DNA of 36,080 nt from a virus, in the IMG/VR virus record IMGVR_UViG_3300030117_000573, positions 1 through 36,080 of that record. One strand, written 5' to 3'. The notes under the pieces are model-generated. The model was not told where the DNA came from. It saw only the letters and a list, made by a program, of their open reading frames with translations, and made no database searches. Each line of letters begins with the position of its first letter. Position 1 is the stretch's first letter. A program made the position numbers and the translations under genes. Shown piece by piece: positions 1 through 36,080 of this stretch.

Positions 1-13
1 AGGGTTTTTTTGT

Positions 14-108
14 GATAGTGATAGTCTTGATAGTTGTGATAGTTAATGATAGTCGTGATAGTGATGATAGTCGTGATAGTGATGATAGTCGTGATAGTTA
101 ATGATAGT
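14..108. repeat. GATAGT short direct-repeat array
   Basis: The hexamer GATAGT occurs eleven times in this stretch. Its most regular part is an 18-bp unit, GATGATAGTCGTGATAGT, present as two perfect tandem copies (63-80, 81-98) and a third copy with one mismatch directly before them (45-62). Looser copies flank it on both sides. It is non-coding in the window as given and lies just upstream of the integrase gene. Such arrays are typical of iterons, repressor operators or integrase arm sites; which of these it is cannot be decided from sequence. It is not a CRISPR, because there are no unique spacers. Confidence 0.85.
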
Positions 109-109
109 T

Positions 110-190
110 TTTAGTCGTGACCATAATTTTAGTCGTGAATGTATTCTTATCGGTTGACAAATGGGAATCCGCAGGTTACTTTAGTCGTGA
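110..190. repeat. three TTTAGTCGTGA direct repeats upstream of integrase
   Basis: The 11-mer TTTAGTCGTGA occurs at 110-120, 128-138 and 180-190, all in the same orientation. It shares the core AGTCGTGA with the neighbouring GATAGT array. Near-identical TTAGTCGTG copies lie at the far right end of the window, around 35925 and 36017, where they fall inside coding sequence. The last copy ends three bases before the integrase Shine-Dalgarno. A DNA-binding role (integrase arm-type sites or an operator) is inference. Confidence 0.7.
154..182 (+). promoter_or_regulatory. possible sigma70-like promoter for the integrase gene
   Basis: A perfect -35 box TTGACA (154-159) is followed after 17 bases by TACTTT (177-182), a weak -10 match. 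Transcription from it would begin about 190 and give a leader of roughly a dozen bases carrying the GGAGG of the integrase gene. One TTTAGTCGTGA repeat overlaps the -10 region, which would suit repression. The -10 box is poor, so this is tentative. Confidence 0.35.
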
Positions 191-201
191 CTGGAGGATT
201 A

Positions 202-1167
202 ATGATAAAACTAAAGAATAATTCTTACCGTGTAGATTTTACTCATAACCGCAAGAGATACCGCAAGTCTTTTCAATCGTTAGATTCAGCGAAGCTATGG
301 GAAGCCCAAACGAAAGCTCAGTTGTTGGCAGGTAAACGTCAACACTTTAAGTCTTCAAAGGGTAATTTCTTATGTGATTCTTTGGGTAAAATGGCGGAAT
401 GGACGTATCAATCTCAATGGAAGAATACCAAGAGTGAACTGAAAACTTGGTGTAACACAAAGTCTCTTTTGTTTTACTTTGGGGAGGACTATTCGTTAAA
501 CCTATTAGACCGTGAGTCGATAGACAACTTAGTCCTGTACCTAAGAGATCAGGAGGGTAATTCACCAAGTACCATCAATAAAAAACTAAGTAACCTCAGG
601 GTTATTTGTAAGACGGCGTATGATCTTGGTGTCATACCTGCTATGCCTAATTTCCCTAAGAGACTTAAAGAACCTCCAGGGAGAATGCGTTGGTTTACAT
701 TGGAGGAACAAGAACTAATCTTAAAGACTCTCCAAGAGATAGATCCAGAAGCTAGAGATATGATTGTTATCTTGTTAGATACTGGGATGAGAAGCTCAGA
801 GTTGATTTCTTTGAAGCCTAATGATTTAAGAGATGGTGTGATCCATTTGTCAGACACCAAGAACAGTATGCCAAGATCCATACCAATGACTGACCGAGTG
901 AAAGAAACCTTTAGTCGTTACCCTGATATGTTTCGTCTTGACTACGATCAGTTACGCAGAAGATGGGACAAGATGAAACGAGTGTTAGATTTAGGGGAAG
1001 ACGCAAAGATACACAGTTGTCGTCATACCTTTGTGTCTACTTTAGTTCAGAAGAATGTAAACCTTAGGATTGTTCAGCAGTTGAGTGGACATAAAGATAT
1101 AAATATGGTGGTTCGTTATAGTCATTTGCAACAGGAAGATTTAGTCAACGCTATAAATAAACTTTGA
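202..1167 (+). CDS. int: tyrosine recombinase / phage integrase
   Basis: This is a site-specific tyrosine recombinase of 321 aa that would integrate the phage genome into a host attachment site. The complete catalytic set is visible: Arg197 (TGMRSSEL), Lys220 in the beta-hairpin, His271 and Arg274 (HSCRH), His297 (SGH) and nucleophile Tyr306 (VRYSH). The N-terminal half carries an AP2/arm-type beta region (YRVDFTHNRKRYRKSF) and a core-binding SAM-like domain. I place the start at ATG 202, five bases after GGAGG (193-197); an in-frame ATG at 139 lacks a ribosome site and would run through the repeats. It sits directly before the RNA polymerase gene, as in integrase-bearing marine T7-like phages. 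No excisionase or repressor gene was recognised beside it. Confidence 0.95.
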   Translation: MIKLKNNSYRVDFTHNRKRYRKSFQSLDSAKLWEAQTKAQLLAGKRQHFKSSKGNFLCDSLGKMAEWTYQSQWKNTKSELKTWCNTKSLLFYFGEDYSLNLLDRESIDNLVLYLRDQEGNSPSTINKKLSNLRVICKTAYDLGVIPAMPNFPKRLKEPPGRMRWFTLEEQELILKTLQEIDPEARDMIVILLDTGMRSSELISLKPNDLRDGVIHLSDTKNSMPRSIPMTDRVKETFSRYPDMFRLDYDQLRRRWDKMKRVLDLGEDAKIHSCRHTFVSTLVQKNVNLRIVQQLSGHKDINMVVRYSHLQQEDLVNAINKL

Positions 1168-1194
1168 TATACTAATATAAAGCAGGGAAGCTCT

Positions 1195-3573
1195 ATGAAA
1201 CAAACGGATTTGGATACGCAGATGATCTCTATGGGAAAAGAGAGATATTGGAAGACCATACTCAGAGCGAAGCAACAAGAATTAGAAACCTATGGTACAG
1301 CCTCTAAGTATCTTCTTAGTAAATCCATAGACCAATTAGAAAAAGAATTACAAAGATGGAAGACCCAAGCACAGACTTCAGCAGGACGTAAGCACAGAGT
1401 ATTACCATACTTTGAGTTGTTACCTAATGATTTAATCTGTGGTCTTGCTTGTCGTATTGTACTGGATGGTATCAGTCAGAGGAGAAGCCTAACGAATATA
1501 GCTATAAAGATCGGTCAGTACTTGGAGGATGAGCATAGGTTTGGTCGTATGAAAAAAAATTTTCCTGAGCATTGGGCTGACATTGAAGGAAGAATGAAGT
1601 CAACCAAAGGATACCAAGCTAAAATAAAATTCTTAACGAAGACCGCCAAGCACCGAGGGTTACCAATACCAAGATGGAGTAAAGGCGATGCGACTGCTTG
1701 TGGTTTAGTTTTAGTCGAGCTTATGCGAATCAGTACAGGACTCATTGAAATAAAAACTATTACCAATGTATTTAATAGAAGCCACACTATTGTAGAGCCT
1801 ACGCAAGACTTATTGGATTGGCTGAAAGAATCTCATGCTCAACATGAAATACTTACACCAGTCTACATGCCTACGATTGTTCAACCTAAAGATTGGACTT
1901 CATTGTTTGACGGCGGGTATCCGAATGAGATCGTAACAAGAAGACCGATGGTAAAAACTTACAACAAAGACATACTTGAAGAACTAAACAACTGTGAAAT
2001 GCCTGAAGTGTACAACGCCGTGAACACTATGCAGAACACAAAGTTTAGTATCAATGATGATGTCTACCAAGTAATGAAATACTTTTGGGAAACTAATAAC
2101 GATCATGGTGTCTTACCAAGAGCTAATGATATAGAGATGCCTGTGTTTCCTGAAGGTGATGACGAAGCTATTAAGTTATGGAAGAGACAAGCTAGAGACA
2201 TTCATATTATTAACCAAGCTGATCGATCTAAAAGATTACAGCTTGCTAAAGTTTTATTCTTAGCAGATAAATTTATTAATTACCCTTTGTATTTCCCTAA
2301 AACTTTAGACTGGAGAGGTAGGTGTTACGACACACCAGTTTATTTATCTCAAATGGGTAATGATCAAAGTAAAGGATTGTTACAGTTTTACGAAGGTAAA
2401 GAAATAAAGAGCGAAGACCATGTGCATTGGTTAGGTATACATACAGCTAATTGTTGGGGACTTGATAAGAAACCATTTAAGGAAAGATTAGATTGGGTAT
2501 TTAGTAACCGTGAGTTATTCAAAGCTATACATAAAGATCCCTTAGAAAACAATCAATGGACCAATGCAGACAAGCCCTGGCAATTCTTAGCGTCTTGTTT
2601 AGAACTTGCAGAGTTCTTTGAGAATGGTTATGGAACTAGAACAAGAGTACCAGTAGCTCAAGATGCAAGTAACCAAGGACTTCAACTGTATTCTATTATG
2701 TTACATGATGAACAAGGTTGCTATGCTACTAATGTACTACCATCGGATAGCCCTAAAGATTTGTATCAGTTAGTTGCTAATAGATGTATTGAAAGATTAA
2801 AAGCAAGTGATGATCCTATGGCTAGAACTTGGTTAGAGTTTGGGGTAGATCGTAAGGTAGCCAAGCGTCCTACGATGTGTGTACCTTACAGTCTTAGTCG
2901 TCACTCTTGTAAAGAATATGTAACTGATTGGTTTTTTGAAGAAGTAAAAATAGGGGACAGAGAGAATCCTTTCAGTCCACAGTTTTATAAACCGTGTAAC
3001 TTCTTATCAAACTTTGTGTGGGATGCTATTGATGACGTAGTGACTGGTGCAAAGGTAGGGATGCAATGGTTACAAGATGTTACAAAGGTTTGTTTACAAA
3101 ATGGAATTACTCCACGTTGGATTACGAGTGATGGATTTATTGTCAACCAAAAGTATTCTAAACAAGCCTCGAAAGAAATAAAGACAAGTATTGGTGATAC
3201 GATTAGAAGACATAGGATTAACTATGCGACTGGTCAAATCTCTCATCGTAAAAATGTAAATGGTATTTGCCCTAACTTTGTGCATAGCCAAGACAAAGCG
3301 TTATTGTTTAGAACTATAAACATAGCGAAAGCAAATGGTATAACAGAATACAGTATGGTCCACGATAGCTATGCGACTAATGCTGTAGATAGTGGCATAC
3401 TTGCTACTTCACTAAGACAAGCTACGGTTGATATTTTTTCTGATTGTCAACTGACTATGTTTAAAACACAAATTGAAAGTCAGCTTCCTGTTGGAGTTGT
3501 ACTACCTGATGTTCCAAAGTTAGGGTCTATTGATATTCGTAATATCCTAGATTCTGACTACTACTTTGCCTAA
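1195..3573 (+). CDS. T7-type single-subunit DNA-directed RNA polymerase
   Basis: This 792-aa protein (T7: 883) would transcribe the phage middle and late genes. Recognisable blocks are DWRGRCYD followed by GNDQSKGLL (T7 has DWRGRVYA and GNDMTKGLL), motif A AQDASNQG with Asp490, motif B KRPTMCVPYS with Lys557 and Tyr565 at the same eight-residue spacing as T7 Lys631/Tyr639, and motif C HDSYAT with Asp724. These are the two metal-binding aspartates and the nucleotide-selecting lysine and tyrosine. The glycine after the motif B tyrosine in T7 is serine here. The N-terminal domain is shorter and diverged. The gene follows the integrase by 27 bases, with AGGGA before the ATG. Confidence 0.97.
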   Translation: MKQTDLDTQMISMGKERYWKTILRAKQQELETYGTASKYLLSKSIDQLEKELQRWKTQAQTSAGRKHRVLPYFELLPNDLICGLACRIVLDGISQRRSLTNIAIKIGQYLEDEHRFGRMKKNFPEHWADIEGRMKSTKGYQAKIKFLTKTAKHRGLPIPRWSKGDATACGLVLVELMRISTGLIEIKTITNVFNRSHTIVEPTQDLLDWLKESHAQHEILTPVYMPTIVQPKDWTSLFDGGYPNEIVTRRPMVKTYNKDILEELNNCEMPEVYNAVNTMQNTKFSINDDVYQVMKYFWETNNDHGVLPRANDIEMPVFPEGDDEAIKLWKRQARDIHIINQADRSKRLQLAKVLFLADKFINYPLYFPKTLDWRGRCYDTPVYLSQMGNDQSKGLLQFYEGKEIKSEDHVHWLGIHTANCWGLDKKPFKERLDWVFSNRELFKAIHKDPLENNQWTNADKPWQFLASCLELAEFFENGYGTRTRVPVAQDASNQGLQLYSIMLHDEQGCYATNVLPSDSPKDLYQLVANRCIERLKASDDPMARTWLEFGVDRKVAKRPTMCVPYSLSRHSCKEYVTDWFFEEVKIGDRENPFSPQFYKPCNFLSNFVWDAIDDVVTGAKVGMQWLQDVTKVCLQNGITPRWITSDGFIVNQKYSKQASKEIKTSIGDTIRRHRINYATGQISHRKNVNGICPNFVHSQDKALLFRTINIAKANGITEYSMVHDSYATNAVDSGILATSLRQATVDIFSDCQLTMFKTQIESQLPVGVVLPDVPKLGSIDIRNILDSDYYFA

Positions 3574-3583
3574 GGAGGTAAAC

Positions 3584-4216
3584 ATGAATCGTAAGAAATT
3601 CCCACACCTGACCACACCAAAAGGAAAAGCTATATACCCTTGGCTAACTGAGCCAGACCGTAAGTTTAATCCTGATGGAGAATATAAAATAAATCTAAGG
3701 TTGAATGCAGATGATGCAGATAAGATTATTGTTTCTCTTGAAGATATCTTTGAGAAGCACTACAACGAATGTTTGAAAGAACAAGGGAAGAAAAAACTGA
3801 AGAAACATTCTTTCCCATGCGAAGAGGTGACGGACGAGAACGGAGAGAAGACGGATGAGTGGGACTTTAAGTTCAAACTAAAAGCCAAGTGGAAATCCAG
3901 GGACGGCAAAGAAGGAACTCAACGTCCAATTTTATACGATGCGAAAAACAATGTACTCACAAGTGAGAACAGACCTAAGGTTGGATCAGGTTCTATTGTT
4001 CGTATTGGTTATGAAGTCTACACTTGGTATGCTCCTGCTCTTGGTTGTGGTTTAAGTCTAAGACCTAAAGCCGTACAGATACTTGAACTTATTGAATATG
4101 GCGGAGGTTCAGGTTCAGGATTTGGTTTCAATGAGGAAGATGGATTTGAAGCCATAGCTTCTACAGATGATAGTAAAGGATCGACTGAAGATTTCTCAGA
4201 CGATATGCCGTTCTAA
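3584..4216 (+). CDS. T7 gp2.5-like single-stranded DNA-binding protein
   Basis: A 210-aa protein (T7 gp2.5: 232) that would coat single-stranded DNA at the replication fork and contact polymerase and helicase-primase. The body reads as an OB-fold with aromatic and basic strands (YPWLTEPDRKF, LKAKWKSRDGK). It is followed by a Gly/Ser linker and a very acidic tail that ends in DDMPF; a terminal phenylalanine after an acidic tail is the diagnostic feature of gp2.5, where it contacts partner proteins. The start is ATG 3584, a few bases after AAGGAGGT, rather than the in-frame upstream codons inside the polymerase gene. Its stop overlaps the next start by one base. Confidence 0.9.
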   Translation: MNRKKFPHLTTPKGKAIYPWLTEPDRKFNPDGEYKINLRLNADDADKIIVSLEDIFEKHYNECLKEQGKKKLKKHSFPCEEVTDENGEKTDEWDFKFKLKAKWKSRDGKEGTQRPILYDAKNNVLTSENRPKVGSGSIVRIGYEVYTWYAPALGCGLSLRPKAVQILELIEYGGGSGSGFGFNEEDGFEAIASTDDSKGSTEDFSDDMPF

Positions 4217-4596
4217 TGTCTAAGCTGTATACAATTCCAATCATACCCCAAGTTGCAACACGTCCTATCGTTCCGCGTTTCGGTAAGGTATTTTACGGAA
4301 AAAAATATACAGCATTTCGTAAAGAAGCCGAAGATTTTTTCAGGGGGTACAAGGCACTAGGGAAACCTTTTTCTTGTCCCCTGGAAGTCTTCGTATGGTT
4401 TTACTGCAAGAAACCTAAGAGTACAAAGTTAGATAAACCAAACGGTGATATTGATAATTATTGCAAGGCTTTATTTGACTGTGCTAATGGAATCTTGTAT
4501 GAAGATGACCGACAGATAGTTAGGGTACTAGCTGAAAAAAGATGGGAGGACGAGAATGGACCACGAATTGAATTCTTCCTCGTTCCTACGACATGA
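4216..4596 (+). CDS. rusA: RusA-type Holliday junction resolvase
   Basis: This 126-aa protein matches the RusA family. The active-site pattern GDIDNYCKALFD (Asp78, Asp80) is followed by EDDRQIV (Asp97, Asp98), equivalent to the three catalytic aspartates of E. coli RusA. It would cut four-way junctions in replicating concatemers. T7 uses the unrelated gp3 endonuclease at this place in the gene order, so RusA appears to be a functional replacement. The start overlaps the stop of the ssDNA-binding gene (TAATG) and the 3' end overlaps the primase-helicase gene by 41 bases, indicating coupled translation. Confidence 0.9.
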   Translation: MSKLYTIPIIPQVATRPIVPRFGKVFYGKKYTAFRKEAEDFFRGYKALGKPFSCPLEVFVWFYCKKPKSTKLDKPNGDIDNYCKALFDCANGILYEDDRQIVRVLAEKRWEDENGPRIEFFLVPTT

Positions 4597-6184
4597 ATCT
4601 TGTGAAGATTGTGGATCGAAAGATAACAAAGCAGTATACACAGACCATACGTATTGCTTTGGGTGTGGTAACTGGAAATCAAATGAAGGAGAACTTGTGA
4701 CTGTTACTAAAGAAATAAAAGGAATTATTGAGGGGGAGTATAAACATTTGAAAACTAGAGGTATATCTGAAGATATATGCAGAAAGTTTGGCTATCAAGT
4801 AGGACAATACAAAGGTAAGTTTTGTCATATAGCTAACTATAAGAATCCAGAGGGAGAAGTGGTAGCTCAGAAGTTACGACTTGAAGGGAAGAAGTTTTCT
4901 TGGGTAGGTGATACTGAGGGCATCGGGTTTTTTGGTCAACATATGTGCCGAGAAGGTGGGCGTTTTCTGATTGTATCAGAAGGCGAACTCGATGCTCTTA
5001 GTATTGCTCAAGCCTTCAATGGAAAAGCTAGTGTAGTCTCTCTTAGTCATGGAGCTAATTCAGCTTCTAAAACATTTAAGAAACACATAGAGTTTTTATC
5101 TACATTTGATTCTATTGTTATATGTTTTGATGATGATAAACCTGGAAGAGAAGCAGCGAGTGAATGTGCTTTGTTGTTAGAACCAGGGAAAGCAAAGATT
5201 GTAACAGGTCTACCAAACAAAGACGCTAATGAATGTCTTATGGAAGGCAACATTAAAGAGTTAGTGTCTGCTATTTACGATGCTAAAGTGTATAGACCAG
5301 ATGGTATTGTAAGTGGTGATGAACTTATACAAAGATTATTAGAAGACAAAGAAGTTGAATCAGTCCCTTACCCTTGGCAAGGACTACAAGATTTAACTCA
5401 TGGTATCCATCAACATTCTATGGTTGTTCTTTGTGCAGGAACAGGTGTTGGTAAAAGTTCGGTGTGTCGTGAGTTAGCTTATTGGTTAATTAAGAATGAC
5501 AAGAACGTAGGGTATATTGCTTTGGAAGAATCTATAGCTATAACAGTTAGGGGAATGATTGGGTTGCACCTAAATTCAGCACCATATCACCATAAGTTTA
5601 CCGATGAAGAATTATCGGAAGCATTCCACGATGCAAACTTTGATAAAAAATTAGCACTTTATGACCATTTTGGTTCAATTCAATTTGAGAACTTACTGTC
5701 AAAGATCCGATATATGCATAGACAGATGGGGTGTTCTCATTTGTTTTTAGATCACTTGTCTATAGTAGTCTCAGGTATTGAAGGAGATAACGAGAGAAAA
5801 CTTATAGACGTAGCGGTGACGAAACTAAGAATGCTTGTTGAAGAATTAGGTATAACTTTATTCTTGGTGTCACAGCTAAAACGACCAACAGGAGACCGTG
5901 GCTATGAAGATGGAATGGATGTTAGTATTAATGCTCTTAGGGGGTCTAGCAGTATTGCACATGTTGCCGACCAAATTATTTCCTGTTCCAGAAATGTTAC
6001 CGATGAAGAACATGGAAACACCACTAGTATACATGTCCTTAAAAACAGACATAGCGGAACAGTTGGATACGCCTGTAAACTCAGGTATGATAAAACAACA
6101 GGAAGACTTACAGAACAAGGTGGAGTTGATTGGACTCCACAGGAACAGGAAGATGTACATGCAATATCCTCGATCCCTTTTTGA
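4556..6184 (+). CDS. T7 gp4-like DNA primase-helicase
   Basis: A 542-aa bifunctional replication protein (T7 gp4A: 566). The N-terminal zinc ribbon has Cys16, Cys19, Cys34 and Cys37. The Toprim primase core shows SEGELDAL (Glu142, Asp146) and CFDDDKPG (Asp192-194). The DnaB/RecA-like helicase has a Walker A GTGVGKSS with Lys300, a Walker B LFLDHL, the SQLKR block and the LRGSSSIAHVADQ motif. It would unwind the fork ahead of the polymerase and make primers. The start ATG 4556 lies inside the RusA gene and is preceded by GGGAGG. A short gp4B-like form from an internal start is possible but not shown. Confidence 0.96.
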   Translation: MDHELNSSSFLRHESCEDCGSKDNKAVYTDHTYCFGCGNWKSNEGELVTVTKEIKGIIEGEYKHLKTRGISEDICRKFGYQVGQYKGKFCHIANYKNPEGEVVAQKLRLEGKKFSWVGDTEGIGFFGQHMCREGGRFLIVSEGELDALSIAQAFNGKASVVSLSHGANSASKTFKKHIEFLSTFDSIVICFDDDKPGREAASECALLLEPGKAKIVTGLPNKDANECLMEGNIKELVSAIYDAKVYRPDGIVSGDELIQRLLEDKEVESVPYPWQGLQDLTHGIHQHSMVVLCAGTGVGKSSVCRELAYWLIKNDKNVGYIALEESIAITVRGMIGLHLNSAPYHHKFTDEELSEAFHDANFDKKLALYDHFGSIQFENLLSKIRYMHRQMGCSHLFLDHLSIVVSGIEGDNERKLIDVAVTKLRMLVEELGITLFLVSQLKRPTGDRGYEDGMDVSINALRGSSSIAHVADQIISCSRNVTDEEHGNTTSIHVLKNRHSGTVGYACKLRYDKTTGRLTEQGGVDWTPQEQEDVHAISSIPF

Positions 6185-6512
6185 AGCAATCCGACAAGTT
6201 GAAACTGGTGGAGAAAAGAATCCATCAGAAGCAGTAGGTGATGGTGGTTTAAGTATTGGTCCTTACCAGATATCAAAAGCATACTGGCAAGATGCAATTA
6301 TGCACCATCCTGAGATTGGTGGGACGTATCAAGACTGTAAGAAACAACATTACTCAGAGTGGATTATGATGTCGTACTGGGATCGATACGCTAAACCTGA
6401 TTGTTCTTTGCAAACATTGGCAAGAATACATAATGGCGGACCAAAGGGTCATACCAAAAAAGCAACTTTAAAATATTGGAACAAGGTGGAGGCTTTACTT
6501 GGATCAGGGTAG
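6153..6512 (+). CDS. destabilase / i-type lysozyme-like endolysin
   Basis: About 119 aa. The layout matches invertebrate-type lysozymes: QVETGG with Glu17, then GDGGLSIGPYQI with Asp30, SKAYW, and near the C-terminus ARIHNGGPKG and LKYWNKV. In animal i-type lysozymes the catalytic pair is a Glu and an Asp at just these positions and spacing, and the HNGGP block is a family hallmark. It would hydrolyse peptidoglycan at lysis and takes the place of the T7 gp3.5 amidase. It has no signal peptide, so release would need a holin, and far fewer cysteines than animal members. Start: ATG 6153 with AGGA upstream; ATG 6159 is equally good. It overlaps the primase-helicase gene by 32 bases. The family call is from motif recall only. 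Confidence 0.75.
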   Translation: MYMQYPRSLFEAIRQVETGGEKNPSEAVGDGGLSIGPYQISKAYWQDAIMHHPEIGGTYQDCKKQHYSEWIMMSYWDRYAKPDCSLQTLARIHNGGPKGHTKKATLKYWNKVEALLGSG

Positions 6513-6708
6513 ACACTTAACTTGGAAAGAGATTGCTGAGATTATTACGGAGTCTGAAAGTGAGCAGGGGACTTCTATAACGGCTCAAGGTTGCCATGAT
6601 TTGCACAAACGAATGTTGAGAAGATTAAGAGATCAACTAGAAGACGATCCAATTATTCAAGAATGGTTGAAACAAAACCCGACAAGGATAATGATGAACC
6701 ATGAATAA
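6499..6708 (+). CDS. small sigma-region-4-like helix-turn-helix protein (copy 1)
   Basis: A 69-aa protein starting at TTG 6499, with GGTGGAGG seven bases upstream; no ATG is available. The pattern TWKEIAEII, then SITAQG, then KRMLRRLRDQL resembles region 4 of sigma70-type factors, where a helix-turn-helix is followed by a basic helix ending in KLR or RLR. A second protein with the same layout is encoded at 30473-30724; both end in a DP(I/L)(I/V)QE(W/Y)L block. A role in DNA binding or in redirecting host transcription is inferred, and it is too short to be a full sigma factor. It overlaps the lysozyme gene by 14 bases and the methyltransferase gene by 8. Confidence 0.6.
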   Translation: MDQGRHLTWKEIAEIITESESEQGTSITAQGCHDLHKRMLRRLRDQLEDDPIIQEWLKQNPTRIMMNHE

Positions 6709-7612
6709 ATTAAAAGTATTAGATTTGTTTTCTGGTATTGGCGGATTTAGTTTAGGTCTAGAGTGGACTGGTGGATTTGAAACGGTAGCTTTCTGTGAGA
6801 TTGAAAAGTTTCCTCAACAAGTTTTAAAAAAGCATTGGTCACATGTACCTATTTATTCAGATGTGAAGGAATTAACTTATGAAAAACTTAGAGCAGATGG
6901 AATTGTTCGACCAGACATTATCACAGGAGGATACCCATGCCAACCTTTCTCAGTCGCAGGTAAACAAGCTGGGGAGAGAGACAAAAGACACCTCTGGGGA
7001 GAAATGTTTAGACTTGTCAAAGAGTGTAGACCGTCTTGGGTTATTGGAGAGAATGTTAGTGGACACATTAAACTCGGTCTCGACACCGTACTCGATAACT
7101 TGGAAAGCGAAGGCTACCAAGCAAGGACGTTTAGTATTTCAGCGAGCAGCATTGGTGCGTGGCACAAAAGAGAAAGGGTCTGGATTGTGGCTAACTCCAA
7201 GTGCAACACAAATAAGCACACGCTCAAAGGATGCACTAGAAAAAAGGAAAAAATATCGAACAAGTATAGGCAGAACAACAGTACCGCCAGGGAATCTTGC
7301 AGAACAAGTTCAATACGGGAAAGCAATAACAAACATGATGTTTCCAACTCCACGAGCAGCAAAAGGGATGAACATGAGATTGACGGAGGGCATGGCGAAT
7401 TTGAGACACAAGAAATATCTAGAGACAGAAGTAGCCTACTTGGAGAAAGCCCCTGGTGGTTATCTGAACCCAACGTGGGTAGAGTGGTTGATGGGTTACC
7501 CAATAGGTCACACAGAATTAAAGCCTTAGGTAATAGTGTAGTACCACAGATACCTATGCTTATAGGTGAAGCTATTTTAAAAACCATTAAGGAGGAATCA
7601 TGCACACACTAA
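6701..7612 (+). CDS. DNA (cytosine-5) methyltransferase
   Basis: A 303-aa C5-MTase that would transfer methyl groups from SAM to cytosine, probably to shield phage DNA from restriction. Motif I is DLFSGIGG near the N-terminus, motif IV is PCQPFS with catalytic Cys80, motif VI is ENV (117-119), motif VIII is RERV (157-160) and motif X is GNSVVP (277 on), preceded by the usual RIKAL. The part between about residues 166 and 250, where the target-recognition domain should be, is rich in Lys, Asn, Ser, Arg and Glu and does not look like a folded domain. The same DNA is open in the +1 frame (6879-7529), with more protein-like content. AAGGA lies about 12 bases before the ATG, and the 3' end overlaps the polymerase gene by 13 bases. 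Confidence 0.92.
   Translation: MNKLKVLDLFSGIGGFSLGLEWTGGFETVAFCEIEKFPQQVLKKHWSHVPIYSDVKELTYEKLRADGIVRPDIITGGYPCQPFSVAGKQAGERDKRHLWGEMFRLVKECRPSWVIGENVSGHIKLGLDTVLDNLESEGYQARTFSISASSIGAWHKRERVWIVANSKCNTNKHTLKGCTRKKEKISNKYRQNNSTARESCRTSSIRESNNKHDVSNSTSSKRDEHEIDGGHGEFETQEISRDRSSLLGESPWWLSEPNVGRVVDGLPNRSHRIKALGNSVVPQIPMLIGEAILKTIKEESCTH
6879..7529 (+). CDS. overlapping +1-frame ORF inside the methyltransferase gene
   Basis: A 216-codon ORF, fully contained in the C5-methyltransferase gene but read one base later. It has its own AAGGA eight bases before the ATG. Its content is not random: ITWKAKATKQGRLVFQ, then GSGLWLTPSATQ (Gly100 to Gln110), then MFPTPRAA, and LNPTWVEWLMGYPIG (196 on). I recall these signatures from phage and metagenome proteins annotated as methyltransferase-related or hypothetical. 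The RVWIVANS block of the methyltransferase and the GSGLWLTP block here are two readings of the same bases, as are GRVVDGLP and WVEWLMGY. It could be a real overprinted gene, a frameshift product, or a widespread database artefact of conserved methyltransferase DNA. Confidence 0.45.
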   Translation: MKNLEQMELFDQTLSQEDTHANLSQSQVNKLGRETKDTSGEKCLDLSKSVDRLGLLERMLVDTLNSVSTPYSITWKAKATKQGRLVFQRAALVRGTKEKGSGLWLTPSATQISTRSKDALEKRKKYRTSIGRTTVPPGNLAEQVQYGKAITNMMFPTPRAAKGMNMRLTEGMANLRHKKYLETEVAYLEKAPGGYLNPTWVEWLMGYPIGHTELKP

Positions 7613-9441
7613 TATTTGATATTGAAACTAACCCCATAGAAGACTGGTTGAATCTTACCGATGTACACACTATTCATTGTCTTGCTATAAAAGACGTTAC
7701 TGAAGATGAAGTTAAGGTGTACGACACTAGCCAAGACAACATACTTGAAGGTATAGATAGGTTACAACATGCAGACATTATTGTTGGACACAATGCCCAT
7801 CAGTTTGATATACCTGCAATCAAAAGAGTTTGCCCTGAGTTTAAATTTCATGGGATGCTTAGAGATACTTTACTGATGTCTAGGTTATGTTGGTCTGATC
7901 TTGGAGACGATGATTGGAAACGAAAAAAATTTCCTAGAGAACTTATAGGTAGTCACTCTCTCAAAGCATGGGGTCATCGTTTAAGTTTACACAAAGGTGA
8001 CTTTACAGATTTCGATGAGTGGACTCCAGAGATGAATGAGTATTGTATGCAGGACGTTGAGGTTACCTGTAAGTTATGGAAGGAGATCGAGAGAGAACAC
8101 CTTACGAATGAATCGGTAGAACTTGAACATTGCTTTGCAGAAATCATTCGTCATCAGGAGAAGACTGGCTTTGGGTTTGACCTAAAGAAAGCTCAAGAGT
8201 TACATGCTACTTTGTTACAACATAAAGCAGGATACGAAGAACAACTGCAAGATATTTTTCCTCCTACCATTATAGAAATGAAGACACCATCTTTTTGGTA
8301 TGTACTTTGTGGAGGACATAAGGTTCACTACAAGACAAAATCTTTAGCTAAACAAGATGGGCATCGTGATAGTTCTATTTTTAGAGGAGACAACAAAAAG
8401 AAAATCATTCCCTTTAATCCAGGGTCTAGAGATCAGATTGCTAAATGTTTAATCAATAAGTACAACTGGAAGCCTGAAGCCTACACACCAAGTGGTCAAC
8501 CTAAGATAGACGAATCAATTCTTAAGGCTTTACCCTACGAAGAAGCTGAGATTCTCTGTAAGTATTTAACAGTTAGTAAAAGATTAGGTCAACTAGCCGA
8601 AGGAAAACAATCTTGGATGACAGCTTACAATGAAATTACATCAGCCATACATGGTCGTGTAAATACCAATGGAGCAGTTACAGGTAGATGCACACATAAC
8701 AGTCCGAACTTAGGACAAGTACCTGCGATAAATGTACCCTTTGGCAAACAATGCCGTGAGCTTTTTGTGCCACCAATAGGTTACAAGTATTTATGTGGCT
8801 GGGATGCTAGTGGTTTGGAGCTAAGAATGTTAGGTCACTTTATGGCTTATTTTGACAACGGAGCGTATGCTAAAGAAGTTTGTGAGGGAGATATACACAC
8901 ATTAAATCAAAAGGCTGCGGGACTGTCTTCTAGAAGTCAAGCTAAGACTATGATCTATGCGTTGTGTTATGGTGCTGGTCCTACTCGCTTGGGTAAAATT
9001 ATTAATGGATCAGCAAGAGATGGTAAAGAATTACAAAATAAATTTTACTCAAAGATTCCTGCTCTTAAAAAACTAAGAACTTTAGTAGAATACAAAGTAA
9101 AAACTAAGGGATACTTAGAGGGTTTAGATGGTAGAAAATTACCTTGCAGATCGGCTCATAGTGCTTTGAATACTTTATTGCAATCAGCAGGTGCGGTGGT
9201 AATGAAGGACGCTACTATAAATATGTGGGCTATTCTTATGAAAAATAAATTACTTATGGAAGTTGCTCAGGTAGCACACATACACGATGAGGTTCAGTTG
9301 GCTTGTACAACAAAGGAGATAGCTCATGTCACAGGAAAAGCAGGAGTTTCAGGGATTGAATTGGCAGGACGAAATTACGAACTTAAATGTCCACTCACAG
9401 GAGAATACAATGTGGGTAGAAACTGGGCAGAGACACATTGA
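7600..9441 (+). CDS. T7 gp5-like family A DNA polymerase with 3'-5' exonuclease
   Basis: A 613-aa replicative polymerase (T7 gp5: 704). The exonuclease domain shows ExoI DIET (Asp7, Glu9), ExoII around HNAHQFDIP, and ExoIII YCMQD. The polymerase domain has motif A GWDASGLELRM (Asp402), motif B QAKTMIYALCYG (Lys449) and motif C HIHDEVQL (Asp563, Glu564). Both metal-binding aspartates are present and proofreading looks intact. The start is supported by a strong AAGGAGG five bases upstream and overlaps the methyltransferase end by 13 bases. A homing endonuclease gene overlaps its last 32 bases. As in T7 it follows the primase-helicase and precedes the exonuclease. Confidence 0.97.
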   Translation: MHTLIFDIETNPIEDWLNLTDVHTIHCLAIKDVTEDEVKVYDTSQDNILEGIDRLQHADIIVGHNAHQFDIPAIKRVCPEFKFHGMLRDTLLMSRLCWSDLGDDDWKRKKFPRELIGSHSLKAWGHRLSLHKGDFTDFDEWTPEMNEYCMQDVEVTCKLWKEIEREHLTNESVELEHCFAEIIRHQEKTGFGFDLKKAQELHATLLQHKAGYEEQLQDIFPPTIIEMKTPSFWYVLCGGHKVHYKTKSLAKQDGHRDSSIFRGDNKKKIIPFNPGSRDQIAKCLINKYNWKPEAYTPSGQPKIDESILKALPYEEAEILCKYLTVSKRLGQLAEGKQSWMTAYNEITSAIHGRVNTNGAVTGRCTHNSPNLGQVPAINVPFGKQCRELFVPPIGYKYLCGWDASGLELRMLGHFMAYFDNGAYAKEVCEGDIHTLNQKAAGLSSRSQAKTMIYALCYGAGPTRLGKIINGSARDGKELQNKFYSKIPALKKLRTLVEYKVKTKGYLEGLDGRKLPCRSAHSALNTLLQSAGAVVMKDATINMWAILMKNKLLMEVAQVAHIHDEVQLACTTKEIAHVTGKAGVSGIELAGRNYELKCPLTGEYNVGRNWAETH

Positions 9442-9817
9442 CGAAATACAGCTTGCTTATGCAGCAGGGTATCTAGATGGAGAGGGATGTTTTCAATACT
9501 GCAATACACCTAAAGTTAGTATTATCAATTGTTATCCTAAAACTTTAATATGGTTCAAAGGAATGTTTAAAGGAACTTTTAAAAAACGTATGCGTTCTAA
9601 CCATAAGGATCAATGGAGAGCTACTTATGAGTGGAGAGCCTATGGTGACAATGCGAGAAACTGTGTATCTCTTTGTCTTCCATACTTACAAGAGAAACAA
9701 AACCAAGCTCGTATACTGTTAGAAATATCTAAGTACCCTCCTAAGTCAACGAAAAGAGCAGAACTTAAAAAAGAATTATCGTTACTTAAAAAAATAGATT
9801 ATAGGAATTACCGATGA
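9410..9817 (+). CDS. LAGLIDADG-type homing endonuclease (free-standing)
   Basis: About 135 aa from ATG 9410, with AGGAG six bases upstream; an in-frame ATG at 9326 lies deeper in the polymerase gene and adds residues that look like out-of-frame polymerase sequence. The block LAYAAGYLDGEGCF is a LAGLIDADG motif, with the acidic metal ligand in GYLDGEG. A basic beta region (FKKRMRSNHKDQWRAT) and a Lys-rich helical tail follow. One motif only means it should act as a homodimer. It sits directly behind the DNA polymerase gene, a common insertion point for homing endonucleases in phages, and no intron or intein is visible. The polymerase reading frame is undisturbed. Confidence 0.75.
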   Translation: MWVETGQRHIDEIQLAYAAGYLDGEGCFQYCNTPKVSIINCYPKTLIWFKGMFKGTFKKRMRSNHKDQWRATYEWRAYGDNARNCVSLCLPYLQEKQNQARILLEISKYPPKSTKRAELKKELSLLKKIDYRNYR

Positions 9818-10035
9818 AAGACATTGAGTACCACAGCACGGATGCTTTAGTCAAAGAGTTGATAAAAAGATTTGATGACTTTGCTTTTATTGCGTCTACC
9901 AAAAGAACTAAAAAAGAAGATGACTTGTTTATTTGCTTTGGTGGATGTTATTATTCAGTTATAGGTTTACTCGAAGTGGCTAAGATGGCTGCTGTAAAAG
10001 GGGAAGGACTCCAAGATGACGACAGCACTTATTGA
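9814..10035 (+). CDS. small hypothetical protein
   Basis: A 73-aa protein that I do not recognise. It begins with ATGA overlapping the stop of the homing endonuclease and overlaps the following exonuclease start by 20 bases, so it lies within a tightly coupled string. It has a charged N-terminal half (ELIKRFDDF, KRTKKEDD), a short hydrophobic central stretch (LFICFGGCYYSVIGLL) and an acidic tail. Its position between polymerase and exonuclease suggests an accessory role in replication, but nothing in the sequence shows one. Confidence 0.65.
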   Translation: MKDIEYHSTDALVKELIKRFDDFAFIASTKRTKKEDDLFICFGGCYYSVIGLLEVAKMAAVKGEGLQDDDSTY

Positions 10036-10789
10036 TGGTGATATAGTTTTATACAATGTATGCACAGCAATTGAATACGCTTATGATTGGGGAGATGATG
10101 TTTGGACATTGCACTCAGACGTAAAAGAAGGCAAACAAAGAATGGACATAGCGTTGACGGATCTACAAGAAAAGGTAGGTGCTACGTCTATGATTGTTTG
10201 TTTTTCTGACCGAGAGAACTGGCGTAAAGATGTTCTAAAAACATACAAGAATAACCGCAAATCTAAGAGAAAACCGTTAGTATTCCCTGTTCTACGAGAC
10301 TATGTAAAAGAGGTATATAATTGTGCTATTGAAGATCGTTTGGAAGCTGATGATGTTCTTGGGTTATTGGCTACAGGATTTAATAAAAAAGTTACTGATA
10401 CGATTATTATATCCGAAGACAAAGACCTTAAAACAATACCAGGGAAATTATACAACCCGAATAAACCAGACGAAGGAATACAAGAAATATCTAAAGAAGA
10501 AGCCGACTACCACCATCTTACGCAAGCACTCACAGGCGACTCGACTGATGGGTATCAGGGCTGCCCTACTGTTGGTCCGAAGACGGCACAAAAAATTCTT
10601 CAGGAGAAGACATGGGAAGAAGTTTTAAATGCATATCGCAAGCAAGGCCTTGACGAAGAGTGTGCATTGACTCAAGCACGAGTCGCTCGTATTTTAAGAA
10701 ACGGTGAATACAACCGTACAACAAAGGAGGTTAAGTTATGGAAACCACAGACAACAGCGTCCGTAATTACCACAGAAACAGTTATTTAG
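10016..10789 (+). CDS. T7 gp6-like 5'-3' exonuclease (FEN/PIN-type)
   Basis: A 257-aa 5'-3' exonuclease of the flap-endonuclease type, used for primer removal, recombination and host DNA breakdown. Clustered acidic motifs are visible: LIDGDIVLY near the N-terminus (Asp7, Asp9), RLEADDVLG, ISEDKDLKTIPG, and TGDSTDGYQGCPTVGPKTA, the last being the helix-hairpin-helix region that follows the metal ligands in this family. An arginine/lysine-rich arch segment (YKNNRKSKRKP) lies before them. GAAGGA precedes the ATG. The 3' end overlaps the next gene by 52 bases. Confidence 0.9.
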   Translation: MTTALIDGDIVLYNVCTAIEYAYDWGDDVWTLHSDVKEGKQRMDIALTDLQEKVGATSMIVCFSDRENWRKDVLKTYKNNRKSKRKPLVFPVLRDYVKEVYNCAIEDRLEADDVLGLLATGFNKKVTDTIIISEDKDLKTIPGKLYNPNKPDEGIQEISKEEADYHHLTQALTGDSTDGYQGCPTVGPKTAQKILQEKTWEEVLNAYRKQGLDEECALTQARVARILRNGEYNRTTKEVKLWKPQTTASVITTETVI

Positions 10790-11091
10790 AATTACATAAA
10801 TTACTTTGTGATGAAGCTAGAGCTTTGTCTGAAAAGAAGAACAAGGATTACACAGGAAAAGCTGGTACTGATCCTTTTGGTAACTTTAAACGCTGTGAAC
10901 TCATGGGTATTTGTTCTACAGAGCAAGGGTTTTTAGTAAGACTTACCGATAAGATGTCTAGATTAAGTACCTTTGCTCAGTCAGGATCTTTTGAAGTAGC
11001 CGATGAATCTCTTAAAGATACTTGTATGGATGTCATCAATTATATTATTCTTATGTATGCGTTTGTTCAGGAGAAAGAGAACGCAAAATGA
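10738..11091 (+). CDS. Nmad1/DUF1599-like protein
   Basis: A 117-aa protein. The conserved look is KNKDYTGKAGTDPFGNF, then EQGFLVRLTDKMSRLSTF, then ADESLKDTCMDVINYIIL. This matches the pattern of a small phage family I know as DUF1599 or nucleotide-modification-associated domain 1, thought to be linked to modified nucleotides in phage DNA. The domain name is from memory and the function is not proven. A strong AAAGGAGG seven bases before ATG 10738 supports translation despite the long overlap with the exonuclease gene. The stop overlaps the next start (ATGA). Confidence 0.65.
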   Translation: METTDNSVRNYHRNSYLELHKLLCDEARALSEKKNKDYTGKAGTDPFGNFKRCELMGICSTEQGFLVRLTDKMSRLSTFAQSGSFEVADESLKDTCMDVINYIILMYAFVQEKENAK

Positions 11092-11285
11092 ATAAGAACA
11101 AGTATATGGAAAAACCCCCTACAATTTCAAAAGAATTAGTCCAATGGTTGGACCATAACTTCCCTGTTGTGCAACCTAAAATGCAAGATACTGACAGAGA
11201 AATCTTTTACAAAGTAGGACAACGCTCAGTTATAGATCATTTACAATCAGTCTTTAACGAGCAGAACGAAAATATATTGAGGTAA
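11088..11285 (+). CDS. small conserved T7-like phage protein
   Basis: A 65-aa protein from ATG 11088, which overlaps the preceding stop as ATGA. The block TDREIFYKVGQRSVIDHLQSV is of a kind I recall in small hypothetical proteins of marine T7-like phages between the replication and structural modules. No catalytic motif, signal or membrane segment is visible. Upstream in-frame codons back to 11022 would run inside the previous gene and are not preferred. Confidence 0.65.
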   Translation: MNKNKYMEKPPTISKELVQWLDHNFPVVQPKMQDTDREIFYKVGQRSVIDHLQSVFNEQNENILR

Positions 11286-11289
11286 AATT

Positions 11290-11556
11290 ATGTGTCCACC
11301 CCAAGTAATATTTGGAGCCATAGCTTCTGCACTCATGGCTAGAGCGTCTCGCCCAAGAACTCCAAGACCTCCAGAGCCATTACCTGAGCCTGAAAAAGTA
11401 GCCCCAAAACCTGCTGAAACAGCTATGGAAATGCAACGAGCAGGTCAAGCTACTAGAAGAAGATCAGGTACTACACGACCTCGAACCAGTCTTTTAAGAA
11501 GATTACGAATACCTTTAGCTGGACAAAGTGGTTCTGGTGTAGGTGGTGGATACTAA
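11290..11556 (+). CDS. gp7.3-like virion/tail assembly protein
   Basis: An 88-aa protein directly before the portal gene, the place of T7 gene 7.3 (tail assembly, adsorption). It has a hydrophobic start (VIFGAIASALMARAS), a Pro/Glu-rich middle and a basic stretch (RRRSGTTRPRTSLLRRLR) ending in a glycine-rich tail (GSGVGGGY). The basic-Ser-Leu stretch and glycine-rich end resemble the C-terminus of T7 gp7.3. GAGGT lies before the ATG. The equivalence rests on position and composition rather than a firm sequence match. Confidence 0.55.
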   Translation: MCPPQVIFGAIASALMARASRPRTPRPPEPLPEPEKVAPKPAETAMEMQRAGQATRRRSGTTRPRTSLLRRLRIPLAGQSGSGVGGGY

Positions 11557-11557
11557 T

Positions 11558-13108
11558 ATGAGTGGTCAAGCCCAAGGAATGTACACAAAGTTAGAAGCCC
11601 AAAGGTTTTCTTTCTTAGAACGAGCTAGAGATTGTAGTCGTTTAACCATTCCTACTTTAGTGCCTGATGCAGGTCATTCTTCGGCTACTCGTTTTGATAC
11701 ACCTTATAATGGTACTGGAGCAAGAGGAGTTAATAATTTAGCAAGTGCTTTGCTACTAAGTTTATTACCTCCAAGTTCTCCATTCTTTCGGTTGGTTTTA
11801 GATGACCAGGCACTACGTCAAATCGAAGGTGTTCCTGATATAAAGACTGAAGTTGAGTCTACTTTGTCTGCTATTGAAAAAGCAGTTATGAAGGAGATCG
11901 AAACAAATAACATAAGAACGGCTACATTTGAAGCAGTTAAACATCTTTTAGTAGCAGGTAATGTATTAGTACATATGCCTGATGAAGGCGGTATGAGGGT
12001 CTTTCATTTAGATCGTTATGTTGTTGAACGAGACCCTATGGGTAACGTCATTAAGATTGTAACAAAAGAAAGCGTAAATCCCACGGTCTTACCAGAAGAC
12101 ATACAATCAGCCATCGCTTCACAAACACCTAATACAGATGGATCTGTAGACTTATATACTTGCATAGAAACTCTTCCCGATAAAAAATGTCAAGTATTTC
12201 AAGAAGTAGGTGGAGTAGAAATAGAGGGTAGCCGTGGAGTTTACGCTAAAGATAAATCGCCTTATATAGCTTTACGTCTTCATAGAGTGGAAGGCGAGAA
12301 CTATGGACGAGGTTATGTTGAGCAATACTTAGGAGACTTAAAGTCTCTTGAAGGATTGTCAATGGCTATTGTTGAAGGTGCAGCAGCAGCAAGTAAAATA
12401 TTATTCTTAGTAAATCCAAATGGGACTACTAGAGCTAGAGCATTGGCTCAATCTGCAAATGGTAGTATTGTGGAGGGTTCAGCAAATGATGTTACTGTAC
12501 TACAGAGCCAGAAAAGCCAAGACTTATCTATTGCTGCGTCAACGAGTCAAGCCATTCAAGAGCGTCTGTCGTATGCGTTTCTTCTAACTGAATCTACCAT
12601 AAGAAATGCTGACAGAGTAACCGCCGAAGAAATACGAGTTATACAACAATCTATAGAACGACAACTAGGGGGCATCTATAGTTTGTTATCACAAGAGTTT
12701 CAGTTACCTTTAATCACTAGGCTTATGGCTAGGATGGAGAAACAGAAACGATTACCGAAGCTCCCTAAGAAATTTATTACTCCTACTATTATTACTGGTG
12801 TAGAAGCTTTAGGACGAGCATCGGATCTTAATAAGTTAGACTTTTTCCTCCAGGGAATAGCACAAACATTAGGTCCAGAAGTTCTGGGTCAATACGTCAA
12901 TCTACAAGAATATATCAAACGTAGAGCGACTGCACTAAGTTTAGACACAGAAGGCTTAATCAAGACTCCTGAACAAATTGCTGAAGAACAGCAAGCAATG
13001 CAACAACAAATGGTGGCACAACAAATAGGTCCACAGGTTTTAGACATTGCAGATAAACAGTTCAGAGAGGCACAAAAGATTGATGCCGAGATGTCCAAAG
13101 GAGAATAA
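11558..13108 (+). CDS. portal protein (T7 gp8-like head-tail connector)
   Basis: A 516-aa portal (T7 gp8: 536) that forms the twelve-subunit ring through which DNA enters and leaves the head. Typical blocks are FLERARDCSRLTIPTLVP near the N-terminus, NNLASALLLSLLPPSSPFFRL, and ADRVTAEEIRVIQQSIERQLGG, the T7-portal family core. The C-terminus is Gln-rich and helical. I chose ATG 11558, seven bases after a GGTGGTGGA stretch; the GTG codons at 11543 and 11546 are inside the previous gene and less likely. The scaffold gene follows after two bases. Confidence 0.95.
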   Translation: MSGQAQGMYTKLEAQRFSFLERARDCSRLTIPTLVPDAGHSSATRFDTPYNGTGARGVNNLASALLLSLLPPSSPFFRLVLDDQALRQIEGVPDIKTEVESTLSAIEKAVMKEIETNNIRTATFEAVKHLLVAGNVLVHMPDEGGMRVFHLDRYVVERDPMGNVIKIVTKESVNPTVLPEDIQSAIASQTPNTDGSVDLYTCIETLPDKKCQVFQEVGGVEIEGSRGVYAKDKSPYIALRLHRVEGENYGRGYVEQYLGDLKSLEGLSMAIVEGAAAASKILFLVNPNGTTRARALAQSANGSIVEGSANDVTVLQSQKSQDLSIAASTSQAIQERLSYAFLLTESTIRNADRVTAEEIRVIQQSIERQLGGIYSLLSQEFQLPLITRLMARMEKQKRLPKLPKKFITPTIITGVEALGRASDLNKLDFFLQGIAQTLGPEVLGQYVNLQEYIKRRATALSLDTEGLIKTPEQIAEEQQAMQQQMVAQQIGPQVLDIADKQFREAQKIDAEMSKGE

Positions 13109-13110
13109 TA

Positions 13111-13830
13111 ATGGATCGAGTCCAGATGGAGACTGGCGTTACAGGACCAGACGCACCAACACCAGAAGCACCACAAGCAGAAAGACCTGAGTGGTTGCCT
13201 GAAAAATTTAATAGTGCTGAAGATTTAGCTACTGCTTATTCTGAATTAGAATCAAAGATGGGACAACAACCAGAAGCAGAAGCACAACCAGAAGAAGTTG
13301 TAGAAGAAACCAACGAAGAATCTACAGGTTTATTTGGTCAAGATGATGTAGCACAGTACAACGCTGAGTTTAGCGAAACTGGTACATTGTCAGATGAAAC
13401 AATAAAAAGTTTAGTAGACAAAGGTTTACCAGAAGAAATGGTAAGGACTTATGTCGATGGGTTACAAGCTCTTGCAAGTCAAGCCGAAACATCGGTGTAT
13501 AACACCGTAGGTGGCGAAGAGTCTTACAACAACATGATGGAATGGGCTTCTGAAAATCTTTCAGATGCAGAGATAGAAGCCTACAACGATACCATTGCTG
13601 AGTCATCAAACGATGCACGACTTTTAGCAGTTCAAGGGTTGCATGCAAGGTTCACTCAAAGTGAAGGCACATCCCCTAGTTTGTTTAAAGGTAAAGCTAC
13701 AGGTACGGCTACAAATGCTTTTGGTTCTTGGCAACAAGTATCAGAAGCTATGAGGAATCCAAAATACACTAAAGATCCTGCGTACCGTAAAGAAGTTCAA
13801 CAACGTCTTTCTATTTCTAATCTTTCTTAA
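13111..13830 (+). CDS. capsid assembly scaffolding protein (T7 gp9-like)
   Basis: A 239-aa, strongly acidic, helical protein with a Pro/Glu/Ala-rich N-terminus. RPEWLPEKFNSAEDLATAY and SELESKMG form the block usual in T7-like scaffolding proteins. It would guide assembly of the procapsid shell and then leave. The C-terminus (AYRKEVQQRLSISNL) is basic and helical, as needed for contact with the capsid protein. It is shorter than T7 gp9 (307). AAAGGAG precedes the start; it lies between portal and capsid genes, as in T7. Confidence 0.88.
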   Translation: MDRVQMETGVTGPDAPTPEAPQAERPEWLPEKFNSAEDLATAYSELESKMGQQPEAEAQPEEVVEETNEESTGLFGQDDVAQYNAEFSETGTLSDETIKSLVDKGLPEEMVRTYVDGLQALASQAETSVYNTVGGEESYNNMMEWASENLSDAEIEAYNDTIAESSNDARLLAVQGLHARFTQSEGTSPSLFKGKATGTATNAFGSWQQVSEAMRNPKYTKDPAYRKEVQQRLSISNLS

Positions 13831-13841
13831 AGGAGATCGTA

Positions 13842-14078
13842 ATGTCTAAACCTGGATATAAATCCACAGAATTTTGGTTATCAACTGCTGCAATGATGAT
13901 TGGTGCTTTGGTAGCCTCAGGAGCATTCCCAATGGAATCGTCTCTTGGTCAAATGCTAGGTATGGCTATGAGTGGTTTAGCTGCTCTTGGTTATGGTGCT
14001 AGTAGAACAGCCGTTAAAAAGAAACAAGCTGAAGAAGAGGCTAAGTGGGAAACTGACGAAACTGCTGTGGCAGAATGA
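13842..14078 (+). CDS. two-helix membrane protein, candidate holin
   Basis: A 78-aa protein. After GYKSTEFW come two hydrophobic segments (about residues 13-28 and 35-52: LSTAAMMIGALVASGAF and MLGMAMSGLAALGYGA), then a charged Lys/Glu tail. Size, two membrane helices and a charged C-terminus fit a class II holin, and it is followed at once by an overlapping spanin-like pair, which supports a lysis cassette. Two further single-span candidates lie at 28523-28732 and 30184-30471, so which one makes the lethal hole is unclear. AAAGGAG precedes the ATG. Confidence 0.6.
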   Translation: MSKPGYKSTEFWLSTAAMMIGALVASGAFPMESSLGQMLGMAMSGLAALGYGASRTAVKKKQAEEEAKWETDETAVAE

Positions 14079-14254
14079 TGTCGTTTTTTATTAGTTTAAT
14101 TACTTCAATTTTACACAAACTATTACCTACACTTTTGGAGAAAGTGAATGAACCGACTATTGGTAAAGATGCCCCTCCTCCTCCTAAGCGGATTCGCTCT
14201 GCTTGGACTCACAGGGTGCGAAAATTCAAGAGTCGTATTCGTCCCCGAAAGTGA
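14075..14254 (+). CDS. short membrane-anchored protein, i-spanin-like
   Basis: A 59-aa gene starting at ATG 14075, overlapping the stop of the holin-like gene as ATGA. The N-terminus (MMSFFISLITSILHKLLP) is hydrophobic or amphipathic, followed by a Pro-rich stretch (KDAPPPPKRI) and a very basic tail (HRVRKFKSRIRPRK). The lipoprotein gene at 14148 starts inside it in the +1 frame and extends beyond it, as in overlapping Rz/Rz1 spanin genes. It lacks the long coiled coil of a classical i-spanin, so the name is a suggestion from gene arrangement only. Confidence 0.5.
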   Translation: MMSFFISLITSILHKLLPTLLEKVNEPTIGKDAPPPPKRIRSAWTHRVRKFKSRIRPRK

Positions 14255-14456
14255 AGGTCTTATACGCATAGGTCCTAATGTTAGGGGCTATGTTTACTAC
14301 TGGAATGGTTCCGATTGGGAACTTTCTGGTAACAAGGTAACTATTCCCGAAGGATGGTTATCTGGAAGTGCGGATATGGATGAGCCTTCAGAAAATCTAA
14401 CGCAGCCCGCTACGGCGGATAACTGGACAGCTTGGAATCCTGTAAGTAACCATTAA
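14148..14456 (+). CDS. outer-membrane lipoprotein, o-spanin-like
   Basis: A 102-aa protein with a signal-peptidase II signal: Lys7, a leucine-rich core, then the lipobox LTGC with Cys24. Glu at +2 predicts sorting to the outer membrane. The mature part (RVVFVPESEGLIRIGPNV, then GYVYYWNGSDWELS and IPEGWL) resembles a small lipoprotein type I have seen in many tailed phages. It begins inside the 59-aa basic membrane protein gene in a different frame, so the two may form a spanin pair joining inner and outer membranes at lysis. GGAG lies about eight bases before the ATG. A virion or exclusion lipoprotein is the alternative. Confidence 0.65.
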   Translation: MNRLLVKMPLLLLSGFALLGLTGCENSRVVFVPESEGLIRIGPNVRGYVYYWNGSDWELSGNKVTIPEGWLSGSADMDEPSENLTQPATADNWTAWNPVSNH

Positions 14457-14504
14457 AAACTTCAAACTTTATTTTTATAAATTCCAAAATGAAAGAGGTT
14501 AATT

Positions 14505-15548
14505 ATGTCAAATATGACTGAATCTCGTTTGGGGCTTACAAGAGGCGATGGTTCGGCAGATGCGAACTTCGGACTTTTTCTGAAAACCTTCTCAGGAGAG
14601 GTACTTGCCGCGTTTTCTGAAAGAAACGTTATGATGCCCCTACACAATGTGCGGACTATCCAAAGTGGTAAGTCTGCTCAGTTTCCTTTAATATCCACAG
14701 CAAGTGCTGGTTACCATGCTCCTGGTGATGAAATTCTTGGCACAGCCATAGATCATTCCGAAAGAGTTATTAACATTGATAACCTATTAGTTGCTTCAGC
14801 GTTTATTGCAAACATAGATGAAGCTATGAATCACTATGATGTTCGTGCTACATATTCGAGAGAATTAGGGTTTGCTCTTGCTAATCATGCTGATAAAGCA
14901 ATTATTCGTGCAGGTCTTGCAGGTGCTTTAGATGCTGAAGATCCGCTTGGTAAAACAGGTGGCGTTAACTTAGCTACAGGTGGTACTGGTGATGGAGTTA
15001 TTGATAAGATTCTAGAAGCTGCACAACACATGGATGAACAAAACATTCCACAGGGAGATCGCTATTGCGTTCTTAAACCTGATTTGTTCTACAAAGTGTT
15101 ACAAAAAGCAGGTACATCAAACATTGCTTCAGCAATATTTAACCGTGACTTTGGTAACGGTGGATCGTTACAACAAGGTGGAAGTCAAATTCTAACTATT
15201 GGTGGTGTTCAAATTATGATGAGTAACCACATTCCAACAGCTAACGAAGATGATGAAGCCTCAGGCACAGTTGATACTACTCTTGGATCTACGTCAGTAC
15301 GAAACGCTCCATTTAACGATGCGGGTGTTTCTAATGCAGATACCAATGAAGGTTACTCAGGTATGAACTTTACTAATTACGAAGGTCTTGTATTCCATAG
15401 ATCAGGTATTGGTACAGTTAAACTGCTTGACCTTTCAATCGAATCTGATTACTTGGTACAAAACCAAGGTACTTTGATGGTTGCTAAGTATGCAATGGGT
15501 CACAATTACCTACGTCCAGCAGCTTGTGTAGGTCTAAAAGAATCTTAA
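14505..15548 (+). CDS. major capsid protein (T7 gp10-like)
   Basis: A 347-aa HK97-fold shell protein, essentially the length of T7 gp10A (345). The N-terminus shows ADANFGLFLKTFSGEVLAAF and the T7-family block VRTIQSGKSAQFPLISTA, followed by YHAPGDEILG; RYCVLKPDLFYKVL and QILTIGGVQIMMSNHIP are further typical stretches. AGAGG precedes the ATG. A hairpin right after the stop sits where T7 has its main late terminator. The upstream 48 bases hold nothing else that I recognise. Confidence 0.96.
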   Translation: MSNMTESRLGLTRGDGSADANFGLFLKTFSGEVLAAFSERNVMMPLHNVRTIQSGKSAQFPLISTASAGYHAPGDEILGTAIDHSERVINIDNLLVASAFIANIDEAMNHYDVRATYSRELGFALANHADKAIIRAGLAGALDAEDPLGKTGGVNLATGGTGDGVIDKILEAAQHMDEQNIPQGDRYCVLKPDLFYKVLQKAGTSNIASAIFNRDFGNGGSLQQGGSQILTIGGVQIMMSNHIPTANEDDEASGTVDTTLGSTSVRNAPFNDAGVSNADTNEGYSGMNFTNYEGLVFHRSGIGTVKLLDLSIESDYLVQNQGTLMVAKYAMGHNYLRPAACVGLKES

Positions 15549-15579
15549 AACCTCATAAGTTTGTTGACGACAATACAAT

Positions 15580-15614
15580 GGGCTACTCCTCGACAGGGGA
15601 GTGGTTCCTATTTT
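15580..15614 (+). terminator. hairpin behind the capsid gene, Tphi-like position
   Basis: ACTCCTC and GGGGAGT form a seven-pair stem (one G-U) closed by the tetraloop GACA, and GGGCT with GGTTC can extend it with several wobbles to about twelve pairs. Only TTTT (15611-15614) follows, after three other bases, so it is a weak intrinsic terminator. The place, between capsid and tail tubular A genes, is that of the T7 Tphi terminator, which lowers expression of the genes behind the capsid. Confidence 0.55.
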
Positions 15615-15627
15615 AGGAGATATATAT

Positions 15628-16233
15628 ATGTTAGGAACTACAAGTAAACTAAACGCTGTAAACACAATGCTTAGTGCTGTAGGGGAAGCCCCTATAAATT
15701 CACTAACGTCAAACGTAACAGCCGATGTTTCACTTGCTACTTCTATACTTGATGAAATCTCTAGAGAAGTCCAATCTCATGGTTGGCACTTTAATACTGT
15801 TATAGATTATCCATTAATACCAGATAGCACTACAAACATTAACTTACCTACAAACATGGTAAGGGTAGACTTAGAGGGACTTAACTTAGACCCTGACTTT
15901 GATATTGTAGTTCGTGGTACTAAACTGTATAACAGAGTAAACAATTCATATGTCTTTACACAAACTCTTAAAGTAACTGCTGTTGTTTTACTAGAGTGGG
16001 ACGAAATGCCTGAAGTAGCTAAAAGATACATTATGATTCGTGCTGCTAGGGTGTATCAGGATAGACTTTTAGGTTCTGACAAACTACATAGGTTTAACAG
16101 AATAAACGAACAACAAGCATTCATGGCACTTAGAGAATACGAAATGGATACAGCCGATCACAGTATCTTTGAAAACAATGATGTCTTTAGGATTATCAAT
16201 AGAGGTAATATTATTAATAGAGTGAGGACCTAA
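15628..16233 (+). CDS. tail tubular protein A (T7 gp11-like adaptor)
   Basis: A 201-aa head-tail adaptor (T7 gp11: 196) that forms a ring under the portal. The N-terminus TSKLNAVNTMLSAVGEAPI is the family signature. It is followed by VQSHGWHFNT and later AARVYQDRLLGS, both common in gp11 relatives. The start is ATG 15628, preceded by AGGAGA; an in-frame GTG at 15601 lies in the hairpin and is rejected. Its stop overlaps the gp12-like start (TAATG). Confidence 0.93.
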   Translation: MLGTTSKLNAVNTMLSAVGEAPINSLTSNVTADVSLATSILDEISREVQSHGWHFNTVIDYPLIPDSTTNINLPTNMVRVDLEGLNLDPDFDIVVRGTKLYNRVNNSYVFTQTLKVTAVVLLEWDEMPEVAKRYIMIRAARVYQDRLLGSDKLHRFNRINEQQAFMALREYEMDTADHSIFENNDVFRIINRGNIINRVRT

Positions 16234-18608
16234 TGTTAATTAGTAAGTCAATACCTAACTTAATCAATGGGGTATCGCAACAGCCTGATAGCTTACGGTT
16301 TCCAACCCAATGCGAATCACAAGTAAATGCTTACCCTTCTATTGTTGACGGTCTAACAAAAAGATACCCGACAGAACATGTCAAAGCTTTGTCAGGGTTG
16401 ACTACTGGTGCTAAGACTTTTACTCACTTTATTAACAGAGATTCTACAGAGCAATATGTAGTAGTTCTTAGAGATGAAGAAATTAAAGTATACGATTTAG
16501 ATGGTAATCCAGAACATGTAGATACTCCTGATGGTGTTAGTTATTTAAATACCGACAATGCAGACACAGCGTTTCGTGCGGTTACTATTGCTGATGTTAC
16601 TTTTATATTAAATACTGAAGATACGGTAGAGACTACAGGTGCTACTCCTTCTTCTGTTAATACACATGAAGCTCTTATATTTCTAAAACAAGGAGCTTCA
16701 AGTGGCACTTATACAGTCACATTAGATGGTATAGACTACACAGAAACAGCAACAACTGATTTAGAACAAAACGCTACTGATTTAGCTGCTACTTTAAATG
16801 CTGTTTCTAATGTTACTGCTACCGCAGGTGGGTCAGTTATTTACTTAACAAAAACTTCTGCGTTTACTATTAGTTCATCTTATGATGAAAGCACAGGGTT
16901 TATTGAAACTTTTCAAGGATCTGCTCAAAAGTTTACTGATCTTCCTACTATAGCTAAAGATGGAATTATTATTAAAATAGATGGCTCTCCTACTGACAAC
17001 ATAGATGATTACTACGTTAAGTTTGTAACCACAGGTGCTTCAGCATCTATAGGTGAAGGCTTGTGGGAAGAATGTCCTGCTCCTGCTTTAGCAAACGGCT
17101 TAGGTCTAAACCCTGCGTCAATGCCTCATGTATTAATACGACAAGCTAATAATGAATTTGTATTTCAAAAAGCAGACGGAACTTCTAACGATGGGTATGA
17201 CTTTAGTGCCTTTGCTTGGACTAGCCGTCTTGTAGGAGACTTTACGACCAATCCTGATCCGAGCTTTGTTGGTCAAAAAATAAACGATATATTCTTGTTT
17301 AAGAACCGTTTAGGATTTTTAGCAGGAGAAAACATTGTTCTTAGTGAATCAGGTGAGTTCTTTAATTTCTTTAGGACTACTGTTACTGACTTACTAGACT
17401 CTGATCTTATAGATGTTGCAGCAGCACACACTCAAGTGGCTACTCTAAAACATGCAGTACCCTTTAGTGAAAACCTTATACTATTCTCTGACTTTGCTCA
17501 GTTTATACTGCAAGGTGGTACTACTCTTACACCTAAGACGGTATCAATGGCTCAAATATCTAACTACGAAAACTTACCAAACTGCACACCATTAGCTACA
17601 GCTACCTCAATTTACTTTGGGTTCAAACGTGGCGGTAGTTTTAGTGGAGTAAGAGAATACGTTCCTACAAGTAGTGATACCGATAAGTTTGAAGGTTTAG
17701 ATATTGCTGCTCATGTTCCTAAGTACATACCAGGAAACATAAAGTTTATGGCTGCTGCTACCCATGAGAATGTTCTTGTGGCTCTTAGCGATAGTGATCC
17801 TGATGCTTTGTATTTATACAACTATTACCAGTCAGGACGAGAACGAATACAAAGTGCCTGGCATCAGTTTGAGTTTGGTACAGACACAGAAGTCTATGGT
17901 ATGGAGTTTATAGATACCGATTTGTTTATTGTTTGTAGAAGAACCGAAGGTGTATTCTTAGAAAAGATGGCTTTTGAAGCAGGTAAAACAGACTCAGGGT
18001 CTACTTATGTTACGTCATTAGACCGTAGGTTAACTAATACATCTACTGGTGTATCTCTTTCGTCTGATACCTTGACTATTCCTTATAAAAAATCAGCAGG
18101 TAGAACTATTGAAATATACACAGCAGCAGGACAGAAAGTAGATATTACGACACAAACTAATGGTAGCAATGAGTTGGTACTTAAAGATGCTACTCCATTG
18201 GCTTCTGGAGTGTATTACATAGGTGAAGCGTATGAGATGTCTTACCAGTTTTCTGATCTTACTATTAAACAAAATACCCCTGCTGGAGGTAGAGCAATTG
18301 TTACTGACGGTAGAGTCCAAATACGATACGGCACATTGGTCTACGATGAGTCAGGTTATTTTCAAGTAGAAGTAACTCCTGACTTTAGAGATACAAGTAC
18401 ACATAAATTTACTGGTAGAATCTTAGGGTCTAACACTTTGTTGATTGGATCTACCAATATTGATTCTGGTGAATATAGATTCCCAGTATTCTCCAAAGCG
18501 AATCAAACTTCGATTATAATAAAAAACGACAAACCTGTACCGAGTAACATTATGTCTGCTGAATTTGAAATCAACTTCTCCCCTAGAACACAGCGTATAG
18601 ATGCGTGA
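16233..18608 (+). CDS. tail tubular protein B (T7 gp12-like nozzle)
   Basis: A 791-aa tail nozzle protein (T7 gp12: 794). The N-terminal IPNLINGVSQQPDSLRFPTQ and VNAYPSIVDGLTKRYPTEH are the hallmark of the family, and NDIFLFKNRLGFLAGENIVLSESG is a second conserved block. About residues 145-235 form a Thr/Ala/Ser-rich beta insert (GTYTVTLDGIDYTETATTD, LAATLNAVSNVTATAGG) that resembles the beta domain in the decoration protein at 27609-28523. It would assemble with gp11 and the fibres into the short tail. The stop overlaps the GTG start of the next gene. Confidence 0.95.
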   Translation: MLISKSIPNLINGVSQQPDSLRFPTQCESQVNAYPSIVDGLTKRYPTEHVKALSGLTTGAKTFTHFINRDSTEQYVVVLRDEEIKVYDLDGNPEHVDTPDGVSYLNTDNADTAFRAVTIADVTFILNTEDTVETTGATPSSVNTHEALIFLKQGASSGTYTVTLDGIDYTETATTDLEQNATDLAATLNAVSNVTATAGGSVIYLTKTSAFTISSSYDESTGFIETFQGSAQKFTDLPTIAKDGIIIKIDGSPTDNIDDYYVKFVTTGASASIGEGLWEECPAPALANGLGLNPASMPHVLIRQANNEFVFQKADGTSNDGYDFSAFAWTSRLVGDFTTNPDPSFVGQKINDIFLFKNRLGFLAGENIVLSESGEFFNFFRTTVTDLLDSDLIDVAAAHTQVATLKHAVPFSENLILFSDFAQFILQGGTTLTPKTVSMAQISNYENLPNCTPLATATSIYFGFKRGGSFSGVREYVPTSSDTDKFEGLDIAAHVPKYIPGNIKFMAAATHENVLVALSDSDPDALYLYNYYQSGRERIQSAWHQFEFGTDTEVYGMEFIDTDLFIVCRRTEGVFLEKMAFEAGKTDSGSTYVTSLDRRLTNTSTGVSLSSDTLTIPYKKSAGRTIEIYTAAGQKVDITTQTNGSNELVLKDATPLASGVYYIGEAYEMSYQFSDLTIKQNTPAGGRAIVTDGRVQIRYGTLVYDESGYFQVEVTPDFRDTSTHKFTGRILGSNTLLIGSTNIDSGEYRFPVFSKANQTSIIIKNDKPVPSNIMSAEFEINFSPRTQRIDA

Positions 18609-19060
18609 TAGTTACATCAAGACCATCTTATATACCTGATTGTTTTTACATAGCTGCTCACATGAGGGAAGCTGATAAACAAGAAGTACAAGCTGTTACT
18701 AATCTAGACCCAAAGACTGCTATGTTAAATGGTTATTCTGTGTCAGAAAGACCTATGACAGTTACAGTTGATGATGTACCTGCTGCTATGTATGGAGTAG
18801 TACGAGTAGATAAAAATACTGGTTGTGTCTGGATGCTAGGTACAGATGAAGTTACAAAAGCTAACTTTAGTTTTCTAAAAGCGTCTCATGGTTTTTTAGC
18901 AGATGCTTTTACAGGTTACAACATGTTGTTTAACTATATTGATGCTAGGAATACTGTTCATATTAATTGGATTAAATGGCTAGGTTTTTCTATTATTAAT
19001 AAACACCCTGAATATGGGTACGAGAAACGTCTATTCTATGAGTTTGTGAGGATAATTTAA
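18605..19060 (+). CDS. internal virion protein A (T7 gp13-like)
   Basis: A 151-aa protein (T7 gp13: 138) starting at GTG 18605, which overlaps the gp12 stop (GTGA). It has a GNAT-acetyltransferase-like look common in this group: MREADKQEVQAV, VDDVPAAMYGVVRV, CVWMLGTDEV and a C-terminal HPEYGYEKRLFYEF. Position between gp12 and gp14 equivalents supports the call. In T7, gp13 is needed for infectious particles. Enzyme activity has not been inferred here, only the fold-like pattern. Confidence 0.75.
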   Translation: MIVTSRPSYIPDCFYIAAHMREADKQEVQAVTNLDPKTAMLNGYSVSERPMTVTVDDVPAAMYGVVRVDKNTGCVWMLGTDEVTKANFSFLKASHGFLADAFTGYNMLFNYIDARNTVHINWIKWLGFSIINKHPEYGYEKRLFYEFVRII

Positions 19061-19647
19061 TGTGCGTATTTGAACGACAAGATGGATTTAGTTCGCAAGC
19101 TGCTTCCGATGCTGCGGATATGCAATTTGGTATACAAGCAGCGACTTCAGCTTTTGGTTTGATTCAAGGCACTAGAGACGCTAGAAGAGTTGCCAGGGCT
19201 AAACAAGCGACTCAAGATCGTATAGCTAAACAATCTCTTGATGCTTATACCAAAGGAGTTGCTTTTAGTAGACAAAGACAAGCTCGTAATCGTGTTTTAG
19301 CCTCACAAGAAATAGAACAAATAAACAGACAAGGACGTAGAGCTAGGGCTTCTTATGCAGTTACTACAGGTGAATCAGGTGTCACAGGACAATCAGCAGA
19401 ACTTATAGACCAAGAATATGAAAAAGCCATTATGGCGTATGAACTAAATGTTTTAGATAACTTAGAAGTAACTCAGGCAGACATTGAGTACGACATGCAG
19501 TTAGCTAAAGCAACTGGAGAAGGACGCATTGAAGCAGGACGAGCCACACCTACGGCTTCACCGTCTCCTTTAGCTTTTGGTCTTAATGTTGCAAATGCTT
19601 ACTATGGAGCTAAAAACGATTGGGGATACTTTGGTCCATCAGTATAA
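19060..19647 (+). CDS. internal virion protein B (T7 gp14-like)
   Basis: A 195-aa protein, nearly the length of T7 gp14 (196). It is helical, Ala/Gln/Arg-rich, with a short hydrophobic region (FGIQAATSAFGLIQG) and a conserved-looking core RNRVLASQEIEQINRQGRRARASYAVTTG (shown in part) followed by SGVTGQSAELIDQEYE. In T7, gp14 is ejected and forms the outer-membrane part of the DNA channel. The ATG overlaps the previous stop (TAATG). Gene order supports the identification. Confidence 0.83.
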   Translation: MCVFERQDGFSSQAASDAADMQFGIQAATSAFGLIQGTRDARRVARAKQATQDRIAKQSLDAYTKGVAFSRQRQARNRVLASQEIEQINRQGRRARASYAVTTGESGVTGQSAELIDQEYEKAIMAYELNVLDNLEVTQADIEYDMQLAKATGEGRIEAGRATPTASPSPLAFGLNVANAYYGAKNDWGYFGPSV

Positions 19648-19661
19648 TTTAAGGGATAATC

Positions 19662-22013
19662 ATGGCTAAACAATCAATACAGAATCTTTTTAAAGGGGAT
19701 TTAAGTAGACAGCAAGTTGACTTTGATCCTGTTAAAAAGTTAGAACAAAGTAGTCGTAGGGTTTTTGATCCTTATGTAGGAACGAAACAAATACTTCCTG
19801 CTGACTCAGGGACAAACGAAGTTCTAAGTGCTATGAACCGTTTAATTAACACTTACAAAGGTGTACAAGAAAAAGAAGTAAAAGCCGAAGAAGAAACTAG
19901 AACTATTGAACTTAAAGATCAATACGCTCAGATGAGTCCTGAAGATAGACTTGCTGTTATAAACGGAGCGTATCAAAAGGAACAAAAAGAAGGTCGTATT
20001 CCTATAGGTGGTCAGTTACTAGATCGTATCGTCTTTGCAGAACTTAATGGTGTTGAGATTGGTAACTTACAATATAAAAACGATTTGTATGCCAATATAG
20101 AAAGACTTGCTGATCCTACTTCAGGTGAAGATGCAGCAGCCTATGAAGCTAAAAGATTCCAAGAGTTGTCTGAGGGTTTAAATCACTTTCAGAAAAAGGG
20201 GTTGCAATCAGTAAGAGATAAAGTAAGAGAAAACTTTCTGTACGAAGCCTCTAGAAAATACTCAGCAAATCTTAATGCACAAGCTAATCAAAGTGTAGGT
20301 CGTGGGGTATATGAAATAACGGATACTATAGATGATAAGGTTATTCCTGATGATGTACTTGCCGATAAAAACAAATTAGCTGTTTTTCGAGATAACTTAA
20401 AAAAAGAAAGACTTAATGAAATAAATTTATTATTAGACACTTATTACAACGATAAAACAGGTAGATACATCTCAGCAGACGATAGAGCAGAGTTAATTTA
20501 CAAAGCCTACCAAAACAAAGCACAAGATTTAGCAAGAGATGGTCGAATAGAAGAAGCGTTGCTTTTATTAGATGATTTAAATGATTTAAAAGCAGGACAA
20601 GACTCTGTGTACAACATGAGGCGTTCTGAAATACAAGCTCTTAAAGATAGTTTACCTGCAATAGATGATGAAGCGTATAACCAAGAAATAAGAGAACGAA
20701 CTTCAAGAAACAATAGAATAGCAGATAACGCTAATAAAGTACAATCACTAATTGTAAATGAACAAATAAACAAAGAAGAGTTATCTTTTTATAATCCTAA
20801 TTCTCCCGAAAATATGGAAGATATTATGACTCGTTTAAGAGAAGCAGGAGTTCCTGAAGATGAACTTTTAGAAACTGCACAATTAACTGCAACTCAAATT
20901 CTTAGGTATTCAAACAACACTAGTGGTAAAAATAATCCTCTTGTAGTTCAAGAAGTAAGAACAATGATACGCAACCGTTCTAGTTTTGATGCTATTCAAT
21001 TAATAATAGATGATGCTCAAGAAAAAGGAGACATAACTCCTCTAATGGCAATACAATTAACCGACCTTGCTTTTAAAATAACAGGAGATGAAGCAGTTCG
21101 AGATAATATTGAATCTAATCTTACCTTTAATTCTAGAGATGCAAAAAGGTTAATAGGTTCTTCTATAGAAGATGATGAAAACATAGACGCTGGGACAAAT
21201 ACTGAAATTTTTATTAAAATAGAAGAAGAAATAGAACAAGAAAAAGAAAGAATTATAGATGCCGTTCGGTCAGATGAAAAAACTAAAAATTTACCACCTG
21301 AAGAACAATCTAAAATAGTTTCTGAAAAATTAAGAAATTACACAAGAGACAAAGTTAAAGAAATTAGCCAAGCTCAAAGTGGATTTGTTTCTTCAGAAAA
21401 CGAAAGTGTTATGATGTACCAAAAAGCTCGCACACCAACTGAAGACGAGATTACTACTCCTCCTGAGTTAGAGCCTCAAGACAGAAGTGCATTATTTGGA
21501 CTATTTACATCTCCTTTTAGAAATAGATACTTTGAACATAATAGAGATCGTAATGAAATTAAAAACACAAAAGATCCTGATGTTAGAAGAAAATTAGAGT
21601 TAGAACATAAAAAACAAACAAAAGATTTATACGATTTAGCTTTAATAAGAATAAAACGAGTTATAAACCCACGATCAAGGGAAACTTCAGGTTTTAATAT
21701 AAATTTATTTCCTGAACCTACTCCAGGAGAAATAAAAGAATATTTACAAGCAAAAGCAATTGTAGGTTTTACTCAAAAAGAATTACAAGAAGGTAAAACA
21801 GATTTAGGATTTCCAATTCCTGATGCAGTTAAAGACCCTAAGTTTGTAATTATGCTTCCTGATTTTAAAGGTAATGTTGAAGATTTAAGCGATGAAGATG
21901 TTAAAGGTCTTCTTGAGTTTTTACCTGGTGAAATAAGACAAAGGTATATTGGAAAAGAAGGAATAAAACTTTTAGTTAAACATCAAGGTGATTTATTAAT
22001 GAGGTACAGATAA
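19662..22013 (+). CDS. internal virion protein C (T7 gp15-like)
   Basis: A 783-aa protein (T7 gp15: 747), highly charged and almost wholly helical by its heptad-like Lys/Glu/Asp/Leu content. It is Asn- and Lys-rich in its second half and AT-rich in base composition compared with the capsid and terminase genes. In T7, gp15 and gp16 line the inner core and are ejected to build the periplasmic channel and pull in DNA. The call rests on order and length, since no short diagnostic motif is visible. AAGGG precedes the ATG and the stop overlaps the next start. Confidence 0.75.
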   Translation: MAKQSIQNLFKGDLSRQQVDFDPVKKLEQSSRRVFDPYVGTKQILPADSGTNEVLSAMNRLINTYKGVQEKEVKAEEETRTIELKDQYAQMSPEDRLAVINGAYQKEQKEGRIPIGGQLLDRIVFAELNGVEIGNLQYKNDLYANIERLADPTSGEDAAAYEAKRFQELSEGLNHFQKKGLQSVRDKVRENFLYEASRKYSANLNAQANQSVGRGVYEITDTIDDKVIPDDVLADKNKLAVFRDNLKKERLNEINLLLDTYYNDKTGRYISADDRAELIYKAYQNKAQDLARDGRIEEALLLLDDLNDLKAGQDSVYNMRRSEIQALKDSLPAIDDEAYNQEIRERTSRNNRIADNANKVQSLIVNEQINKEELSFYNPNSPENMEDIMTRLREAGVPEDELLETAQLTATQILRYSNNTSGKNNPLVVQEVRTMIRNRSSFDAIQLIIDDAQEKGDITPLMAIQLTDLAFKITGDEAVRDNIESNLTFNSRDAKRLIGSSIEDDENIDAGTNTEIFIKIEEEIEQEKERIIDAVRSDEKTKNLPPEEQSKIVSEKLRNYTRDKVKEISQAQSGFVSSENESVMMYQKARTPTEDEITTPPELEPQDRSALFGLFTSPFRNRYFEHNRDRNEIKNTKDPDVRRKLELEHKKQTKDLYDLALIRIKRVINPRSRETSGFNINLFPEPTPGEIKEYLQAKAIVGFTQKELQEGKTDLGFPIPDAVKDPKFVIMLPDFKGNVEDLSDEDVKGLLEFLPGEIRQRYIGKEGIKLLVKHQGDLLMRYR

Positions 22014-25000
22014 TGGTTACTTACCGAGAAATTCTTGAAGAAGAAAATAAAAATATTGGCGAAGATCAACAAACAGTTTTTCAGCCTGTAAATGAAGAGG
22101 AAGAAAATTCTTTCTTTGACTCTGTTGTAGATGTAGGTTTAGCTCCTTTACGAGGTGTTGCTGGTGCTGTTCAAAGTGCTTTTGAAATAGGAAATATCTT
22201 TGGGCTTGATTACGATATTCCAGACGATTTTGGTATTGGGTTAGACTTTGGAGAATCTAAAACTATGGTTGGTGGTGCTGTTGAAGGCATTACTCAATTT
22301 GCTACAGGGTTTATTCCTGGAATTGGTCTTATTAGTAAAGCAGGTAAGTTTACTAAAATAAGCGGAGCTACTGGTAAAGTTGCGAAAGCAGTAGCTAAAG
22401 CTACCGATCAAAATAGAAAAAAGACAGCATTAGCCATCACTAGAGGATCTGAAGCTATTAAATATGCAGCAGCAGGAGCAGTAGCAGACTTTACTGTATT
22501 TGATGCACATGAAGCTAGGCTTTCTAATTTAGTAAACGAACAGTTCCCTGACTTAGCAAACCCTTTGACAGAATACTTAGCAGCCGATGAAGACGATACA
22601 GAAATAGAAGGTAGATTTAAAGCAGCTATTGAAGGTCTTGGTTTAGGACTTGCTTTAGATGGAATCTTTTTATTAGCTAAAGGTGTTAAAGCAGGACGTA
22701 AAGCAGGAGGCGTAGGTCCTGACGGTAAAGTTCTTAATAGCGATAAATCTGCAAAAAAGCTTGAAGAAGTAACAAACGAATCTCCTACACCTAAAGATGA
22801 ACCAGAAGTTAAGCCTAAAGATGAACCTGATGCTACACCTAAAGATGAACCTGAAGTTGAACGGACTTTAGAAGATGAATTAAAAGACTTTAGGACAATA
22901 ATAAAAAAAAAGGGAGGCGTTGAAAGAATTAAAAAAATGAAGAACAAAGCCTTAAATTGGAAAAATGTTTCTTCTAATGCACAAGTCAGCGATGCTATAC
23001 GCATAGCTACCGCAGCTAATAAAGTATTACAAGAAGCAACTGAAAAAGGCACAGGTCTTACAGATGACGTTTTAAAGCAAAAAAATAAAAAAACTAGAGA
23101 AGACATTTCTGATAGTACAGGCGTTGACATAGGAACAGATGAAGAATTTAATGCTATATTAGCGGAAGGCAAAAAAGGCAAAGCAAACTTAGAAGAATTA
23201 ATTGGATTAACAGGAGCTTTAAGAGATGTATTAGAAGAAAGAGGGCAACTACTTTTAGAAACTACCAAACAAGTAGTAAAAAATCCTACTGAAATATCTC
23301 GACAACAAATAGGAGAATTTCTTTTAGCTAAACATCAAGTGAATCAAATAACAGAAGTAGTAAAAGGTGTTAATGGTCTTTGGGGTTCAGGTTTACGCTC
23401 TCTTAAATTAAAACCGGGTGGTGTTGGGAAACAATTAGACGGTATTACTTCGCAATCTTTAAGAGATAATCCAAAATTACTTGATGAAATGATTGCTTCC
23501 GCAGGAGGAGAGTCGGCTGTTAGAACAGATATGCAGCGAATGGCGTTATCACAAAACTGGAAGCAAGCTACAAAAAGTGCTAAAGAAACTGCAACTGGAT
23601 TAGGAGCTATTACTGAATACTGGATGAACTCTATTCTTTCTGGTCCTATTACTAACGTAGTTAACTTTACGTCAGCAGCTTTAACTACTTTAATGTCTCC
23701 TGCTGAAAAAGCGTTGGGGTATGCGTTTACTGGAGATATGGGTAAAGCCTCTTCGGAACTTGCTAGATATAAATATTTATTTACTGAAGTAGAAGATTCT
23801 TTAAAAATAGCTAAATTAGCTGTAGAAGAAAACGAAGCTATTTTAGATCCTTTATTACGCACCGTAGAAACTTCAGGGTCTAAATCAAAAATTACTGATT
23901 ATTTAGTAAACAAAGGACTTAAAGAAGGAACTATGGGTAATTTAGCTGCTCAATGGTTAGGAACGATTGCTAACTTACCTTCACGAGCATTGCTAGGTGG
24001 TGATGAGTTTTTTAAACAAGTTAACTATAGAAGTATGATGAAACATCAATTAATGGAACAAGTAGTTAAAGAAGGTCACACTAATCCACAACTTATAAAT
24101 AATTTAGTAGATCAAAGGTTTGATAAACTTGTTAAAAAAGGAAATCAAACAGCAAGAAAACAAATAGCACAACAAGCCAGAAACATAAAAGAATTTAAAG
24201 GTCGAGCTGCTAGTTATAGAACAAAGTTTGTAGATCCTATAACAGGACAACCAATTGAAAAAGCAATGACAAAATCTGAGTACATAAATTCACGACTTAA
24301 ACAATATTCATTAATGAATGAAAAAGCATTAGGAACTGCTCAAAAAGTTACCTTTACAGAACCTTTAACAAAAGATCGTGGTGCATTTATAGGAATGAGT
24401 AGTGATTTATCTACTTTTGTAAATAGAAACCCTGCTGCTCGTTTAGTTCTACCTTTTATGAGAACTCCTGCAAACATTATTCAACACTTCTTTGATCGTG
24501 TTCCTTTATTAGGTACAAGCCAAAGAAAAGCTATGCGTGATTTAGGAAAAGAATTAAACCATGCGGATGCTGAAATTAGAGCCGATGCTATCGGAAGGTT
24601 GGCTACAGGATCTATATTTACAGTTGCAGGGCTAACAGCCGTGTCTTCTGGAACTATTACAGGTGGTGGACCAACTGATAAAGCTAGAAGAAAAGCAATG
24701 GAAGACGCAGGGTGGCAACCTTATTCAGTCAAGATTGGCAACGCTTATGTGTCTTACCGAAGGTTAGATCCTGCTGCTATGACTATGGGTATGCTTGCGG
24801 ATCTTGGTACTATTTTCTTAGAAGGCGATGAACAAATACGACAAACCGCAGGAGACTATATTTCTGCGTTAAGTGTTGCTATGGCTCGTAATCTTACAAG
24901 TAAAACATACTTAACAGGTGTTACGAAACTTACAAACGCTTTGTCTGATCCTGAAGGATTTGGTAGTGCGTATTTAAGAAGTGTAGGTGGTTCTTTTATT

Positions 25001-25627
25001 CCTAACTTTGCGACACAAATAAACAGATCATTTGATTCTGAAACAAAAGACATTAAGAACTTTATAGATACTGTTCGAGCTAGGATTCCAGGATTCTCTC
25101 AAGATGCTCCTCCAGTACGCAATATGTTTGGTGAGCCTGTGCTACGAAAAGGATTACACCCTAGCGTAGACTTTATCTCTCCCTTTGATTACTCTGAAGT
25201 AACAGATGACCCATTGAAAAGAGAACTCGCACAGATAGGTCACAGCTTCTCGTCTCCTCGTTCGTTTAAGAATGGAGTAGAACTTAGAGAATACTTTTCC
25301 TCTAAAGGTCAGTCAGCGTATGACCGTTGGTTGCAACTTCATGGAGAGGTAAAGATTGGTCGTAAGACCCTGCGTCAAGAGCTATCTAGGCTTATTAAAT
25401 CTAGAGGTTACAAGCGTTTACCTTACGAATCTATCGAGGATGTTGATAAGAGTCCTCGTGTTAATGAGTGGAGAAAAATTCTGTCCGAGTATAGAGCAAA
25501 GGCTTTCGAGCAGATGTTAAAAGAGTTTCCTGAGGTAGCTCAGAGAAATAGTATCCTGGGTCAAATTAAAAGAGAAAGGCGTAGAGGTCGGTCTTATCAA
25601 CAACTTCTACGATTACTTGAGGATTAA
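22013..25627 (+). CDS. internal virion protein D (T7 gp16-like), no visible transglycosylase
   Basis: The largest gene, 1204 aa (T7 gp16: 1318). It has hydrophobic, Gly-rich segments near residues 85-110 (FATGFIPGIGLIS), 205-230 (GLGLGLALDGIFLLAKG) and 866-886, consistent with membrane insertion during DNA ejection. A proline-acidic repeat (PKDEPEV, PKDEPDA, PKDEPEV) lies near residues 260-283. The C-terminus (about 1020-1204) is basic and conserved-looking (RIPGFSQDAPPVRNMFGEP, then QIGHSFSSPRSFKNGVELR), a pattern of this family. The N-terminal lytic transglycosylase domain of T7 gp16 is not seen: I found no ES-GNP-like active-site block. Confidence 0.85.
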   Translation: MVTYREILEEENKNIGEDQQTVFQPVNEEEENSFFDSVVDVGLAPLRGVAGAVQSAFEIGNIFGLDYDIPDDFGIGLDFGESKTMVGGAVEGITQFATGFIPGIGLISKAGKFTKISGATGKVAKAVAKATDQNRKKTALAITRGSEAIKYAAAGAVADFTVFDAHEARLSNLVNEQFPDLANPLTEYLAADEDDTEIEGRFKAAIEGLGLGLALDGIFLLAKGVKAGRKAGGVGPDGKVLNSDKSAKKLEEVTNESPTPKDEPEVKPKDEPDATPKDEPEVERTLEDELKDFRTIIKKKGGVERIKKMKNKALNWKNVSSNAQVSDAIRIATAANKVLQEATEKGTGLTDDVLKQKNKKTREDISDSTGVDIGTDEEFNAILAEGKKGKANLEELIGLTGALRDVLEERGQLLLETTKQVVKNPTEISRQQIGEFLLAKHQVNQITEVVKGVNGLWGSGLRSLKLKPGGVGKQLDGITSQSLRDNPKLLDEMIASAGGESAVRTDMQRMALSQNWKQATKSAKETATGLGAITEYWMNSILSGPITNVVNFTSAALTTLMSPAEKALGYAFTGDMGKASSELARYKYLFTEVEDSLKIAKLAVEENEAILDPLLRTVETSGSKSKITDYLVNKGLKEGTMGNLAAQWLGTIANLPSRALLGGDEFFKQVNYRSMMKHQLMEQVVKEGHTNPQLINNLVDQRFDKLVKKGNQTARKQIAQQARNIKEFKGRAASYRTKFVDPITGQPIEKAMTKSEYINSRLKQYSLMNEKALGTAQKVTFTEPLTKDRGAFIGMSSDLSTFVNRNPAARLVLPFMRTPANIIQHFFDRVPLLGTSQRKAMRDLGKELNHADAEIRADAIGRLATGSIFTVAGLTAVSSGTITGGGPTDKARRKAMEDAGWQPYSVKIGNAYVSYRRLDPAAMTMGMLADLGTIFLEGDEQIRQTAGDYISALSVAMARNLTSKTYLTGVTKLTNALSDPEGFGSAYLRSVGGSFIPNFATQINRSFDSETKDIKNFIDTVRARIPGFSQDAPPVRNMFGEPVLRKGLHPSVDFISPFDYSEVTDDPLKRELAQIGHSFSSPRSFKNGVELREYFSSKGQSAYDRWLQLHGEVKIGRKTLRQELSRLIKSRGYKRLPYESIEDVDKSPRVNEWRKILSEYRAKAFEQMLKEFPEVAQRNSILGQIKRERRRGRSYQQLLRLLED

Positions 25628-25629
25628 TT

Positions 25630-27597
25630 ATGCCATTTAGTTACAACCGTTATACATCAACTGCCGATCAAACTATTTTTAACATTACCGTTCAGTTCTT
25701 GTCTACATCTCACCTAAGTGTGACTGTGGACGGAGTGACTCAATCGAGTGGTGTTACTATTGCAGGGACTAGTGGTTCTGGAACTGCTACGTTTGATACT
25801 GCTCCTCCTAGTGGATCTGTAGTTATTATTCAAAGAACAACCCCAAAAACAAAAGCTAACTTTCAGGATCAAATAGTTAACTTTGCGGATGGTTCGGTAT
25901 TAACTGAAACAGACTTAGACAATGCGGTCTTAGGGTTACTTTATATTGCTCAAGAAGCAGACGACTCTGGGGCTACCAATGCGTTGTCTTTTGATACTAC
26001 CGATCAACAATGGGATGCTCAGAATAAACGTATTAAAAACTTATCAGATCCTACTTCTAGTCTAGACGCTGTTACTAAACAATACGTTGACAATTTAAGT
26101 TTGTACGGAGCAACTACAGCACCTCAATCGTACACTCTTGCTTCTACAGCGTTTAGCACAAGTGGTAGTGATCAAGTAGCAACCTTATCAGATCCGACAC
26201 CTTTGTCTGACAATGACTTGATGTACATTGTTGAGGTAGGTGGAGTCATACAAAAACCAACTACGGATTACACTATAACTTCTCTTGATGGTGTCTTTAC
26301 TTTAACACTATTAAATGCTTCAGCACCTACTACTGATGTTCATGTTAGAAACTTAGGGTTAGCTCGAAATGTATTCTCAGGATCAGTTGAGGGTAACATT
26401 ACGTTTGATGAAGGTACTCTTCATGTAGACGCTACGAATAACCGAGTGGGCGTAGGTACTACAAGTCCACAAAGACCATTAGAGGTTAAAGAAACTGGAG
26501 ACTCTTTAATTCGAGTTGAAGGAGGAGACGGTAATGCTGTAGGTATTGAGTTTATAAATTCAGGTAAAGACGCTACTCAACTGTACAGCTCTGATGAAAA
26601 CTTACGAGTATTTACTAATGGTTCTGAAAGAATACGAGTCCAGACTGACGGCGATGTCGGCATTGGTACTACAGCTCCTACTCAAAAACTTCAGATTGAA
26701 GGAGGTAGTGGAGCCGCTAAAACCTTACACACTAACACATCTAATACTGATGGAATATCAATAGGTGTAGGTGCAGGTGGCACTCCTAGAATTGATGTAG
26801 AGGGTTCTACTAAAGAATTAGGTTTCTTTATGAACAACTCTCGAAAAATGAATTTAACTCAAGATGGTAAACTTGGTATTGGTACTACGTCTCCAGCTTC
26901 GCTTTTAGAAGTAAACAGCAGCGATAATGCTATAATCACACTAGATGGACAAGATGAAAAACAAATTAGAGCTAAAGGTGGTACTAACACAAACTTTCGT
27001 TTAGTCAATGAACTTCCACAAAGCACTATAAGTCTTGAAGTAAATAAAGAAACTTCTGGTTCGACTGTTGTTTCTCGAATGCGTGTAACTAAAGATGGTG
27101 TTCACTTTGCAAACGGAAGCACAACTGGAACAACCTCCTCACCTTCTACAGGACTTGATTACTATATAGAAGGGACTTTTACACCTACATTTACTACAGG
27201 AAACAGTCAAGCAATTACATTAGATAGCTCATACAACTCATTAGCTTATACACGCATAGGAAATTTAGTTACTATTACTGGGTACTTAAAAATATCTTCA
27301 GGGTATTCAAGTGGAAGTCATACTGTTCATATCAATAATTTACCGTTCACTAATAAAAATGGACTTGCATATTGGTCTACTGCTAGTATAGATCGTAAAG
27401 GAAGTTCTGGGGGAGGAAGAGCAAGTTTAGATTGCCCAATATCAGCACATACTGAAGGAAATTCTAAAAAATTGCATTTCGGAGTTATTGATGGGACTGG
27501 ACTAACAGCTTTGAGTGAAGGATCTTCATGCTTTAGAACAGCAGAAGAGTGGGTTATACATCTTAATTACATGGCTAGTGATACAGAAGAAGAATAA
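25630..27597 (+). CDS. tail fibre protein (T7 gp17-like N-terminus)
   Basis: A 655-aa fibre. The N-terminal 150 residues match the T7-fibre attachment domain pattern: YTSTADQTIFNITVQFLS, TVDGVTQSSGVTI, IQRTTPKTKANFQDQIVNF, LTETDLDNAVLGLLYIAQEA. The shaft carries three repeats of the type VGIGTTxPxxxLxVxG (from about residues 275, 343 and 415), common in trimeric phage fibres. The C-terminal part from about 500 is a beta-rich tip (YIEGTFTPTFTTGNSQ, LVTITGYLKISSGYSSGS) likely to touch the receptor. GAGG precedes the ATG. Confidence 0.9.
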   Translation: MPFSYNRYTSTADQTIFNITVQFLSTSHLSVTVDGVTQSSGVTIAGTSGSGTATFDTAPPSGSVVIIQRTTPKTKANFQDQIVNFADGSVLTETDLDNAVLGLLYIAQEADDSGATNALSFDTTDQQWDAQNKRIKNLSDPTSSLDAVTKQYVDNLSLYGATTAPQSYTLASTAFSTSGSDQVATLSDPTPLSDNDLMYIVEVGGVIQKPTTDYTITSLDGVFTLTLLNASAPTTDVHVRNLGLARNVFSGSVEGNITFDEGTLHVDATNNRVGVGTTSPQRPLEVKETGDSLIRVEGGDGNAVGIEFINSGKDATQLYSSDENLRVFTNGSERIRVQTDGDVGIGTTAPTQKLQIEGGSGAAKTLHTNTSNTDGISIGVGAGGTPRIDVEGSTKELGFFMNNSRKMNLTQDGKLGIGTTSPASLLEVNSSDNAIITLDGQDEKQIRAKGGTNTNFRLVNELPQSTISLEVNKETSGSTVVSRMRVTKDGVHFANGSTTGTTSSPSTGLDYYIEGTFTPTFTTGNSQAITLDSSYNSLAYTRIGNLVTITGYLKISSGYSSGSHTVHINNLPFTNKNGLAYWSTASIDRKGSSGGGRASLDCPISAHTEGNSKKLHFGVIDGTGLTALSEGSSCFRTAEEWVIHLNYMASDTEEE

Positions 27598-27608
27598 AGG
27601 AGTAACCA

Positions 27609-28523
27609 ATGCCAACCAATGTACAAATTGACAAGATAGCTTTAGCAGGACACGCTGCTGCAACAGAGTCCTCAAGTTTTCTTGAAAGTCCTACTCTTTT
27701 TAGACAGTTCAGAATAACCTCAGATATAACTACAACTTCTGGGCAAACTTTTATTGCAAGCAATTTAGAGGAAGTCGGAGGATATGGATTTAAAGGTGTT
27801 GGAACTATGTCTGCTGCTTCGGCTGCTACGGCAACTATAACCGTAAACGATCCTGGTCCAAACGCAGGTGACACTATTCTTATTACGTCTGCCGATGGAA
27901 CTGGAAAAGTATACACAGGACATGCTGATACTACTACTGTAGGTAGCCGAGAGTTTAGTGTAGCAGGTAGCAATACAGACGTTGCTCAAGCGTTAAAAAC
28001 ATGTATTAATACTGTTAGTGCTGGACACGCAGGTAAAATTACTGCAAGTGGATCAAGTAATGTTATAACGCTTACACAAGATACTACTGGGACGGCGGGT
28101 AATAGAACTATAACAAACGCAGGTTCACCTTTAAGTAACACCGTTATTTCTTCTAGGTTTACTGGAGGTAGAGACGGTGGAGAAATGATCTTTCCACAAA
28201 CAGGAATATACTTAGTAAGTTGTACTTCTAATATTGCAAGAGCTAGTGCTGATGTTACTAGTTTAGGTCTAAGTATATTACAAAGTAGTAACTTTGATAA
28301 CTCAGGTGGTTCAGCTACCTATACACAAATAGCAGATACTTTTGGGTCTGTACATACGGATGCTCCTAAAATGATGCTTCATGCTTCAGTCGTAATGGAC
28401 GTTACGGATGTTAGTGCTATAGTTGCTAGATTTAGATATGACACCAACGGTGCTGCTACCATAGTAGGCGATACTAATTTAAACAAAACATACTTCCAGT
28501 ATTTAAGAGTAGGAAGCACCTAA
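27609..28523 (+). CDS. C1q-like tail or decoration protein with inserted beta domain
   Basis: A 304-aa beta-rich protein. The outer part (RQFRITSDIT; then MIFPQTGIYLVSCTSNIA and KTYFQYLRVG) looks like a C1q/TNF-type jelly roll, where FPxTGxYLV is a recognisable strand. Between them, about residues 65-190, lies a Thr/Ala/Gly-rich insert with TVNDPGPNAGDTILITSADG and ALKTCINTVSAGHAGKITASG, similar in pattern to an insert in the gp12-like protein. Placed just behind the fibre gene with its own AAAGGAG, it is probably a fibre-associated receptor-binding protein. The fold call is from pattern only. Confidence 0.6.
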   Translation: MPTNVQIDKIALAGHAAATESSSFLESPTLFRQFRITSDITTTSGQTFIASNLEEVGGYGFKGVGTMSAASAATATITVNDPGPNAGDTILITSADGTGKVYTGHADTTTVGSREFSVAGSNTDVAQALKTCINTVSAGHAGKITASGSSNVITLTQDTTGTAGNRTITNAGSPLSNTVISSRFTGGRDGGEMIFPQTGIYLVSCTSNIARASADVTSLGLSILQSSNFDNSGGSATYTQIADTFGSVHTDAPKMMLHASVVMDVTDVSAIVARFRYDTNGAATIVGDTNLNKTYFQYLRVGST

Positions 28524-28732
28524 TGAATGAAGAGATATTAGTAGCTCTAGGTAGACTAGAGGGTAAAGTCGATGCTTTGATAACTCGTCAATCACTTATA
28601 GATGAAGAGTTGTCTAGGCAAGAAAAACGTATACGTTCCCTAGAACAAAGTAAAAGTTGGGTACTTGGTGCTGCTGCGATGGTCGGGGCTGCCGTATCTC
28701 TTTTAGTTAAATTTTTAAAGTTGGAGAATTAA
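28523..28732 (+). CDS. XhlA-like coiled-coil membrane protein, candidate holin
   Basis: A 69-aa protein: residues 1-45 form a charged coiled coil (ALGRLEGKVDALITRQ, EELSRQEKRIRSLEQ) followed by one hydrophobic segment (VLGAAAMVGAAVSLLVKFL). This layout is that of the XhlA/haemolysin family of phage proteins that work with holins. In T7 the holin gene 17.5 also follows the fibre gene, so this is a strong positional holin candidate. The start overlaps the previous stop (TAATG). Confidence 0.6.
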   Translation: MNEEILVALGRLEGKVDALITRQSLIDEELSRQEKRIRSLEQSKSWVLGAAAMVGAAVSLLVKFLKLEN

Positions 28733-28733
28733 A

Positions 28734-29051
28734 ATGATTATAAATAAGTTTACGGAAACTGATGGGACATTTCCTATTGCAGACACTAATGATTCGGCGG
28801 TTCTGCAAATAAATTTTGTGAACAATGTCCGAACAGGTATTTTTCATTGTCAAAACACAAATGCACAAGAAACAAATGTAACCTTAAAAGGTTCAATGGA
28901 TGGTGAAACAGATTCATATGTAACTGTTCATACATTTAGTTCATTGCAATCTGACGGAACCGATGCTGCTTCTGCGGTTGTAACTTTGTTTCCTTTTATG
29001 AAAGTTAGTCAAACTGCTAATGGCTCGATTCGTGCTTATTTAGGAGAGTAA
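28734..29051 (+). CDS. small beta-rich virion-type protein
   Basis: A 105-aa protein without cysteine-rich or catalytic motifs apart from a lone CQNTN stretch. It alternates polar and hydrophobic residues as beta strands do (TNVTLKGSMDGETDSYVTVHTF, shown in part ending HTF; AVVTLFPFMKVSQTANGSIRAY). I recall similar short proteins near tail genes of marine phages, but cannot name the family. It lies between a holin candidate and a LamG-like protein, so a structural or decoration role is likely. GGAG precedes the ATG. Confidence 0.55.
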   Translation: MIINKFTETDGTFPIADTNDSAVLQINFVNNVRTGIFHCQNTNAQETNVTLKGSMDGETDSYVTVHTFSSLQSDGTDAASAVVTLFPFMKVSQTANGSIRAYLGE

Positions 29052-29053
29052 TT

Positions 29054-29956
29054 ATGCCCCTATGGAATCCAAGTAGTAGTGCCAATAATTTAAAATGTTG
29101 GATTAGAGGAAACGGTCAACGAACAGTTTCAGGTACAGATATTATCGCTTTGTACGATGAAAGTGGGTCTGGTAATGATATTGATCAAGTAGCTTCGTCT
29201 CCTGATACAAAACCTCAAACAGGACGTTCTATTAATAATATTCCTGCTTGGGATTTTACTCCTGTTGATACTACAAATGGGGCTGGTTTATGGTCAGCTA
29301 CTGATGCAGACATTCTGGAAGCAGATGACCACGACTTGCAGTTAACAATTGTATTTCAAAGAGATGACGTATCTAAGAACCAAACACTAATAGCCGAACA
29401 TGCTTTTGCAAATAGTTTAAGTATTATGGGTCGAACAAGTGATTTTAGGATTCCTGTAGATACTTCAGGTAACTTAGATTTTGGATCTACTTCTACATCT
29501 GCTGCTTTTATTCATTTGCAATTTGATGATTCCGCAGAAACATTAACAGCATTTTTAAATGGAGACTCAGGCACATCTGATACAGGTGTTGCTGATTTAC
29601 GAAAAAGCACTACTAATAGACAATTTGGTATAGGTATTGAAGGCAATGCTTCAGGTAGTGGTAGAACTCGTCCTTTTGATGGGCTTATATCAGAGCTGTT
29701 TGTTTATCACGGTGTTGCTGCTGGTGGTGGAGCCTCTGAACAACCAATAACTTTTGAAAGAGAAATTAGTGAAGGATACGTTGCTCATAAATACAACATT
29801 ACAATTTCAACAGCTAGTCATACATACAAAAACGGTCCACCTACATCTTGTCATTGCGTAGCTAAACAGACTTTATCGACTACTTTGCTGTCTGCTTCGG
29901 TAAAAAACCCTGCGGATTTACAGCAAGGACTTAATGTATTTGATGAACGGAGATAA
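29054..29956 (+). CDS. LamG/concanavalin-like beta-sandwich tail protein
   Basis: A 300-aa protein with a laminin-G-like pattern: LKCWIRGNGQRTVSG and ALYDESGSGNDIDQ at the N-terminus, a middle of beta strands (LQLTIVFQRDD, FIHLQFDDSAETLTAFLNG), GLISELFVYHGV, and the characteristic end EGYVAHKYNI followed by HTYKNGPP. Such domains bind glycans, so this may be a receptor- or surface-binding virion protein. The last 40 residues are extra. GGAG before the ATG; coupled closely to the previous gene. Confidence 0.7.
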   Translation: MPLWNPSSSANNLKCWIRGNGQRTVSGTDIIALYDESGSGNDIDQVASSPDTKPQTGRSINNIPAWDFTPVDTTNGAGLWSATDADILEADDHDLQLTIVFQRDDVSKNQTLIAEHAFANSLSIMGRTSDFRIPVDTSGNLDFGSTSTSAAFIHLQFDDSAETLTAFLNGDSGTSDTGVADLRKSTTNRQFGIGIEGNASGSGRTRPFDGLISELFVYHGVAAGGGASEQPITFEREISEGYVAHKYNITISTASHTYKNGPPTSCHCVAKQTLSTTLLSASVKNPADLQQGLNVFDERR

Positions 29957-29958
29957 CA

Positions 29959-30177
29959 ATGGACAAAGAAAAACTATCGTCTTTACATACGGTGCTTACC
30001 GAATTGCTTTTAGAAAAGATACAAAGTGGTGAGGCTTCTTCAGGTGATCTGAGCGTAGCTCGTCAGTTTCTAAGAGACAATGGTATTGATGCTAATGTAA
30101 ACCAAAGTGAACCCTTATTGAACCTTGCGAAGGTTCTTCCGTTTGAAGCTAAAGAACAGATAGAGGAAGCAGGATGA
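29959..30177 (+). CDS. terS: terminase small subunit (T7 gp18-like)
   Basis: A 72-aa protein (T7 gp18: 89). LHTVLTELLLEKIQSGEASS and DLSVARQFLRDNGIDANV are the helical pattern of small terminases of T7-like phages, including the ARQFLRDNGI block that I recall as conserved. It would recognise the concatemer and pass it to the large subunit. It lies between fibre-associated genes and the large terminase, as in T7, but separated from the latter by six small genes. GGAG precedes the ATG. Confidence 0.75.
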   Translation: MDKEKLSSLHTVLTELLLEKIQSGEASSGDLSVARQFLRDNGIDANVNQSEPLLNLAKVLPFEAKEQIEEAG

Positions 30178-30183
30178 CACAAG

Positions 30184-30471
30184 ATGCAGAGTATGGAAGA
30201 AGTGACGACACTCATCAAGGATGTAGGTTTTCCCATTGCTGCTGCGATAGGTGCAGGTGTTGTCGTATGGTGTATGATCTCCTGGCTAAAATCGAGTCTT
30301 GTCTCGAAGCTAGACCAAAACAATGCCATGATTGTAAAACTGATTGATCGTTGTCGTGCTTTAGATAATTCAATTGTTCGACTAGAATTACTTATGAGAT
30401 TAATGAACGACCTTCCACCTGATTGGGAGCGTACTGGTAAACTAGATCCTGAAGACAGACGAAAGGATTAA
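30184..30471 (+). CDS. single-span membrane protein with coiled coil, candidate holin or i-spanin
   Basis: A 95-aa protein with one N-terminal membrane helix (about residues 15-35, GFPIAAAIGAGVVVWCMISWL) followed by a coiled coil (SSLVSKLDQNNAMIVKLIDR, then NSIVRLELLMRLM) and a charged tail. T7 carries gene 18.5, the i-spanin, between gp18 and gp19, so the position fits an Rz-like protein; the topology also fits BhlA-type holins. Start at ATG 30184 with AGGA nine bases upstream; ATG 30193 is an alternative. Confidence 0.6.
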   Translation: MQSMEEVTTLIKDVGFPIAAAIGAGVVVWCMISWLKSSLVSKLDQNNAMIVKLIDRCRALDNSIVRLELLMRLMNDLPPDWERTGKLDPEDRRKD

Positions 30472-30472
30472 C

Positions 30473-30724
30473 GTGACTTTAAAGTTTGAAAAAGAAGATG
30501 TGTATCCAGAAAGAGATACTTCATTACCTTCTTGGCAGACGGTGGCTGAACAATTAGCTAAACGAGAAGGTACTGACAAAGTTATATCAGCAGGAAACGC
30601 TCACGAATATTACCAACGAGCCGTTAGAAAACTACGGGCAAAATTGTCAAAAGACCCTTTAGTTCAAGAGTATTTAATGTCTACTAAAGTGTGGAAGGGA
30701 AAACAAGATGGCAAAGCTAAGTAA
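30473..30724 (+). CDS. small sigma-region-4-like helix-turn-helix protein (copy 2)
   Basis: An 83-aa protein starting at GTG 30473 with AAAGGA just upstream. LPSWQTVAEQLAKREG, then VISAGNAHEYYQ and RAVRKLRAKLSKDPLVQEYL align by eye with TWKEIAEII, SITAQGCHDLHK and RMLRRLRDQLEDDPIIQEWL of the protein at 6499-6708. The rAxRKLR helix is typical of region 4 of sigma factors. Two such paralogues in one small genome, one in the replication module and one near the terminase, suggest different regulatory or packaging roles. DNA binding is inferred only. Confidence 0.6.
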   Translation: MTLKFEKEDVYPERDTSLPSWQTVAEQLAKREGTDKVISAGNAHEYYQRAVRKLRAKLSKDPLVQEYLMSTKVWKGKQDGKAK

Positions 30725-30860
30725 ACGTCAAGAATCTACTATGAAAAAGCATAAAAAGCACCATAGCGTTAAGCATATGGCTCTTATGCGTAAACTTATG
30801 ATTAAGGGTAAATCTTTTACACAAGCTCATAAAGAAGCTATGAAAGAGGTAGGTAAATGA
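30708..30860 (+). CDS. short lysine/histidine-rich basic protein
   Basis: A 50-aa gene that is easy to miss because of its length. ATG 30708 follows GGAAGG and lies inside the end of the previous gene; its stop overlaps the next start as ATGA. The product is very basic (KHKKHHSVKHMALMRKLMIKG) with a helical tail (SFTQAHKEAMKEVGK). It is the first of four small basic proteins in a row before the large terminase. I do not recognise the family; nucleic-acid binding is likely from charge alone. Confidence 0.6.
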   Translation: MAKLSKRQESTMKKHKKHHSVKHMALMRKLMIKGKSFTQAHKEAMKEVGK

Positions 30861-31039
30861 AACGTAAGTTTAAAAAAGTAGCCAAGACTAAAGGTGGAGT
30901 TCCTAAAAAGTATGTACAAGGAGCTAAAAACCCTAAGGCTAGAGAAGCAGAAATAAAAAGAACAGCAAGGCTGTACCGAGAAGGTAAGTTAACCAAAGCT
31001 ATGATGGATCGTATAAGTATTCAAAGGAGTAAAGGATAA
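30857..31039 (+). CDS. small basic phage protein (KKYVQGAKNPKAREAEI type)
   Basis: A 60-aa basic protein. TKGGVPKKYVQGAKNPKARE, then IKRTARLYREGKLTKAMMDR is a pattern I have seen as a stand-alone or fused small domain in marine phages near structural or terminase genes. No function is known to me. Its start and stop both overlap neighbours (ATGA and TAATG), so it is translated together with the basic proteins on either side. Confidence 0.65.
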   Translation: MKRKFKKVAKTKGGVPKKYVQGAKNPKAREAEIKRTARLYREGKLTKAMMDRISIQRSKG

Positions 31040-31254
31040 TGTCTAAATACAAATCTATACCAGGAGCTAGTAGATTCTCTAAAGAAAAACTAGACAAAGT
31101 ATACAAACGAGGTCTTGGAGCGTATTACTCTTCAGGTTCAAGACCAAAGGTCTCTGCTCATCAATGGGCTATGGGTCGTGTCAAAAGTTTTGTAACTGGT
31201 AAAGGTGGAGCTAGAAAAGCTGACAAGGATTTGTTAATTAAGAAGAAGAAATAA
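31039..31254 (+). CDS. DUF5824-like small basic protein
   Basis: A 71-aa basic protein. The block KEKLDKVYKRGLGAYYSSGS, then RPKVSAHQWAMGRVKSFVTG and KGGARKADKDLL is a strongly conserved module that I recall from many marine phages and viruses (I believe Pfam DUF5824; the number is from memory). Function unknown. It starts on the stop of the previous gene and lies two bases before the next. Confidence 0.7.
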   Translation: MSKYKSIPGASRFSKEKLDKVYKRGLGAYYSSGSRPKVSAHQWAMGRVKSFVTGKGGARKADKDLLIKKKK

Positions 31255-31255
31255 A

Positions 31256-31528
31256 ATGCCACACGCTAATAGAAAAAAATTAATGATCAAAAGGTATGGG
31301 CTAAAAGGTGTCAACAAAGCCAAGCGTACTCCAAAGCACCCTAAGAAATCCCATATTGTTCTAGCCCAAGAAGGACATAAACTTAAGATCATTCGGTTTG
31401 GACAACAGGGTAAAACTGGCGACCGAACCATGACAAAACGAGCCAAGTCGTTTAAAGCTCGTCACGCTAAAAACATAGCTAAAGGAAAAATGTCTGCTGC
31501 TTACTGGGCTAATAAGGTAAAGTGGTAG
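31256..31528 (+). CDS. small conserved basic protein (IRFGQQG/AYWANKVKW type)
   Basis: A 90-aa basic protein. The blocks KKSHIVLAQEGHKLKIIRFG, QQGKTGDRTMTK, and SFKARHAKNIAKGKMSAAYW ending NKVKW are a well-conserved phage and virus module of unknown function that I recognise but cannot name surely. The C-terminal half is highly charged and probably binds nucleic acid or the capsid interior. It is the last of the four basic proteins before the large terminase, which begins two bases later. Confidence 0.7.
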   Translation: MPHANRKKLMIKRYGLKGVNKAKRTPKHPKKSHIVLAQEGHKLKIIRFGQQGKTGDRTMTKRAKSFKARHAKNIAKGKMSAAYWANKVKW

Positions 31529-31529
31529 T

Positions 31530-33188
31530 ATGGATGAAAGACTAAATGATTTTAGAAACTTTTTATATCTTACTTGGGAACAGCTCGGACTCCCTGATCC
31601 TACTCCTATCCAGTATGACATTGCTGAATACATTCAAGATGGTCCAAAGAGGCGTTGCATACAGGCGTTTCGGGGTGTGGGTAAATCTTGGATTACTTCT
31701 GCTTATGTGTGCCATCAACTACTTTTAGATCCCGCTAAGAATATCTTGGTCATCTCAGCGTCTAAACAACGAGCCGATGACTTCAGTACGTTTACCCTGC
31801 GGTTGATCGATGAGATGCCCATATTGGCTCACCTTAAACCAGGAGAAAACCAAAGAAACTCTAAGTTGGCATTTGATGTTGGACCTGCTCCCGCCAGTCA
31901 CGCTCCTTCGGTTACTTCCAAAGGTATTACCTCACAGATCACAGGAAGTCGTGCTGACATTATTGTTGCCGATGACGTTGAGTCCCTGAACAACTCAGCT
32001 ACTCAAATGATGCGAGACAAACTGTCACAGCAAATCCAAGAGTTTGACGCTGTGATTAAACCCGAAGGTAATATTATTTATCTTGGCACTCCTCAAACAG
32101 AACAATCCATCTACAACAACCTACCCACCAGAGGGTATGACGTAAGGATATGGACTGCTCGAATACCTACTGAAAAACAGAAGGTAGGCTATGGGTCTAA
32201 ATTAGCCCCTACGATTGCGTCTAACGAGTCCGAGGCAGGAACACCCACAGATCCACTAAGATTCAATAACTTCGATCTCATGGAGCGTGAGGCTTCCTAT
32301 GGACGATCTGGGTTTTCCTTGCAGTTCATGCTAGACACAGCCCTTAGTGATGCCCATAGATACCCATTGAAACTGTCGGATCTTATTGTGATGAGGTTGG
32401 ACAAAGAGAATGCACCTGAGAAGGTAGTGTGGGCGGGTACTCCAGAGTATGCCTACAAGGATTTACCTTGCGTTGGCATGGCGGGAGATCGTTTCTTTAT
32501 GCCTATGGGTACTCATGGAGAACTTGCTCCATATCAAGGCTCAGTCCTCGCCATAGACCCTGCGGGTAGAGGAGCTGATGAGACTGCCTATGCGGTGGTC
32601 AAGATGTTGAACTCTCAGTTGTTCGTAGCCGAATGCGGAGGTATTCAAGGAGGGTACTCCGAGGATGTCCTCAAGTCGTTGTCTATGATTGCGAAAGACC
32701 ACAAGGTCAATGAGGTCATCATTGAGTCTAACTTCGGTGACGGCATGTTTAACCAATTGTTGACTCCTGTAATGAATAAGATACATAGAGTCACCATCTC
32801 TGAGGTAAGACACTCAAAACAGAAAGAAAAACGCATTGTAGATACCCTAGAGCCTGTGATGAATAGTCATAAGCTGATTGTAGACGAAGCAGTCATTAAG
32901 AATGACTATGAGTCCACCAAGCATTACACACCAGAAAAAGCCCTGAGATACCAATTGTTTTATCAAATGACACGAATAACCAAAGAACGAGGAGCTTTAG
33001 CCCATGACGATAGGTTAGACGTATTGGCTATAGCGGTGAACTATTGGGTAGAACAAATGGCTAGGAATGTAGACGATGCGATTAAAGACGCTCATAACGA
33101 TAGATTGACCAAAGGACTACAAAAATTTATGGATTCTGCTTTAGGAAGAAAATCAAAGGGTAACTCATGGATAAACACAAAATTCTAA
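31530..33188 (+). CDS. terL: terminase large subunit (T7 gp19-like)
   Basis: A 552-aa packaging motor (T7 gp19: 586). The ATPase domain has Walker A AFRGVGKSW (Lys52), DPAKNILVISASKQRADDF, and Walker B IIVADDVES (Asp148-Glu151). The RNase H-like nuclease domain shows VLAIDPAGRGADETAYAVVK with the first metal-binding aspartate, VIIESNFGDGMF, and HDDRLDVLAIAVNYW near the C-terminus. It would cut and pump the concatemeric genome. The gene is visibly richer in G+C than the internal virion genes (one 60-base line at 32521 has 33 G/C). T7-type relatives cut at direct terminal repeats. Confidence 0.96.
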   Translation: MDERLNDFRNFLYLTWEQLGLPDPTPIQYDIAEYIQDGPKRRCIQAFRGVGKSWITSAYVCHQLLLDPAKNILVISASKQRADDFSTFTLRLIDEMPILAHLKPGENQRNSKLAFDVGPAPASHAPSVTSKGITSQITGSRADIIVADDVESLNNSATQMMRDKLSQQIQEFDAVIKPEGNIIYLGTPQTEQSIYNNLPTRGYDVRIWTARIPTEKQKVGYGSKLAPTIASNESEAGTPTDPLRFNNFDLMEREASYGRSGFSLQFMLDTALSDAHRYPLKLSDLIVMRLDKENAPEKVVWAGTPEYAYKDLPCVGMAGDRFFMPMGTHGELAPYQGSVLAIDPAGRGADETAYAVVKMLNSQLFVAECGGIQGGYSEDVLKSLSMIAKDHKVNEVIIESNFGDGMFNQLLTPVMNKIHRVTISEVRHSKQKEKRIVDTLEPVMNSHKLIVDEAVIKNDYESTKHYTPEKALRYQLFYQMTRITKERGALAHDDRLDVLAIAVNYWVEQMARNVDDAIKDAHNDRLTKGLQKFMDSALGRKSKGNSWINTKF

Positions 33189-33301
33189 AAGATGCTGTCT
33201 TTTCGTTTATTGACGCTTGGGAAGAATTTTTGTTAGACAAAATGTCTACTGAAGAGGTCACAGAGTACATCGTAGACATGCTTGAGAAGACGAAAGATTA
33301 A
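33167..33301 (+). CDS. short hypothetical protein behind large terminase
   Basis: A 44-aa gene overlapping the end of the large terminase by 22 bases. AAAGGG lies a few bases before ATG 33167. The product is amphipathic and acidic (KDAVFSFIDAWEEFLLDKMS, then EEVTEYIVDMLEKTKD) and likely two short helices. No family recognised. Its place fits the small post-terminase genes of T7-like phages. It ends just before the cluster of promoter-like boxes. Confidence 0.5.
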   Translation: MDKHKILKDAVFSFIDAWEEFLLDKMSTEEVTEYIVDMLEKTKD

Positions 33302-33310
33302 TTAGGTACA

Positions 33311-33374
33311 ACTATAGGTAGGACTATAGGTCAAACCCTAGTGTTTATTATTTATAAATATAACAACTATAGGT
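33311..33374 (+). promoter_or_regulatory. three ACTATAGGT boxes, candidate phage RNA polymerase promoters
   Basis: The nonamer ACTATAGGT occurs three times in a 106-base non-coding gap (33311-33319, 33323-33331, 33366-33374). ACTATAGG is also the -5 to +2 core of the T7 promoter (ending CACTATAGGG). The third copy is preceded by TAAATATAACA, which is AT-rich and begins with TAA like the T7 -17 region. Position, after terminase and before small right-end genes, matches T7 phiOR. The first two are too close together to be independent 23-bp promoters. Recognition by this phage's polymerase is an inference. Confidence 0.5.
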
Positions 33375-33385
33375 ACTTATACCTA
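33370..33385 (+). other. short perfect hairpin after the third ACTATAGGT box
   Basis: TAGGTA (33370-33375) and TACCTA (33380-33385) are perfectly complementary around the loop CTTA. The hairpin would lie at the very 5' end of a transcript begun at the third box and just before the AAAGGAG of the 18-codon gene. Hairpins at transcript starts can stabilise the message. No U-run follows, so it is not a terminator. Confidence 0.45.
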
Positions 33386-33407
33386 AAGATAACTAAAGGA
33401 GAACCTT

Positions 33408-33464
33408 ATGTATTACTCTAAGTTACAGATTAAGAAAAAACCTAAGAAAAAGAAAAAGAAATGA
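33408..33464 (+). CDS. 18-residue lysine-rich peptide, coupled to next gene
   Basis: ATG 33408 has a strong AAAGGAG (33395-33401) and opens an 18-codon frame: MYYSKLQ followed by IKKKPKKKKKK. Its TGA overlaps the start of the next gene as ATGA (33461-33464), and that gene has no good Shine-Dalgarno of its own other than the A/G-rich lysine codons. It may therefore be a leader that brings ribosomes to the next gene, or a very small basic peptide. The strong ribosome site and exact overlap argue for real translation. Confidence 0.5.
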   Translation: MYYSKLQIKKKPKKKKKK

Positions 33465-33784
33465 ATTGGGAGTTTATTCCAGGGGAGAAACCAATTATGT
33501 TGAAAATAGGTACACTTAATGTTCCTGTACTCAGTAAAGAACTAGAAGAATCTACTTTCGGTGAATACCACCATTTCCCTGAGCCTGTGATTAAAATAAA
33601 CTATAAGCTCAATAACCAAGCCAGAGCCATGACTCTACTCCATGAAGTCCTAGAGTGCATTGATGCGAACTATGGGTTGGAACTAGAAGAATCAACTATC
33701 TGTACACTTGAGCAAGCACTTACTATGGTCGTTCGAGATAACCCTGAGAAGTTTGAAGAATGGTCTTCTAGGATCTTAAAATGA
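33461..33784 (+). CDS. small metallopeptidase-like protein (HEVLE)
   Basis: A 107-aa protein. TLLHEVLECIDANYGLELEE has the HExxE-type helix (His61, Glu62, Glu65) found in small phage proteins distantly like ImmA/IrrE zincins, followed by TICTLEQALTMVVRDNPEKF. A full zinc site (HExxH plus a third ligand) is not seen, so it may be inactive or bind metal differently. It starts on the stop of the lysine-rich peptide and ends overlapping the HNH gene, so all three are read together. Confidence 0.6.
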   Translation: MNWEFIPGEKPIMLKIGTLNVPVLSKELEESTFGEYHHFPEPVIKINYKLNNQARAMTLLHEVLECIDANYGLELEESTICTLEQALTMVVRDNPEKFEEWSSRILK

Positions 33785-33993
33785 CTAAAAGAAATTACCG
33801 CAGAGAATACGATCAGTACCACGGGACTAAACTTCAGATCAAACGTAGAGCCTCCCGAAACAAAGCCAGAAGATTAGCCAACGGTCGCAAAGGGGATGGA
33901 CTTGATGTAGACCATAAAGATGGGAACCCTATGAATAACTCAAAGGGGAACTTGAGGAAAGTCTCTAAGAAATACAATAGGTCTAGGAAATAA
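33781..33993 (+). CDS. small HNH endonuclease
   Basis: A 70-aa basic protein. DVDHKDGNPMNNSKGNLRKV carries the HNH core (Asp44-His45, Asn53, Asn57), and the N-terminus (RNYRREYDQYHGTKLQIKRR) is a basic helix that I have often seen in small HNH proteins of T7-like marine phages. HNH proteins near terminase genes can be needed for DNA cutting in packaging; a homing or nicking role is the alternative. Its ATGA overlap links it to the previous gene. It is the last gene before the non-coding region. Confidence 0.75.
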   Translation: MTKRNYRREYDQYHGTKLQIKRRASRNKARRLANGRKGDGLDVDHKDGNPMNNSKGNLRKVSKKYNRSRK

Positions 33994-33994
33994 T

Positions 33995-34023
33995 TTGACA
34001 AAAAAATTCGTTAGGGTTATATA
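33995..34023 (+). promoter_or_regulatory. sigma70-like early promoter 1
   Basis: TTGACA (33995-34000, perfect -35) is followed after exactly 17 bases by TATATA (34018-34023). Start of transcription would be near 34030, giving a leader of over 300 bases before the first early gene. This is the best host-type promoter I found in the window and is well placed to begin early transcription by host polymerase. Confidence 0.6.
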
Positions 34024-34042
34024 CGTTGTCATAGTCGCGATT

Positions 34043-34055
34043 ACCCCGTTGGGGT
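34043..34055 (+). other. GC hairpin in the early leader
   Basis: ACCCC and GGGGT pair perfectly around the loop GTT, with one further T-G pair possible. It falls about 15 bases after the predicted start of promoter 1. The next T-run (TTTTT) is some 37 bases downstream, too far for a simple terminator. It may protect the 5' end of the early message. Confidence 0.4.
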
Positions 34056-34282
34056 GCTGTCGATCGTGTAGTCTGTAAGTTTTTCCAGGGTGGTACTGGG
34101 TCGATGATAGTCAACAAGGCAGTCAATCAGCACAAATAAATACTATTAATTGTTTTCTTTTCGGTAGACCTTGAGTCAACCGATGTAATATTTTTATGGT
34201 GTCCAGTCCTTTTAATTTGTTTTTATTTGTTTCTCTTTTTTATACCGTTTGTATTTTTTTTTTAATTGTTTAATATTAAAGG

Positions 34283-34312
34283 TTGACCAATAAGAAACCG
34301 ATAGACTACACT
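34283..34312 (+). promoter_or_regulatory. sigma70-like early promoter 2
   Basis: TTGACC (34283-34288) is followed after 18 bases by TACACT (34307-34312), with TATAAC directly after. The start of transcription would be about 34320, some 45 bases before the ATG of the first early gene. The -35 has five of six consensus bases and the -10 has four. Weaker than the promoter at 33995 but better placed for the gene at 34364. Confidence 0.45.
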
Positions 34313-34363
34313 TATAACAGTTAAAGAATAGTTCTTTAGCTAAGACTAAAGGAGGATCTTAAA

Positions 34364-34564
34364 ATGATCAAAGTAAACAATCTTAACCGTGTTTGTAATT
34401 GTATAATCGAGGCGGACGAATACGAACCCACAGAGAGAGAAGCACTCCATTTTTTTAATCAACATGATATACCAGACACTTGGAGCGACTTTCTACAATA
34501 CTGCAAGGATAACAATACAACTTGCACTACTCCTGGCGTGTTGCTTGGATGGTTAGGATACTAA
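34364..34564 (+). CDS. small hypothetical early protein
   Basis: A 66-aa protein that I do not recognise. It is acidic with four cysteines (VCNCIIEADEYEPTE; YCKDNNTTC) and ends in PGVLLGWLGY. A very strong AAAGGAGG (34348-34355) and the two promoter-like sequences before it suggest high early expression. The first gene of an early block followed by ArdC, it could be a host-takeover or anti-defence protein, but only its position says so. Confidence 0.65.
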   Translation: MIKVNNLNRVCNCIIEADEYEPTEREALHFFNQHDIPDTWSDFLQYCKDNNTTCTTPGVLLGWLGY

Positions 34565-34594
34565 AAAACAATAGACTAATAGGAGGATCTTACA

Positions 34595-35542
34595 ATGACC
34601 AGTAAGAAACAATATAAAAAAGTAACAGCTAACGACCTTCACAATCAAATTCTTGAGACTATGGTAAAAGATGTAGAACAAGCCATAGAAACAGGTAGAC
34701 CTACAGCTTGGGAAAAGCCTTGGAAGGGCATTAACAACGCACCTAAGAATGCTATAACGAAAAAGCCTTATAAAGGCATTAATACGTTTATCTTAGGAAT
34801 GCAACCGTATGACAATCCCCATTATTTGACTTTTAAACAAGCTAAGGATCTTGGCGGATCTGTAAGAGCTGGCGAAAAATCCTGTGCTACGATTTACTTT
34901 TATAAAATGTTTAAGAAGACTAGTAAAACTAATGTAAAAGATGATAGTACAAATGAAGATACTTTTTTTATGATGAGAAGACACCCAGTCTTTAACGTCT
35001 CACAATGTGATATACCTAAAGATAAACTTGAAAAACTTCAACCTGTTAAAAATGAAGTATTGAACGATGAGGATAATTGGCTAGAGGCTGACCAGTCGTT
35101 GTTAGACTTTATGGATAGGGACGATATAAAACTCGCACACCATGATAAGGATATAGCTTGTTATATTCCTAGCCTAGATACTATTAAAATGCCTCTAAGG
35201 ACATCTTTTAAGAATGACCACGAATATGTGTCAACCTTAGCACATGAATGTGTGCATGCAACAGGTCACGAAAAGAGGCTTAAGAGACAATCCAGCGATA
35301 AGGTCAGGCGGTTCGGCTCTAAGGATTATTCCAGGGAGGAACTAGTCGCCGAGATGGGTGCTGGTTTATTTTCCGCTATACATAATATAGATATTCCTAT
35401 CGTTCAAACTAATAGAATCGAGTATCTTAGAGGCTGGTTAAAGTCTTTTAAGAATGATCCTAAAATGCTGTACTGGGCGGGATCGAGAGCGTCTAAGGCT
35501 ATTAATTACATACTAGATATTAAAGATATTCAAGAAGATTAA
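34595..35542 (+). CDS. ardC: ArdC-like antirestriction protein
   Basis: A 315-aa protein with the two-part ArdC layout. The N-terminal ssDNA-binding domain shows WEKPWKGINNAPKNAITKKP, YKGINTFILG, HYLTFKQAKDLGGSVRAGEK. The C-terminal zincin-like metallopeptidase domain has LAHECVHATGH (His217, Glu218, His221) and YSREELVAEMGAGLF with the third-ligand glutamate region. ArdC proteins shield entering DNA from restriction. Position in the early block parallels T7 gp0.3 (Ocr), an unrelated antirestriction protein. The leader AGGAGGATCTTACAATGA nearly copies that of the previous gene. A strong hairpin follows the stop. Confidence 0.88.
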   Translation: MTSKKQYKKVTANDLHNQILETMVKDVEQAIETGRPTAWEKPWKGINNAPKNAITKKPYKGINTFILGMQPYDNPHYLTFKQAKDLGGSVRAGEKSCATIYFYKMFKKTSKTNVKDDSTNEDTFFMMRRHPVFNVSQCDIPKDKLEKLQPVKNEVLNDEDNWLEADQSLLDFMDRDDIKLAHHDKDIACYIPSLDTIKMPLRTSFKNDHEYVSTLAHECVHATGHEKRLKRQSSDKVRRFGSKDYSREELVAEMGAGLFSAIHNIDIPIVQTNRIEYLRGWLKSFKNDPKMLYWAGSRASKAINYILDIKDIQED

Positions 35543-35546
35543 ACCG

Positions 35547-35585
35547 ACATAGGGGACACTCTTAGGAGTGTTTCCGATGTTGTTT
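35547..35585 (+). terminator. strong hairpin after ardC, terminator or RNase III site
   Basis: ACACTC (35556-35561) and GAGTGT (35566-35571) pair around the loop TTAG. GGGG with TTCC extends the stem to ten pairs, and after one A/G mismatch ACAT with ATGT add four more. TGTTTTA follows. The U-run is short, so it may be a partial terminator; T7 has RNase III hairpins between its early genes, and this could be such a processing site. Confidence 0.6.
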
Positions 35586-35623
35586 TAATAGTGAAACAAT
35601 AAACGACCTAAGGAGGTTATACG

Positions 35624-35899
35624 ATGGATAATGTAACGAATTTTAATATGAGGCGGGACGTTCAAGCCTTGAAAAATAGCTTTAAAAAAATTGATAAAAT
35701 AAATCCAGAAGGAAAATTGTATAAGGATATGATTATTCTATTAGATAAATTAAAAGCCAAGCACCCTGAAATACTGTATTGCATCTCTAAGGCTAACATC
35801 AAATTTTTATCAATATTAGCTACTAATAGAATGCAGGAATTTTACGACCAAGAATATGAATGTTATAAAAATAAACTTAAAGAGGAGCTAAAAAAATGA
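35624..35899 (+). CDS. small hypothetical early protein, helical
   Basis: A 91-aa, lysine-rich helical protein (VQALKNSFKKIDKINPEGK, then KDMIILLDKLKAKHPEILY, then EECYKNKLKEELKK-like end). I do not recognise it. A strong AAGGAGG precedes the ATG, and the stop overlaps the next start as ATGA. It lies in the early block after the hairpin behind ardC, and its base composition is like that of its neighbours. Confidence 0.62.
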   Translation: MDNVTNFNMRRDVQALKNSFKKIDKINPEGKLYKDMIILLDKLKAKHPEILYCISKANIKFLSILATNRMQEFYDQEYECYKNKLKEELKK

Positions 35900-36080
35900 T
35901 CTTAGAGCTACTTATACCAATTACTTTAGTCGTGTTTGTTCTCTTCATTGTCTACCGATGGGAAGACCCTGGAGAGTTAAAACGAGATTTAGACCTGGCG
36001 AGGCGATTACAAGATCTTAGTCGTGAACGTCAACGCCAGGAGGACCAAACAAGAAAAAGGATAAGCGACCATGAACGGAC
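35896..36080 (+). CDS. membrane-anchored coiled-coil protein, runs off the window
   Basis: ATG 35896 overlaps the previous stop (ATGA) and the frame is open to the end of the window, so only the first 61 codons are seen. The N-terminus is one membrane helix (LLIPITLVVFVLFIVYRW) followed by a charged coiled coil (LKRDLDLARRLQDLSRERQ). TTAGTCGTG occurs twice within the gene (near 35925 and 36017). If the molecule is circular, the frame goes on through position 1 and ends at the TAA at 44-46, adding about 15 residues, several of them Asp-Ser from GATAGT. Confidence 0.6.
   Translation, partial: MILELLIPITLVVFVLFIVYRWEDPGELKRDLDLARRLQDLSRERQRQEDQTRKRISDHER

Follow-up and report, generated by a model that had tools for sequence, protein, structure and literature searches.

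The gene for the large subunit of M.EcoHK31I also encodes the small subunit, in an alternative reading frame. PMC3404938, which cites Lee, Kam and Shaw 1995 for this enzyme (YGGCCR), describes it as naturally split: the larger polypeptide contains motifs I–VIII and X, and the smaller one contains motif IX. The predicted target-recognition domain (TRD) is placed there in the larger subunit. The same source describes M.AquI (CYCGRG), a two-gene enzyme split within the variable region, with motifs IX and X in the small subunit. An out-of-frame HNH endonuclease within phage methylase genes, a homing insertion element, is reported from ShiLan (PMC11855218). PHROG lists phrog_363 and phrog_1008 as separate families, both named 'DNA methyltransferase', and the returned descriptions do not mention an overlap between them.

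We analyzed a window of 36,080 nucleotides of phage DNA in which two overlapping ORFs, alpha and beta, match these two families. As in M.EcoHK31I, the ORF of the proposed small subunit lies in an alternative frame within the gene of the large subunit and has its own start; alpha carries motifs I–VIII and X, and beta carries a motif IX-like segment, with an exact placement of modest score. The two systems are likened by their descriptions. Unlike M.EcoHK31I with its predicted TRD in the larger subunit, here the TRD segment of alpha is predicted to be disordered and is near-neutral, and the beta frame is constrained. A further difference is that this is a phage gene, and no restriction gene was recognized among its scanned neighbors. 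Likewise, none is annotated in the examined stretches near the closest E. coli prophage enzymes, which have the same layout. The locus resembles M.AquI, another split C5-methyltransferase in which a second polypeptide holds part of the specificity region. It differs from M.AquI in that motif X stays in alpha and does not join motif IX in the small subunit, and in that the subunits overlap by 651 bases in different frames. In contrast to the HNH endonuclease of ShiLan, beta is no insertion and accompanies every complete alpha of this split family. The initial annotation had pointed out two meaningful frames; going beyond it, we consider that they are most likely two subunits of one enzyme, with M.EcoHK31I as the precedent.

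The methyltransferase locus and its two frames

The phage in the window is T7-like and encodes an integrase, a primase/helicase, a DNA polymerase and an RNA polymerase of the single-subunit type. The integrase gene (phrog_1) at 139–1167 adjoins the T7-like RNA polymerase gene, and a search for tRNA genes in the window found none. The methyltransferase is located between the helicase region and the DNA polymerase. The start of the DNA polymerase gene (ATG at 7600) overlaps the end of alpha with its stop (7600–7612), an arrangement suggestive of translational coupling 3' of the methyltransferase. The ORF at 5898–6512 overlaps the end of the primase/helicase by 287 bases as listed and has no PHROG match. 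Judged by eye, its C-terminal part resembles a lysozyme or transglycosylase, and therefore the ORF probably starts further downstream than listed.

The two ORFs of the methyltransferase locus were confirmed exactly at the positions given in the initial annotation, with beta in the +1 frame of alpha (Table 1). Profile searches matched alpha to PF00145 (8e-42), phrog_363 (1.5e-79) and TIGR00675; the PF00145 match stops at profile position 216 of 324. Motifs I, IV (PCQ), VI (ENV), VIII (RxR) and X of C5-cytosine DNA methyltransferases are all in alpha and nearly invariant. The region near the N-terminus is motif I in the established naming of this family. C80 is nearly invariant in the alignment and falls on the PCQ motif of M.HhaI. 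Using hhalign, motif X was placed directly after motif IX of the canonical C5-methyltransferase profile, and helices are predicted in residues 281–300 with a mean pLDDT above 90. Motif I (before 6879) and most of motif X lie outside beta, upstream and downstream of it, and the GNSVV part of motif X is encoded 3' of the beta stop. In the predicted structure of alpha the catalytic core and motif X are confident, and residues 171–266 are disordered. The predicted fold matches M.HhaI with a Z of 23 over 209 residues and an rmsd of 2.8. The TRD and motif IX are not in the same chain as the catalytic motifs, and alpha is a C5-cytosine DNA methyltransferase in split form, not a single-chain enzyme.

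Table 1. Features of the methyltransferase locus (positions in the window)
Feature	Position	Strand	Details
Alpha ORF, C5-cytosine methyltransferase catalytic subunit (motifs I–VIII and X)	6701..7612	+	303 aa
Alpha motif I region DLFSGIGGFSLGLE, SAM binding	6719..6763	+	columns D8–E21 nearly invariant
Beta Shine-Dalgarno site AAGGA	6866..6870	+	within alpha K-E codons; 8 nt 5' of beta ATG
Beta ORF, proposed target-recognition and motif IX subunit	6879..7529	+	+1 frame, 216 aa, ATG
Alpha motif IV GGYPCQPFSVAG	6926..6961	+	catalytic Cys80 at 6938–6940
Alpha motif VI, E117-N118-V119	7049..7057	+	invariant columns
Alpha motif VIII, HKRERVWIVAN	7163..7195	+	H155, R157, R159 invariant
Variable target-recognition segment of beta (approximately residues 107–194)	7196..7460	+	exchanged between close relatives
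Alpha residues 171–266, linker without folded TRD, out-of-frame read of beta TRD	7211..7498	+	pLDDT <50 throughout
Beta motif IX-like segment LNPTWVEWLMGYPIGHT	7464..7514	+	hhalign placement on canonical C5-methyltransferases
Alpha motif X RSHRIKALGNSVVPQIPMLI	7502..7561	+	hhalign to canonical C5-methyltransferase profile; predicted helices

Beta matches phrog_1008 at 1.3e-25, far above chance, and profile searches found no relative of it in Pfam, NCBIfam or PDB. A solved fold was found neither by profile search nor by a fold search with the beta-only model. That model is poor (pTM 0.24), and because of its low confidence the fold search is uninformative. The word patterns that had drawn attention to the +1 frame turned out to be real family motifs: the beta alignment shows TW[RK]xKxTPxGRL, LWxTPxA and LNPTWVEWLMG[YF]P as conserved patterns, with M205 and G206 invariant. 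The bases stated to be shared by RVWIVANS with GSGLWLTP, and by GRVVDGLP with WVEWLMGY, are indeed the same.

When the profiles were compared with canonical C5-methyltransferases, alpha fell on their motifs I–VIII and X. A motif IX-like segment was found only in the +1 frame of the locus. The best hhalign placement of this segment coincides exactly with motif IX and precedes the place of the alpha motif X; the score of 21.05 (E 0.085), reached by 1 of 100 column shuffles, is modest and weak on its own.

Beta was also said to have its own Shine-Dalgarno sequence. It is present, and it is conserved in relatives. Of the 90 loci whose upstream sequence is long enough, 84% contain a match of at least 5 nt before the beta start, typically AAAGGAG. 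Such a match occurs in 27% of synonymous shuffles and at 11% of random positions.

Distribution of the overlapping pair and selection in both frames

Loci were gathered by searches with beta, with alpha and with beta profiles, and they were counted when both profiles matched. Beta lies over alpha in the +1 frame in 321 of 321 such loci (283 distinct beta ORFs), which come from phages, prophages, plasmids and bacterial genomes. Among them, no beta is separate from alpha, in the frame of alpha or without alpha. Two beta profiles and single proteins, searched against viral contigs, bacterial genomes, phages and plasmids, did not reveal a standalone beta gene; an apparent one in phage P AB-2017 is a locus cut by the start of the record. 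Among the loci retrieved through alpha alone, beta is present wherever an alpha of this split family is complete; only truncated contigs and four canonical single-chain enzymes lack it. The phage loci with the pair include those of Paenibacillus, Lacticaseibacillus, Vequintavirus, Kagunavirus, N15, epsilon15 and marine podoviral phages. The pair is also present in E. coli prophages, in a plasmid and in genomes or MAGs from many phyla. The family phrog_363 takes in the alpha of the window and that of N15, and phrog_1008 is matched by the beta of the window, of Paenibacillus phage Tadhana, of K1ind1, of Lacticaseibacillus phage R9.1 and of Bas48.

Some loci deviate from the common layout. In L132 (2253–3016) and L214 (2679–3688) one indel joins the catalytic part of alpha in frame with the motif IX of beta and puts motif X in another frame; L214 has an additional stop inside beta. 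Gene decay, sequencing error or natural partial fusion may explain these two loci. In L011, L018, L021, L047 and L050 the beta ORF extends well past the alpha stop or is unusually long (308–577 aa), and it may have an extra C-terminal part. The target-recognition segments are enlarged in L074, L105 and L111 (alpha about 500 aa, beta about 400–450 aa), possibly as double TRDs. Two Citrobacter amalonaticus plasmids (NZ_CP083652.1, 5389–5568, and NZ_AP024586.1) contain a match to beta residues 104–160 only, with 50% identity. It sits under no gene or under another gene and is possibly a remnant of a TRD segment.

The annotation of the pair varies. Records of phage K1ind1 and of Paenibacillus phages call both CDS, and in the Tadhana record the two can be seen to overlap. 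The annotators of P. larvae phages list two DNA-cytosine methyltransferase products in one phage. The literature searched gave no explanation of 'Mte8-like', the name of beta in K1ind1. Only alpha is annotated in N15, epsilon15, Bas48 and E. coli prophages. Long same-strand overlaps are usually penalized in gene calling, as stated for P. larvae phages, and because of this the specificity half is unrecorded in most of the genomes examined, including N15, epsilon15, P2-like prophages and the BASEL phage Bas48. Our literature search, partial in coverage, found no description of the alpha/beta overlap in phages.

The beta frame contains no stops in 39,901 codons, that is, it is open in 167 of 167 complete loci. 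Synonymous-codon shuffling of alpha gives an expectation of 1,269 stops, and only about half a locus in the whole set would be open by chance. The observed beta HMM score exceeded every shuffle in all 167 loci, including 70 outside the HMM training set; the shuffles retain part of the score (a median of about 74 of 236 bits). In canonical single-chain C5-methyltransferases, the corresponding +1 frame has 6–57 stops.

Selection was estimated from 39 independent pairs by a simplified, OLGenie-like counting scheme. The dN/dS of beta was 0.34 (0.27–0.42) where alpha changes and 0.23 (0.12–0.36) where alpha is unchanged, and that of alpha within the overlap was 0.46 and 0.31. The unused +2 frame, taken as a control, gave 1.47 and 0.97; since the counting scheme is simplified, all these ratios are approximate, and they matter mainly through their contrast with the +2 frame. 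The synonymous divergence of alpha is 0.63 outside the overlap and drops to 0.23 within it (SN class). Thus, both frames are under purifying selection. The constraint is reciprocal by segment: in the catalytic part the dN/dS is 0.11–0.17 for alpha and 0.40 for beta, in the TRD part it is 0.85 (0.75–0.99) and 1.2 (0.33–2.9) for alpha and 0.27 for beta, and in the motif IX part it is 0.14 for beta and at most 0.35 for alpha. Together with the predicted disorder of alpha, these values bear out the earlier remark that the TRD region resembles protein more in the +1 frame than in the main frame.

The initial annotation would have regarded the +1 frame as an artefact if its homologues were confined to places where a methyltransferase frame overlaps them and if it evolved neutrally or with frequent stops. 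Its homologues are confined in this way. The frame is neither neutral nor rich in stops; therefore, beta is not an artefact but a conserved protein.

Exchange of the target-recognition segment

We compared the window with its two closest relatives, L081 and L004. Within 7196–7460 the DNA identity to both is 46–47%, and in the flanking segments within the gene it is 84–99%. For L081 the identity is 98% upstream and 97% downstream; in between, it is 98% where alpha alone is encoded, drops to 92% in the catalytic overlap and to 46% in 7196–7460, and rises again to 84% in motif IX and 96% in motif X. L004 has a similar pattern within the gene. As one would expect of a specificity module, the variable segment has been swapped as a cassette without closing either frame. 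Because the beta-only model is poor and no solved fold matches it, the assignment of the TRD to beta relies on position, selection pattern and segment swapping.

Alternative explanations and the proposed enzyme

Three options had been offered for the +1 frame: overprinting conserved across phages, a frameshifted product, or a database-wide misreading of methyltransferase DNA. The first of these is right. If the similarity of the +1 frames were a by-product of alpha conservation or of misannotation, one would expect beta homologues only where alpha overlaps them and a beta score partly retained by synonymous shuffles, and both are seen. The lack of stops against the 1,269 expected, the scores above all shuffles, and the purifying selection in beta against values near or above 1 in the +2 control contradict a misreading, and beta is constrained where alpha is unconstrained. 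This explanation is extremely improbable. A functional fusion of the alpha N-terminus with the beta C-terminus, made by slippage on the A-runs near 7230–7250, is very unlikely. The window does contain AGAAAAAAGGAAAAAATAT in this place, and the indel in L132 and L214 puts the catalytic part of alpha in frame with the motif IX of beta. The A-rich run proposed as a slip site is missing from L081 and L004, the closest relatives, and no conserved slippery site was found. Frameshifting is also unlikely because motif X is in the alpha frame past the beta stop, and a single shift would give an incomplete enzyme. A −1 slip from alpha would enter the +2 frame, not beta. The Shine-Dalgarno sequence and start of beta are conserved, and selection acts on residues 1–106 of beta, yet a shift near the TRD would never express these.

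It is also conceivable, although we regard it as unlikely, that beta is a real conserved protein other than the TRD subunit (a regulator, chaperone or anti-restriction protein) and that alpha works alone with a highly degenerate TRD. No solved fold is detectable for beta, about half of it (residues 1–106) overlies the catalytic part of alpha and not the TRD, and the predicted TRD of M.EcoHK31I is assigned to the alpha-type subunit in PMC3404938. Against such a role of beta, the TRD segment of alpha is disordered and near-neutral, the motif IX-like end is present in beta and missing from alpha, the segment swapping falls exactly at the TRD position, and beta is never seen without alpha. A two-subunit C5-cytosine DNA methyltransferase with overprinted subunits, organized like M.EcoHK31I, is very probably the right explanation of the locus.

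In such an enzyme, alpha would bind SAM and bear the catalytic cysteine and motif X without a folded TRD. Translation of beta would be initiated in the +1 frame of the shared mRNA at its own internal Shine-Dalgarno sequence and ATG. Beta would contribute the TRD and motif IX and thus recognize the target sequence, and alpha would catalyze. The two chains may assemble as a heterodimer into the equivalent of one ordinary enzyme, for which both subunits would be needed. A DNA swap between motifs VIII and IX would alter the specificity module of beta, and the only part of alpha replaced would be a near-neutral linker. The phage, T7-like and integrase-bearing, probably uses the enzyme to methylate its DNA at one sequence and so to protect it from restriction by the host.

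Naturally split C5-methyltransferases are already known, but the spread of this layout and its lack of annotation seem to be under-appreciated. On balance, we lean towards the view that phage and prophage C5-methyltransferases across bacterial phyla have a major form, ancient and largely unannotated, in which two subunits are overprinted and the specificity subunit is in the +1 frame of the catalytic gene. According to this view, a recombined cassette between motifs VIII and IX renews the specificity and is tolerated in the catalytic frame, where it reads as a disordered linker, and the N-terminal half of beta originated when the catalytic domain was overprinted. The locus is a clear case of simultaneous purifying selection on two frames, over about 650 bases and with the constraint split by domain. 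Annotated 'orphan methyltransferases' expressed from a recoded alpha frame would lose beta and appear inactive. The locus also suggests, in a testable way, how specificity modules could be exchanged within overlapping genes.
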